A stretch of DNA of 64,000 bases from Patiria pectinifera (lineage: Eukaryota > Echinodermata > Asteroidea > Valvatida > Asterinidae). The notes below the pieces were generated by a model that was not told where the DNA came from, searched no databases, and worked only from the letters and a program-made list of their open reading frames with translations. The position numbers were made by a program, and so were the translations under genes. Every line of letters begins with the position of its first letter. The first letter of the stretch is position 1. The DNA lies in the NCBI GenBank assembly GCA_029964075.1, contig CM057149.1, positions 28,782,197-28,846,196 on the forward strand, read 5' to 3'. Of this stretch, positions 1-64,000 are shown piece by piece.

Positions 1-2469
1 CAAGGGAACTTACGTGCATGTCATGTTTCACGGCACTCAAATTCAAGGTACGTATTTTCAAGAAACGAAACTCGCGACAAAAGACCTTATTCAGGAGGAA
101 TCCATTTTGATCGTGCTCCCTGAATGTATTTTATCAATTGAAAACTGATGAATGGGATGGTGGCAGACTATTTAGCGTTCCTAAACACATTGTCATTTTT
201 AAAAAAAATATTGCTTAAAATATTAGGGTATTATAATTATGCTTAATCAGAAATATTAAATTATTCATCAGTACAGACTAATGTTAAACTTTATTTCGTT
301 GCTTTTGTTTCCGAGTGTTCACAAGTTGAAAAAAAAAGAAGATTTAACCTCGCTTTCAATTTGATATGGCCAACATGTGAATAAAGCCTATTCGGCGGCT
401 TCGATGATTACCAGTTTGCGATTTTAATGATTTCAGTGACTTTTTTCATGCAGACAGTCACGCATAAACCAAAATTGTTTCCTTAAAATTCTGACAACGA
501 AGACGAATTTCGTCAATACTGCGTGTGCAGCGGTCGGATGGCAAAAGAAATGATCGGAGTGCAATCGTACAAAAATTCTGACGTTCAAATGCTCAGGATA
601 CATACTGAAGAAACGATCCCAGAAGGAGATGGTATTGCCCAAAATGAAATAAAAATTCAAAACGAAAACTTCCCCTCATTTTATCCAAACAATTCAAAGT
701 GAAAACAAAACAGCTGTCCAATCGTATGGAGACCAAAAAACCGACAAGCTTAAGACATGAAAGCAAATGTTTATCAGCTTTTTTTTGGATAATTATTCTG
801 TTCATGAAATTTCTTGAAATGCGTGAAGTGCTATTATGTCCATTTAGAGAAACTGACAAGCGGGGGAATCCAGCTTTTGGGGGTGGGCGAATTCAGACTT
901 TACTGTGTTGACGTCTGAACCGTCTTAAAACCGTCTTAACTGTTTGATTTCTAGTTTAATATGACGCCATCAAAATGCCGTCGGTGACCCCCGGCCCGCC
1001 CCCTTTCCTCGCTGGGGTGATCTAATTGTAAGCCCTAGACCCGGGGCCTGTGTGAAACAAAATATTTCCCCAGAGTCTATTTGAGGGACTATAGACATGG
1101 TGTTACTGATGAAACTAAACACGATATTACGGTTCGTCGTCCCGATGAATTGAGAAACGCACTCAGTGTTCATGTATTATTACAATGAATCAGCTAAGTT
1201 TTTTTTTTATTGAACACCGTTCACTTTGTTTCAATGTCCGATTCCAATAATTGTTTTGTAATACATGTAACAACGCAATAATTGAACTAAAGAGTTCAGT
1301 TTACAATTAATAAAAACATGAATTTTTATGACCAAATTCTGTTGGGTTTAATAATGTTATGTCAGAGAAAAATATCAAATGATTCTTATCATTTTTATTT
1401 TACTGAGATCTTCAACTAACAGTCAATGTTTCCTTTACAATGTGTGTATTACACTCAAAAGGTGGCAGATTTGACCCGTCATCAGGGTCCAATCAGGTCC
1501 GACAATTTTTCGGGTCAAAAATTACAATTTGGTGAGTCATTTTGACTGGGAAAATATCATTTTGACCTGGTAAAGAGTAATAACTTTTGACCCAGAAAGT
1601 GTCAGGCCCCATGGGACCCAGATTCCAGGTCAAGTACGTATGAACTCGGACTTTTTAGAGTGACACCAAAAACAATATACGCAGTTAAATTACTTAAAGA
1701 TTCAAAAGTTCTCCAGTTTTATATAATACGTATTTTGCTGTGCCTTTTCTTTTAAAAGTTATATAATGACAATAAAAAAGGGATATAACAATCAAATGTA
1801 TCAATACTTCATCCACTGCCAGAGTGTAGATAATATATATAGAGGATGAATTCCCGCCGGTTTACAACACATAAGTCATGAAATGCATTTATTTTGAAAC
1901 CTGCCAGAACTATCTAAAACAAAGCAATGTTATTTTTTTTGAGTTTTTATCATAACACACAATCTGTCTGACATATATGTCCATTCATTTTGTATCTAGA
2001 TAGTTGTAATAAGCTCTTCAGTTTAATTAAGGCGGCCCGACATTGTCATTACATCCTAGGTCGCAACAAAACCAACGCCAAAGGAAGTACGTTGACTATA
2101 AGGTGAAATAACAACAGTAAATAGTAAATAAAACTACACGTATCTACACGTGACATCTCCAGACGTCGTGCAAGATAGATAGATATAGTCCAATTAATTA
2201 TTACATTATCACAGCGCTAGCAAAACGATACGTCATTTGTGCACGAATTGACGATCTGCACCTTAATTGGTACAAAAATGTATAAAATTTCTAAATTGAG
2301 ATAAACAACATCTGCGTTTGTAAATGTCATCGAAAGTTGAAATGACACCAAACCAAACGCGTAGTGGTACAGTTACACATACAAGCTCTCACAGTAAACA
2401 TTATAAATAACAGTTTGAAAAAAACTGGCAAAATTCTTTTCCTCATTAAAGATTGTACACTTTAGTTAT
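1..2469. other. AT-rich non-coding stretch
   Basis: No open frame with coding character, splice-site chain, RNA gene or clear terminal repeat was recognised. The few short frames (for example near 433-911 and 970-1173) lack conserved motifs and flanking splice signals. Confidence 0.5.
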
Positions 2470-2681
2470 CAGCTTAAGCACAAAAAAGTTTGCTTAATAT
2501 GATCAGGTTGACCCACCAAAACTCCATGCGATTGCTATGCTTAGTAAACAACAGCTAAATACCAGTCACAAGCAATGAACATCGCATGGAGTTTGGGCCG
2601 GTATCCTGTTTATATTAAGCAAGGTTTTGTTCTGCTTAGGCACATTTTGTGCTTAAGCAGCTCTATGAAATTTTCCCAGGT
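2470..2681. mobile_element. Foldback MITE, AGCTGCTTAAGCAC family
   Basis: The left end reads AGCTTAAGCAC and the right end GTGCTTAAGCAGCTCTATGA. The interior carries a second inverted pair, AACTCCATGCGAT near 2520 and ATCGCATGGAGTTT near 2583. The same ends recur at 22301-25070 and, diverged, at 46346-46591, so this is a dispersed non-autonomous family. No transposase is present, so the superfamily is unassigned. Confidence 0.75.
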
Positions 2682-4850
2682 CATTAAACACTCAGAATTC
2701 GGATCAGATTTATAAATACAAGCGATTAACTCGACCGATAAGATTTGATTTAGGGTTACAAAAATTATTGTTCAAGTCATTATAGGTACAACAATGATTT
2801 GATAATATATTATTTCCAAGACTCATTTTACTTTAATGTTTCTCAATTTGCAATATTTTCAACACTGCAGTGTACACATTATTGTTCATTAATGTATTCA
2901 GTATGTTGTATATATTTAAGTACAGGTCCTAACCAAATTCAGCAAAGAACAAAATTTACATAGGATGGCCCTCTAAACTGGACCCAATATAATTTTGTGT
3001 ACAAAGAACAGCTCCTAAAGCTTATAAACTGTATCACAATCCTTCTTGCAATCTGTATTCTTAATTTATTCAAATATGTGACTTCGGGGCTGCGTTATTA
3101 TATAACCCTAACAAATTGAAGAATGTTGAGAGCGCAATTTCAGCTAAACAACAGCCATGTCATTCTCAGGTTGAGTACATGTGCGGGTACCCTGACCCAA
3201 ACAATATAGTACACACTATAATACCAGAAAGAACCAGACTGAACAATATTAATCCTCTGTCACAACTTTAAAAGTATTAATAAATTTCGTCTCCACAAAC
3301 AAATATTTAGAGACTATTTTGACAACACAAAATAGTAAAATCCTGTTATATTTCTGTTGTGTAATTTAACAGAGCTTAGCAATTAAAAAGAAAATAGAAA
3401 AATAAACAGCGCCACCATTAGTTGTGAAAAGTTGTAAAAAAAACAACAACAACTGATGACTTTCTGATAAAAATTGTTGCAGGACATTTCGCTTATGTCT
3501 CAAAATGCTTCACCTTCACAGAATCTCATCGTGCAGATTCTGGTAATACATGGTATACAGAACAGACATCTATCCAAACATATTAACACGTTCATTATGC
3601 AAGGTTCAGGTTGTAAAAAGTGGCATTTGGCTGCCACAATAATAAGGTCGACACAAATAGTTTTACAGCTATGTACACGATCATACCAGGTATACAGACT
3701 GCCGTGTTATCAACTACATATTTAAAAGCACCGTGGTAAATGATGGAACGTATTTACAGAATACAAAGACATTATATTTACATTAAATAAGGCTACAATG
3801 CAGAAAGATTCCACGTTGATGCATTTAATATTTCAATCAAAGGAAGGAGTAATCACGAGAGTTAATTTTTTTTAGAAAAATGGCGGTCACAATAGGAGGA
3901 CGATATTTGTTTGTGAATATTCGCTTAAACAAAGAGCCACAGCGCCCCGTCGTATTGTTGCAGCAATATTTCACAAGTATTTCTGTTACCTACAGTGGCG
4001 AAATTTCATGGCGCTTTTCTTTTGATTGCACCCCATAATGACGTGACTTTTGTAGTTTCACAATATACATGTAGACCTACGGTTTTAAAAGTGCAATCTT
4101 TACGCCAACAGCTGAAAGCGTCCAGAAAGTTGGCTTTGCTAAAAAGGCATCACCTGATCACATCAGGTTTCCAAAACAAAACCACGTGTTCATGAAGTAG
4201 ATGTGGTAAGTTCGAAACACATATTGATGAATGGGAGGTTTGTGGTAACACCATGGGAATGATATATCTTTGTGAGCTGTTCGGTTCTGTTGTTCAATTC
4301 TCAGAAAAAGCAGCTGATTTAACTCGACGTTTCGAACAGCATTCTCTGTTCATCATGTCAGGTGACGACACCCCAGGGGTCTGTGGAGGTCGAACGGAGC
4401 ATACGGTTCGGAACGTTCGGAGATACAGTGGGGAATTGCCCACCTTTTGGATATTTCTGTTCTTATCAGTCCCTTTATGAACGCTGCTTGATTGAGAACA
4501 CTTATTGGCAAGTAGGGATCGAAGTATTGCATCCATTTCGTGCTCCGTGTACAAGTACCCCAAACGTGTATAATAAAGGAGAGTTCAGTGAGAGTAATTT
4601 TTTCCTCCGCTCAGACCGCTCTCATTATTACTTAAAAACGAGGAGCGCCATTGATCCCGAACTCCCCGTGACGCTCATGACTGCAATTTCCTCTTTCCAT
4701 GGATCCCACCTCATGTTTATAATGTGATATCCAGATTCTGCCGCTACAGTAGTTGCCATGATAAGCCACGGAGAAGTAGAATTTCTATTCGTTTTCGCAC
4801 GACAGGTGCGAATGCATTGGCATTTCGTATTACGTAACTTTACTGAATTG
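2682..4850. other. Non-coding stretch
   Basis: Short frames at 3474-3725, 3995-4195 and 4253-4727 show no recognisable domain and no splice context. Nothing else supportable was seen. Confidence 0.4.
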
Positions 4851-4858
4851 TATAAATA
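4851..4858 (+). promoter_or_regulatory. Candidate TATA box (TATAAATA)
   Basis: TATAAATA stands about 30 bp before a plausible start region (ACTCATTCTCGGTTCAACAG near 4876-4895), upstream of the recombinase reading frame. It may drive the recombinase element or a leader exon spliced to the acceptor near 5402. There is no transcript evidence, and TATA-like words are common in AT-rich DNA. Confidence 0.3.
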
Positions 4859-5375
4859 GCCAAGTCCGCTCAGAACTCATTCTCGGTTCAACAGTCAACC
4901 TATTCACACGTTAATTTCCCACCCAATCTCACCCTCCTCAAAAAAAAAAAAAAAAAATCGAGCATAATCCCAAAATTCGGTACAGGGGGAGTGCACCCCC
5001 GTCGAGCACCCGGGATGCACCCACGTTTCCTCAAGGAGGTTTTTCGTGGCCACTGAGCGCTAATCCTTAGCATTAGACTGGTGCTCAACACCGAATTACT
5101 ATGAACACGCATCATTATTGTCTGTCTCATTCAAGGACGAACCATTCAATTGCTACCAAAGAGCTGTCGGATAAAAAATAATAATAATAATAATAATATA
5201 TATAAATAATACATAAGGGGGGACCTTACTATACTGTGCTCCTCGTGCCGCTTAGGCATCATAATTTAGCTAACGGAGAGACATTGTGTCTCGTCATAAA
5301 GCCGATTGCGCTTTCTTGAACGTTTGACATTTGTTGATTGAACGCTTTTGTGCGTTATAATATGAACCCATTGCT

Positions 5376-6395
5376 TTGCCCATGTTTTTCATTGCTTTTT
5401 CAGCCATTTGCAGCAGCCTCGCAAGTTCCCTACAAGACCCAACCTTACGTCAACTGGCCACCACCAGCCTACGAAATCTACTCCTGTCAGCGACAGCACC
5501 TTCGACCAACAAGAAATATATGGCTTGTTGGGCAAGATGGGAGACCTGGGCATCATCTAAAGCTAGCACGGTATTATTCCCCGTCAACCCATACCAACTC
5601 ACGCTGTACATCACCCAACTGGCAACCACCGGACCAAAGTCTATCGCAGAATCAGCCACAGCGGCAATCAAGTGGGTTCACAGCCTGGCCGGCTTACCTT
5701 CCCCAACAGACAACCCGATGGTGAAGACCGCCCTGCAAGGATTCAAACGACTCCATTCATCAGCTCCTATTCGAAAATAACCCATCACACCGGACATACT
5801 ATCCAAACTCATGGATCGTCACGGTCACAATAACGCCACACTGGCCGATTTGCGAATTGTTTTTATATGCCTCGTGTCTTACGCAGGTTTTCTGCGATTT
5901 AATGACCTATCGGCAGTTAAGCGCAAGGACTGTAATATAGCCAGTGACCATCTAACAATCCACCTTTCCAGATCAAAAACAGATCAGTTCAGACAGGGGT
6001 CAGAGGTAGTAATTTCTAGAACATTCAGATCTACTTGCCCCGTAGCAGCGGCAGAGCGGTACTTCACGGCCTTAGGCGATCCGCTTGACTCATCGTTGCC
6101 AGTACTACGGAGGCTTATACGTACTAAAAAAGGTTTCACCCCTTCCAACCATCCCTTAAGTTACACTCGCACACGCGAGATTGTACTTGACGCCCTCCGG
6201 CCCTTTGTTCCCGATGTTTCCTTATATGGTCTCCACAGCCTCAGATCCGGAGGTGCCACAGCCGCATGTAATGCAAATGTCCCTCCCTTCCTCATCTCCA
6301 AACATGGTAGATGGAAGACCGAAGTGGCCCGAAACGCCTATCTTAAGTTGGACCCCGCCTCAACTATGCTAACATCCCAATCACTTGGAATATGA
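5376..6395 (+). pseudogene. Tyrosine recombinase of a DIRS/Crypton-like element, one in-frame stop
   Basis: The frame encodes an N-terminal SAM-like DNA-binding part (5376-5777, including APSTNKKYMACWARWETW and SATAAIKWVHSLAGLP) and a catalytic part (5781-6395). Catalytic residues of the tyrosine-recombinase fold are visible: R in GFLRFNDL, the H-x-x-R box in LHSLRSGGAT, H in KHGRWKT and the nucleophile Y in ARNAYLKL. The two halves share one frame and are separated only by TAA at 5778-5780. A strong 3' splice site (CATTGCTTTTTCAG, ending near 5402) lies at the start, so translation may begin in an upstream exon. No reverse transcriptase or methyltransferase partner was seen, so DIRS/Ngaro versus Crypton is undecided. 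The stop suggests a recently inactivated copy. Confidence 0.8.
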
Positions 6396-6783
6396 ATCGC
6401 ATAGTTAAATCAACGCGATATTATAATCGTCGTTGCTGTTTTGTGCTATTGGTATTAATCATTAATATTTTCTATGAAGAGAGAATCCATGTTATGAAGA
6501 AGATGGATCATATATGGTGATCGATGTATTAGAATTGACATAATGAAAAAGAGAAGATAGAAATAAAAGCGTTCTCGTTAGCAAGGTTGACTAGCGACCG
6601 CACCAAATGTTCACCACAAGCAGACATTTGAGTTTGTAATTATTGTGTTAGTTATTTTGTCCACATGAGGTAGAAATAGAATAGAAATCAACTTTCTGAC
6701 GTAAGAATGGAGGAAGAAAGGGAATTATGAGAGAGATCAAGCTGCACCAGATTTGGCATACCACTCACTGACGCAGCAATGTG
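6396..6783. other. Spacer between recombinase and LRR gene 3' end
   Basis: No coding frame was seen. It lies 3' to two convergent genes and may hold their untranslated tails. Confidence 0.4.
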
Positions 6784-8589
6784 TTAAATGTCGTCATTAA
6801 AATATACGGAACACCGCCGTATCACCCGCTTCTTCAGTTGCCTACATGTTTTTCGATGGCACCATGCACCTGAGGCAGCCAGAGATACATTTTTAGATAT
6901 ATCCAGTTCAACTAAAGTGGGCATGTCTCTAAATGATTCAACAATGTGCTCAATGTCGCTCCCTGTCAGTGAGCATGAACATAGCTCAAATCGTTGGAGA
7001 TGTTTCAGTTCCTGTAGTGAAGGTGCCCATTCAGCTGCAGTGCCACCAAGATCAGTAGAATCAGTAATTTTTACTTCAATGAGGTCAGTCCTGTGACCCA
7101 TGGCCTTTACAATATCTGCCACAACAACTCTAGTAAATGAACCCCCATGTAGCTTCAGCCTTGTACCAGAACTGATGTGTTTCAGCCTAAACGCAGAACC
7201 GACTGTACAGTGTACTAGATTGGTCATGCAGCCAACGACGTTGGCAATGTATTTCATATCATCTATATTCAGATCGCAATCATCTAATTCTATCTCCTTA
7301 AGTTGTTTCAGGTATTGTAATTGAAGCCAACATGCACCTGAGCCGATCAGGGATCTATTGCAAGGCAGATATAGTTCAACTAGAGTTGGAGTGCCACTCA
7401 GTGACGCAGCAATGTGCTCAATATCGCTCCCTATTAGTGAGCATGAACATAGCTCTAATCGTTGGAGATGTTTCAGTTCCTGTAGTGAAGGTGCCCATTC
7501 AGCTGCAGTGCCCCCAAGTTGAGTAACATCACTAATTATCACTTTAGTGAGGTCAGTCCTGTAACCCATGGCCTTTACAATATCTGCCACAACGACTCTA
7601 GTATCCCCATCTAGCTGCAGCCTTGTACCAGTCCTGATATATTTCAGCCTGAACGCAAAATAATGGACTGCACAGTTACCTACATGTAGATTTGTCAAAC
7701 AGCCAACGGCTTTGGCAATGTATTTCATATCATCTATATTCAGATCGCAATATTTTAATGTCATCTCCTTAAGTTGTTTCAGGTATTGTAATTGAAGCCA
7801 ACATGTACCTGAGCCGGCCAGGGATCTATTACCAGACAGATTCAGTTCAACTAGAGTTGGCGTGTCACTGAGTGACGCAGCAATGTGCTCAATATCGCTC
7901 CCTATTAGTGAGCATGAACATAGCTCTAAATGCTGGAGTTGTTTCAGTTCCTGTAGTGAAGGTGCCCATTCAGCTGCAGTGCCACCAAGATCAGAAGAAT
8001 CAGTAATTTTCACTTCAATGAGGTCAGTCCTGTGACCCATGGCCTTTACAATATCTGCCACAACAACTCTAGTAAATGAACCCCCATGTAGCTGCAGCCT
8101 TGAACCAGAACTGATATGTTTCAGCCTAAACGCAGAACCGACTGTACAGTGTACTAGATTGGTCATGCAGCCAACGACGTTGGCAATGTATTTCATATCA
8201 TCTTTATTCAGATCGCAATCATCTAATTCTATCTCCTCCAGTTGTTTCAGGCATTTTAACTGAAGCCAACATGCACCTGAGCCGGTCAGGGATCTATTGC
8301 AAGGCAGATGCAAGTTAACTAAAGTGGACATGTCTCTAAATGATTCAACAATGTGACCCATGGCCTTTACAATATCTGCCAAAACAACTCTAGTAAATGA
8401 ACCCCCATGTAGCTGCAGCCTTGTACCAGAACTGATATGTTTCAGCCTAAACGCAGAACCGACTGTACAGTGTACTAGATTGGTCATGCAGCCAACGACG
8501 TTGGTAATGTATTTCATATCATCTATATTCAGATCGCAATCATCTAATTCTATCTCCTCCAGTTGTTTCAGGCATTTTAACGCCAACAT
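6784..8589 (-). pseudogene. Leucine-rich repeat array, C-terminal part
   Basis: This 601-codon frame is the continuation after the 4-bp deletion. Units repeat every 468 bp (anchors at 8156 and 7688), with one unit 471 bp and one only 321 bp because of a 147-bp in-frame deletion (KAMGH joined directly to IVESFRDM). Repeated motifs: LEEIELDDCDLNIDDMKYI, LVHCTVGSAFRLKHISSG, GGTAAEWAPSLQELK. It ends with a divergent capping segment (CHRKTCRQLKKRVIRRCSV) and a stop at 6784-6786. Antisense frames across this region are shadows of the repeats. Confidence 0.85.
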
Positions 8590-9419
8590 GCACCTGAGCC
8601 GGTCAGGGATCTATTCCCAGACAGATTCAGTTCAACTAGAGTTGGAGTGCCACTCAGTGACGCAGTAATGTGCTCAATATCGCTCCCTATTAGTGAGCAT
8701 GAACGTAGCGCTAATTGCTTAAGATGTTTCAGCTCATGCAGTGAAGGTGCCCATTCAGCTGCAGTGCCACCAAGTTCAGTAACATCACTCATTATCACTT
8801 TAGTGAGGTCAGTCCTGTGGCCCATGGCCTTTATAATATCTGCCACAACGACCTTTGTAAATAAATCCCCATGTACGTTCAGCCGTATACAAGAATCCAG
8901 ACATTTAATCGCAAACGAAGAATTGTCTGTACAGTGTACTAGATTGGTCATGCAGCCAACGGCTCTTGCAATGCATTTCATATCATCTATATTCAGAGAG
9001 CATTTATCTAATGTTAGCTGCTTAAGTTTTTTCAGGCATTGTAACTGAAACCAACATGTACCTGAGCCGGTCAGGGATCTATTCCCAGACAGATTCAGTT
9101 CAACTAGAGTTGGAGTGCCACTCAGTGACGCAGTAATGTGCTCAATATCGCTCCCTATTAGTGAGCATGAACATAGCGCTAATTGCTTAAGATGTTTCAG
9201 CTCATGCAGTGAAGGTGCCCATTCAGCTGCAGTGCCACCAAGTTCAGTAACATCACTCATTATCACTTCAGTGAGGTCAGTCCTGTGGCCCATGGCCTTT
9301 ATAATATCTGCCACAACGACCTTTGTAAATAAAACCCCTTGTACGTTCAGCCGTATACAAGAATCCAGACATTGAATCGCAAACGAAGAATCGTCTGTAC
9401 AGTGTACTAGATTGGTCAT
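8577..9419 (-). pseudogene. Leucine-rich repeat array, upstream part
   Basis: An open frame of 280 codons follows the NACHT junction but is out of frame with it. It contains nearly two 156-residue units, each with several LRR-RI-like motifs (LKQLALCSCSLIGSDIEHI, TPTLVELNLSGNRSLTGSG, LKQLTLDKCSLNIDDMK). LRRs form the ligand-sensing horseshoe of NLRs. The frame ends soon after the codons for GACW because four bases present in sister units are missing near 8581. Confidence 0.85.
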
Positions 9420-9807
9420 GCAGCCAACGGTGTTGTTTTTCCCAGACCGGCCAATCCATTGTAAATGATACGATTAATAACGAAACCATCTTCGTTTTCC
9501 ACGAGGAAAGTATCCTCACACAACACCTCCTTCCCCGTTTCATCATCATCACTAACTAATCGTAGATTTGTGTATATTTTTTTGATATGCATCATGTTGT
9601 CATCAACCCATGGAATCATTTGCACGTAACTGCCCGTGGTCATGTATACCTGTTTAAGTGCTTGCTCACACATATCCGCTGCAGCGTCTGCTGCTGCATC
9701 GGTGGCTAGGTTGACATCTGGGCTGGTATCTTGACTGGTTCTTGTCGATGGACTGCAGACCTCAGGTGGGATGTGTTGTACACAGGGTTGATCTTTTATC
9801 ATGCCAC
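9416..9807 (-). pseudogene. NACHT domain start, truncated after Walker A
   Basis: The exon follows a tandem acceptor (TTTTTCAGCAG) and encodes a linker, then the pre-NACHT segment typical of invertebrate NLRs (CEQALKQVYMTTGSYVQMIP, WVDDNMMHIKKIYTNL, DTFLVENEDGF) and the nucleotide-binding Walker A motif GLAGLGKTT. The reading then breaks: four residues later there is a stop, and the DNA continues directly into LRR sequence (VGCMTNLVHCT in a different frame). The remaining NACHT (Walker B, sensor, winged helix) is missing. NACHT proteins are ATP-driven oligomerising sensors, so this copy could not act as one. The exon ends at 9810 if the first of the two AGs is used. Confidence 0.8.
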
Positions 9808-10619
9808 CTGCTGAAAAAGCAACATAACACAGACAATGTTATAGGTGAAAGGATCAGGCGTAAAACGGATATGAAAAAAAAAAATTGTCCTAATAATATC
9901 TTCGCCCCACATAATATTGGAGGGCTTGGATAAAGTGGGATCATGAATCTGAAAAAGGATTTTTTTAATCGCTATTTTTCAAGCAATATAAAATGTGTTC
10001 ACTTTGATTGAAACATTGAAACAAAAAGCCAATGTTTAGTTATGGAAAACATTTTCCTAAAATTCAAATTACTGTGGCCCGATAACGATTTAGTAGGCCT
10101 ACCCGAAGAGTAGACTAGTTCCCGCCTCCATATCAGAGTCTATAGTGAATAGGACGGGAACCAGTCGCCTCACAGGGCAGATCTGTTTACACGCAAAAGC
10201 AACACCAAATAAAAGCCTTTCTTAAGTGCAGACACCCTAAAATAGCTAACCAAAACAGTGGTTAAAGCTAAATGAAATCAAAATGGTTGAAGAGCAAGAC
10301 AGTAACAGGTTTATCAGAGTGCAGGACTGAGTGAAATTTAAAATCATCGCTGTTAATTATTTTTTGGGCGTTAAGAGATGTAGAGTCGTCGTACAGTGTT
10401 TTAACCACAACGTAATGTGCTCTGAGCAATTTTGTATATGAATTTTTTTTAGCAATAGTGCTTTGCATTGTAAAAGCAAAATACACATTACGGATTTGTT
10501 TATCCTTTGAATAATGTGTCTTGGTTTTGTATTGTTTGAATTATTTCTTTTTGTTGTGAAACATAACATTTGGACAAGTCACCGTTGTAAAAACATATCC
10601 CCCAAATATGTAACATATC

Positions 10620-11430
10620 CTCTCAGTCCTTTTGTGGCAAACCCGTCAAGCATGAGGAATTTCCTTGTATTAAAAGTATCTTGGAGTTACCCTTGACACC
10701 CGAACAGAGTGAAGACCAAGCAGGGTCAACATCGTCAACAAATTAGCAATCACTAGGTGGGGATCAAATGCTCATACTCTGTACTCCACAGTTGAGTAAT
10801 GTGCACAGGCATGGGCTGAGAGCTGGTATTTCAAACAAATTGACACCATCTTGAACTCAGCAATGATTTTTATCTCGGGTACTCTCCAATCTACTCCAAT
10901 CCAGTGGCTCCCAGTTCTCTCTCACATCAGTCCTCCAGGCAGAGAACATAATATGCTGAAAGAATTGGGGCGCATTGAAGACTACCCAGACCTGCCAATC
11001 CACAAGGACTTGAATAATCTGCCTAGAATGCGCCTCAAATCTAGCAAACCCTTCTGGGCTTCCAAAGAGGCCCTTTGAAGAGGCAAGTTTAGACCCAAAG
11101 TCCAAATTGCAAAATCTCCGGGCAGATGCCAATATCGCCAACAAAGACCTTGTCCAGGCTCCCACAAAAGAGGTCCCAGGTTTCAACCTCCCTCGAAAAC
11201 AGTGGACTGCTCTTAACAGGATCCGAACACTTCATGCCAGAACAGCCCATCACCTGAACAAATGGAAGATGATAAGCACTTCTGCATGTGACTGCGGACA
11301 CCCTGATCAGACTGTCCTCCAAATCGTTCAAGACTGCACTCTTAGGTACTTCCCTGGGGGCCTCAAGGCAATCTATGAAGCAACAGACGCAGCACTGACC
11401 TGGCTGTATAATCTAGATCTGACACTCTAA
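10620..11430 (+). mobile_element. Jockey-type LINE reverse-transcriptase 3' relic
   Basis: Two frames carry the C-terminal end of a non-LTR retrotransposon polymerase: 10851-11075 (ISGTLQSTPIQWLPVLSHI, PDLPIHKDL) and 11107-11430 (NLPRKQWTALNRIRTLHART, ACDCGHPDQTVLQIVQDC, ending LTWLYNLDLTL). The CDCGHPxQTxxHIVxxC zinc-knuckle-like end is characteristic of these elements. Frameshifts and stops upstream show it is dead. It lies in the intron between 11708 and the NACHT exon, on the opposite strand. Confidence 0.75.
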
Positions 11431-11707
11431 GCTGCTCATCATACGAAAGAAGAAGAGTGGCCCATTATACAGCATTGCATCACTACTGCACCGAGACTCT
11501 TTAGACAACTGGCACTTACATCGTCATCTGAATGGGTCAATCTCAGTGACATTAATTAGGAGCATTTTCAAACGCAAAACGCAAAACTGTCATAAGTTAT
11601 AGAACAACCTCCATTTGGTATATTTACTGCATGGTAGTTGCCGTAAATTTGAAGAACGGTTAACTAGAAATTGAATATAAAGAAAAACAGCAATTCAAAC
11701 TACTTAC

Positions 11708-12476
11708 TTGGTGCCACTCCCTGGACAATGTAATTCACATTGTAATGAACGTGATCCGAGGCGACAATGATGGGATTACCGATGCCATCCACCTTGCCAA
11801 TTTCTCCAATTCCTACAGCTGGTTGCAGGGAACCGGGCGGCCGATCAGTACATACAGTAGACGGCTGCTGAATGACTGGATGGAGAGATAAGGGTACCGA
11901 ATCTCGAACTAAAATGAGGAATCAGACTTTAGAGCATAACTATATAGGACTTAACAGAAATAAACCCCAAAGGTCAGACAAAGAGCATGATAACACATAA
12001 TTTTCATGATTTCATCTATCTCACTGTATGTGTTGTCTATCTTACCAGGAATGAGAAGAGATTGGATTCTGCTGAAGTAGACATAGTCTAATGATCCAGA
12101 GAGCACGAACGATGTATGAGGTTCTGGGGAAAATGCCGATTTCTTCACCATTTCGTGTGGTGACATGCAGTTATGCAGGCATATTAAAATAAAAGTAATC
12201 ATAAACTGTTGATTTATGTGTGGGTTTGGTGAAGTAACATACGCAGTATAGTAGTGAAATAACAAGCTATGCGTATCCCGTAGGCGTACCATTTCTAACA
12301 CAATGGTACCGTTTCAAAGACGAAATCAAACTGACCAGTTTCTGTAAAGCTATTGGTGGAGGTACCACTTGTGGATGATGCTGCATCATTTGATTTCCTT
12401 CGCTCGGATTTTGCTTTCTTTGTTGCGGTTGTCCCTGAATCCGTGTTTGTCCTCACAAGTCTGTTTTGTGAATTCT
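11708..12476 (-). CDS. Three linker exons joining UBL to NACHT
   Basis: Exons 12336-12476 (ENSQNRLVRTNTDSGTTATK, basic and Ser/Thr-rich), 12046-12123 (EPHTSFVLSGSLDYVYFSRI) and 11708-11908 (VRDSVPLSLHPVIQQPSTVC, VGIGEIGKVDGIGNPIIVA, ending YNVNYIVQGVAP) are all phase 1-1 with good acceptors (TTTTCCCCAG before 12123, CATTTTAG before 11908). The last one ends A|GTAAGT and is in phase with the NACHT exon at 9807. No domain was recognised. Confidence 0.65.
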
Positions 12477-12796
12477 CTGCAGACAGAATGTTACATAGAG
12501 TAATATAACGACAGCCAGTTAACAAAGTGGTTGAAATAACCCCCCCCCCCCAAGTATTTCACAAGTTTAAGCTTGGCTACTTGCACAATGCGTAATCGTA
12601 TATACAGAATGTCTCTGTTCATCAGCTCCAGCCTTTAACCAAAATACAAGATGTTATTGTACGTAAAGACTTCACCTGCTACATCATGCTGATAGGCTTT
12701 ATCTGTATTTACGACTTCGAGTGTTGTTCTAGTTTGGAGCTGACCAGATCCCTTGATTGATATATTTTTAGCATGAAGATGGAGATAAAGATTCAC

Positions 12797-13309
12797 CTGC
12801 TGATTTCTGTTCATCGTCAGCTCCGCCCTTCAACCCGGACACGAGGCGTAGCTCTATGTTAGCATCTTGCTCAATCGCCTGATCTTTGAGGGGAACCCCA
12901 TCGTATAGCTGGACAAAAAGAACATTATTTAACAAGTGTCGTCAAGTGAATTATAATGATTCTTTCAAGACTATCCAAGACCGAAACCTATACCAGCTGA
13001 TGGCCTGCTAGAGTAAGGAACACTTGTGGGACAGGGAATCTTAGAATAGTGAGTATACATATAAATTCGACATTACCTCGTGGTGTTGTCTGACAAAAAG
13101 ATGCTGCTTCTCTGGTTCAATCCCAAGTTGGTCTTGAAGGTTTCCTTTTAAGGCTGATGTAAGAGTTGATGGATGCAGTTGCAGACATATTGGTCCTATC
13201 AAAGAACTATACACAAACAGCTGGATCGGGCGTTCTACCTTCTCTTCACAGAATACAAAATGTAGTTTCCTGGCAGCATTTCCTGGTTCCGTTCTTGTCT
13301 TTGTTCTTC
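12797..13309 (-). CDS. Ubiquitin-like domain copy 3, retains LKGG
   Basis: Exon 13077-13309 opens with a linker (GRTKTRTEPGNAARKLHF) and then IQLFVYSSLIGPICLQLHPS, SALKGNLQDQ and IEPEKQHLFV. Exon 12797-12908 continues LYDGVPLKDQAIEQDANIEL then RLVSGLKGGADDEQ. Alignment to ubiquitin is straightforward: LYDGVPLKDQAI corresponds to LEDGRTLSDYNI and LRLVSGLKGG to LVLRLRGG. This is the only copy of three that keeps a terminal diglycine, followed by ADDEQKSA, so a processing site is conceivable but unproven. Both splice sites and phases are intact. Confidence 0.85.
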
Positions 13310-13488
13310 CTATTATGCATAAAATATCATATTACATATTTTAAAATATTTCATTTTAATGTGAAAATAAAGTATGCCTTGAAATAAACTTGGATTTATC
13401 TCCCACTTTATCACAAGCAATGGTGAGTAAAATCGTCTTTGACAGTCTAACCACCCCAAAAACCAGACCAAGTATTTTTTTTTTTTAC

Positions 13489-14097
13489 CTAACGGTAATT
13501 GTATTACATGTATTTCCTTTGATGCTCCATCTGGATTATTATGCAGCTCTTTTTTCTTTGCTTCATGCCCAGTGGGTGCCCTCATCTCTTGAAGGCAGCT
13601 CTTGTCTCTCTTGGTTTTGGATCTTCTCCAATCGCCACCCTGCTCCAACGAGCCTTCATCCGATCTTCGCTGCTTCGACGATGTCGTCATCTCTTGTTGA
13701 CAGATCTGCTCCCTGACCACTGCGCCTTGCTGCTTCTCTATCTGAGATCCATCTGGGTCACAAGTTTGCTCCTCTCCATGTTTCTCTTTCTCAGATGATA
13801 GCTTCTTTACTTGTTCAAAGCTCTCATTACTGTGTTTTAACGTTTTCACGTTCCCTTTCTGACAACCGTGTGTATGCTCCTTTCCTTGTGTTTCTTTCTC
13901 GTTGTATGTAAGTTGACTGACTTTATCTTTGACCCCTGTTGCTCCGCAGCAGTCTCGCTGAGGACTGTCTTGCTCATCTGTCAGTCTCTGTTGCTCCCGC
14001 GATGTCTCGGTTTCTTTTTTGTTGATTTTCTGTCCACTATCCGTGCCTTGCTGTTTCTTCAACTGAAGACTGTCTTTGTAATTCTCCACATAGCATC
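13489..14097 (-). CDS. Long Lys/Glu/Gln-rich linker exon, copy B
   Basis: Phase 1-1 exon of 609 nt (about 203 residues), highly charged, paralogous to 15679-16308 (shared LTDEQDSPQ, VREQICQQEMTTSS, CLQEMRAP/CLQEKRQP). The donor GTAAAAAA follows LPLG. No known domain is visible; probably disordered. Confidence 0.7.
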
Positions 14098-14400
14098 CTT
14101 AAAAGTACCACAACAATGTTTAGCACGATTAATTTCTAAAACTCTGATTGGAAGACTAGGATGCCAGCATTAATAATAAGATCAAAGCCACTTGCTATTA
14201 CAAATAACTATGATAAACTGAGAAAATACAATCTTGAGAACAGAAAGAAATGGAAACGATTTATGAATTTGCTCCGTCTGACAAGCTGTGAAATGCTATA
14301 ACACGTGGCACCTTTATTCAAGAAATAGATCAGATATTTACTGCAAGAAGAAATAATCGACCTGATTGGAACTACATGTAAAACAAACAGAACATTTTAC

Positions 14401-14589
14401 CAGATTTGGATTGCTCAGTAGCGGTGGCATCGATTGACGAGGAGATGGAGGAATCCTTCGAGTTCACTTTATCTTCATCATGAGGACTTGTGTCCACATC
14501 AACAGGAGGAGATTTCTTGACAGCTCGTCTTCTGCTTTCCCTTGTCTTTCTTCTCGCCTTCTTCGTCATTTTTGTCTTTCGTGTTCTTC
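14401..14589 (-). CDS. Basic/Ser-Asp linker exon
   Basis: Phase 1-1 exon of 189 nt reading GRTRKTKMTKKARRKTRESR, then VDVDTSPHDEDKVNSKDSS and ending ATATEQSKSG. It is a close paralogue of 16616-16801, sharing the DEDKVNSKDSSIS and SIDATATEQSK segments, and belongs to a duplicated block of about 2.2 kb. Confidence 0.7.
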
Positions 14590-14983
14590 CTACAAGATCA
14601 AACAAACAGGAGTTGTCAAGATATCTACGTGTAGTCTGCTTGGAATGAACTATACCCCTGAAAATGTATTAGTCAGAATAGGACTTTTATACCAGTCTTT
14701 CATGATCCTTTTTGTTCCCATTTGTTTGATATGTTTTCGAGTATGTTAATATTTTAGATAGTGTCAGCCCTTATATTTTATATATTGCATTAATTACATT
14801 TTTTTTTTGCAAATCGTGTACAATTTAGTCTTCTGGTCATCACACATGAGCTTTAAATACACCAGTAGTAATAATAACAGTACTAACTTATGGCTGTCTC
14901 AACTGTTATGCAGTTGCGACAGTCCACAGCATCACCCGACGATGTCCATCAATCATAACATCAAGTTCAAGATGAAGATTTAC

Positions 14984-15437
14984 CTGCTGATTTCCGTTCA
15001 CCGACAGCTCTGCCCATCAACCCAGATACCAGGTATATCTCTATGTTGGCATCTTGCTCATCATGCGTCTTCAAAGGAAACATTTCAACTTGTTTAATCA
15101 AGTGAATCGAAACGATCAATTCAAGACATTTTAAGACTATAAGCGTGTAATTGCAAGCTATAGAACGACACAATTATGGGATAACGAATCTTAGATTAAC
15201 AGACAGACGTTACCTTGTCGTGTCGTCTGGTGAAATGATGTTGCTTCTCTGGTTCATTCCCAGATTGGTTTTGAAGTTTTCCTTTCAAGATTGTGATAAA
15301 AGTGGATGGACGCATTTGTAGACATATTGGTCCCATCAAAGTACTATTTACAAAGAGCTGGATCTGGTGTTCTCCATTCTCTTTACATGCAGGCTTCTTT
15401 TGAGCGTCTGTTCGTTCCCTTCTTGTCTTCGTTCTTC
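14984..15437 (-). pseudogene. Ubiquitin-like domain copy 2, second exon lacks its acceptor
   Basis: Exon 15214-15437 starts with a basic linker (GRTKTRRERTDAQ) and then the UBL first half (IQLFVNSTLMGPICLQ, TILKGKLQNQ, NEPEKQHHF). The second half at 14984-15092 reads QVEMFPLKTHDEQDANIEIY then LVSGLMGR and is 109 nt, identical in length to the matching exon of copy 1. The two bases before it (15093-15094 on the + strand) are TT where CT is required, so on the transcript the acceptor is AA instead of AG. No other acceptor restores the frame. The C-terminus is MGR, so the diglycine is absent. Confidence 0.7.
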
Positions 15438-15678
15438 CTATAATGTAGATAATTACATGTGTAAATTTAACACATCATTTTTTTTCTAACATTGATAAGA
15501 TAGTTGACTTTAATATGAACTTGAAAATATTCTTTCAGATACGCTCAAAATTCATCTGTTGTACATGATGAATCAGCGAACATAGTATTTCAAGTGCCAA
15601 TCAGGGGAAACGTTTTAAAGACTCGATATAAGATGCTTAATATGAGGAAAATATTCCTACATCACAAAGCATATTTAC

Positions 15679-16308
15679 CTGAAGGTACATGCATATTTCC
15701 CTTTGATGGCCGATCTGTATGATTAACTTGCTTCTGTTTCCGTGTTTCTCGCACTGGAGGTTGCCTCTTCTCTTGAAGGCAGCTCGGTTCTCTCTTAGTC
15801 TCGGATCTGTTTAGATCTCCAACCTGCTTCAGTGTGTCTTTAGCCGATCTTTGTTGCCTCGACGATGTCGTCATCTCTTGTTGACAGATCTGTTCCCTGA
15901 CCATTGCGCCTTGCTGCTTCTCTTTCTGAGGTCCTTCTGGATCACAAGTCTTCTCATCTCCATGTTTCTTTTTCTTGGGTGTTAGTGCCTTTACTAGTTT
16001 AAAACTCTCATCACTGTTCTTTAACGCTTTCCCATTCTCTTTCTGACAACCGTCTGTTTGCTCTCTTACAAGTCTTTCTTTGTTATGGAATGTTAGTTTG
16101 GAGTCTATAAATTTTACCCTTGTTACTTCGCAGGTCTCTGGCTGAGGACTGTCTTGTTCATCTGTTAGTCTCTGGTGTTCCGGCGATGTCTCCATATCTT
16201 CTTGGCTGATGTCCTTTCCAGCATCCGTCCCTTGCTGTTTCTTCTGAAGACTGTCTTTGCAGTCCTCCATCTGACCAGGTGCCTGGTTATGCGGGACAGC
16301 ACAGCATC
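15679..16308 (-). CDS. Long Lys/Glu/Gln-rich linker exon, copy A
   Basis: A 630-nt phase 1-1 exon encodes about 210 residues, highly charged and without a recognisable fold: begins GCCAVPHNQAPGQMEDCKDS, contains QQEMTTSSRQQRS and a KKKKHGDEK stretch, and ends before a GTAAAT donor. It is clearly paralogous to 13489-14097 (shared KDSLQ-KKQQGTD, LTDEQDSPQ, KTCDP/QTCDP and VREQICQQEMTTSS motifs). The composition suggests a disordered or coiled segment. Confidence 0.7.
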
Positions 16309-16615
16309 CTAAAAAGGACCACAGCAATGTTTAGTACGATTCATTTCTAAAACTGTTTCACTGGAAAGACTATGAATCGAACATTAGTTCCATTCTAGAC
16401 TTTATGGGATCAAATCCACTTGTCATTCCAAATAAATGTGAGGAGAAACTGAGAAAATACAATCTAGAGAAGAGATAATTAAAATGACTTTGCTCAGTCT
16501 GAGATGGTATGAGATACCTAAAACGAAGCACCTTTAAGGAAAAGAACAATAACGAATTCAGGAGAAATAAATCACTCTGATTGGAACAACATGTAGAACA
16601 AACAGAATATTTTAC

Positions 16616-19539
16616 CGTATTTGGATTGCTCAGTAGCGGTGGCATCGATTGACGCGGAGATGGAGGAATCCTTCGAGTTCACTTTATCTTCATCATGAAG
16701 ATATGTGTCGGCATTAACAGATGGAGATTTCTTGGCAGCTTGTCTTCCTACTCTCCTTGTCTTTCTTGAAACCTTCTCAGCCATGCTTGTCTTCCGCGTT
16801 CCTTGTGTAAATAAGAACCACGCAGAAACGGGAGTTGTGATGACATTATTTCTGTAATCTCCATGAAATGAACTAAACCACTGAAACTATATTACTCAGA
16901 ATTAAAGGATTTTTTACCAGGTTTTGATGGCTTAGTAATGGCTGTCTCAACTGCTCGTGGGTTGCAAGTGTATCATCCAAGTTTAGATTGACATCCCCTA
17001 GGGAAGTAGGTCTGTTGGTTTTCTTCTCACACAAAGATGTTTGGCCAGCGTTCTTTCAGTTTTTGTGTCCCCCCTCCCTACGACAATTCTTTTTTTTAAT
17101 AACTTTTAATCATTAATACTCTGGAATCATAACACGTTTTAGGCCTACAGTAAATGCAAACCAGCTTTTACCTCGCTTCTCGTGCACTGTATCAGGCAAG
17201 CTTGTTTTTCCTTTGGGTGCTGCCTCACATGAATTTCTGGCAGTTGCAGTTTTTTCTTTTGCCGTCAACATTACATTTTTCTCTTTCCTGCTTGGCATTC
17301 GGCTTCTCTCTGAGAAGAAAATTAAACAATGCGAAGCTGTGAAGACAGTTTCATCAATAACCAACAAAACCACCGACAATAATCTTTGACATGCTTGAAG
17401 TGCCGCCATTAATCTTGAGGAGGTTGAGGAATCCCAAGTATACCATCACAGACTTGTTGGTCTTCATCACCCAGACTTGTCTTACCATTGATATCCGCTT
17501 CAGACTGGGATTTCTGGACGCCTTTCCCTTTTCCCTTTCTCGTCCTCCCTGAGTCCTTGTCTGTCATTGCCTTTTCTGTTTTCGCTTTTCGTGTTTCCCC
17601 TGCCGAGTTTCTACCAGATGGATTATCTCCTGAAGGGATGACAGAATGTCCACTTTCATCCGACTTATCTTGCATGTTGTCATCCTGGCTTTTCTTTTTC
17701 TCAGAATCTATTTTCTTGTTAACTTTTCTTTTTCTTTTTCTTTTTCTCGTCCTCCACGATTCCTTGTCAGTTAATTTTCTTGAATGTCCTAAGGAGCAAA
17801 TAAAAAAGACTAAGTGTATTTTAAAGCGTATTAAAATAAAAGAATATTATAACTCGCTTTAATCCTTGTACAGTTTATGCATTGAATGCATTCCATGGCC
17901 TACCAGTTAGCTATACTATCAGAATGAACATACTTTACCTTTTGATTTGCTGTTAGCCATGGCAGTGGATGACTGGGAGACAGTGGAATCGCTTGAGCCA
18001 TCTGAGATCTCTTTCTCTTCATCACCCGTGCTTGTGTTATCATTGGCTACTTCTTCAGAAGGAAATTTCTCGGCCGTTTTTCTTCGTCTTCTTCTTATCC
18101 TCCCTGAAAAAAAGAAACCCTTACAAATATCCATATTTAAGAAATTCTTTGATCGATTGCTCGCAAAGATAGGTTGTTGAGGGATGAGAACAAAATACCC
18201 CAGCAGTCTTATGCACTTGCTCTCATTTATGTGATGAAATCTGCCCTTACGCTAGTCCTCCTAAAATTTTAAAGTGAAACTTTAAAAAAGTTCAAATTTT
18301 CATTTTGAACAATCTTTATTCCATTTGTAAGCTCCTAAACGGTGTTTAATAGACAGCTTTCCAAACTCCAATTCATCAGACTTCAACTGCAATATTCGGA
18401 ACCTCTTTTTCAGGATTAGGCTGAAGGCAGAAACAATTACTGAAATGGCTTTTCAAGTCAGTCGATAATTGATGGAAATGCACATTGGACCGAATGAAAT
18501 GTAACGAGAAGCTAGGGTTTTACCAGACTTAGATTGATTACTGGCGGCTTCAACTCCTGAACAGGTGGGACAATCTCCTGCTTCCGCATTGTCTTCATCA
18601 CGTGACGTAGTCTGTCCACGTGAATCACCAGGTGGAGATTGTCCTCTCGCTTTTCCTCGTCTTCTTCTTGTTCTCCTTTTTGCTACGGAATATTAATCAT
18701 GGAGAGAGAGTCAGGAAGTGAGCAAGTTTCTAGGTCATTGAATGCGAACTGAGATGTTTAGACTTAAGGTCCCTTTAAGCCAGAGGAATGCATGCCTTCC
18801 GAAAAGTTTGAATTTAAACCACACGTAACAGGGCAAATCAGAATACTTTATAGTACATGTATTTTACCATGTATTGCTGCAGAGGTATATGAGCAGCCGG
18901 AGCCATCCGATGGATCTTGCTCTTCACCACATGGAGATGTTTGTAGCTTAGTGTCTTCTGTAGGCGAGGTAATTGTGTGAATCAAATAAAGAGAACAGAT
19001 GCTCAGGTTGATTGTGGTTGTGATCAGTGGGAGGTGCAGAATCTGTAGCAATACGTCGAGTATACCAGACTTCGACGGGATGCTTTCTGTTGCATAAGGT
19101 GCCGATATGGTTTTTGAATTGCTCGAATTATTTAACTTTTCTTGACATCCCCAGTCAGGTTTTATTCTCCTTCAGCTCCTCCACACGACAGTTTCTTGTC
19201 AACATGTTTAGGTTTTCGCCCCTTCCTTTTCCTTTCCCCTGAATGTAAATAGGCCTACAGCTGAACTATTGCTTTCTTTAGAAACATTCACCCAACATTG
19301 TTAACAGCTTAGTAAAGTCTTCCAAATGAACTAGATATACTGAAAGTGTGTCAGTATTTGTAAGTTGTCACCTTTTGATGGGCTGCTTGTCGAGACCCCA
19401 CTTGTTGAATAAGTAGCTGAATCTCCACAGTGATTCGAGTTTACGTCGTCTTTCTTACCCAAAGCGGGCTTTTTGTCTTTTTCTTCTGCAAATGAAGATT
19501 TGCTGCCCAACTTCCTCTTTCTTCTTCTCTTCTCTTTTC
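16616..19539 (-). CDS. Run of basic/Ser-Asp linker exons, all phase 1-1
   Basis: Exons 19372-19539, 19066-19238, 18868-18957, 18524-18682, 17939-18103, 17444-17788, 17172-17309 and 16616-16801 repeat a common plan. Most start with an Arg/Lys block (for example RIRRRRRK, AKRRTRRRRG, WRTRKRKRKRK) resembling nuclear-localisation or nucleic-acid-binding tails, then an acidic Ser/Thr/Asp stretch (TSTGDEEKEISDGSSDS, HDEDKVNSKDSSIS) and end near SKSG, SKYG or SKG. Every exon begins after one base of a codon and ends the same way, so copies can be gained or lost without changing frame. The exception is 19066-19238. Probably disordered; function unknown. The 3' limit of 17444-17788 is the best in-phase donor, not a certain one. 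Confidence 0.65.
16918..16953 (-). other. Possible mini-exon or decayed linker tail
   Basis: Thirty-six bases read AVETAITKPSKPG in phase 1-1 and end with a good GTAAAA donor. A diverged copy of the same words lies near 14880-14910. The acceptor (CCCACGAG) is weak, so this may be only a relic of the linker repeat. Confidence 0.25.
19066..19238 (-). pseudogene. Linker exon with frame-breaking indel
   Basis: It begins like its neighbours (GERKRKGRKP after the phase-1 acceptor) but reaches TAA within about 25 codons. The last part reads sensibly in another frame (SNSKTISAPYATESIPSKSG before the donor). The length is 173 nt, not a multiple of three, whereas every sibling linker exon is. A one-base loss or two-base gain inside the exon explains this. 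Confidence 0.6.
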
Positions 19540-19614
19540 CTGCATATTAAGACGGGAAATTTTTCTGTGAGACAATCAGTTTGTTACCTATAAACACAGA
19601 TAGTTGGCATAACT

Positions 19615-19800
19615 CATATGCCCAGTCAGTGGCGTAACTAAGGGGTTACGGGGCACGTCCCTCCCTCCCCCAGCTGATTCCCCCTACCGTGAAATCTTGA
19701 ACTGAACAAAAATTTTATTTTGTTTGCCTTCCCCCCGAATAAAAATGCACCCCCAGGTGCTCCTTCCCTCCTCCCCCAGCAGTCTCATCTATTTATTTCT
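19615..19800. repeat. Probable transposon remnant in an intron
   Basis: A C-rich stretch beginning near CAGTGGCGTAACTAAGGGG, with several CCCTCCC/CCCCC tracts, resembles common non-autonomous DNA-transposon ends. No partner end was identified inside the intron. Confidence 0.25.
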
Positions 19801-19873
19801 ATTGATCAGTTCAAGAAGTCAACCTGTATATACATGCACGGCATGACTCTATGTCCATAATTATATACTTTAC

Positions 19874-20349
19874 CTGCTGATTTATGTTGATAGCTTCCAT
19901 TCATCAAGTCAGACACTAGGCGTAAGTCTATCTTGGAATCTTGGACAATCCCATGGTCCTTTAGTGAGAAATCATCGCGAAGCTAAAAGAAAATAATACA
20001 GAAGCATTTTTTGGGTGAAAATTAGAACAGACCTATAAGGGAAATTGAGGGAAAAGACTGACAAATGAATAAACCTGCAGCCGTAGCATAATAGACATGG
20101 AAGGAATGCATGGAAGGAAGGCACTGGTTGCAGTGTATCAGAGTTGTGGTTTTGTTTGGCAATGACAATGAACATTGTGAGAGGTCCAGATTTACCTCAT
20201 GATGTCTCTTTGTGAATAGATGTTGCTTTTCTGGTTCAATCGCCAGTTTTTCTTGTAATAATCCTTTCAAGGTTGAGATAGCGGTGGAAGGATGCAGCTG
20301 CAGACACAGAGCTGACCTTGAAGAGCTTCTCACGCGCAGCTGGATCTCA
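19874..20349 (-). CDS. Ubiquitin-like domain copy 1 (two exons)
   Basis: Exon 20196-20349 encodes the first half of a beta-grasp fold: IQLRVRSSS, then LCLQLHPSTAISTLKGLL and IEPEKQHLF, which line up with ubiquitin strands 1-2, helix 1 and strand 3. Exon 19874-19982 supplies the second half: LRDDFSLKDHGIVQDSKIDL then RLVSDLMNGS, equivalent to the LEDGRTLSDYNI region and the C-terminal strand. The split falls at the same place in all three copies. The end reads LMNG, not GG, so conjugation through a diglycine is unlikely; a binding role is more plausible (inference). The exon pair enters in phase 2 and leaves in phase 1. Confidence 0.8.
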
Positions 20350-20721
20350 CTGTGAACACGTAACAAACAGGTCCAAAGAGGTTGACTTGATGTGATAGTT
20401 TGAGGACATTCTTGCAGGAACGATTCAATAACAAGAAGAAGCAATAACAATAAGAAACATTGTTAGTTAATTTACGCAATTACTCTGTATGGATTCCTCC
20501 GAGTTGGAGTGGAATTGTAAAATCATTGGCGCGGCACCAGTTTACAATTTAGCCAATGTTATATGTCTTTATGAAATGAAACTTATATACTTAGCGGTTG
20601 GCCTATATGTATGTAGCCCGGGTGTACTACCTAATTGTTTTTGATGAATCACAAAGGATTTAACAGGCCACACTACGGGACATATCGGAACATGTCATTA
20701 GGACCAGAAACATCTAACTAC

Positions 20722-21481
20722 CTGCATTGAGTATCCTCAGCCGAAGTTGCCCTTAGGTTGCACGATGGTGATGAAGACGTATCCTCGAACATGTTCCGGG
20801 AAAGCACGGACAGAAATATCGTCCTTCTAGACTTTCGGATCTTTTTCTTTCTTGTGACCATCTTAGCCAGCGAGTGATCGTTGATGACCCGAGCAGCCCT
20901 CTTGGCATCCTCCAAGTCTGCGAGGGTCCTCAAAGGTACCAGGAATTCTCCCTTTTAACACGATTTAATACAAAATTATTATCAGATACGAGCGTGGTTG
21001 TATATTTTCAGTTCCATGTTAATATAGGAGATAGGATCTCTTGCATTCCGACCAGTCAGTGTAGTGTTGTTGTCCCCGCACTGTCAGACCGTTAGGTAAA
21101 TCATTGTTGGGCTAGGAATGAGGTCAGCTCACTGTTAGTTCATTCGGGTAAAAAATTGCCACATATTGGGAAGAATTTGCCCAAGAGTGTAGGCAGTTGG
21201 TATGCTGATAAATACTAGGCAAAATACCACTCCATCTGCCAAACATTTATTACAGTGTTGCAGCCCCCATGACATCCTAGAGTCGAGCAAAGCCGTATAG
21301 AATCTGAAAAAAACTTCAGTCGATACTGACTAAGCAAGCAACAACATACCTCATACCCAAATGCAGCTAAAGTTATTTATGAAACTTCGTTTTGCTCTTC
21401 ATTAGGAAAGATTTTTCTTACCATTGTTATTTCCTCAAGATGGAAGATGGAACTGACGTGATAAATTGTTGCTAGCAAATC
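20722..21481 (-). CDS. PB1-like domain, two exons (5' start not found)
   Basis: Exon 21422-21481 encodes 20 residues (DLLATIYHVSSIFHLEEITM) and exon 20722-20951 continues in phase 0 with GEFLVPLRTLADLEDAKRAA, then a basic segment (TRKKKIRKSRR) and TIFLSVLSR. The pattern of helix, short strand, then LxxLxDLEDAkRAxxxIN followed by a final hydrophobic strand matches the second half of a PB1 domain of MAP3K2/MAP3K3 type, which pairs with other PB1 proteins. The acidic OPCA signature is weak, so this is a tentative assignment. The exon ends after two bases of a codon and joins the UBL exon at 20349, completing a serine codon. The N-terminal half of the domain should lie upstream, in or beyond the palindrome region, and was not found. 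Confidence 0.45.
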
Positions 21482-22116
21482 CTGTAAAGACAGATTAAGA
21501 AATTCAGTGTGGACCTGCACTGCAGTTGAAATGCAGGGTAAACTTTTTTTTCAACACTAAAAATTCCTGATTCTTGAAAACTCCACCTGGACGTTTGTTA
21601 TAAGAATTTTAGAAGATCAAAGGAGGAAGAGACCAACCACTATTAGTTTTATGGGGTAGCCTAAAACATTGAGATTATAAAATAAAGGATATGCCATTGG
21701 TTTGCAGTTGCACAGGATCCCTGAGGTTTCAGGAAGAGAGTTCAGGGTTCAAGCATTTCGAATTGACACTATTACAATTTTGTGTATGCAGTATTGAACG
21801 AAGTTACACAAAATAAGGAAGCAACTTAGAACTGAAAGTGATTTATAGTGTAACGGAAATCCAGGATGAGCTGTCCTTTTGTTTTTCTATAGCGAGTATC
21901 GGAAGACTATGCCACCGGTGTCGGTTGACATGTGGCAGGTTCTAGTTCACGGAATGGAAATGGCCCAACGATAAAGTTTAAGGGGTTATATGCATCAAAT
22001 AAAAAGTTGTTGGCAACGACTTGTATTCTGCCTTTGAAGGTTGTTTCTGGAGGGTGTAAATTTTACATGGGGCCATCTCACTTGTGAGATACATATTCAA
22101 TGCATATCCAATGGTA

Positions 22117-22268
22117 GCCTTTAGTCAAGGCGCGCGTGGCTACCGTGGACACGTGGGGCCCCGGATGCTAGCACGAAAAAAGACCAGTGCGAGCTGCGAC
22201 TGGTCTTTTTCGTGCTAGCGTCCGGGGCTCCACGTGTGCGGGTAGCTACGCGCGCCTTGACTAAAGGC
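22117..22268. mobile_element. Palindromic MITE with TA target duplication
   Basis: The left arm starts GCCTTTAGTCAAGGCGCGCG and the right arm ends with its complement; arms of about 70 bp meet around GTGCGAGCTGCGACTGG. TA flanks both sides (22115-22116 and 22269-22270), the duplication expected of Tc1/mariner-like movement. A degraded relative is at 47448-47550. Confidence 0.8.
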
Positions 22269-22493
22269 TAACTCAATGCTTAACCCAGATTCAGCATGTC
22301 CAGGGCCCAATTTCATAGAGCTGCTTAAGCACAAAATTAGCTTAAGCACGAAAAAACATTGCTTTGTAAAATTAGGTTACCGGCCAAAACTCCATGCGAT
22401 GTACATTGCTTGTGTCTAGTATTTAGCGGTTGTTTAATTAGCATAACAATCGCATGGAGTTTTGTACGGTGGCCCTGAAGGGACATCACACAT

Positions 22494-22940
22494 CAAGATT
22501 TCTGCGCAGAAATCTGCGATGTCGCACATTTTATCGCAGAAATCTGTGCAGATTTCTGCGATGTTGCACATTTTATCGCAGAAATCTGCGCAGATTTCTG
22601 CGATGTCGCACATTTTATCGCAGAAATCTGCGCAGATTTCTGCGATGTCGTTCATTTTGTTGCACATTTTATCGCAGAAATCTGCGCAGATTTCTGCGAT
22701 GTCGCACATTTTATCGCACATTTCTGCGCAGATTTCTGCGATGTCGCACATTTTATCGCAGATTTCTGCACAGATTTCTGCGATGTCGCACATTTTATCG
22801 CAGATTTCTGCGCAGATTTCTGCGATGTCGCACATTTTATCGCACATTTCTGTGCAGATTTCTGCGATGTTGCACATTTTATCACACATTTCTGCGCAGA
22901 TTTCTGCGGATGTCCCACACTTTTATCGTACATTTCTGCA
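22494..22940. repeat. 42-bp tandem satellite, left arm
   Basis: Units built on TCTGCGATGTCGCACATTTT and ATCGCAGAAATCTGCGCAG repeat about ten times, with alternating GAAA/GATT/CACA variants. Each unit contains its own short palindrome (AATCTGCGCAGATT). Confidence 0.9.
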
Positions 22941-23332
22941 TCTTTTTAACACACTGGCGCCTGGCTATTTTTCTGCTGAAGCTAAGGGGTCTAAGAATGT
23001 CAGGGTTCTGGCCTCCATGATATTAATTTTGCATATAGGATAGTAGTCGGATGCCGAAAGTATGAGGCGCCATGTGTAAATAAATTATTTTACAAAATTA
23101 TTTATATATACAATGTAATTCATTATTTATTATATAATTCAGTTTTCCGGACAATTATATGTAAATAATTGTTTAGTAGTTTGCATGATATGTAAATAAA
23201 TTTATTTGCCACTGCATTATCTATTTATAATTTTTTTTGCAACCTAATTATTTACATATAATCCTATGCACACTTTTTTTATTTATATATAATTTATTTG
23301 CAAACCTATGAAGCCCGGGAATTAGGGACAGG

Positions 23333-24150
23333 GTGGAAATTGTTTTTTTGAATTTCCTAATTCGTTCGCACGAATTACTAATCCGTTCGCACGAATTGGT
23401 TATTCATTCACACGAATTAGTAATTCGTTTGAACGAATTACTGACTCATGGAAACGAATTAGTAATTTGTGGGAACGAATTAATTATTCGTTCGCACGAA
23501 TTACTAATTCATTCGTACAAATTATTAATTCGTTCGCACGAATTACTAATTCGTTCGCACGAATTACTAATCCGTTCGCACGAATTAGTTATTCGTTCGC
23601 ACGAATTAGTAATTCGTTCGCACGAATTACTAATTCGTTCGCACGAATTACTAATTCGTTCGCACGAATTACTAATTCGTTCCCACGAATTACTAATTCG
23701 TTCCCACGAATTGCTAATTCGTTCGCACGAATTACTAATTCGTTCGCACGAATTGCTAACTCGTTCGCACGAATTGCTAATTCGTTCGCATGAATTGCTT
23801 ATTCGTTCCCACGAATTACCAAGTTGTTCCCACGAATTACTGGCACGTTCCCGGATGCACGAGTTAGCAATTCGTTTCCACGAATTAGGAAATCGTGCGA
23901 ACGAAACAGCAATTCGTGCGAACGAAATAGTAATTTGTGGGAAAGAAATAGTAATTCGTGCGAACGAAGTAGTAATTCGTGCGAACGAAATAGTAATTCG
24001 TGCGAACGAATTAGGAATTCCTGCGAACGAAATAGCAATTCGTGCGAACGAATTAGGAATTCGTGCGAATGAAATAGGAATTCGTGCGAACGAATTAGCA
24101 ATTCGTGCGAACGAATTAGTAATTCGTGCGAACGAATTAGGAAATTCCAA
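23333..24150. repeat. 21-bp satellite core with central inversion
   Basis: Units of TAATTCGTTCGCACGAATTA type run from about 23350 to 23830, then continue as the reverse complement (AATTCGTGCGAACGAATT) from about 23870 to 24145. Each unit is itself an imperfect palindrome around TCGC. Confidence 0.9.
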
Positions 24151-24433
24151 AAAAATTTCCACCCTTTCCCTACCCGGGCTTCATACAAACCTATTATTTA
24201 TATATAATTTTTTGCACACTTTATTTATATTTAATTTATTTGGTACCTCATTATTTGTATCTAATTTTTAGCAGTGGCAAATACATTTATTTACATATAA
24301 TGCAAACTGCCAAACAATAATTGTCCGGAAAACTGAATTATATAATAAATAATGAATTATATATAAATAATTTCGTTAAATAATTCATTTACACATGGTG
24401 CCTCATAGAAAACGTGTTCGCGCGCCCACGCGC

Positions 24434-24947
24434 TCGCAGAAATCTGCGATAAAATGTGCGACATCACAGAAATCTGCACAGAAATGTGCGATAAAATGTG
24501 CGACATCGCAGAAATCTGCACAGAAATGTGCGATAAAATGTGCGACATCGCAGAAATCTGCGCAGATTTCTGCGATAAAATGTGCGACATCGCAGAAATC
24601 TGCACAGAAATGTGCGATAAAATGTGCAACATCGCAGAAATCTGCGCAGATTTCTGCGATAAAATGTGCGACATCGCAGAAATCTGCGCAGAAATCTGCG
24701 ATAAAATGTGCGACATCGCAGAAATCTGCGCAGAAATGTGCGATAAAATGTGCGACATCGCAGAAATCTGCGCAGATTTCTGCGATAAAATGTGCGACAT
24801 CGCAGAAATCTGCACAGAAATGTGCGATAAAATGTGCGACATCGCAGAAATCTGCGCAGATTTCTGCGATAAAATGTGCGACATCGCAGAAATCTGCGCA
24901 GATTTCTGCGATAAAATGTGCGACATCGCAGAAATCTGCGCAGAAAT
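24434..24947. repeat. 42-bp tandem satellite, right arm (inverted)
   Basis: The reverse complement of the left array: GATAAAATGTGCGACATCGC and AGAAATCTGCGCAGA words, about twelve units. Variant units are not in strict mirror order, so the arms have drifted or rearranged independently. Confidence 0.9.
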
Positions 24948-25070
24948 CTTGATGAGTGATGTCCCTTCAGGGCCACCATAGTTTTGGCCGGTAACCTGAT
25001 TTTATTAAGCAAGACGTTTTTGTGCTTAAGCAAATTTTGTGCTTAAGCAGCTCTATGAAATTGGCCCCAG

Positions 25071-26900
25071 GTGAGAGTGGCCCAAGTAAAATTAACACCC
25101 TCTCACTTAATTAATTGTATTTCCGGATCTAGGGACCCACATGGAATGGGGTAAAAAGCAGTGGATTGAGAAATATTCAGGCTTCAATGTAATATATGGT
25201 TTCATTCAAGAAACAAACATTTAACAGTTTTATTTGTTTTCTGAATGTTGCACTTTTTTTGGCACACTCTGTATATGCTCTCATTCATGAAGAAACATGA
25301 TGTACTACCGAAAGCTAATTTGCTTTGCGTCGAAAAAAAAATAGAACTTGCACAGTGTTCTCAAAACTATGATATTTAGTGAGCTAAAATTTCGACAGTT
25401 TTTTAGTAACCTAATCAGATGTATCGTATTATTCATCAAATTGGCAACACAATTGAATTTCTTAAGATCTTCAACAAAGTGCGGACAATTGATAAATGTA
25501 ACAATAATATTTGAAAAAAATATAAAAAACATTTTGCAATCATAAATAATTCCAAATAAGATCAACCCGTAGAAAATGATTTGTACACCAGGAAGTCCAT
25601 GAAGGCCACACTGTGAACGTTAATCATATGGCGCTTAAACAACCGGATTCGTTTTGGGTATTTCTTTTTACTTCTCACGTACGTTGAAGCATGATTTTAG
25701 GCTTGATGACAAGTCGTTAGATAGTCGTATTTTGTCCGTGAACTTCAGTCGAACTCCATCGGCGTGGCTGGTATAAGACTAGTACGTAATCGGCCGGGTT
25801 GCGACATATCTAACGACTTGACAGTACATTTTCGCACCGTTATTCATATATATCGTGCAGCGCAATACATATGCTGTCTGGCGACGTTGTAACGACCAAA
25901 TACACTCAGCTTGGTCAGTTGTGTATAGAAATAAAATGTATCATAATACTTGATTTATTTGAGTCGTGTATGCCCTATAATAAATTTTGTAATGTTACAC
26001 AACACAAAGTACAAACCCTCGAAGTAATGAGAATGATCTCGCGTGGCGGCCTGGAATACACCCTGGAATCTGAACCAATCAGAGTGCTCGCATAGAATTC
26101 GCTAGCGATTCAAAATTCTCCAATATGTTGTGTTCGAAAATTGAAAACGTATTCGCCAAGTCGGCAACCTTGTCCCCAGTGATTACTTTATTTCCAACCT
26201 CGTTTTCAACAGTAAGATCTGGATAGGAAGCTTTCTTCCTGTACCCTGATTCGATACCGCGATTGGTTAGTAATGAATTTATATCGTGTAGTTGGTGTTG
26301 TTATTTCCAACGTGCATATAACGTCCATGCCTTCTCAAAAATACTCTTTTCCTTTCCAATTTGCTCATATTAATATGAAATGTGATACTGCATATTGGCG
26401 GGATAAGATTGTAACATTTTAACAATCGTGTTTTCGTAACTCACGGCGCGACGAATCGATTGTGTTTTTACCCCAGACACCGCATACAAAAACAAACTCT
26501 AATATAACGTACAGGCAGGCACCAGACTATTCCTCATTTGCAAACGTGTGCACAAATTTTGCACATATCTGCAAATGATCCAATACCAGGGTGAGAGAGC
26601 AGGTAGTGGTGGGTGCGTACTGCTCGACACCCTGGGGACGAGGTTGCCAAGTCGGTTATTGAACATCAATAGTCAGCATCATTTGGTCCGGGAACCAGAC
26701 TACACGCATTGCAGCGATATCTGTGTGTGTGTGTGTGGCCATAGAGCCAGTAACCGGTACCGTAAGCAAAACATGATACCGACTTGGCGCCAAGGATTAG
26801 GAACACACTCTTGGAAAAAAATGGTCCGGTTATCTTATTCTTTATGATGGGATTTGCGGTTTTGCCGAAGTCAATTGAGCGTGATCGGCTGACTGATGAG
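25071..26900. other. Intergenic, no gene seen
   Basis: Contains a small inverted pair CAAGTCGTTAGATA (25710) and TATCTAACGACTTG (25806-25819), probably a MITE of about 110 bp, and another diverged inverted pair around GGCAACCTTGTCCCCAG (26163) and CTGGGGACGAGGTTGCC (26631). A short TG run lies near 26722. No coding exon was recognised. Confidence 0.4.
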
Positions 26901-28460
26901 GTCTATGCACAAAACCACGAGCCAATGAGATTACCGCAAACTTTGCCACACACTTCAACTCAAAATATGCATGTTTAAAGCCATGCTTGACTTTTCAACA
27001 TGCCGCCAGAGGGCGCTCTAACATTTGATGACGTCACCTGTAAAATATTTGTACAGTACTGCCTAGGCAGACACTCGAATCGTTGAAAGCAAGTTCGCAT
27101 CTTTGCCAATTTCAATTAAGAAGGCATTTCCGGTTTTGACCGGAAGGAAGGGTCACGTGATTTTGCACTTAAAACCAAAAATGAAGACCCTGCAATATTT
27201 TATCGATTGCCATAAAAACAAAATCAAATCTGTAGCAGGTTGATTTTATATTAATTTTCAAAGATTAAATATGGAATTATTTATTTGCTTGTAATATGAC
27301 ACATGATGACGTCAGTGTGACGTCATCGCCAGAAACCTCCAGAGCTATATTAACTGTGCTGTATACAGTCAAATCTTGATTATATCTCTCGCGGTTGATT
27401 TTTTAGCAATTGTTTAAGGTTTAAAGGTCTTTTCTTTATAACTTCCGGTCTGATGACGTCATCCATTTTTTTTCGCGCACAGGTCTTTTCTGCATTAAGT
27501 TCATCATGTATATTAAGTTTGAAGCGATAACCGCAAATTTCGCCACATACATCAAGTGATAATGCGTTTTCGACTTTTTAAAACTGCCGCTATAACTAGA
27601 GGGCGCTCTAACACTTGATGACGTCACCTGTAATATGTTTGTACAGCACTGCCTAGGCAGACACTCACATCGTTGAAAGCAAGTTCGCATCTTCTGCCAA
27701 TTTCAAGTAATAAGACACTTCCGGTTTCGACCGGAAGGAAGGGTCACGTGATTTTGCACTTAATACCAAAAATGAAGACCCTGCAATATTGTATCGATTG
27801 CCATAAAAAACAAAATCAAATCTGTAGCAGTTAATTTTATATTGATTTTCAAAGATTAAATCTAGAAATCTTTGATTGCTTGTAATATGATACTTGATGA
27901 CGTCATTGTGACGTCATTACCAGAAACCTCCAGAGCTATATTAACTGTGCTGTATACAGTCAAATCTTGATTATATCTATCACGGTATATTTTCTAGCAA
28001 TTTTTGAAGGTTTAAAGGTAATCAATTTTTTTCGCGCACAGGTGTTTTCTTCATTATGGTCATCATGTACATTAATTTTGAAGCGATTACCGCAAACTTC
28101 GCCACAGACATCAAGTGAAAATGCGTTTTTGACGTTTTTTAACCTGCCGCTAGAGGGCGATCCAACACTTCATAGCGTCACCCATTACTTTTTTTGAAAG
28201 GTCAATCCAGGCAGACACTTAAATCGTTAAAACAAGTTCATATCTTTTTCCACTTTTAAATGATTACCCACTTCCGGTTTCGACCGGAAGGAAGGGTTAC
28301 GTGATTTTACGCGCACAACATAAAATGAAGATCATGTATTACCATGTCGATTCCCGCAAATTTCAGGTTCCGGTCTCTCACGGTTGATTTTACAATGTAT
28401 ATGGAATTTCAAAGATTAAATTTATTAAACATTCGAGTGACGTCACGTGACCCATGATGG
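26900..28460. repeat. Three tandem copies of a 0.55-0.59-kb unit
   Basis: The anchor AGAGGGCG(C/A)TC recurs at 27008, 27598 and 28152 (spacing 590 and 554). Each unit also holds a TGATGACGTCA word, CAGGCAGACACT, CTTCCGGTTT(C/T)GACCGGAAGG, AAGGGT(C/T)ACGTGATTTT and AAAATGAAGA. The units are diverged, so the triplication is not recent. No protein frame is shared between units. Confidence 0.75.
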
Positions 28461-28469
28461 CGTCATGAT

Positions 28470-29998
28470 TACGTAAATGCAAAAAAAAACACATCTGCGG
28501 TGGATTGGGCATTCATGTATTGACAAATGAAGTTCATATATGTTTCCATTTTTCCACAGTTCTGGAGAAGGATTTGCTGAGAATATGCTGAGAAGAACAA
28601 AAACAGTAAATTCTTACAAAACCAATAGGTGTTGGGCTCAAGGCTCAACACCTAATAAGGCATCATCAAACACAATTCTTTGTACATCAGCTTCTGGCAT
28701 AATGCACGTGCAGCTAGGCTGAGTGCCAAGGGTTCCAAAAAGCAACTTACTGATTTAAGTTTGTACCATCGATCGCAATTTACGTCAATGGTTTTAGGTA
28801 CGCTACAACTTACCTATCAGCCAATTGTGGGTTAACTGGATATCTAAGATCTGGCCACGGACTTGATGTGATCCTACAAAGCTTTCGGAGTTGACTGTCA
28901 TATATATTTACTGCGTTGTTGACGCCCCGGTTTTTCCTATAGCGTGTTGATCATTTCATTAAAGATGGACAATTCATGACTGCATAGAGAATTATTGTTG
29001 TTTGCCATCAGCTGGGTTTCAAGAGTTGAGACTTAACGTGTGCAACATGACAAACATATTTTGCACTGATAGTTGTTATGATGTACCAGCCAGCCAGCCG
29101 CACCCCGATTTTATAAATTATGTCTTCCTGGTATTGGTTACTGACCTTGCTGCGCACCTAGATGGCGCTTTGTCTGGGAGAATTTCACCTGCACATGCAT
29201 TTTGGACACAGTTATAAAAAGGCATGACATGATGTCATCGTGCGTATGTACGAAAGCCCATTAGCGCCACTGCAAGTGTATAGTCGTGTTCCCTAACGTG
29301 GCGCACTTCGAAGCTTACCCGACTTTCCTCGTGTAGTGTTGCCAAACCTCTTTGTTGACAAACCTCAAATTCATGCAGTAAAATACTAGTACTTTTACCT
29401 TATTAATGCTTGCTTATGTGTTTATGGGTGCACACAGGGAAATAGTCCTAAATCCATCCGCCGAGCTCATGAATAAAAGTTATGCCCTCAAAATGTTCCA
29501 GTGTTCTGAGGGAAATAAAATCGGGAATTGAAGAGATATGGCAATGAACCTCTTGCCCAGACTTGGGGCTTCCAATTCTGAACATTTTGGAAGCAATTAA
29601 TTGGGCTCGAAAGTGTTTTTGTTTGCCATGTTGTGGAGGGATCATTTTTCAAGATGGCTACTTTTCCGCCCTGGGGAAGATAGGGGTCGTCTTCTTTGGG
29701 TGAGAATTTCTCGGAAAGTCAATGAACAACCCACCAAAAAAATGAAAAGAACATGAAAGATGACATCTTGATCATCATTTTTCTGTGCAGCTTAAATACC
29801 TGTGAGAGTTCGGAGTATTTTTAAAAAGAATTTTCAAGTATTGGCATTTAGCATCTAGTTTATGTGAATTTTAATGCAGGGTTGTGTAATGTAGTGAGCT
29901 AATTGTCACCAGCACATGGATAATAGTTGTTGCTTCGATGATTGCTTGGTTTATTGTGTCCCGGTACATCTCAGTACATCACATGAGGTTCTGTTAAG
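28470..29998. other. Intergenic, no gene seen
   Basis: Short unrelated frames only. No splice chain, RNA gene or clear repeat ends were recognised. Confidence 0.4.
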
Positions 29999-30101
29999 GA
30001 GAATACACGAGAAAGTGTGGATTCGTAATTTAAGAATTCACGAGGCGCGAAGCGCCGAGTGAATTCGTAAATTAAGAATCCACACTTGCGAGTGTATTCT
30101 T
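29999..30101. mobile_element. Foldback element, about 100 bp
   Basis: GAATACACGAGAAAGTGTGG on the left pairs with CCACACTTGCGAGTGTATTC on the right; a second inner palindrome, GAGGCGCGAAGCGCCG, forms the loop. Related words (GTGTGGATTCGTAATTCCGA) occur again at 30568-30675, between AAACCATTGTG (30109) and CAATGGTTT (30692), suggesting a larger composite element. Confidence 0.65.
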
Positions 30102-30766
30102 CGACTTAAACCATTGTGTCAACAGAAGTATTGGAAAGAATGCTGCAACCTGACGCCACTTTTTTCGTCATATATTATCTCATTGAAGGCCATTCGTTGG
30201 GATCGTTGCAAAAATGATGATAAGACATGAATCTGGGACTGACAAATGTTTCCAAAATTGTTAGGAAATACTTAAAATGATTCTCCATAGACGTTGTACA
30301 CAGCGCGGAAGTGGCGTCAGGTTGCAACATTGGTTCCCGGCGTGTTTGGTATCGACACACCCGTACAAGTCATTTTGTGTGTATATGCTCCTTACGACAA
30401 AATGGATATTTCAGACGACGATTTCTTTCTAACTAAAAGTAGATTTTAAAGTCACGGCGGAAAATCTGACAGTGAAGATGCATTGGAAATTTTCGGAAAA
30501 CAAATTTCATGCAGACGGTCCTATTCATGCTCATTATGGAGAACACTGATTGTCCGACGTGTTCAAAGTGTGGATTCGTAATTCCGAATCCACACTTTAC
30601 TAAAGATTCTTCGTTCCAAATCCACACTTTGTGACCAGTGGAAAGATTCGTAGATCCGAATCCACGCTTTGAACAAAAGTGTGACGTCATAGCAATGGTT
30701 TAAATGCTTATCAAAGGGCTACATTGTTCTAGGGTGCAATCTGATCTAAGTTAGGGCCTTAATAAC

Positions 30767-30929
30767 GGAATAACAGTGTGAGGAGCCGGTCTTCACTGCG
30801 TGATAATGACCGGGTGTGGGGGTGACCGCTGTTAATGGACCGAGACGAAGTCGAGGTCCATTAACAGCGGTCACCCCCACACCCGGTCATTATCACGCAG
30901 TGAAGACCGGATCCTCACACTGTTATTCC
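30767..30929. mobile_element. Near-perfect 163-bp hairpin MITE
   Basis: Two 75-bp arms (GGAATAACAGTGTGAGGAGC and its complement ending GTTATTCC) with about one mismatch enclose the 13-base loop GAGACGAAGTCGA. Such fidelity implies a young insertion or ongoing correction. Confidence 0.85.
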
Positions 30930-31611
30930 CATTAATAAATACCTTTATAACGAAATAAACAGTTAAAATGCTCCAATTTTGTGACTTTTTTCCGGCGATA
31001 TTTCCAGACTTTTTTGTGTTCATGTTCATGGGCCATATTTTAGCTTAACAGCTATAACGACGTAAACTCAACAGAAACTGGTGCCGTAGCGAAACAAATT
31101 ACAACAATGTTTTCATATCTTTACCTGATGGAGGAAGCTGAAATCTCGTTTACACATTCCTTGTGTCCGGAATTACAAAGATGCTTGGTTTAGGAAAGGT
31201 AAATATGTCGGTGGGTGAAGTGTTTCAAAGAAAATAAATCGTTGATCTACGCTTTCGTCGTAAACATCCTCAGTATATACGCTGCTGTACGATGTCGTTT
31301 CAAAACGTCCTTACGCGCGCGCGCACGCACGCATCCCTAGCAACTGTGTTGCGTACGCGCGCGTCAGTCTCACGCGATGGGGGTTGAGCGCATGTGCAGT
31401 GCTCAATTGTTAAAAGTTACCGCAGGACTGTTACTATATTTTGACCAATCATTGGCTTGCATGGGGCTGAACGGGGCTTGATCAATGCTGGTTCAGGGGC
31501 CATTTATTCGCTTGATCTTTGAAGCCGGTCCATTATCACCGTTAATGACCGGTCACGTGATCGACTCTCGACCAATCAGAAACCATCAACTCTCCAAGGT
31601 ATTTATTAATA
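30930..31611. mobile_element. Element with ATTAATAAATACCTT ends
   Basis: ATTAATAAATACCTT at 30931-30945 matches AAGGTATTTATTAAT at 31597-31611 in inverted orientation. The interior includes a CG-alternating stretch (near 31314-31330) and words shared with the adjacent hairpin (TTAATGACCGG). No transposase was seen. Confidence 0.5.
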
Positions 31612-33473
31612 TTCATTATTCATTTAGTAAGTTGGGGTTCATACATTCCAATGTGGATGAGGTAATGTCTGGGTTTGGGTGTGTGGTTTCAGAGCATGTG
31701 GTGCCTATACATATGGCTATCATGTAAGGATACTACAGGTTGCACCCGCTTTAATGCACAACATTGCCGTCGGATTCTCGTTTTCGTTTTTCTTCTTTAT
31801 CCTGGGAGAAAACATTAATGACTCGCGATGAAAACTTCCAAAAACGATAGTGCGAGCGGTTCGAAATCAGCGGAACGAACAGCGCACATCCGGCACAGGT
31901 GTAGCGTGAATATCCCACTCCATGATTTATGGACTCATTCACCTTGCGCATGCGTAAGTACGATAATATGCTATTTTTAGGATCACAGAGGAGAGAGAGA
32001 CCTGGCACGTGCGAGGGATTAACCAATAATAGGGAAAAGGGGTCCAATTTTCATAGGAGTCGGATTTCCATATGACACCGGCAAAAGATATCTACTATCA
32101 CTACGGCTTTGTTGGACAGGGTCTTGGAAGACAATGAAGCACTCTCAGTCATCTGAATATCCAATCGCAAGAGTTGCTTTAATATTGCAGGCATGAACGT
32201 CAAATCCAATACATTTTTATCTCATGCATTTCAAGTTCTCTGAATCAGTTTTCCAATTAAAAAAAAAATGCGGGAAAACCTAGTATATGCCAACCCTTAA
32301 AGTTTACCGAGTACTGCATGTGCCTTAAAGCCTTAGTTGGCAATGAAAAAAAGTCTTGTGTTGAATAATGAATACAAAATAAATGAACACCAAATAAAAA
32401 GGAAATTGTTCATTTAAACATATTGGCATTTCAAATGGGGGGGGGGGGGCCTCACATACGTTCAAAATAAATAAGATTTTTACCCGACAAATTAGCATTA
32501 TAGTTAAAGCCATTGATAGTAAGGGAAACTCACCAAGTAGAATTTTCTGTTCGGGAAGTTTGATAAAAAGTACTAGCACTCATTCTACCAAGAGCAAGTC
32601 TGCAATACCGAATACAGGTCGTTTAGTCTTCGGTACATGCAGATAACTAGGACTGAAATTCCCTGCTATTTTTATACAAGGTTAAAAAAAAAATAGTAAC
32701 TTCTCTACAAAACAGAAAGTAGAAAGGGAGATAAAACGGAAGGTATCCCCTAAAATCATCTTCCTTTGATCCGTAAAGAGACCTGTAATAATGACATTAG
32801 TAATTCAAGAAAACTGGTATCTGAAATTAACCCAGAAAACCTACACACTGTAGTAAATATCATTACTTAACAAAATGTTATTTACAGCCAAGGCAACCGA
32901 TAAAATTTGTTTTCATTTTTTAAAACTTCATCCAGGAAACTACCCAATAAACAGCAAAATTCAAATGTTGTTCTACTACTATACCCAAGCTATCCAACAT
33001 TACTTCCAAACTCAACAAAAATTACAAACTATATATATATCTATAGGTAATACAAAGCCTGCAAAAATAATGTTAACGGGAGAACAACATATACCCACTA
33101 TTTAAATACTACGCTTAAATATTACCCTGAAATGTGCACTTATTGGATAACAAGCAATTGTACAATTAAAACCAAAACAATGGTACCAGAGGATAAGAAC
33201 AAAAAGTCTACCAGATTACTTTCAACATTTACATGTAGTGATTGACTTTCTGATCCAAAACTTCAATAGAAAGAACCTTGGTGTAAGTTTGCTGAATATT
33301 AAGATCTTTGAATTATGAACAACAAATTATGAATAGACAATGAATAACAGGAATACAATAATTGGTGACTGCTGTGATGTGGGATATGACGTCTTGAACA
33401 CCCGAGGAGCAGTCGAGGGTGCCACGTGCCTCGAGGTGTACAAAATGTTATATCACATCAGTCAACAATTGTT
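31612..33473. other. Intergenic, no gene seen
   Basis: Includes a G10 tract near 32440 and AT-rich sequence. No coding exon or repeat with clear ends was recognised. Confidence 0.4.
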
Positions 33474-33822
33474 TTGTTATACCTCTGTCTTGGATTCTTT
33501 GGACTTGAAAACATGAAAACAAATAGCAGTAAACACAACAATCATGACAATCGAATGTCAACTCACATGCATGTCGCGTGCACGAAACAGCTGATCGTCT
33601 GCTAGTTCGCTGCTCCCACTCATGTGTGAAAACATGGTGAAAATAGCGTGGGTACCAACGATACAAGCGTTTCACATCACACCGTTATGTACCACACGCA
33701 CAAAGCCTGTGGGATATCACATAGGCGATATCCCACAGGGAGTACGCTATGACTTTTTACAAACGTAACACGTGATCGTTATAGGCCAATGCAAATAAAG
33801 TATTCAAGACGGAGGTATAACA
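33474..33822. mobile_element. MITE with TTGTTATACCTC ends
   Basis: TTGTTATACCTCTGTCTTGG at the left pairs with CAAGACGGAGGTATAACAA at the right. The interior has a small palindrome, GGGATATCACATAGGCGATATCCC (33712-33735). No protein frame. Confidence 0.7.
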
Positions 33823-35214
33823 AGAAATTTTACAGACTTGCAAACGGAGGTCTGTCATGCATATTTTTTTCTTAAATAAACAGCAGAGCTGGCGGCTCAG
33901 ACATCTGCAGTGATGTTTCACTCTCCGGACACTTTATCACAGATTTCAATTTTATGAATAAATAAATAAAAAAAATACACAGATTCCAACCACACTATTG
34001 TAATAGAAATCTAATATTTCAGCATACAAGCTAACTACAATGACACAAGTACTGTTTGAAATATTTTTTCCTGAATTCCAAGTGGAAAAAAGCGATGTGC
34101 ACAACCATTGCACATCAAGATAATACACGGTGGCCTTCATACAATGTATATTAAGGTACCATTTACACACATTGATATGTTTCGATACATATAAAAAACA
34201 TACACTGATACTCGTCCGGACCCTATATACCAAGCTTGAAAACCATCAACTTTCCTAAACCCTTACAAACCTCCCGAATCCAAGAAGAATCAAACAAAAT
34301 CCAAAAGCCGTTTCTGTCAGCTCTTGTTGGTTCTATCGGCAGATAAAACCTTGGAATCTGTTGGTTGGATTTATAGAGGGTGCTAGGGGAAAAACCTACA
34401 AATCTTGGAGGTAAAAGAAGAAACTGCTTCTAAATAACTAACCGACACATTTAAAAATAATTTCGATACACAAATTTCATCTGCTCAACCTCAGTTGAGA
34501 AGTACTGACTCTGTATATGAGAGAGAGAGAAGACAGGGCTACAATAATTGAACAGCACATCAAGATCACAAACACATGAATACAATTTTTGAATAGTTGC
34601 ATGATCATAATACCACATTACTTATCCACGAAGTGATTTTGATGTGAAGTGATTTTTTTTTAAATGTATATGTACATGAATGAATAAAGAACTTAATAGT
34701 GTAAATCTTAAGACATAATTTGACTTTCTTGATTAAATATAAGATTTCTAGGTTTCAAAGATGATTTGGAAAGCTGACATTTTAGAGGTCGAAAAAAAAA
34801 TAAAGACATTTCCAATGTCATAAACAAAATTTCCCACTTTCGAACATATTTTACAAGAGAAGTATTTACAAACAAACACAAAAGTAGAACTCGATGGTTC
34901 ACCGCATTTTGCTTTAAAATATTTCGACTTTACATAATAATTACAAAGTACAAACCAAACAAGAAAAGTAGCGGAAGGTACTACATATTGCGGATTGACG
35001 GCAGTACATCAAGCCCAAAGGCTTACACTGAACATTTGAATCAACTGAAATTGCAATTTGATTTAAAAAACAAACACACATCATTATCAGCAGAATACAA
35101 CGAAGATCGAGTTGAATTAACAAGGATCAAGCGACTTTGTTTGACCTTTCAAGACAAATGTCACCCAAATCCCCAAAATGAGCCACAAGTGGCCATCTCA
35201 AAGAACATTACACT

Positions 35215-35577
35215 GTCGACATCAATTACAAGGTACAGCTTACATGTTCACCCCCATCCACGAAATATCTATATATGTAACATCTGTATTCATTTAAAGC
35301 TCTTCATGGCTTAGCCCCACTTTATCTGCAGGAAATGTTAAAACATCGTCAACTGAGATCAGGTCCGAGGTCAGCATCCAATGTACCCTTTGTCCCGAAG
35401 ACTCGTTTGGCGACCTACGGAGACCGTGCATTTTCCAGCTCTGCACCGCGTCTCTGGAACTCCTTACCAGACGCGTTGAGGGCAATACAGGACTTATCTC
35501 CCGTCACACGCCACCTCAAAACCCCTTCAATCAGTTTCTCTCCCATACATAATGACCTTTACTTGCACACTCATTGA
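35215..35577 (+). mobile_element. CR1/L2-type LINE reverse-transcriptase 3' fragment
   Basis: From 35293 the frame reads FKALHGLAPLYLQEML, then VPKTRLATYGDRAFSSSAP and RLWNSLPDALRAI, the conserved C-terminal end of CR1/L2-like polymerases, and stops at 35575-35577. Upstream sequence is not open. A truncated relic. Confidence 0.8.
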
Positions 35578-35659
35578 CTTTCCACTGACCAGCACCCTTG
35601 AATGACTATTATTTTCAGATACTGTCCTCAAAGTTGAGAACCATGCTGTTTTCAATAAA

Positions 35660-35800
35660 TCAATAGGTACAATCGACATTTTCACCCCTGTCCACGTAAT
35701 ATCTGTATATGTATTCATTCAAAGATCTTCAAGGATTAGAACCACTTTATCTGATGGAAATGTTACATTTATTATTAGGTTTAAGATGTCAGATTGCGCA
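35660..35800 (+). mobile_element. Second, more decayed LINE fragment
   Basis: Repeats the leader and first residues of the neighbouring fragment (FKDLQGLEPLYLMEML after the same TTCACCCC-TCCACG-AATATCT leader), then loses similarity. It may be a partial tandem copy produced with the first insertion. Confidence 0.6.
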
Positions 35801-36309
35801 ATACAAGTACATCAACACGAAGAGAAAATCTAAGTTAAACATATTCTCCTTAGGACCCATATCTGGTCTGGTCAAGATTACATCAACCTGGTTAGGACGA
35901 GGAGGAGAAGCTGAAGGGCAAGGAGACGGTAGAGATGCGATCTCAAGATGGAAGCAGAACTACAATCATCAAAGGACTCCTGGAGAATAAGACAAGGATG
36001 AGATACATGTCATAAACACACACATTATAATATCACTCCATTTTTGCATATTACAGGGTGGTACTGCACTTTGTAGTACGTTGAACATTTAGCCTAACCA
36101 CCCACACAACAATGGTCTTGAGGCTGCTTGGGCTAGTAGTACATCTCAATGGATTGAAGGCGACTGCAACTAGAGGTTTATTGCCGGTTCTAGTGACAGG
36201 ATGAGTCATATCTGCTCTGTCAGACTCAAGAACGTTTACCCAAGGGAGTACGCATCAACAGACGGTTCTTGTTGCTGAGGCTGGTGCTTGGCTAGGAAAT
36301 TTGGTCATT

Positions 36310-36602
36310 CACAATGCCACCAAGAGTTTGCCCCAGAGAGTTCATTTTTGCCAGTGCATTGTGGTAGATGGTCCACAAATTCGCAGCGCGGGACATTTGA
36401 AATTGTTAGTTTTTCTGGTCAGTAGTTTCAAAAGAGTACGATTCTAGTACGATTCTAGTACATGTTTGCCCTTTTCTTTTCTTTTTTATAAATATGGAAT
36501 TTTTTGTAAGGGCGCAACGCTATGAATGGGCCATGTTTTTGTTGACCGTAAACTTGAAAAATTGACTTTCCATGGCAAACTCTTGGTGGCGCACTGCATT
36601 GT
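36310..36602. mobile_element. MITE with ACAATGCCACCAAGAGTTTG ends
   Basis: ACAATGCCACCAAGAGTTTG at 36311 pairs with CAAACTCTTGGTGGCGCACTG followed by CATTGT near 36577-36602. Adjacent sequence (36050-36300 and 36640-36730) has diverged similarity to 47650-47970, another repeat family. Confidence 0.55.
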
Positions 36603-37486
36603 AAATCAACCGAATTCTAGATCAAAGGTTCAAGCGATTTAAAGGGGCTTCCAACATGTCATTTATTTATGTTTGAATGAGGAACTTGCAAAATATGAAA
36701 CTTGCAAAACAAACTGAAACAATAGTACTGTCTCTGCAGCGAGGGTTTGAACGCCCAAAAGAGGATGTGAATGTGAGGCTGTTTCTTCCCCCCAGTGTTT
36801 CAACGTGTTTTTGAAGTTTAGGGTGACCTGTAGCCTAAATAAACCCACTGGATCAACAGAACTAAAGTTAGAGCTTTTGCAACTTTCAAACACTCCAGCG
36901 CTCTCAGTTCTACAGTTCTTTGCCTTTTCACTATGCTTAGTATCCAGTTAGGCAATTTTAAGACTCTGCCTTATTCAGTCTGCACTCCCCCCAAAAGAAA
37001 CCACCACCCCCCAAAAAAAAGAACAAACAAAAACAAAACCAGCTTATTGAAACACAATGCACACCACTTTCCTCATGGTTTTCAAATACGTTACGATGAA
37101 ATGAATGACTTTTGAATTTCACTATTAAATCCAACAGCACTATAAATGATCAGCAACTACGTAGAGTGCACGGTGATATTAACCAGACGAATATGGAAAA
37201 TCCCATCCTTGCCAAAATGAGCAATCTGTGGTCTGGGTCTTCAACCTTTACTTACATTCTCATCGAAGTCATAGCAATGTTCGCTGGGCCTCTCACGATA
37301 GCGGGGATGTTTGGCTGCTTCGCAGGGATCAGGGCCTTCACGTGCACGCGTCAAAGTCAGTTAAGGAAATTAAACCTAACTTGTGACCATTTGCTGTACA
37401 CCTGTGTGTAAAAGGCCATTGGGCAACAATTCCAAGCAAAAGTGGATACGGCTGAAAAGTGGAAGATTCAGGCATGCATTTTCATT

Positions 37487-37805
37487 TGAATAACATCTGG
37501 TTTACTGACTTGCTCATAATGCTTGGCACGTTTTGCTTTGAATTCTCCAGACCAACGACACTGTTGCTATATCACACGATACGGGGGCAAGCTGTTGCAT
37601 AGTTACGTAAGAGACGCTCAGCATCAATGCACTGCTCACAATGGGCGAGAATGGCACAAAGACACCAGACCATGCCAGAGCTGGGGGTTGCTAGCGTAAT
37701 GCTTGCCCCGAATGATGTGATATAGCAACAGTCTCTTTGGTCTGGAGAAGTCAAAGTTAAAACGTGCCAAAGATTTGAGCAAGTCAAGGTACCAGATGTT
37801 ATTCC
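37487..37805. mobile_element. Foldback MITE, long inverted ends
   Basis: Arms of about 90 bp: GAATAACATCTGGT, TTGGCACGTTTT, TCTCCAGACCAA and GTTGCTATATCAC on the left all recur complemented, in mirror order, between 37705 and 37805. No coding content. Confidence 0.75.
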
Positions 37806-38358
37806 AATTTTATTCGCATATGGCTTATTGCCTATATGTTCAAAGGTTGCAAACTCTTTCTCCTTTTCACCATTAGGCGCTACTCGAGCACAGAATCCTT
37901 ATGTCTGCATGACCTACGGCGACACAACAAATAGAACATTTATCAGTGACGGGCAGCTCTGTCACTTTTGGGTAGTAGAATTTCTATGCAGCACTTTTGA
38001 CGACTTGAAGGCAAAACTTGCACAAACTACGGTTGATGTACATGCCAATGGGGATTTGCAACCGCACTGCGTCCTCCCCCTTTTGCCAATGAGTTCTGCT
38101 ACTAAGGAGGGAGGGATGGTTCAGTGATGTTTAAATATGCCTTCATGCCCTGATGTACAAAACTGTTAAATCCATGCTCTTTGGGTACATCATACATTTT
38201 TCATAACAGAACAAGCGATAAGCACGATACAGCTCATGTTTTGTGCATTGAGATGAAATGTTCCAGTTTGGGGGTTGACAATCCCCCTCCATCCCTCCCC
38301 TTACATCTCAACCCCCCCCCCCCTTCCAAAACTCAGGTCAGGGAAAGAGCCTGTGACC

Positions 38359-38807
38359 CATAGAGCTATATTAAATTACTAGAGCGTTGACTCATGTACA
38401 AAGTGATGCCTGCTGGGCGCATCCATGTTTGTGCACAAACCTATGGAAAACTTTTTGTACTTCTTTTGTACGGTTATTTGCATATCTGCGTTTGTATTCT
38501 ATACAGGTGCGTTATCGAATCCGATACGCCCAAAACCGTAACGCACGATCAGCAAATGAGCGTTTTGTTTTGCTCTTTGCTCTAGCTGCAGATTCTTTTT
38601 GCACGTCATGAAGCGCTGAAGTTGTTCATGTATGTTCTACTTGCGCGTTACATTTAGAGTACACTTTCAAAATTCAATCCATCTCATTTCATTATGTTCT
38701 AAAAACACGCACATGAATTCAAAATGTCTGCCCCCAGGACGGCTTCAAAGCGTCTCCAGATGCAAGATTGAGGAGAGGGCGCTCTAGTTATTCAATATAG
38801 CTCTATG
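38359..38807. mobile_element. MITE just 3' of the alpha-2/delta gene
   Basis: CATAGAGCTATATTAAATTA at the left and TCAATATAGCTCTATG at the right are inverted, with CTAGAGCG/CGCTCTAG just inside. Only about 20 bp separate it from the stop codon of the calcium-channel subunit gene. Confidence 0.7.
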
Positions 38808-38829
38808 CTGTGACCGGACTACAAGTGCA

Positions 38830-41800
38830 CTAATTAGCACTCATCAATGTGGGTGTGTCAAGGATATCAGGAGGCGGTTCCTCGGCGACCTGGGTGACCA
38901 CTTTGTTGGGGCAAGCATCGCATCCAGATTCGGTCACCACTAGAAGAAGGTTGGTATCGTCGATGTGACTTGCACGCCACAACCTATATCATACAAAAAC
39001 GCAAACATAGTTGTTACATTTTAAACCAGCTCGAAAATGATCTCGGAAGCTGCGGGCCAGTGAGTTCGTGTTCATACCGTACATGTGTACCTTCTGCTTA
39101 GTCTGTATGAGATAGATGGCGCTGTTGCATGTACATGTCTCTGGCATTGAAATAAAGGATTTCCCATTTGTTGAACGTCACAATGCAAACTTGACCTCGA
39201 TAATGCAAGTCTGTCTGCCCTCCCTTGAGGGCCATAAAACTGACACAGGGCCTCAAGCAGGAGCTGGGTAAGGTGAGTTATAGTGCACAGGTGCGCATTA
39301 CAATGTTTGTTACTAACTAACTAACCTACGGACTAACGGAGAGACATGAGCACTTGGAGAGCTGCTTTCCGCAGCTAAAAATTAAAAACAGTTTGTAGCT
39401 CAAACTCTTAGGCTTGGACCATATTAAAATAATACAGTATAGTGACATATTTTCTTTTTTGATACCAAACATTACTGACTTATGTAGCCAAAATAACGAA
39501 ATACTGACAACCTGCTCCTTATAAACGCAGCAACATGCAACATCTTTCAAAGTGACAAGCCTGCCCAGTGCAGCAAGATCCATCAGGTCACAAATCTCAA
39601 GGCCCAACTGCCTCAGAGTCTGTGGTCACCTGGTGCAGCAGGATACAACTGTGGCATTTTTCAATGGGACTAGCTCTCATTGTTTCAGAATTGTCAGTTT
39701 ATGCACTGGTGTTGATGGCTCAGTGCAGAAAGGTTCCACAAACTTTTACACCTGATGCACTGTGTTGCATCTGGCAGGGTTAAGCCCGGTTCATACTTGG
39801 CGAAAGCGAAAGCGAATTTGTGACGTCATGGCAAGTATTCGGGCTGCGAATTCGTAAAAGTTAAACATATGTCAACTCGGGCGAATTTCACAGCGAATGT
39901 TTCATGACGTCAAATTCGCTTCGCATTCACGTGAAGTATGAACCAGGCTTTAGGGTCAATGCTTGTGCTTGTTACCTTGAACAGCCGGTACAGTCAATCA
40001 AACCACTGGAGTATCTGATGCCGTCCCCATAGTAGTACTGCTTCACAATCTTGATACAGCTCACGTTTTTCGAAGCTTCTATGTCTTCAGCTTCAACATA
40101 GGAAGCTAGAAAACAATAGGAAGAAATGTATACAATCTGGGGTATAAAAGTGTTCTAAAAAGTGGGTATTTATACAGCCCTTTTGACAAAAACGTCATAA
40201 ACAATAAAATTACACTTGCCATGAGGTCTTTCAAAATTCCTTAGGCCAAGAAAAAAACCCAACATTTTCTTGTCCCCGCTCACTTCCTTTTTCCCCGCCC
40301 ACTTTAAATACAATGTATTTTGGTACTCAAAAAAATAATTATTGGTGATACTGGCTGCAACCTACTCAGACAGATGAATTTGAAGCCAAACTCTTGGGGG
40401 CCATTTTTAATTACCGCTTTTTGAGACCTTTTCTTTGGGTCACTGGCCTTTTGTTTTGATGCCAATTTGAAATACTTCGTTAAGAGTGCACAGCCCAAGT
40501 TACTACAACAAGGGTACACATCGTCGCAGAGCTGACAAACCGACGAATAAGCGAAAACCTAGTTTGGAGTAATTCGCGTTTGAAGTTGGACACTTTTCTG
40601 GGCGCCGTATTTTACCCTTAATGTTTCGATAAAAACCCTTTTAGTATATATTCTGAATAAAATAGGAAACTAAGTATCCATCAGGTCACTTATTTAATCA
40701 GAGAAGTTGTGCGATATGATTTTATTTGATCGTAAACGTATTCGTCAGTTTGTCAAATTACATTAATCTCCAATAGTCGGTTGTTCTTCACACTGTTTGT
40801 TAGCTATTCGTCAGTTTGTCGGATCGCGCGCGCCGCGCGCGCCAATCCGACGAATAACATTCGTTGGTACTTTGAACGCACACCTTACATAAGCTGGTTA
40901 CCAGCAAAATCTCGTATTCGTCACTATGTCAAATTATGGATTTGTTTTTGTGAGTGATTCGCCACAAGGGGGGCTCTGAATCTCAAAATCCAGACAAAAA
41001 TTAAAAATTTTGGCATATATACATGTACTTGAAAGAGCAACCTTCATAAACCCTAAAAATAACAAAAATTTGAAATCACCAAAATGGTCGATTCGCCGGT
41101 TTGTCAGCTCTGCGAAGACATTTAACTGCAAAACATGTGTCACAGGGTAGCCAAAACAGTGAAGTTGAACAAAACATACGAGCTATACTGACATGGTATG
41201 TTGCAACCCAATGAAATCAATTTGATCACAAGAGAGTAATTTCTGCGCAAAGCCATGAAATGTGATCCATTTTCTTTTAAAGAAACTACAAAATTTAATA
41301 AGTTTTCCAATGGGCATCCTTAGAGTGTCGTTTGAAATTTCTTTTTTACTTGTTAAAAAAATGTAAATTTATTGGTAACATCAGATAGTACCACAACAAA
41401 AAAATGATATCAATACTGCTAAAACAATGCAAACTTACTGCTAAAATCACTGACTCCGAGGAAGAAGATGTCATACAGAAAATGACGAAGGAATGACCTT
41501 AACAAATAAAAAAAAGGATAAAAATGATGGAGAAATACAGCAATGTTTACGTTCATCAACAATATATTTGACCATTTAAATTAAGGTGTAACAAAAATAA
41601 CAGTGGGTTCGTTCAGTAATGACAGTATGACGATTCTTGCCGAGATCACATTCTACTATTAAACCAAATGTTAAAAAAAGGGGCTTCCCTGAAGTAGGAC
41701 TGTACAACATATTCTACAACTCGTTGTTGACGCAGCAGGTTGTCGCAACTGCGATAACCCGCCACCGTGAAAGGGCGTTATCATCATGACAAACCACCAT

Positions 41801-44800
41801 CACCCACGAACCGCCAGAAAAAACGTCTTGGAAATCTTGTCGCGAATGTGCAATGCGGGCAAACCTGTTCAAAACCTTTCATGTTAGTTCTGAATCAAAC
41901 TCCTAAATTCCTTCCAGTAGCGATGGGATGCGATGCGAGGGTGCAGCCTAGCCTACACCAACTCGGGACTTGGTCGGCGCCCTCCACTCTTCCCTATCCA
42001 GCATTAGGGTCCTCAGCTCTCCCGTGTACCTGAGACCAACGTCCCGCCGCAGCGTGTCTATAACCGTGGCTGGTCTCCGCCCCAAGTAGCATACAAGATG
42101 CAGCAAGACTCTTGTGCATCTTCAGTGGTCAGCTCTTAGTGGTGTATAGTCCTCGTCTCGTGCGAATCAAAATGGACCGTAATTGCCTGCAGAAGTAGCG
42201 CATGCACACTAGTTTCCCACAAGATCCCCAAGACGATGTTACTGGCGGTTTGTGGGTGATGGTGGTTCGTTGTGATAACACCCTCTCGTTGTGGCGGGTT
42301 ATCCCTGTGGCGGGTTACTAAACGTATGCATAGGCATATCTTTTCAGATGTGTGAAACCTCTCTATTAATTAGCATAGGTGAGCAGCTACACTTCAAGGA
42401 TTTACAAAGAAGCCCCTTGCTGAAAAAAAAAAATGGGCAAGTTCCTTGTCATTCCATTTGGAATCTTTGCTGATGTTGGTTTGTTTCCTCCATAATATCT
42501 ATAAACACTCAAAACAGCAAGTGTTTGAAAACGCAACTTACCATGCAGCAGTGACTGCCCAAGTATTGAAATTCACCACATCAGAGAGTGTTGGCTGCAC
42601 AAAAAAAAGAACAATGTAAGAAATACTTGAATTTCTGTTTATTTAACTCAAGACAGTTAAACTGGCCGTAAGTCTGAGTATGTTGGCCATTTCATCATAT
42701 TTCATTAAATTAATTCTACTCACCACGCTTGTGCTTCTGGGGCCAGATGATCCCGCTCCAGCACTCTGTCTGGGGCACGCAGCCTGGAAGTCATTCATTG
42801 TCATCCTATGTCAAGGCAATATCAAGAAATATTGATTTGAGGGCAATAGAAAGAGATATTGATATGAAGGCAATATCAAGCCATACTGATTCATGAGGTA
42901 ATATTAAGCAATATTGATCTATGAGGCAATATCAAGAAATGTTAACAGTCTTGAATTCCCCAAGTTTAATATGACCTAGGGAATTTAGGTTAATCAAAGA
43001 GAAAATATCAAGACATATTGATCCACAAGGGCAATAATGAGAAGTATTGGATTGGGGCAGTATCAGGAAATGTTGATCAACGATGCAATATGAAGAAATC
43101 TAAACTCAAGAGTGCACACATTACATAAAGTAATACAAATGAACTATGGTCCGTGAGAGCAATATCAAGACATATTTATCAATGAAAGCAGCATCAAAAC
43201 AATTATCCATTAGGAAATATCGATATATTAATCCACGACAGCAAAATCAAGGCCTGCTGATTTGAGAGGTTAATAACAATAAATACTGAACCGCGGATTA
43301 ATAATACCATTAATACGTAACAGTGAGGTCCTTTTAGATACACTGCGATACAACATGACAATATTATTAAATGTTCATCAAACTGATAATCAAATCATAA
43401 ATGTGTTGTTTCTAATGCAGTACAGTGCAACGTCACTATACCGAACACCGCTATACCACACATTCAGCTATACTGAACATCGTGCTTGGCTCCTGATTTG
43501 TGTGTTCATAACGTACTGAACTTTGTTGGAAAAAATGTCAACAGAACGGCAACAAGTCCCTATTTTTTCTCCCAGGAACATGAAGGAAAAGCCACCCATA
43601 GCTGTAGGTAGTAAGCTGAAAAAAACTGTGAAATTACATTATTCAATAGTCGGCACATGTTCAAAGCCATCGTTCAGTAACTACCAGGGCATGCAGGGTG
43701 AAGTTATTTATTTATTGAAAAGTGAGTACCGGAGCACCGGCAGCTTAAAATCGCTATACCAAACGATCACTATTATGAACAATTTATGTAGATCCCACGA
43801 TGTTCGTTCGTATAGTGGCGTTCCGCTGTACTGATGAATTTATAAAATCATGAAAATGATGGAAAAATATTAGAAATTGAATACTACCACATACAGATTA
43901 TAGACAGTTTTGTTCTTGAGATCCAGCATCAGATCGCCATCAATAATCCCAAAGAAACTGCCAACCTAGGAAAGAAAACAAAAAAAGGAAAGAATGATTT
44001 TCATAAACAATTTGTTATGTGTCTCTTTCTGCATTCATCTGTATCCAACAAAACAACAGGGTCATTAGGCCATGCACTGCATGACAGCGCAGTAAGGGCC
44101 CGTCTCAATATCAGTGACTAGTTCCAGACAAGTTGCGAACATTCTATCGGGTATAAGTTACAGGATTCTGAACAACTTCCTTGCAGTGTTCCCACAATGA
44201 AGTTGTTGGTATCGGTGAGTCAAGTAGTTGTTGATGTAAACTTCCCCGGAACATGTCCGGGACAAATGCAGAGCTTCTTCCGGACAAAGTGAATGATTCT
44301 ACCCGCAACTTGTCCAGAACTCGTCCCGGATATGAATTTGGACAAGCACTAAAACACAGGAATGTGCTTTTAAAGGGAATATACAACATTTGCAAACATT
44401 GGAAAACAAAACTACCAAATTTTTACGAAATACCTTACTAGGATGTTGGTAAATGACAGTCTAAAGCATCCTGTAAAATTATGGCACCTGGTGTGAAGTC
44501 ATTTTCAAGAAAAGTGGTATTTTGTATAAATTTCCTACGATGGTCGGCCGACCACCGTTGGAAATACCTATCTATTTTTCAACTACTGCTCCAAATTTAC
44601 CCTTTTTTCAGTCCAAATTTTGTTTGCTATTGGTTACATGTTCATGAATGGGTGCAGGCCAGCTAGACTGGTTTCCTTACCTTACAATTTTTGGGCATCA
44701 ATAAATTGATTCATTACATCTTTAGTGGAGTCAGGGAACCAGACTACTTGAACATATTTGTTTTTCTTGGTTTTTCCAGCATTTTCGAACACAAAACTTC

Positions 44801-47800
44801 AAACTTGTCAGTGTAACAGTATTTGATCTATTATACTAACCCCTCAAATAGTTCATTTCTGAAAAATACAGCAAAAGCCAATGATGTACATTCCCTTTGA
44901 GCTGGCTTCCAATGACAAATCAAATTTATGCTTGTTTTTTTGAAGATACATTTCGACATTTATGGGAATAATATTTTGGGAATCTTACATTTCCTTGGCG
45001 ATCTTCCTGGTTGGTTGCTACGATGAATCCACCATCGTCAAGGATGTAGCACTGGATACTCTGGAGAAGTAAGAGGGCGAAACAGTCTTCAAATCTTGAC
45101 AGAATTTCAAGACATGCAAGAAATGGTCCTTGTTGGAGATGCGTTCCCTGCGCTATTTATATCTATTCGCAAAATTTGTTTTTGTCAATTGCTATTATCT
45201 TAGCGATGTAAACGTTATTCAATTTTCAAAGAGACTTCAAACGAAAAATCCACTGATATTTAGTTATTGCATAATTTCTTCTCAAAATTCGACTTATTGG
45301 CTGCTAAGCAATAATTCGGCTCTTGCTGGGCAGGTTAATTTGTGGGCAAAATGACAGCCATTGCTCAGTTGGTTGCAGACGCCCTAAATCGGAATAAAGT
45401 AGAGTTGTTTTTCCTTCTTATAAAAACAACACATACAAATTAAAAATTTGTTAGGAGAAAAAAATCAATTTAATAGTTAGCAGTTCAGAAATCAACAACC
45501 TTTCCACACTAGAAACGAAGGGACAATTTCAAACACGAAGAACCTGGTTTTGCCAGCTACGACTTTGCTTTTTGTACCAACAGCTATATTAAAAGCACCA
45601 TTAAAGAAAAACAAGTTTATAACTGTTGGCACAACTCTTTAAAACTTGTGCAAGTCAAAAGATTTCATATAAGGCAATTTTCATAAGGATTTCATATTTG
45701 CAACAGAGCTTTTAATCCTAACCTTCCCAAATCCTCCAAAATCATCTTTGCAAAATCAAGGATTTTGCAGGATTGAGGCTATATGGCAAACTTGTGTGGC
45801 TGATTTTGGAGGATGCACTGTGTCGAGGTCTTGGGCCGGACCTTATTTTGTTTATAAATGCTCAGTCGGGCCCAAATGTAGGCCTAGATTGTACTTGAAA
45901 TCCTCTGTACTGCTCCAGGATGTCACTGGCTCTGCTTCAACATACTGACAGCGATTGCTGGAGTATTTTGCAGGATTGAGTCTGTATGCAACTTTAACAT
46001 GGAGGCAGTCGGAGGATTTTGCAGGATTTAGGTTACATCCTAGCAAAAAATTGCCAAGGAGTTAGGGTTAAAGAACTCAGTGAATACACCTGGTGTGAAT
46101 TTTTCAAATCTTTTCCATCCATCATATTGTAGTGAGTGGTCAAGGAGATGACAGAGTAGGAGGTTTTTTTTTATCATTTCTCTAAATCGTTAATCAGATA
46201 TCATGGTTAATTGGCTCAGTCAGAGACATTCATTCCGCCCTTTCCTAATGCTGGAATGGCCCGAATACAAAAAAACCAAAACTTCTTGAAACTTGAAATA
46301 AAAGTTACTTTCATCTGAAGCTCAGGTCAGGTGTGGATTTACACCTGGGACTAATTTCACAGCACTGCTAAGCACAACAATTTGCTTAGCACAACAAAAG
46401 TCTGGCTTATAAAAGCAGGTTACCGGCCAAAACTCCAAGTGATGTATATTGCTCATGATTAGTATTCAGCTGTCGTTTGCTTAGCATGAAAATCATGTGG
46501 CGTTTGGGCTGGTAACCTGCTTTTTTATAAGCCAGACTTTTTTTGGTGCTGAGCAACATTTTGTGCTAAGCAGCATCGTAAAATTGGCCCATGTTCTGTA
46601 ACTCAAGTGGAAGCCTTCGGTTTCAGAATTGCATCCAAACGAGACTGTGATGCAAAAAATCTTTGTCCAATTCACCCACCTCATTCAAACAGGACAATTT
46701 CTCGTCTTCCATGTCGTTGAATCCCTGTTTCAAATTTAAAAAAAAAACACCATAAAGGTCATTTAGCAAACAATATCTGGGTTACAAAGATTTTATGCAA
46801 GCTTGCATCCAACTGCACATAATAGGGACATTTCTTTTTTTACTTCTATCTAGATCTGCTCCTCATTGTGGGGCCATCCAAGTTATCAATTATTTTCAAA
46901 ATCAGTGACGCAATTGGGAATTAACAGGGAAATAAAAGTTTTAAACTAGAAATGTAATGTTAAGAATTGGGATCCGGCCAAAATTATTGGAAATGCTAAT
47001 TTATGACAATATTTGAGCAGATAAAATATAACATTATACAAAATTGTAATTGCAGTACCCTCCACGTTAGTATGGTATAGGTTTTCCCATCCAATTTTCT
47101 TCTGCACGTCTTGAATCCCATTTCAATTCAACGATAGTTCAATCGTTTTCATTGTCCGTGCATTCGGTTTTGAGAAACAGACGGCCAATCACGTTACCTG
47201 TGCAATCTCGTGGAACTAATCACTTACCCATTTATTCATGTAATATAAATCAAGCAATATAAACCAATCATCTAACGGTGGTTTGCGGTTACCAGCAACA
47301 GCACCCGCGCCATGGCGCACGACGGCTGATTTACGTTAGTAATTCTGCATTTTCATTGGTCAATTCACAACGAGTAATGCATTATGCATGTTTACCAAAT
47401 TGGTAGACAAATGTAAAGAGAAACATAAGCGTTCTCCCCGAGATGGTAAAGGCCCTCACGGCTTCGCCGCTCGTGCTAGTCTTTTTACGTGTCAGCATCC
47501 GGGGTGCGTCACGTGTCCGGATAAGCGCGTGGGACTTGACTAAAGGCTAGGAATAGTACAGTCTGGAGTACACATTATAATAGGGGGTACACATTATAAC
47601 AGGGGGTCCAAATTCACTCAACTGTTTGCTGTCTATCAAGTTTACAGTTTGCAGATTGTAAAGTGGTCAGACAACTGCACACAGCCGTCACTTGAGCTTG
47701 CTGACTAGTTCTATTAACAGGATGGTTCACTATCCATGCCCTGCGTCGAGGCCGGCTAGACTCAATGTTAGGACTTTACTACACAAACATGTGGTTCTTC

Positions 47801-49882
47801 TCAGAGGAAATGGGGTTTGGCTAGGATTTTCAGGGTCAATAGTTGAACTATTAATTAAAGGGGCGCTCACCACTTCACTTGGCACTGTTTGAATGAGAAA
47901 CTTGGTGAAATATGACATTTTTTTTTTTAATAAAAAAAATTGAGCAAAACGGACTGCACTTTGCAATACGTTGCCTGCGCGGAGGGTACACGGAAAAGGA
48001 ATAAAATCTAACCTTTTTAGTTTTGCCTATCCACATGTCATTGAACACATCGGGGTCCAAACTGGCAGCGACAACTGGAGATGGAAAGAAACAAAAAGAG
48101 GAAACAATTATTTATGGTTTCATGATTTACAGGTTTATTCTGAATGTGCACAAAGCCATGGCATCTTCGCTTGACAACGCTTGAGCATCAGGCGATGCGT
48201 TCAAATATCTCTCCCAGTGGCCTCCCCCAACTCTCCCTCTCTTACTGTTGAGGGGGTACTTGTGCGCGGATCCCATAAAAAATATAATTGTTTCATGGTT
48301 GACAATTTTGGAGAACCTCTTTTGGAATGGAAGTCAACGGAGTAATTAATAAGATTGATTTTTGCTTGCACCGTAAGGATTCATCTCATTAAATATGTGA
48401 ACAAGTTGTGGACAAGTATATCCATGATACGACCGTTGTATGGGATTTTAGTTGCAGAATTCAGAAAAAAAATCTCTGGAATGTTCAAGTAATAAAGCAG
48501 GGTTCCCACAGAAATCTGAAAATTTCCAGGACAAACTAGGGCTTTCCATAACCAATTCCTACACTGTTTTGTCATCTTAGGAGCCCATTTACCTTACCCT
48601 GGCCAGTCATTACACTGAGGCAAGGGGCGCCACTCCCTTATAGCCTTCCAGTTTGACACAAGACCACTGAGAATACGGCACATCCATGTATAGGATCTAC
48701 AACACATGTAACGTCCTATTGTTTTGCATTTAGTTTGTGTCCAGCCTGGGCCCATCCAATGGGTACTTCGAAAGAAAAGAAAGCATTAGAATTTACAACG
48801 CATCTGAAAATACTGTGAATTGATGACTATTATCAAATTAACATTGTTGACCTCAACTTACGTTCAACCGATCAGGCTGATAAAAATTGGGTAAACTCAG
48901 ACATGGGAGTCTGTGACTAGACTCGTCAGTGTTTGCTACAAAGACGTTCACAGAATTTCGAGAACATGGACCGGCGAGACTCGATTTGGGAGGACCCCTG
49001 CATGCAAAGAATCTACGTACTTACCTGCATGAATGATGTCCTTGGTCATGTGAACTGCCTTGCTGACCATGAGAGATGTCCAGTAGGATTCATTCACTGG
49101 CAACATCACACCGTCTAAATATGAATTCCAAAAGCAGCAGCAGATTAGGAATTGAACATTCGCTGACCATCGGCGACAGAAATTCATAAGGTCAAACATT
49201 TAATGGGAAAACCCCCCAAGACTACGGTAGCTTGGATAGAGGATCTGGACCCAAAAGGCTCAGTTAAGAACGTCATCTATACTCAATGACTCAATCTAGT
49301 AAACTGCCAAACTGAACCAAAATTCGCCGAACATAGCATTTGTGAACCCCACAAAACCAAACCGAACTAAATAGTTCAGTTTGGCACGTTCGGAAACATG
49401 CCGTATAGCTCCGCGTATTTCTATCAGCGCTACCTCAATAACATGGTCCGCCTCTACAGACTTCACGGTCTTTGTGTGTGTGGGTGGGTGTGTGTGTGTG
49501 TGTGTGTGTGTACATAGCAGTGGGGGGGATTAGCGTGTTTAGACATCACCCAGAGGCGAGTCGAGGCAATCTTGACATATAATCCATCAGCCGTGCCTGT
49601 GTATAAAAACAGCCAATGCGTGTTGTCACCTCTTCTGAACTGGTTAACACAGTCCTCTTCACTCTTCACATACATTTTTTTTCGTTTTTTTTTAGGGGGG
49701 GCGGGGGAGGAGGGTGGAGGTCTCTCCCCCCCCCCCCCAAATAAGCCTATGAGCCTCACCCACCTGAGTTGTAGGGTGCAGCAAAGACGTATTTGTCAGT
49801 GTATAGTGCCCTTCGGTAGTACTGCTGATCCCATGGATCTTGGAAAGCCGCTATCTCCTCGGCAGTCCATTCATCCAGAACG
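38830..49882 (-). CDS. CACNA2D: Alpha-2/delta exons, C-terminal part with short tail
   Basis: Eleven exons from 49764-49882 (WDQQYYRRALYTDKYVFAAP) to 38830-38983. Notable pieces: VVAASLDPDVFNDMW (48013-48074), SIQCYILDDGGFIVATNQED (44989-45060), VGSFFGIIDGDLML (43891-43965), PTLSDVVNFNTWAVTAA (42542-42594), IRYSSGLIDCTGCS (39976-40105) and TNLLLVVTESGCDACP (last exon). After CDACP the chain continues only about 25 residues (VVTQVAEEPPPDILDTPTLM then SAN and TAG), with no hydrophobic stretch. Family members usually carry further cysteines and a hydrophobic GPI-signal or membrane tail. Confidence 0.9.
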
Positions 49883-52800
49883 CTGAAGACAATTGCATCA
49901 TACAGCTTGGGTTATTTTAAACTAGTGGTGGGATTTAAAATCAGGATTTGTTTGCTATAGAACCCTGCCAAACGTAGCAACATGCAACCCTCGACTTACA
50001 GTGACAAGCCTGCCAATTTGTACATGTAGCAAGATCCATCAGGGGAAAAGTCTGAAGGCCACACCGCCTCAGATTCCATGGTCAACGCAAGCAGCAGGAT
50101 ACAACTGTGGCATTGTTCAATGGGACTAAGGCCGTGTCCGAAACGGGCTTCGAGAGCTACGGCTACGTCTATTGTCAGCGTGTCTTCAATGGGCGCAGAC
50201 CTAGACCTAGCTCTAGACAGTTGATTCGGATGCAGCCTTAGCTCTCATTGTTTCTGAGCTGGCTGTTCATGCACTGGTGTTGGTAGCTGAATGCATCAAA
50301 GTGCACCAGTTCTTTTCAACCTGACGCACTGTGTTGCGTCTGGCAGGGTTAGGCTTAAAGTCCGCTTTTCAATTCCACTATTCGTTTTTTATTTTGGAAA
50401 CCGGATATTCAAAACCAACCTAAAAATAACTTAAGCCTTCAATTTTTTTTTGGGAGGGGGGGGGGGGGGTGACAAAAGCATATAAAGAAAACAACTGTAC
50501 CATCCCCAAATTTGCTCCATGGTCTCTGATTGTAACCGCATTCACTCGCTAGCGGTCTCCTTGGTTCACGTATAGTCTGCCCACTGAACTGATCAGTGTT
50601 CCCACCCATTTTTTTTCCCAAACATGACAGATTTGGAGTGTTTATGGCCAAGTGGTTACTGAACCCCTACAAACTGTACCCAATCATCACGGGGAGCAGT
50701 ACATGAGGCGCCTCACTTGTCTGAACTTTTTGTTAGTATGACTTTCAGCTGAGCGGAAGCTTCTTGTAAAATTGCATAATCGTTATTTGGTTCGAAAAAA
50801 AAAAGGAGGTCACCAATTATTCGAAATTTGTTCAATAATTATTCCATACCTAACATAGGCCAATTTATCTTGGACAGTGTCTCATTCAAAAGTGAATAAC
50901 ATTTGTGTATTTCTAGAAAATAGCAATATAATTTTTTTAATTTTTTTTAATAATATTAATGTTTTTTTCTCTCCAAAATAGCATGGATAGTCAATCTTTA
51001 ACCCTAACCCCTTGGGTATCTTTACTACAAAGTATCCTGAATCCCCCAAAAGCCACCAATTATGTCATCTCCAGCGCCTTGAGTACCTAATAGTTGGTAG
51101 ATACGTGCACTTTATAAGACTCCGATATTATTATTATTATTATCTAAATGTGTTGGAATTGGTGACTGTTCAATATGGAGGTATCCTGAATCCATCAAAA
51201 TCCTGCAGTACCGCTAGGCTTACAATCCTCAATCTATCAAAATCCCCCAGTTTTCTATATATGGAGGTATCCTGAATGCGCCGAAATCCTCCAAAACACT
51301 GGTATGGATTTTTATGGATTCAGGAAGGTTAGGGTTAATCCTAACCTCCCCAACTCCATCAAAATCCATCCCCCCATATTGATGGATTTTGCGGGGACTT
51401 GGTCCTGCAGGCCTGGTTTGACTAAATATTGATGGAGTATGATGGACTTGGGCCTGGAGGCCTAAAGCAAAGCATTCATTGGAAGCAGTGTGATTGATGG
51501 ATTTTGGCGGACATGGTCCAGTACTGAAAACAGTAGGGAGTGTACAAAACTCTGCTACTGGATGTTCTCTTTATAAAGAAAATGTACACTTGAGAGTAAG
51601 ACTCTTTCTTGGAGGTTTATCACTTTGTTGTTTGTTTGTTTGCTTGTTTGGTTATGTTTGGGAGTCAGGTTGGCGTAGCGGTACTTTCCTCGCCTTCCAC
51701 CGCTGTGACCCGGGTTCGAATCCCGCCTGGGCCAATATGTGGATTGGGTTTTCAGTCCCTGCCTGATTCCATGGGTTTTCCCCAGAATATTCTTCTGGGC
51801 TTTTCCTCCCACCTCTAAAACTGTAATTTCTTCTCATTGTCTTCTCTCCACAGGTTTCTTCAGGCTTGCGAGCTACAGTGCCTAGGGCGCTTTTGAGGAA
51901 TCCTTCGTTTCATTACCAGAAATGATTAATAATAATAATAACAATAATAATAATGATGTCAAACAATCAAATTGTACAACAATTAGAACTATAAAGGTGA
52001 TTTTGTCAGCGTGTTAACATGCTTACCTGCTGGGATAGATTCTGGTCACACCGCCGTGGGTTGCAACTGCGTTGAAAATGATCCCATCACTGCGAATTGA
52101 GCACATTACAGAAAACATTACAGTGAGGAGTGGTTTGAGGGGATCTATTAACACAGCAAAATTCCAAATCATGTGGACATGTTTTACGAGTTGTAATGCT
52201 GTGTTAAGGAAATATACATTTGAAGACATCCAAAAACAAAATTTCCAAATTATCATTAAATACCTAAGGGCCCTGTCACACTTCTGCGTATCCTAATTCC
52301 TTATGAGTTGCGCATTGACATTTTTTTCATACGCAGTCGTACGCACAATACGCACCTCATATGCATCTCTATCGTTTTGTGTAGGTTTTATGTACGCAGA
52401 TATACGCATGGTACAGCCCAGTACGCAGGATAGTTTTGGGCATGCACAAAACTACGCTGCGTACGCTGTTACGCAGGTCATAAGTTATAAATACGCAGCG
52501 CATCGGTCCCACATCGGTCGAGTGCGTTACGAGTACGCTATGAGTTCGTGACACACCCCGTCAGCATATGAGCCGCCTGTATTGGACGTATACATAGCGG
52601 GAATACGCTCAGAAGTGCGTCAAGCATGCGGTCGGCATAAGTCGGGTGCGTCCGGAATACGCTCGGCATGCGCACTGCATACTGACCTATTCGCAGCCCG
52701 AAAAATAATGTTGTGTACTGCATACGCAACTCATACGCATCTCATACGCAATGGATGCGCTGAATTCGTTACTTGTACGCTAGATGTGCGTCGCACATAA

Positions 52801-55800
52801 GTCAAAGTGATCAAAACATTTTGACGTTAATTGAGCGTACGGCTGCGTATTGAACATTTTTGATAAGGAACTCATAAGGAATTAGGATACGCAAAGGTGT
52901 GACAGGGGCTTTACTGGATTGTAAGTGAATGACAGTTCAAAGCATCCTGTAAGATCATGGCACCTTGTGTGCTGACATTTTCCAGGAAAGTAGTATTTTT
53001 GTATTTTAACAGACCAGTGTTGGCAAAATAAACTGGCTTATTTCACATACTGCACCGAATTTACCATACTAAGTTAGTTTGCATTTTGTTTGCAATCAAT
53101 CGACCTATCAACAGGTACAAGCCAGCTAGACTGGTTCCCTGACCTTACAATTCCCCGACATCTATAAATTGCTCCGTATCATCTTAAGTGGGGTCAGGGA
53201 AAATGGAAATTGATTGTTTTTCTTTGTTTTTCCAGCATCTGTGAACACAAAACTTCAAATAAGTCAGTGTAACAATATTTGCTACAAAATACTAAACCCC
53301 CAAATCCATCCATTTCTGAAAACTACAGCAAAAGCAAAAGTTGTATATATATTCCCTTTATTCCCTCCATAACCAAAGCCCCCCACCAAAAGAAAGGGTG
53401 TTTTTTTTTACAAAAAATACTATATTATGATATTCTATCTCACTGGCACACCACTCAAATGATAGTTCTTGTTGTCCCCTCTAATTTGATACCACATTTG
53501 AGGTTGTGGTGCTTGTAGTCCTGTAGATTTCATTAATTTTCCACTTTTTCAGATATGTCCACTTCCTCATGAATTAATTATGTTGTGTCTTTGGGCAAGG
53601 TGGGGCACTGTGGTCCAATGGTTACGGTGTTCGACTCGTGTGCCGTGGTACATGGGTTTGAATCCTGACCATGGGAACATGGTGCTTGTGCTCTTGAGCA
53701 AGGCACTTTACCATTATTGCTTCGTCCTTCGGACGGGACGTAAAGCCGTAGGTCCCGTGTGTTGTGTAATGCACGTTAAAGAACCCAGTAACACTTGTCG
53801 CTAAGAGGAGGGGTTTGCCCCGGTGTTTCTGGCAGTGGCAGCAATTATGCGCCGCAGCACCTAGCCAAAAGGTGCTACATAATGGGTCTCATATGTTCAT
53901 ATACTTCATTTACCTGGCTTTGGTTGCATTCTCCCTCAGCGCTTTGTATCCTCTGGCAAAAAGCGCTATATAAATACAGTTATTATTATTATTATTAAGC
54001 CACTACACCCTCCTTGCCTCTTGCCACCCACAAGGAAATACATTTTCTCAGTCCTTATCACGCGAAGGGGATAAACGCCAGCCTGATGCACCATATTCCC
54101 TCATGACAGACTTCACTTGAATGAATTAAGAAGCAGAAAAGACGTGGGTTACTACCAAAACTTACAACTTGGTTGGATCATTTTGCTTTACTTTCTTCCA
54201 GTAATCAGCGACATGTCTGGTGATGTTTGCATCGACCAGAAGCTTGCGCACCATGTAGTCATCACCTGAAGATGTCACAAAGAGAAGAGAAAACATTTAT
54301 GTAGGGAGACCAAGTGCGCCCTCTGTTGTTATCTAAAAGTTTTGCGAGTGATTTGCATATCATGACCTTTGGGCTTCCCGTGTAAAGGCAAGTTGTAACA
54401 AGTTTTTCTCTTGTGGGCTTCGAGCAGAGAAGACCGATATAAAATTGTCTCCGCAAATTCTCTCTTTTTGTAGGCAGGAGCCATGCTCCTGAGATATATC
54501 ATTCTGGGAGAGTACTTCATAGAAAGTTCCCAGTGAGTATTTTGCTGTGTTTCATCATCATTTTGTGAGAGAAACTGTGTATTTTCGGGATGAGACATTC
54601 GTTGCATTGTACTGTCATGACTGTGTAGTTTTATATTATAGTGTCTAGCGTACATGTGTACGCTAGACACTATAATACATAGGGCTTTGAATACTTGAAT
54701 TGTGTTAAGAATAAATTTATTGTAGTGCATGTTATTGGAAATAGTCGTCATATCATCATTTTTGTTAGAACACTCGTCCTCTTTAAATAGAGGGCCGGCC
54801 TCCTTTTGCCGTCCCGCTACATTTACAATTGCTCAATCATTCATTTTGTGTTGTTTTTTTCCCCCCAAATTACCCCCGTTTTCCCCGACTGGAAATTGGC
54901 AACTCATTTTCCAGATTTAGTTTTCCTTGATTTCCAGAGTGGATGGGAACCCTGTGCGTAACCTCATGAGATTCTTACGCAGTCCGCTTAGGGTGCGTTC
55001 GATAAGCGCACCCGGGTCGACTCTGTTTATCCCCGCGCCGTTTGGATTAGCTCTGCCGTCATTCTCGGGGCTCGCCTGGGTCAGCCACCACAGACCCTGC
55101 TCCCGGAGCGGAGTTAGAGGCGGAAATACGTCACACACGTTGTTGTTCATTCCAAGAAAAGGACAAATATGGCGACCAGACAGCGGAAAAGATCAAGTTG
55201 ACCCCAAAATCAACTTTATTTGAAGTCTAGACATGATTATTTATTGAGCTCATTGCAACTTACGAGGACGCTGGTTCCAGCCTGACTATTTGACTTTGTG
55301 ATCGACGGAAAAGCAGTCAATCTCAAAGTTTACAGCCCAGGAGGAAGGAATGGTAAGATTCAGTCCGAAAAGGGCATTTCATCAATGGCTATGGCCACGA
55401 CTAGATGTCACATGAGGATCATGATGGCCCGCGTTTGAGCTAACCCACCCCCCTTTACCCGAGTCGATCTGGGTGAGCTACTTGAATGCACCCAATTCGC
55501 TCTTTTCACGCTCTGCCATGGGGCATGCATACAAATAGAAATAGCCAGTTCAGTGATCTGAACCCCGACACAGGAATCACTGAACCGGCTCTATTTATCG
55601 TGTAAAGTTGCCAGATCGAGGCTCTGCATGCCCACGGCGGAAGTGTGAAAAGAGCAATTGTGTTTAAGGGGTCCCAACTAACTTTCTCCAATCCTTGGAG
55701 AGGGTGCTTGCACATGGAGCTATATTGCACTGAAATAACTCACATATCTCCAGGACTGTGCTGAGCTGTTCCAGTGCAGCGATGGCTTCTTGAATGGAGT

Positions 55801-58800
55801 CGGTGATGTTCCTGGTGGTTATCCTTCCTTCTTGGCCGATGTGGCAGTCACAAAACTCCCTGGTGAACCAATCAGACAACAGCGTAAGTGAACCTGTTGC
55901 AGCTTCACTATGCTTTAACTTTGTCATGCCTAACATGCTCGGCCTTCTGTCTGGTGGCATATGGAACTCGACCTCATTGAATTGTAGCCGGGTATTGCCA
56001 AATAAATATGGTAAAGGTAAAGGGGACGAACTTGTGTTCACAGGAACGGAGTGCCCATCTCTCATTCATTAGCGATTGAGCCAGACTCATATGCTGCTGT
56101 GGGGGGATCGCCACACCTCCACAGCGAGTCTGTTACCTTCCCAGCGCTGAATAATGCCGGTACCCATTTAACACTTGGGTTGAGAGGAGTAATTGAGGTA
56201 TAGTGCCGTACTCAAGGGCACAACATGCATGGCCACGGCAGGGCTCGATGCCACAACCTCACAATCATGAATCCTATGCTCCAATGCTAGACCACATGTG
56301 CCCACGAATAAATAGTCTTTGCCCAAGACGCTAGTGATCAATAGTGGATCGTGCATATTGTTTCCCGTTCATTTGGCAGTAGAACGGCACCAAACGGCAC
56401 GATTAGACCAGCAGGCCTGCTCGCGCTAACGTCTTGGGAATCCTGTTGTAGCAGTCATTTAACTTTTTCTTTATTTTCTCCCAGGCTATCCCAGGGAACC
56501 AATCAGTGATTGCGAAATGGTTTGATAATGAACGTTCGGCACTGGACAGCAGTTTTGGAAAGTTTATAGTCTTCGCGCGACGGTTGTAAACATATACACT
56601 ACGTGTGCAAATTCAACTGTAAACAGCGGTGATCAAGCATCGCTAATTAGATATGCAACGCAGTGATACCCCGCGCACGTGCAACTACCGGTATCAAATG
56701 GGAAGCCGCCGTTTTGTTTAAAGATATCAACGTTTACACCAACGGTCTAATCTAGGTAAGCTGGCTACACGCCCATTGCTGCTTACACGCCCATTGCTGC
56801 CAGATTTGCAAGACGTTAGTGCGAGTACTTGGACCCAATCCCACGCAGATGCCGGTCACACATTGTACTTAAAGATGAAGCATGTAGTCTGTGCCAAAGA
56901 GACCAACGCAAAGGAAATCCATCCCCTCCTTAGCCAGGTACTACAGGGCGTCCTGAAAAAAAATGGTGCATGAAAACCCCTCCATTTTTGCTAATTACAA
57001 CCACAATTTTCTGCGGATGTTTACACCAGCTTCAAGGTAACTGTTTGTTTCACTGAGATTGCTTTTGTAAATCCAAAGATATGTTTGAATAACGGCAAAG
57101 CCAAGAAACCCATTTTGTGCCACTTTCTGTGAAGCAGTTAAAATCAGTATAGTCCTAGTCTAAAACCAAATCACTTTGCTATTAGTGTTTTTAACATTTT
57201 TAAGCAGAGTGTGCAATATTTATTTATATTTTATTGAACTCTTTCATTGAAGGTTTAAAGAAGTGAAACTGTCTGCACTATTAAATTGTTTCAACATAAG
57301 AACAAAACCCTATATTGTCGTGTGAATGGAATGTTTGTCTTACACCCATAGGGATAATCTTATCAAAACAGCCATACTGATATTGTCGAATCTTTGAAGC
57401 ACTCACTTCCTAAAAGTGGCACAGAATGTTTTTTTTGGCTTTGCGCTTATTCAAACGTATCTCTGGATTTACAAAAGCAATCTTAATTAAACAAGTATTC
57501 TCAAGCTAAATCTGTAACCTTGAAGATCGTGTAAAACATTTGAAGTAAATTCCGGTTGTAAATTGGTGAAAATGGTGGGGTTAACATGCACCATTATTTT
57601 CAGGACACCCTGTATTTTAGTAAGAATTGATACAACGGAGCACGTCTGTCAATGGAGGTTTTTTTGCATCGATGATGTTGCATGTGTGGGTCCTCGATTA
57701 CCACCACAAACATAAAACACCACAACTCCAGGCTGGAGTTGAACCCAAAACCTGCAGAATTACCCACGGATATACCGATACTGAGGCCATAGAACTCCAC
57801 TCGCTGATCTGACAGGGCACTTACCACGGAGCAATCAGCAGGGTCACGTCATCCTGTCTGTCAATCAGGTTGCCAAGGTCTACGGGAGAACAGTCAAATA
57901 GAACTTTATTAAATAACAATAAGAAATATTTTGAAGTCAATTAAAATGACACTTACATTGCAAATTACACAGGTCAGGTGTAACAGGGACACAAAAAATG
58001 TCATGTTTTTGGACCCCTGATTTATGGAATGACCCAGGAGCAAGGAGGAGGCGGGGGAAGTACTGGTACACGAAACTTCTTGCTCAAGCTCCGTAACGCT
58101 TCAGTCGCTCGGCACAAATTCTGCAGGGTATCCAAAGTTACCGTGCCAACCGATTTAACAACAGTATTAATCATAAAATTTGGTCATTTTGTGTAAAAAC
58201 CGAGAAAATTTTGTGTTTGTTTTTGTCAAAACCAAGGGTTTTTTTTGTGCCCAAGCCTATTATGTATACATTCACTTCATAATAATACTAATGTTTTTGA
58301 ACAAATTGGGCAAAAATTGACTGATATTGAGGTAACCGCAGCACAACCGAACAATTTCAGAGTTTAGCTTTCTGTTTGGTATCTTTTCAGAACCACACAA
58401 ACCCACAAAAGAGCTTAGCCACATGCTGCTACCGTAATCCTAACCTTATCACCATTCCTTCCAAATTTTAGGAAACATTGCTGAGTACGCATATTGAAAT
58501 TGGGTCCCGAGAAGACTCAGTACACCAGTCATGATAGGGTTAACAGGGTTTGACTTTAACTTATATTTTTTTCACTAGCCAGCCAGGCTACTGAAACAGA
58601 CTCTTAACTAGCCCGCGGGCATTTTCACTAGCCCACATCTCTTGTAGAGTGTCTCATAAACAACAATGTGCATACATGTAAAACGTGTATAGGGCCTGAA
58701 AGTTGACTCTTGGGGCGTGCTTCAGGGCCCCTCGAGAAGGAAAATTAACGTGTAAAAGTCAGAAATTCGTTTTTGGTTCATATATTTCTTAATAGGATAA

Positions 58801-61800
58801 TCATCCTTGGAATTTTATGGAAACTGAAAAATCGCAGGACGTAAAAGAGAAATATCGTGCCAAAAATTGACCTCTCACTTCCGAAAATTTCCGTGTGGAC
58901 TCCTGGAACTCGGTCACTCGTTCAAGCATGAAAATTTATGAAATAATTTTGTGGCAGTCATTTGGTAAAAACTTAAACTTAAACAGGAGACTCAAATGTC
59001 TCTTGGGACAGACACTTGTTTTAAATAAACTTGAAGCATTTATTTTTATTTACAAACAAATCTAAAATGACCAATGATAAGAGCTGTATTAAACGTGATC
59101 CAAACAAGCCTGAATAAATTTAAAATCCGGATGTACATAGGTAAATCTTCGCGTCGTTATCATTTTCGTTCTCGCGCAAGTACGTGATGTGTACGTGGAA
59201 CGAAAATAGGTCGTATAAGTAAAATTCGATTTTACCCATTTCCAACTGATTTCTCTTCTATTCTGAGGCAATTTTGTCAGTGTTTTTCATAAACAGATCT
59301 AACAATTTAACAGTTGATAAAATTAGACACACATGGATACAGGTTTGCTTTCTGAATTTCATGATTTATTTCTTCCTGTCCTTTCATCTTTTCCGTATCC
59401 CAATAATTATTTGACTCGCCAGCCGGGCTACTAGAGGAAATCTTTGACTAGCCCGCCACTGTTTTGACTAGCATTTGGCTAGCGGGCTAACGCTGAAGAC
59501 GAACACTGGGTTAATAAAATGAGTGAGGTCACCTTGAGTCGGGGGTCATGCTTACCTTCATCTAGGCTGCCCTTACTCGTAACACTCCACTCCCACAAGC
59601 CAAACTGGGGCTGCGCTATGGCGACACTGACACAAAAAAGTCAAAACAATAAAATCTCAGTTTTAAAGGGAATACACATCATTTGCTTTTGCTGTAATTT
59701 TCAGAAATGGATGGAATTGGGGGGTTGGAAATATATAGCAAATGTAGTTACACTGACTTTTTTGAGGTTTTGGGTTCAAAAATGCTATTAAAACCAAGAA
59801 AAACAATCATTTTCCTGTAGTCTGGTTCCCTGACTCCATTTAAGAAGAAACAGAGCAGTTTACATACATTGGGGAATTGTAAGGTAAGGGAACCAGTCCA
59901 GCTGGCTTGTACCCGTTCATAGGTGTGTAATCGATTGCAAACAAGTGCGATGGTCAATTGGGGCCAGTATTTGAAAAAAAAGCCAGTTTTTTCCAACGCT
60001 GGTCGGCCGATCAGCGTTGGAAATTGATACAAAAATACCACTTTTCTTGAAAATGACAGTATACCAGGTGCCATGATTTTACAGGATGCTTTACACTGTC
60101 ATTCACTAACAGTCCAGCAAGGTATTTCAAAATGATTCGGTAGTTTAATTTTTTGATGTTTGCAAATGTTGTATTTTCCCTTTAATGAGAACAACAGTAG
60201 CTCAGGGCTACTTAACCAGAGAGTTAACCCGTTAGCACCAGTATTACACTGTATAACATTCTCCTTGGTGAATCCAGATAACCATAGAGAATTAGGGTGG
60301 TATGGGGGTAATTGGCAGGGCGCTTTGAGGCAGTACTGGGACTAACAATTGGAGCAAAGTAGATTACATCATCATCCCAGGACGTAACTGCAACAGTTTT
60401 AGAAGAAGAAAGAATCTAAAAATATTCATCTTATCAATCTTGTATGATGGAACCTGTTTTTTTATATTTTTTTTTTTATGCAAAATCGCCTAAACCAAGC
60501 TATAAAAGCCACTCTTGGCTTTGTTGTGCATCTCGGCACAGCTAGAGTGTATGGGTGAGAGGAAGCAGAGAGCCTGGTTGCATGCTCAAACACCCCGACA
60601 GGAGGAACCAAGTCAAGACTGATGAATTGTTCTAATTCGTTGGTCATTTTGAATCCACTCTTAATCCACTCCTCCACATGCAACTTGCACAAAGACACAA
60701 TTAGATTCTGGTTTTGTTGTTCTACAAGACTTTCCACAATTTGCTTTCCTTCGATTTTTAATGGCAATCCCAATGACATGGGAAGTATTTTTTTTTTAAG
60801 TGAGACAATTAGTGAAATCTTACCTAAATGTGGTGTTCGTGATGAAAGTGTAGGAGTAGGTCATATTCACAAACTCCAGGTATCTCTGTTGGAAAAACAG
60901 GGTAATTACAACAATATTAAATACATTTCATTTCAGGCAATCTGAACATGATACAAATACAAACGTTAAAACAGTAACAGAAGGGTACATAACATATAAG
61001 GAGGATGCTGGTTATGTTTTTTTTTTTGGGGGGGGGGGCGCTGGTCATTCGTTGGTTTTTTTTATGGGGGGGGGGGGGCCCCTCCCGGCTATACCACAAG
61101 GAGGAAACATAATTCAAAGTAAGAGGGACTTTTTGACTGCAATTTCAGTGCGGGAAAGGGAAAATACATAACAACTCCAACTTCATTGCATGCGCATGCA
61201 GATAAAGCGTACAAGCTGTTGAAAACCTGAGATTTTTGGGGTGCAGTTTTTACATGTATTATGATTTATGGCCACTTCCTCATTAACCAGTTCACGTCAG
61301 AGGACGTGAAAACACGCACTGGCTGTGTTTATACACAGGCACGGCTGATGGGTTTACACGTCAAGATTGCCACGACTCGCCTCCGGGTGACATCTAAACA
61401 CGCTAATGCCTCGCGCCTTTTGTACACACACAAAGTCCGTGAAGTCTGTGTAGGCGGACAGTATGTTGATTTTGAATTGGCCGATGTGCACGGCTTATTG
61501 TACAATTTACGCTTTGGTGCACACCACGGAATATTCAAAAACATACAAGGTTTCGGCAAGAAATATCATACAAATACTGTTTATATCAGTCTTGCAAATC
61601 AGTATTTGTGGCATTTGGCTGTCATATCAAAAGTTGGCTGCATATCAGAAGTTGGCTGAAAAATTTTACCTTGTGCGAAAATCAAACTTTTTGGCAAAAA
61701 TAATCCCAGCGCAAAAGTGGTTGAATGTGGTTTGGGGGAAACAGCAAAATTCCGGGTATATTAAGGGTGCAGGCCAGTAAATAGGCCAGAAATTGCCTAG

Positions 61801-63372
61801 ACCGGTCAAATCACGATTTGCATGCACTCAAATTCTCCAAGTACTTGAGGGTTTGTAAAAGAGAAGGGCGGAAGCCGTGCACAGGACTGCAAGCTTGTAT
61901 TTCTGTGAAATTTGGATGAAAATGGTACCCTACAATAAATTTTGCAATAGAGCGCAGGCTTCATTTTTTTCAAAATGGCGACGGGCTACATGACTACTTT
62001 TAGGGGTTATCTTTGGATAGAATTGTCTCCCAAATGTCATTGGTTAACTCCAAAAAATTTGAACAGAATATAAAAGAAGATGAAGCTTTAATTTGATGTG
62101 AGTTTCAAACACCTTTGAGAGTCGTGAGTATTTTTCCTAAATTTCGGAAGTGGACGCATTTATCACTGCGGTCTATGGCTGTTTATTTACTGGTCTGCAA
62201 CCCTCAGGACTAGCAACGTTCACTAACCTCATCGCTGGACATGATGGGGGTTCTCATGGTGGTCTGGTTCGTCTCCTGATCTATCATTTCAATCCGTAGC
62301 TTCACCAAACAAAAACAAAAAAGAGACAAAGATGATAACTTTGAGCCATGCTCTGACAATTCAAAATTGGTACATTGCACATTCTGTTTTGCAGGTGTGA
62401 ATTCCACGGTAATGTAATGTTTGTGACAGAGCTGTTATGAACTCGGGGAATAAACCTGAACTTTTTTGCTCTTCAAATCTTGTACATCCATCATCTAGTA
62501 ATGGTCAATGAGATTACACACAAGGAGTTTGGGATCATATCTCTGAATCACTAATTAGATATCATGATTAACTGGCTCCGTCACAGATATCACACTTCCT
62601 TTCGTAACACTGGAATTTCCCAGATGTACTTATTCTGTATTTAAAATTTTTTTTTTTTATTATTTGGCAAAGTAGAAATATTCAAATAGATTGTTACCCA
62701 TGCTTTAAAGTTTGCAAAAGGCACATACAAAAAACATGGAGAAGAGCTCATGCTTATTTGCATAACACACAGTATAACCAAGATACCAAGAATGATGTTC
62801 TCGAAAAAAACTTAATAGTCCGGCAGATAGGTGACGGGATTGTGCCTTTGATGATACAAGCATGGCATTTGGCACACAGTCAGAGTATGTCATGAGAGAG
62901 ATATTTGGCTATAGGGCCATCGCAGATTTGTCCTGTTAAAAATATAGGTAGAATAACAGATAATGGCAGCCATTTTCAAAATTTTGAAAACTGTTTGTTA
63001 TTCTACCTATATTTTTATCGCTAAAAACACTTTTATTCCAGGATTTTTACAGTGTTTCTGTAAAATATGTGTACTAGACATATCAAAGATTACAACTATC
63101 AATAAATCTGAAAATTAAAAGAAAAATAATTCACCACCTTCAGTTTTGTGCATTTTTCTCCAATACGGCCTGTGTCCAGTTCCGTCTCATTTTGCCAGAA
63201 TGCCTCACATGTGGCAAAATAAAAAGCTGAGTCGGCAATTTAGCCTAAAGAAATTGTTTTGGCCTTATATGGTTCGTTCCTAGTACAACCTGCCCCTTAC
63301 CTTGGTTTTTTCGGGAATCTCGTACTCCACTTCCAAGAAATCAACGTTGGGCGGCTCAGTCAAATACCCCAG
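38830..63372 (-). CDS. CACNA2D: Calcium-channel alpha-2/delta subunit, C-terminal 509 residues (19 exons, 5' end outside window)
   Basis: Exons in transcript order: 63301-63372, 62228-62299, 60824-60885, 59556-59626, 57825-57879, 55744-55859, 54166-54265, 52027-52089, 49764-49882, 49025-49114, 48013-48074, 46680-46724, 44989-45060, 43891-43965, 42724-42783, 42542-42594, 41439-41497, 39976-40105, 38830-38983. All have GT/AG ends and phases agree throughout (1530 nt, 509 codons plus TAG). The order of conserved blocks follows vertebrate alpha-2/delta: end of the Cache region (EMIDQETNQTT), IAPWEFCDC, VADYWKKVK, THGGVTRIYPS, YYRRALYTDKYVFAAPY, MVSKAV, QCYILDDGGFIVATN, SFFGIIDG, then TNLLLVV. These subunits traffic and tune voltage-gated calcium channels at the cell surface. 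Many N-glycosylation sequons (NQT, NMT, NTT, NIT, NES, NKT, NVS) and cysteines fit an extracellular protein. The VWA/MIDAS half is beyond 64 kb. The subtype is unresolved. Confidence 0.93.
39510..39782. repeat. Dispersed repeat, copy without insertion
   Basis: Shares AGTGACAAGCCTGCC, AGCAAGATCCATCAGG, AGGATACAACTGTGGCATT, GCTCTCATTGTTTC and CTGGCAGGGTTA with 49975-50352. It is the empty-site version of the MITE at 50129-50238. Confidence 0.7.
39783..39950. mobile_element. 168-bp MITE with TA duplication
   Basis: AGCCCGGTTCATACTT at the left and AAGTATGAACCAGGCTT at the right, flanked by TA at 39781-39782 and 39951-39952. The interior contains paired GTGACGTCATGG and CATGACGTCA words. It ends 25 bp from the exon at 39976. 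Confidence 0.8.
40524..41114. mobile_element. MITE with CGCAGAGCTGACAAACC ends
   Basis: CGCAGAGCTGACAAACCGAC pairs with GGTTTGTCAGCTCTGCG at the right end. An internal GC palindrome (GATCGCGCGCGCCGCGCGCG near 40821-40840) sits within a second inverted pair, TATTCGTCAGTTTGTCGGAT and ATCCGACGAATA. Confidence 0.75.
41755..42301. mobile_element. MITE with 75-bp TAACCCGCCAC ends
   Basis: TAACCCGCCACCGTGAAAGG, ACCACCATCACCCACGAACC and GCCAG-CGTCTTGG on the left are mirrored at the right end (CCAAGACGATGTTACTGGCG to GTGGCGGGTTA). The 88-codon frame inside it is not a gene. Confidence 0.8.
42810..43270. repeat. Diverged minisatellite, GCAATATCAAGAAATATTGAT
   Basis: Words GGCAATATCAAGAAAT, ATATTGAT and ATGAGGCAATAT recur about a dozen times with spacing near 33-40 bp, strongly diverged towards 43270. 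It lies in the intron between exons 43891 and 42783. Confidence 0.65.
43423..43828. mobile_element. pogo/Tigger-like non-autonomous element, TA flanks
   Basis: Ends CAGTGCAACGTCACTATACC and GTATAGTGGCGTTCCGCTG follow the CAGYGSAACGYCACTATAC pattern of pogo/Tigger ends, with TA at 43421-43422 and 43829-43830. The interior 103-codon frame has no DDE or HTH motif. Confidence 0.75.
44371..44900. mobile_element. 530-bp TTAAAGGGAATATACA family, copy 1
   Basis: Ends TTAAAGGGAATATACA and TGTACATTCCCTTTGA. Internal landmarks GCATCCTGTAAAATTATGGC, GGTCGGCCGACC, CAGCTAGACTGGTTTCCTTA and GTCAGTGTAACAGTATTTG are shared with copies at 52205-53360 and 59663-60184. Confidence 0.8.
46346..46591. mobile_element. 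Foldback MITE related to the 2470 and 22301 elements
   Basis: The left has CAGCACTGCTAAGCACAACA and GGTTACCGGCCAAAACTCCA; the right has TGGGCTGGTAACCTGC and TTGTGCTAAGCAGC. Same plan as the AGCTGCTTAAGCAC family with TAAG/CTAAG substitutions. Confidence 0.7.
47448..47550. mobile_element. Degraded relative of the 22117 MITE
   Basis: CTCGTGCTAGTCTTTTTACG, CACGTGTCCGGATAAGCGCG and GACTTGACTAAAGGCTAGG correspond to the right arm of the element at 22117-22268; the left arm is mostly lost. Confidence 0.55.
49440..49650. repeat. Repeat copy inverted relative to 61283-61460
   Basis: ACAGACTTCACGG-CTTTGTGTG, GCGTGTTTAGACATCACCC, GAGGCGAGTCG and CCTGTGTATAAA appear complemented and in reverse order at 61283-61460. 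It holds a (TG)n microsatellite at about 49485-49510. Confidence 0.65.
49696..49740. repeat. Poly-G/poly-C tracts
   Basis: A purine-rich G run (GGGGGGGCGGGGGAGGAGGG) is followed within 30 bp by a C11 run, able to form a short G/C hairpin or quadruplex. Similar tracts occur near 32440, 50455 and 61025. Confidence 0.6.
49975..50352. repeat. Dispersed repeat, copy carrying a MITE
   Basis: Second copy of the 39510-39782 repeat, interrupted at ATGGGACTA by a 110-bp element, then resuming with GCTCTCATTGTTTC. Confidence 0.75.
50129..50238. mobile_element. 110-bp MITE, AGGCCGTGTCCGAA ends, TA duplication
   Basis: The left end AGGCCGTGTCCGAA and right end TTCGGATGCAGCCT are inverted; TA lies at 50127-50128 and 50239-50240. 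The uninterrupted paralogue at 39670 has a single TA, confirming the insertion. Confidence 0.88.
51655..51955 (+). mobile_element. tRNA-derived SINE
   Basis: The head contains an A-box-like TTGGCGTAGCGGTA and a canonical B-box GGTTCGAATCC, the internal RNA polymerase III promoter of tRNA genes. The body (CCCAGAATATTCTTCTGGGC) and an AATAATAATAAT tail follow. No closed tRNA acceptor stem, so it is not a functional tRNA. Confidence 0.85.
52027..57879 (-). CDS. CACNA2D: Alpha-2/delta exons, central extracellular part
   Basis: Exons 57825-57879 (DLGNLIDRQDDVTLLIAP), 55744-55859 (WEFCDCHIGQEGRITTRN and an amphipathic AIAALEQLSTVLEI), 54166-54265 (DDYMVRKLLVDANI, HVADYWKK) and 52027-52089 (DGIIFNAVATHGGVTRIYPS). 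The junction of 55744 to 54265 makes a cysteine codon at a family-conserved position (ATA T|GT). The acceptor at 55860 follows a good pyrimidine tract; an apparent longer open frame upstream of it is intronic. Confidence 0.88.
52205..53360. mobile_element. 530-bp family, copy 2, split by a nested MITE
   Basis: The left piece (TTAAGGAAATATACATTTG to AAATACC, 52205-52264) and right piece (52914-53360) join to match copy 1 across AAATACCTTACTAGG; the element at 52267-52911 is inserted between them. Confidence 0.8.
52267..52911. mobile_element. 645-bp MITE, CCCTGTCACAC ends, TA duplication
   Basis: AGGGCCCTGTCACACTTCTG and CAAAGGTGTGACAGGGGCTT are inverted ends, followed by GCGTATCCTAATTCCTTATG and its complement. 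TA flanks at 52265-52266 and 52912-52913. The interior is rich in TACGCA words on both strands. Confidence 0.85.
53597..53997 (+). mobile_element. tRNA-derived SINE with LINE-like tail
   Basis: A-box TGGTCCAATGGTTACGG and B-box GGTTTGAATCC at the head, a body with TCGGACGGGACGTAAAGCCG and GCACGTTAAAGAACCC, and the tail AAAAAGCGCTATATAAATAC followed by (TTA)n, typical of SINEs mobilised by CR1/L2-like LINEs. Confidence 0.85.
54985..55495. mobile_element. MITE with GGGTGCGTTC ends
   Basis: GGGTGCGTTCGATAAGCGCA (54989) and TGAATGCACCC (55484-55494) are inverted, with GGGTCGACTC and GAGTCGATCTGGG just inside. Arms are diverged. Confidence 0.6.
55501..55660. mobile_element. Foldback element of about 160 bp
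   Basis: TCTTTTCACGCTCTGCCATG pairs with TGTGAAAAGAGC near 55649-55660; inner pairs GGGCATGCA/TGCATGCCC and TTCAGTGAT/ATCACTGAA. Confidence 0.65.
55995..56316 (-). mobile_element. tRNA-related SINE
   Basis: Read on the minus strand: A-box-like TGGTCTAGCATTGGAGCA, B-box-like GGCATCGAGCCC, then a body and a TTTACCTTTACC tail near 55995-56020. It lies in the intron next to the exon ending at 55859. Confidence 0.65.
56944..57612. mobile_element. 669-bp element, CAGGGYGTCCTGAAAA ends, TA duplication
   Basis: Ends CAGGGCGTCCTGAAAA and TTTTCAGGACACCCTG; long subterminal inverted repeats (GGTGCATG, GTAAATCCA, ATTCAAAC, TTGGCTTTG words) extend close to 200 bp. TA at 56942-56943 and 57613-57614. Confidence 0.8.
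58570..59500. repeat. Two copies of a CTAGCCCGC-rich motif
   Basis: CACTAGCCAGCCAGGCTACT (58574) and ACTCGCCAGCCGGGCTACTA (59414) begin similar 90-100-bp segments in the same orientation, each with further ACTAGCCCGC words. They may mark the ends of one element or two insertions. Confidence 0.4.
59556..63372 (-). CDS. CACNA2D: Alpha-2/delta exons for the Cache-domain end
   Basis: Four exons: LGYLTEPPNVDFLEVEYE (63301-63372), LRIEMIDQETNQTTMRTPIM (62228-62299), RYLEFVNMTYSYTFITNTTF (60824-60885) and SVAIAQPQFGLWEWSVTSK (59556-59626). They match the family segment from LDFLDAE through MIDxxxG, RY-TYTWTPV and SLALVLP. This is the region downstream of the VWA domain, part of the double-Cache fold. 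Phase 0, 0, then 2 and 1 at successive ends. Confidence 0.9.
59663..60184. mobile_element. 530-bp TTAAAGGGAATACACA family, copy 3 (inverted)
   Basis: Opposite orientation to copies 1 and 2: AAGGGAATACACATC at the left, TTGTATTTTCCCTTTAA at the right, with internal TGGTCGGCCGATCAGCGTTG and CAGGTGCCATGATTTTACAG. Confidence 0.8.
60462..60779 (-). pseudogene. Unrecognised 105-codon frame with A-rich 3' end
   Basis: It starts at ATG (MSLGLPLKIEGKQIVESL), contains WIKSGFKMTNELEQFISLDL and PPVGVFEHATRLSAS, and runs into ATAAAAAAAAAAATAT at its 3' end. The A-rich tail suggests a retrocopied transcript fragment inserted in a calcium-channel intron. I do not recognise the protein, and the match to a real gene is unproven. 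Confidence 0.3.
61283..61460. repeat. Inverted partner of 49440-49650
   Basis: Reads GGCTGTGTTTATACACAGGC, GACTCGCCTCCGGGTGACAT, CTAAACACGCTAATGCC and AAAGTCCGTGAAGTCTGTG, complementary and in reverse order to the other copy. The 132-codon frame here is incidental. Confidence 0.65.
61764..62204. mobile_element. MITE with AGGGTGCAGGCCAGTAAATA ends
   Basis: AGGGTGCAGGCCAGTAAATA pairs with TATTTACTGGTCTGCAACCCT near 62183-62204. The interior has no coding motif; it ends about 24 bp before the exon at 62228. Confidence 0.75.
62938..63018. mobile_element. 81-bp perfect-arm hairpin
   Basis: AAAAATATAGGTAGAATAAC at the left is matched exactly by GTTATTCTACCTATATTTTT at the right; the loop contains TTTTCAAAATTTTGAAAA, itself a palindrome. 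Probably a very small MITE. Confidence 0.7.
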
Positions 63373-64000
63373 CTACAAATAAAATATCATTGACAAGGGA
63401 AAGCAAATCTTAATCATCAAAACAAAAACACACCCAAGGGCAAACCAAATGAATGATAAAACAAATGATTAATTAATGGCACTGCAATAAAAAAAAGTTA
63501 ACAATTTAGAAGACCAGGATATTTTATCAAGGCCTATGCATGCAATGTCACAACAACTGTAAAATTAATGAATCAATTTAAGTATATAGAAACCCAACTT
63601 CTTGGCCAGAGTGCTTCCACTTCAAACAAGACAAAATCTTGTCCAATCAAATATACTGGCTTTTGCCCATCACGGACATAATTATTGAAGTTGCATCACC
63701 AGATGCAAATTTCACCTTAAAAATCATGTCTGTTTATTGTTTTTGCAGCCAGTACCACATTTACAAGCTTGTCCGAAATTTGAACTGTCCCTTTCCCTCT
63801 AAAGTTTCCAGAAATCTAACCCAATACATTTCCTGCAGTGTCTAACTTTAATATTTTGTTGTTTATAAACCCTTTTTATGGAAAGTTTCATTTTTAGTCG
63901 GGTTGTTTATACTGCTGCACAAGGCAAATTAACGGTTTGATATTGATTAACATCTCCAACATCAAACATTCTTTGCATGATGACATGAATGCCCAATATC
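63373..64000. other. CACNA2D: Intron of the alpha-2/delta gene, no exon seen
   Basis: The acceptor for exon 63301-63372 is at 63373-63374 on the + strand. No upstream exon matching the preceding Cache segment was found before the window edge. Confidence 0.5.

Follow-up and report, generated by a model that had tools for sequence, protein, structure and literature searches.

In the usual account, animal NLRs are receptors with death-fold, BIR or transactivation domains. The Death-NACHT-LRR receptors of echinoderms and other invertebrates are similar to the starfish genes described here in NACHT, LRR and tandem expansion, but they differ from the subfamily on C21, which carries ubiquitin-like domains (UBLs) and in which no Pfam Death match was found in the protein models P0001 and P0004. 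Integral ubiquitin-like domains are also present in the immune signalling proteins OASL and TBK1/IKK, which, however, possess neither NACHT nor LRR and serve as a working analogy only. SAMD9-like STAND proteins have a different STAND NTPase and C-terminal part and no LRR, while their starfish members bear the same leader and UBL as the NLRs. The 2017 survey of SAMD9 proteins (PMC5445408) reports fusions with CARD, Death, PYRIN and FIIND, and the word "ubiquitin" is absent from its main text. In the paper on the sponge Dysidea avara (PMC12909245), a legend on NLR architectures names UBQ, ubiquitin; the legend states neither the protein nor the domain order, and this NLRX, from another phylum, may or may not be related to the starfish UBLs. 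According to another study (PMC8195603), TRADD-N conflict proteins of marine invertebrates have Ub-system domains among their variable effector partners, but they are built on TRADD-N instead of NACHT-LRR, and the starfish proteins listed there are borderline TRADD-N matches. A UBL-NACHT-LRR architecture in echinoderms was not found described in our literature search.

The window, i.e., the whole stretch of 64,000 nucleotides from Patiria pectinifera analysed here, carries on its minus strand a leader exon, three UBLs with charged linkers, a NACHT start and LRRs. Judged from its sequence, this locus belongs to a starfish family of tandem NACHT-LRR genes and has decayed; the N-terminal part of the family's proteins consists of a conserved leader exon and one to three UBLs. 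We hold with very high confidence that this anatomy exists, that intact paralogs repeat it, as do two named starfish species, and that most of the NACHT is gone from the window copy. An earlier note had described three UBL copies, charged linkers, a NACHT start and LRRs in the same minus-strand order, and both the splice model and the sequence matches bear this out. In that model, 19 exons, from 20349 to 9416, fuse into one frame of 1,428 aa with zero internal stops. The phase agreement by itself is weak evidence, because nearly all introns in the window are phase 1 and the exons were selected by open frame and splice sites, two stretches without a continuous reading frame being omitted. The single phase mismatch of the earlier note vanishes once the exon ending at 12336 is joined to 11908, phase 1 to phase 1, for which the donor proposed at 12046 is unneeded.

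All features lie on the minus strand. A candidate first exon (21422..21481) is open, has splice sites and gives a start codon, its terminal ATG abutting GTAAGA, and the same exon end (ATG followed by GT) is seen in an intact paralog, gene 2. The leader exon (20722..20951, phase-2 end) shares 58% identity with residues 5-78 of P0002 and 96% amino acid identity with gene 2 (dN/dS 0.15). Each UBL copy spans two exons divided by a phase-0 intron, while the charged linker exons are flanked by phase-1 introns on both sides. UBL A is encoded by 20196..20349 and 19874..19982, with a tail of LMNG instead of LxGG, and is followed by open linker exons with GT/AG sites in the region 15679..19539 (19539-19372, 18957-18868, 18682-18524, 18103-17939, 17788-17486, 17309-17172, 16801-16616 and 16308-15679). 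UBL B consists of an exon at 15214..15437, which is 91.5% identical to gene 2 at the DNA level, and a short second exon (14984..15068, tail LMGR), the same short form being present in gene 2 and P0006. Further charged linkers (14589-14401 and 14097-13489, region 13489..14589) lead to UBL C (13077..13309 and 12797..12908, tail LKGG), 3' of which lies a linker exon at 12336..12476, phase 1 at both ends. The linker exon adjoining the NACHT (11708..11908) matches residues 192-263 of P0005 at 37%, directly beside residues 262-386, which are matched by the NACHT-start exon (9416..9807); the latter stops after the Walker A motif GLGKTT and is 61-67% identical to P0005 and P0001. LRR segment 1 (8577..9440) is in a frame different from that of the NACHT start and breaks off near 8588, where 4 nt are deleted; LRR segment 2 (6784..8610, 608 codons) ends in a stop absent from neighbouring repeats.

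Against the PF00240 cut-off of 25.4 bits, the two exons of window UBL A jointly scored 26.5 bits and those of UBL C 18.3 bits, below the cut-off, while UBL B, about nine residues shorter, had no Pfam match. Scores above the cut-off were also obtained for gene 2 UBL A (27.3), P0001 (48.6, in two stretches) and P0011 (29.2), and scores below it for gene 2 UBL C (23.8), P0004 (18.6) and P0007 (19.4); gene 2 UBL B had no PF00240 match. In addition, window UBL C matches PDB ubiquitin chains by sequence, with single-ubiquitin rows near 1e-6. Because an intron splits every UBL and no DNA stretch encodes one whole, the entire relative P0003 was folded instead; AlphaFold gave a mean pLDDT of 40.6 and a pTM of 0.28, with strand, strand and helix at both UBLs and their second halves unresolved. 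The N-terminal exon had been called PB1-like, which does not stand: the leader exon piece had no Pfam match at E up to 5 with HMMER, the filters of which drop most weak matches, gene 2 leader plus UBL A had no PB1 (PF00564) match at E up to 1, and the exon, the likely source of the call, is a leader common to other starfish UBL proteins. The argument from p62/MEKK signalling loses its support together with PB1. No NCBIfam match was found for the leader, a recombinase-like ORF or an intron ORF.

Intact relatives of the window copy are present in the same genome. Gene 2 (C21:28699490-28686195), about 104 kb away, has a predicted frame of 2,722 aa with no stop, which runs through leader, three UBLs, NACHT (90.7 bits in Pfam) and LRR, the last two within one open exon, and all of its introns (17/17) have GT/AG; its splice model was built in this analysis, with the reading frame and P0006 guiding the choice of the UBL B acceptor. 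Its UBL exons are 88-96% identical in DNA to those of the window. The same order of leader, UBLs, NACHT and LRR is found in gene 1 (C21:28.62-28.66 Mb) and in a gene at C21:7.40-7.42 Mb. Taking an identity of 70% or more as the definition of the subfamily, the genome holds at least 23 NACHT copies, 22 of which, among the matches scored, have UBL exons upstream on the same strand at 2.3-21.5 kb; for the one at C21:7687470, no UBL was found within 105 kb. For three or more UBL groups (those at 3.17 Mb, at 7.87 Mb and in the window), no complete NACHT was scored alongside. These counts are lower bounds, since 150 of 240 UBL candidates and 127 of 465 NACHT candidates were scored. The pairing took in 107/107 UBL rows and 32/128 NACHT rows, namely the 23 subfamily copies and nine others. 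The other 96 NACHT rows, as read from the list, are on contigs where no UBL matched or are separated from the nearest matched UBL by over 10 Mb, but diverged UBLs can escape the UBL C query, as a locus on C17 shows. In five sampled paralogs, the dN/dS of the two exons of the first UBL was 0.18 and 0.35 (10 non-independent pairs), which indicates that this UBL is under purifying selection.

The same leader and UBL also head the SAMD9-like STAND proteins P0008, P0010 and P0011 and, in the window's own genome, a locus on C14, where a SAMD9 core sits behind them; the window cluster had no SAMD9 match at E 1e-4. Moreover, a second NLR group combines leader and UBL with Death domains (P0007, Death 70.3 bits in Pfam, and the C17 locus). 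Such a distribution is what one would expect if a single interaction module had been used again on different STAND switches, and the presence of leader and UBL on the SAMD9-like proteins suggests that they share an input to a single pathway with the NLRs.

The explanation we favour overall, with confidence evenly balanced, is that the window holds a decayed member of a UBL-NACHT-LRR family, the intact members of which signal through UBL clustering. The mechanism by itself, to which we give slightly less than an even chance, would be as follows. Before ligand binding, the LRRs would keep the protein inactive; once a ligand is bound, the NACHT would exchange nucleotide and oligomerise. This would cluster the UBLs, which could then serve as a preformed ubiquitin chain or as a UBL platform, so that partners carrying ubiquitin-binding domains (NEMO, TAB or E3-type proteins) would be recruited in place of death-fold adaptors. 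The proteasome or shuttle factors are known binding partners of the UBLs of Rad23 or Parkin, and the starfish UBLs might likewise be stability tags that set receptor turnover. This seems unlikely, although it would suit a long protein with a UBL built into its N-terminal part and a leader and UBL common to unrelated STAND proteins, as it gives no reason for the position of the NLR signalling domain being taken by two to three UBLs or by UBL plus Death.

Most of the UBLs examined end in LxGG and continue into more protein, like ubiquitin precursors. The motif is present in 12/17 aligned starfish UBL rows, in the UBL of the C17 locus and in 10/14 genomic UBL tails from a pattern search, which took in part of the genome's UBL exons and from which one plus-strand non-UBL row was excluded. 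The UBLs might thus be cut or conjugated, a deubiquitinase-like protease freeing a modifier or springing a tripwire by which the NACHT-LRR part is set free or made unstable. We regard such processing as rather improbable, because LxGG is lost in UBL A and UBL B of both the window and gene 2 and in UBL B of P0006, so that some copies do without it, and GG also closes the last strand for reasons of fold. It is more doubtful still that latent UBL modifiers are built into the NLR and SAMD9-like proteins of starfish, to be released or exposed on triggering or by an LxGG-cutting protease; if they were, the receptor would serve as a sensor and at the same time as the source from which its own ubiquitin-like signal is made, or it would act as a lure for ubiquitin-stripping proteases.

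Unlike the intact members to which UBL-platform signalling is ascribed, the window copy is damaged as assembled. GLGKTT runs straight into an LRR repeat of another frame, and, compared with the gene 2 layout, about 480 or more residues are gone; the copy had no Pfam NACHT match, only the portion up to Walker A being present. The LRR part retains Pfam LRR matches, but its frame is broken by the deletion near 8588 and by the stop at 6784-6786. The earlier reading as a sensor overlooked this damage: with most of the NACHT lost and further lesions present, the copy is, from its predicted frames, not a working sensor as assembled, and could at most yield a UBL-linker protein with no switch or sensor. 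The LRRs consist of 468-bp tandem units that are 84-90% alike, a setting prone to assembly collapse, and the breakpoint sits at an LRR repeat, so the animal might hold an intact copy here. There is, in our view, little likelihood of this, since the two further LRR lesions, a frame change in the linker near 17085-16917 relative to P0006 (by eye) and relaxed constraint on the UBLs (window versus gene 2, dN/dS 0.63-1.07 with few changes) speak for real decay.

Single models with UBL, NACHT and LRR are found in P. miniata (LOC119732303 and LOC119732306) and Acanthaster planci (LOC110973527). The NCBI proteins P0001 (NACHT 75.3 bits, with LRR), P0013 (UBL alongside NACHT and LRR) and P0004 (NACHT 90.1, LRR_14 45.1) each unite both parts, and no Death, CARD, PYD or DED match was found by Pfam in P0001, P0004 or the scanned window pieces. 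Three protein searches, by a method requiring shared 5-residue words, returned Patiria and Acanthaster proteins, plus P0012 (many UBLs plus a P-loop protein, source "ena"). Among the P. miniata models, P0002, P0003 and P0006 have UBLs and end before a NACHT, while P0005 has NACHT-LRR with no UBL; such public models call for caution in annotation. It is very improbable that they reflect a UBL-linker gene ("trichohyalin-like", P0006) and a separate neighbouring NACHT-LRR gene that only prediction programs fuse, because the two parts are joined in single proteins across two starfish families, gene 2 stays in frame across every junction, nearly all subfamily NACHTs follow a UBL on the same strand, and the end of P0002 and the start of P0005 match successive parts of P0001 (by eye), so that these two may be one gene split. 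The link between the UBL part and NACHT-LRR drawn in the earlier note is therefore supported, relatives with the two always in separate genes not being what was found; the open frame of gene 2, the upstream UBLs, the single models and the selection on the first UBL all argue for one predicted gene type.

Taken at the level of predicted proteins, starfish possess an NLR subfamily with a UBL front end in place of death-type domains. A tandem subfamily with UBLs and at least 23 NACHT copies, together with a UBL/Death group, would demonstrate that animal NLRs can exchange their N-terminal output for signalling of the ubiquitin type, and these receptors would offer a non-mammalian test case for how clustered UBLs start a response.

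The minus strand of the window carries three ubiquitin-like domains (UBL A, B and C, in N-to-C order), as the earlier note had claimed for 6784-21481, each of which is spread over two exons with a phase-0 intron and set among charged linker exons with phase-1 introns at the linker borders. UBL A reaches 26.5 bits against Pfam ubiquitin (cut-off 25.4), UBL C lies below the cut-off with 18.3 bits, and UBL B had no ubiquitin match in the Pfam search; a sequence search of PDB with UBL C returned ubiquitins. The PB1-like domain proposed for the N-terminus had to be dropped, as the exon most likely concerned (20951-20722, minus strand) has neither a PB1 nor any other Pfam match; it is a conserved leader exon upstream of UBL A, matching residues 5-78 of the Patiria miniata protein P0002 (58%). 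Upstream of the leader lies a minus-strand exon (21481-21422) that ends ATG|GT. On the same strand, 3' of the UBL and linker part, a NACHT-start exon is followed by LRRs, and 19 minus-strand exons from 20349 to 9416 join into a single 1,428-aa frame. The link from the UBLs to NACHT-LRR, previously drawn from order and phase, holds in its order and reads in one frame, but this frame proves little by itself because the exons were selected for open frames and GT/AG ends, and because the frame skips the stretches around 19240-18960 and 17085-16917, which are not open throughout.

Of the claimed NACHT, the window holds the start. The NACHT-start exon halts after Walker A, where GLGKTT gives way directly to an LRR repeat read in another frame. 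The intact paralog has its P-loop at residue 1309 and reaches its first LRR-like stretch at 1804; by this measure the window copy lacks some 480 residues or more. The LRRs consist of 468-bp tandem units that are 84-90% alike, and they carry two further lesions, a deletion of 4 nt near 8588 and a stop codon at 6784-6786. Given the cut NACHT, the deletion and the stop, the window copy as assembled is, judging from its sequence, not a working NLR; the NACHT loss may be biological or may reflect assembly collapse.

Several other elements adjoin this gene. Downstream of the LRRs, an open frame at 5361-6395 (plus strand) resembles, by motif, the tyrosine recombinases of DIRS- or Crypton-type elements; its part 5781-6395 had no match in Pfam or NCBIfam. 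Another open frame (11014-11430, plus strand), within intron 11707-9808, looks similar to the final part of a LINE-type reverse transcriptase and had no NCBIfam match. Tandem arrays with units of 42, 21 and 42 bp adjoin the 5' end of the gene (22496-22939, 23358-24140 and 24435-24949, respectively) and read open in more than one frame on both strands.

The window gene has a tandem paralog some 104 kb away, gene 2 (C21:28699490-28686195), with UBL exons of 88-96% DNA identity to those of the window and conserved splice sites. A single open exon of 1,576 aa holds both its NACHT and its LRR, and 18 exons joined under our own splice model yield 2,722 aa with zero stops, in which the UBL B acceptor gives the same residues as P. 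miniata P0006. At the level of single exons, leader, UBLs, NACHT and LRR also follow in that order in gene 1 (C21:28.66-28.62 Mb) and in a gene at C21:7.418-7.401 Mb.

The window's own genome (613.5 Mb), in which the window occupies C21:28782197-28846196, was scanned with UBL C and the NACHT core of P. miniata P0001. UBL C matched at least 107 exons, 98 of them on C21, where they cluster around 3.2, 4.9, 7.4-7.9 and 28.65-28.80 Mb, and the NACHT core gave at least 128 matches. All 23 NACHTs with at least 70% identity among those scored fall in the C21 clusters at 4.9, 7.4-7.9 and 28.65-28.80 Mb, and 22 of these are preceded on the same strand, at a distance of 2.3-21.5 kb, by UBL exons, none of the other scored NACHTs intervening. 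In the sole exception (C21:7687470-7688402, 89% to P0001), the 105 kb upstream contain neither a UBL match nor a leader match. Nine further NACHT matches that were checked had no such upstream exons, and for at least three UBL groups (those at 3.17 Mb, at 7.87 Mb and in the window) the scored matches include no full NACHT belonging to the group.

Protein searches (4090, 579 and 213 candidates) led to 13 distinct proteins, 12 of which come from P. miniata or Acanthaster planci. In P0001 (P. miniata LOC119732303, 2,368 aa), NACHT, LRR and two ubiquitin stretches all pass their Pfam cut-offs; in P0004 (A. planci LOC110973527), NACHT and LRR do so and ubiquitin falls short (18.6), but the UBL aligns with the others along its length; and P0013 (P. 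miniata LOC119732306) combines UBL, NACHT and LRR. UBLs without NACHT are found in P0002, P0003 and P0006, and NACHT-LRR without UBL in P0005. By eye, the end of P0002 and then the start of P0005 match consecutive parts of P0001, so the two may be a single gene that annotation has divided. The thirteenth protein, P0012 (source 'ena', 1,809 aa), has many ubiquitin repeats ahead of a P-loop domain in an unrelated layout and is apparently a separate UBL and NTPase fusion.

The UBL tail ends in LxGG in 12 of 17 aligned starfish rows and, among the genomic tails caught by pattern, in 10 of 14; UBLs without it are A- and B-type ones of the window copy, of gene 2 and of P0006. A strongly hydrophobic stretch (mean hydropathy 2.4-2.5 over 19 residues) lies between two UBLs in P0001 (249-267), P0002 and P0003, and NLRs of this subgroup may be membrane-anchored. 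Upstream of the NACHT, gene 2 has no membrane-helix-like stretch (hydropathy 1.2). A similar stretch occurs between UBLs at C21:7415175-7415074 in the window's own genome, in one subgroup.

The leader is also carried by other proteins. It was found at 64 places in the own genome (all 108 candidates scored): 28 on C21, two on C5, one on C14, three on C10, 29 on C17 and one on C19; the C17 matches are weak. The C14 place (19.43 Mb) joins leader and UBL to a SAMD9-like core, another STAND protein type, and over one piece this protein is 91% identical to that of P. miniata, which points to a close relative of P. miniata that is probably a different species. P0008, P0010 and P0011 are likewise SAMD9-like with leader and UBL, and the C5 and C10 places probably resemble the C14 gene. 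One C17 locus (10812001-10828000) holds a leader, the first half of a UBL, Death domains (one piece with 51.2 bits in Pfam), a second UBL ending in LLGG (29.1 bits), NACHT and LRR, and P. miniata P0007 has Death, UBL (19.4, below cut-off) and NACHT in a single model. By domain content, the two represent a second NLR group in which leader, UBLs and Death domains occur together.

Between the window gene and gene 2, dN/dS is 0.15 for the leader, 0.82, 0.63 and 1.07 for UBL A, B and C, and 0.74 for the linkers, with few changes. Among five copies from the 4.9 and 7.4-7.6 Mb clusters (10 non-independent pairs), it is 0.18 for the first UBL exon, 0.35 for the second and 0.44 for the leader. These values indicate that the first UBL is constrained in the latter set and that constraint is weak in the window pair. 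What the sequences show is the anatomy, its repetition and first-UBL constraint in the five sampled paralogs.

No description of UBL-NACHT-LRR in echinoderms was found in the open PMC literature (subscription papers and preprints being outside its scope), and 'ubiquitin' is absent from the available portions of PMC11508797 and PMC13133943. The latter, as far as available, describes a sea cucumber membrane NLR with Ig-NACHT, and a figure legend in PMC12909245 names UBQ among sponge NLR domains; the literature compared also includes parts of PMC5445408 and PMC8195603 (section 13). 

By analogy with known NLRs, a ligand would relieve the sensor, followed by nucleotide exchange and then oligomerisation. 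Since the UBLs occupy the site of the NLR signalling domain, their clustering would be the likely output.
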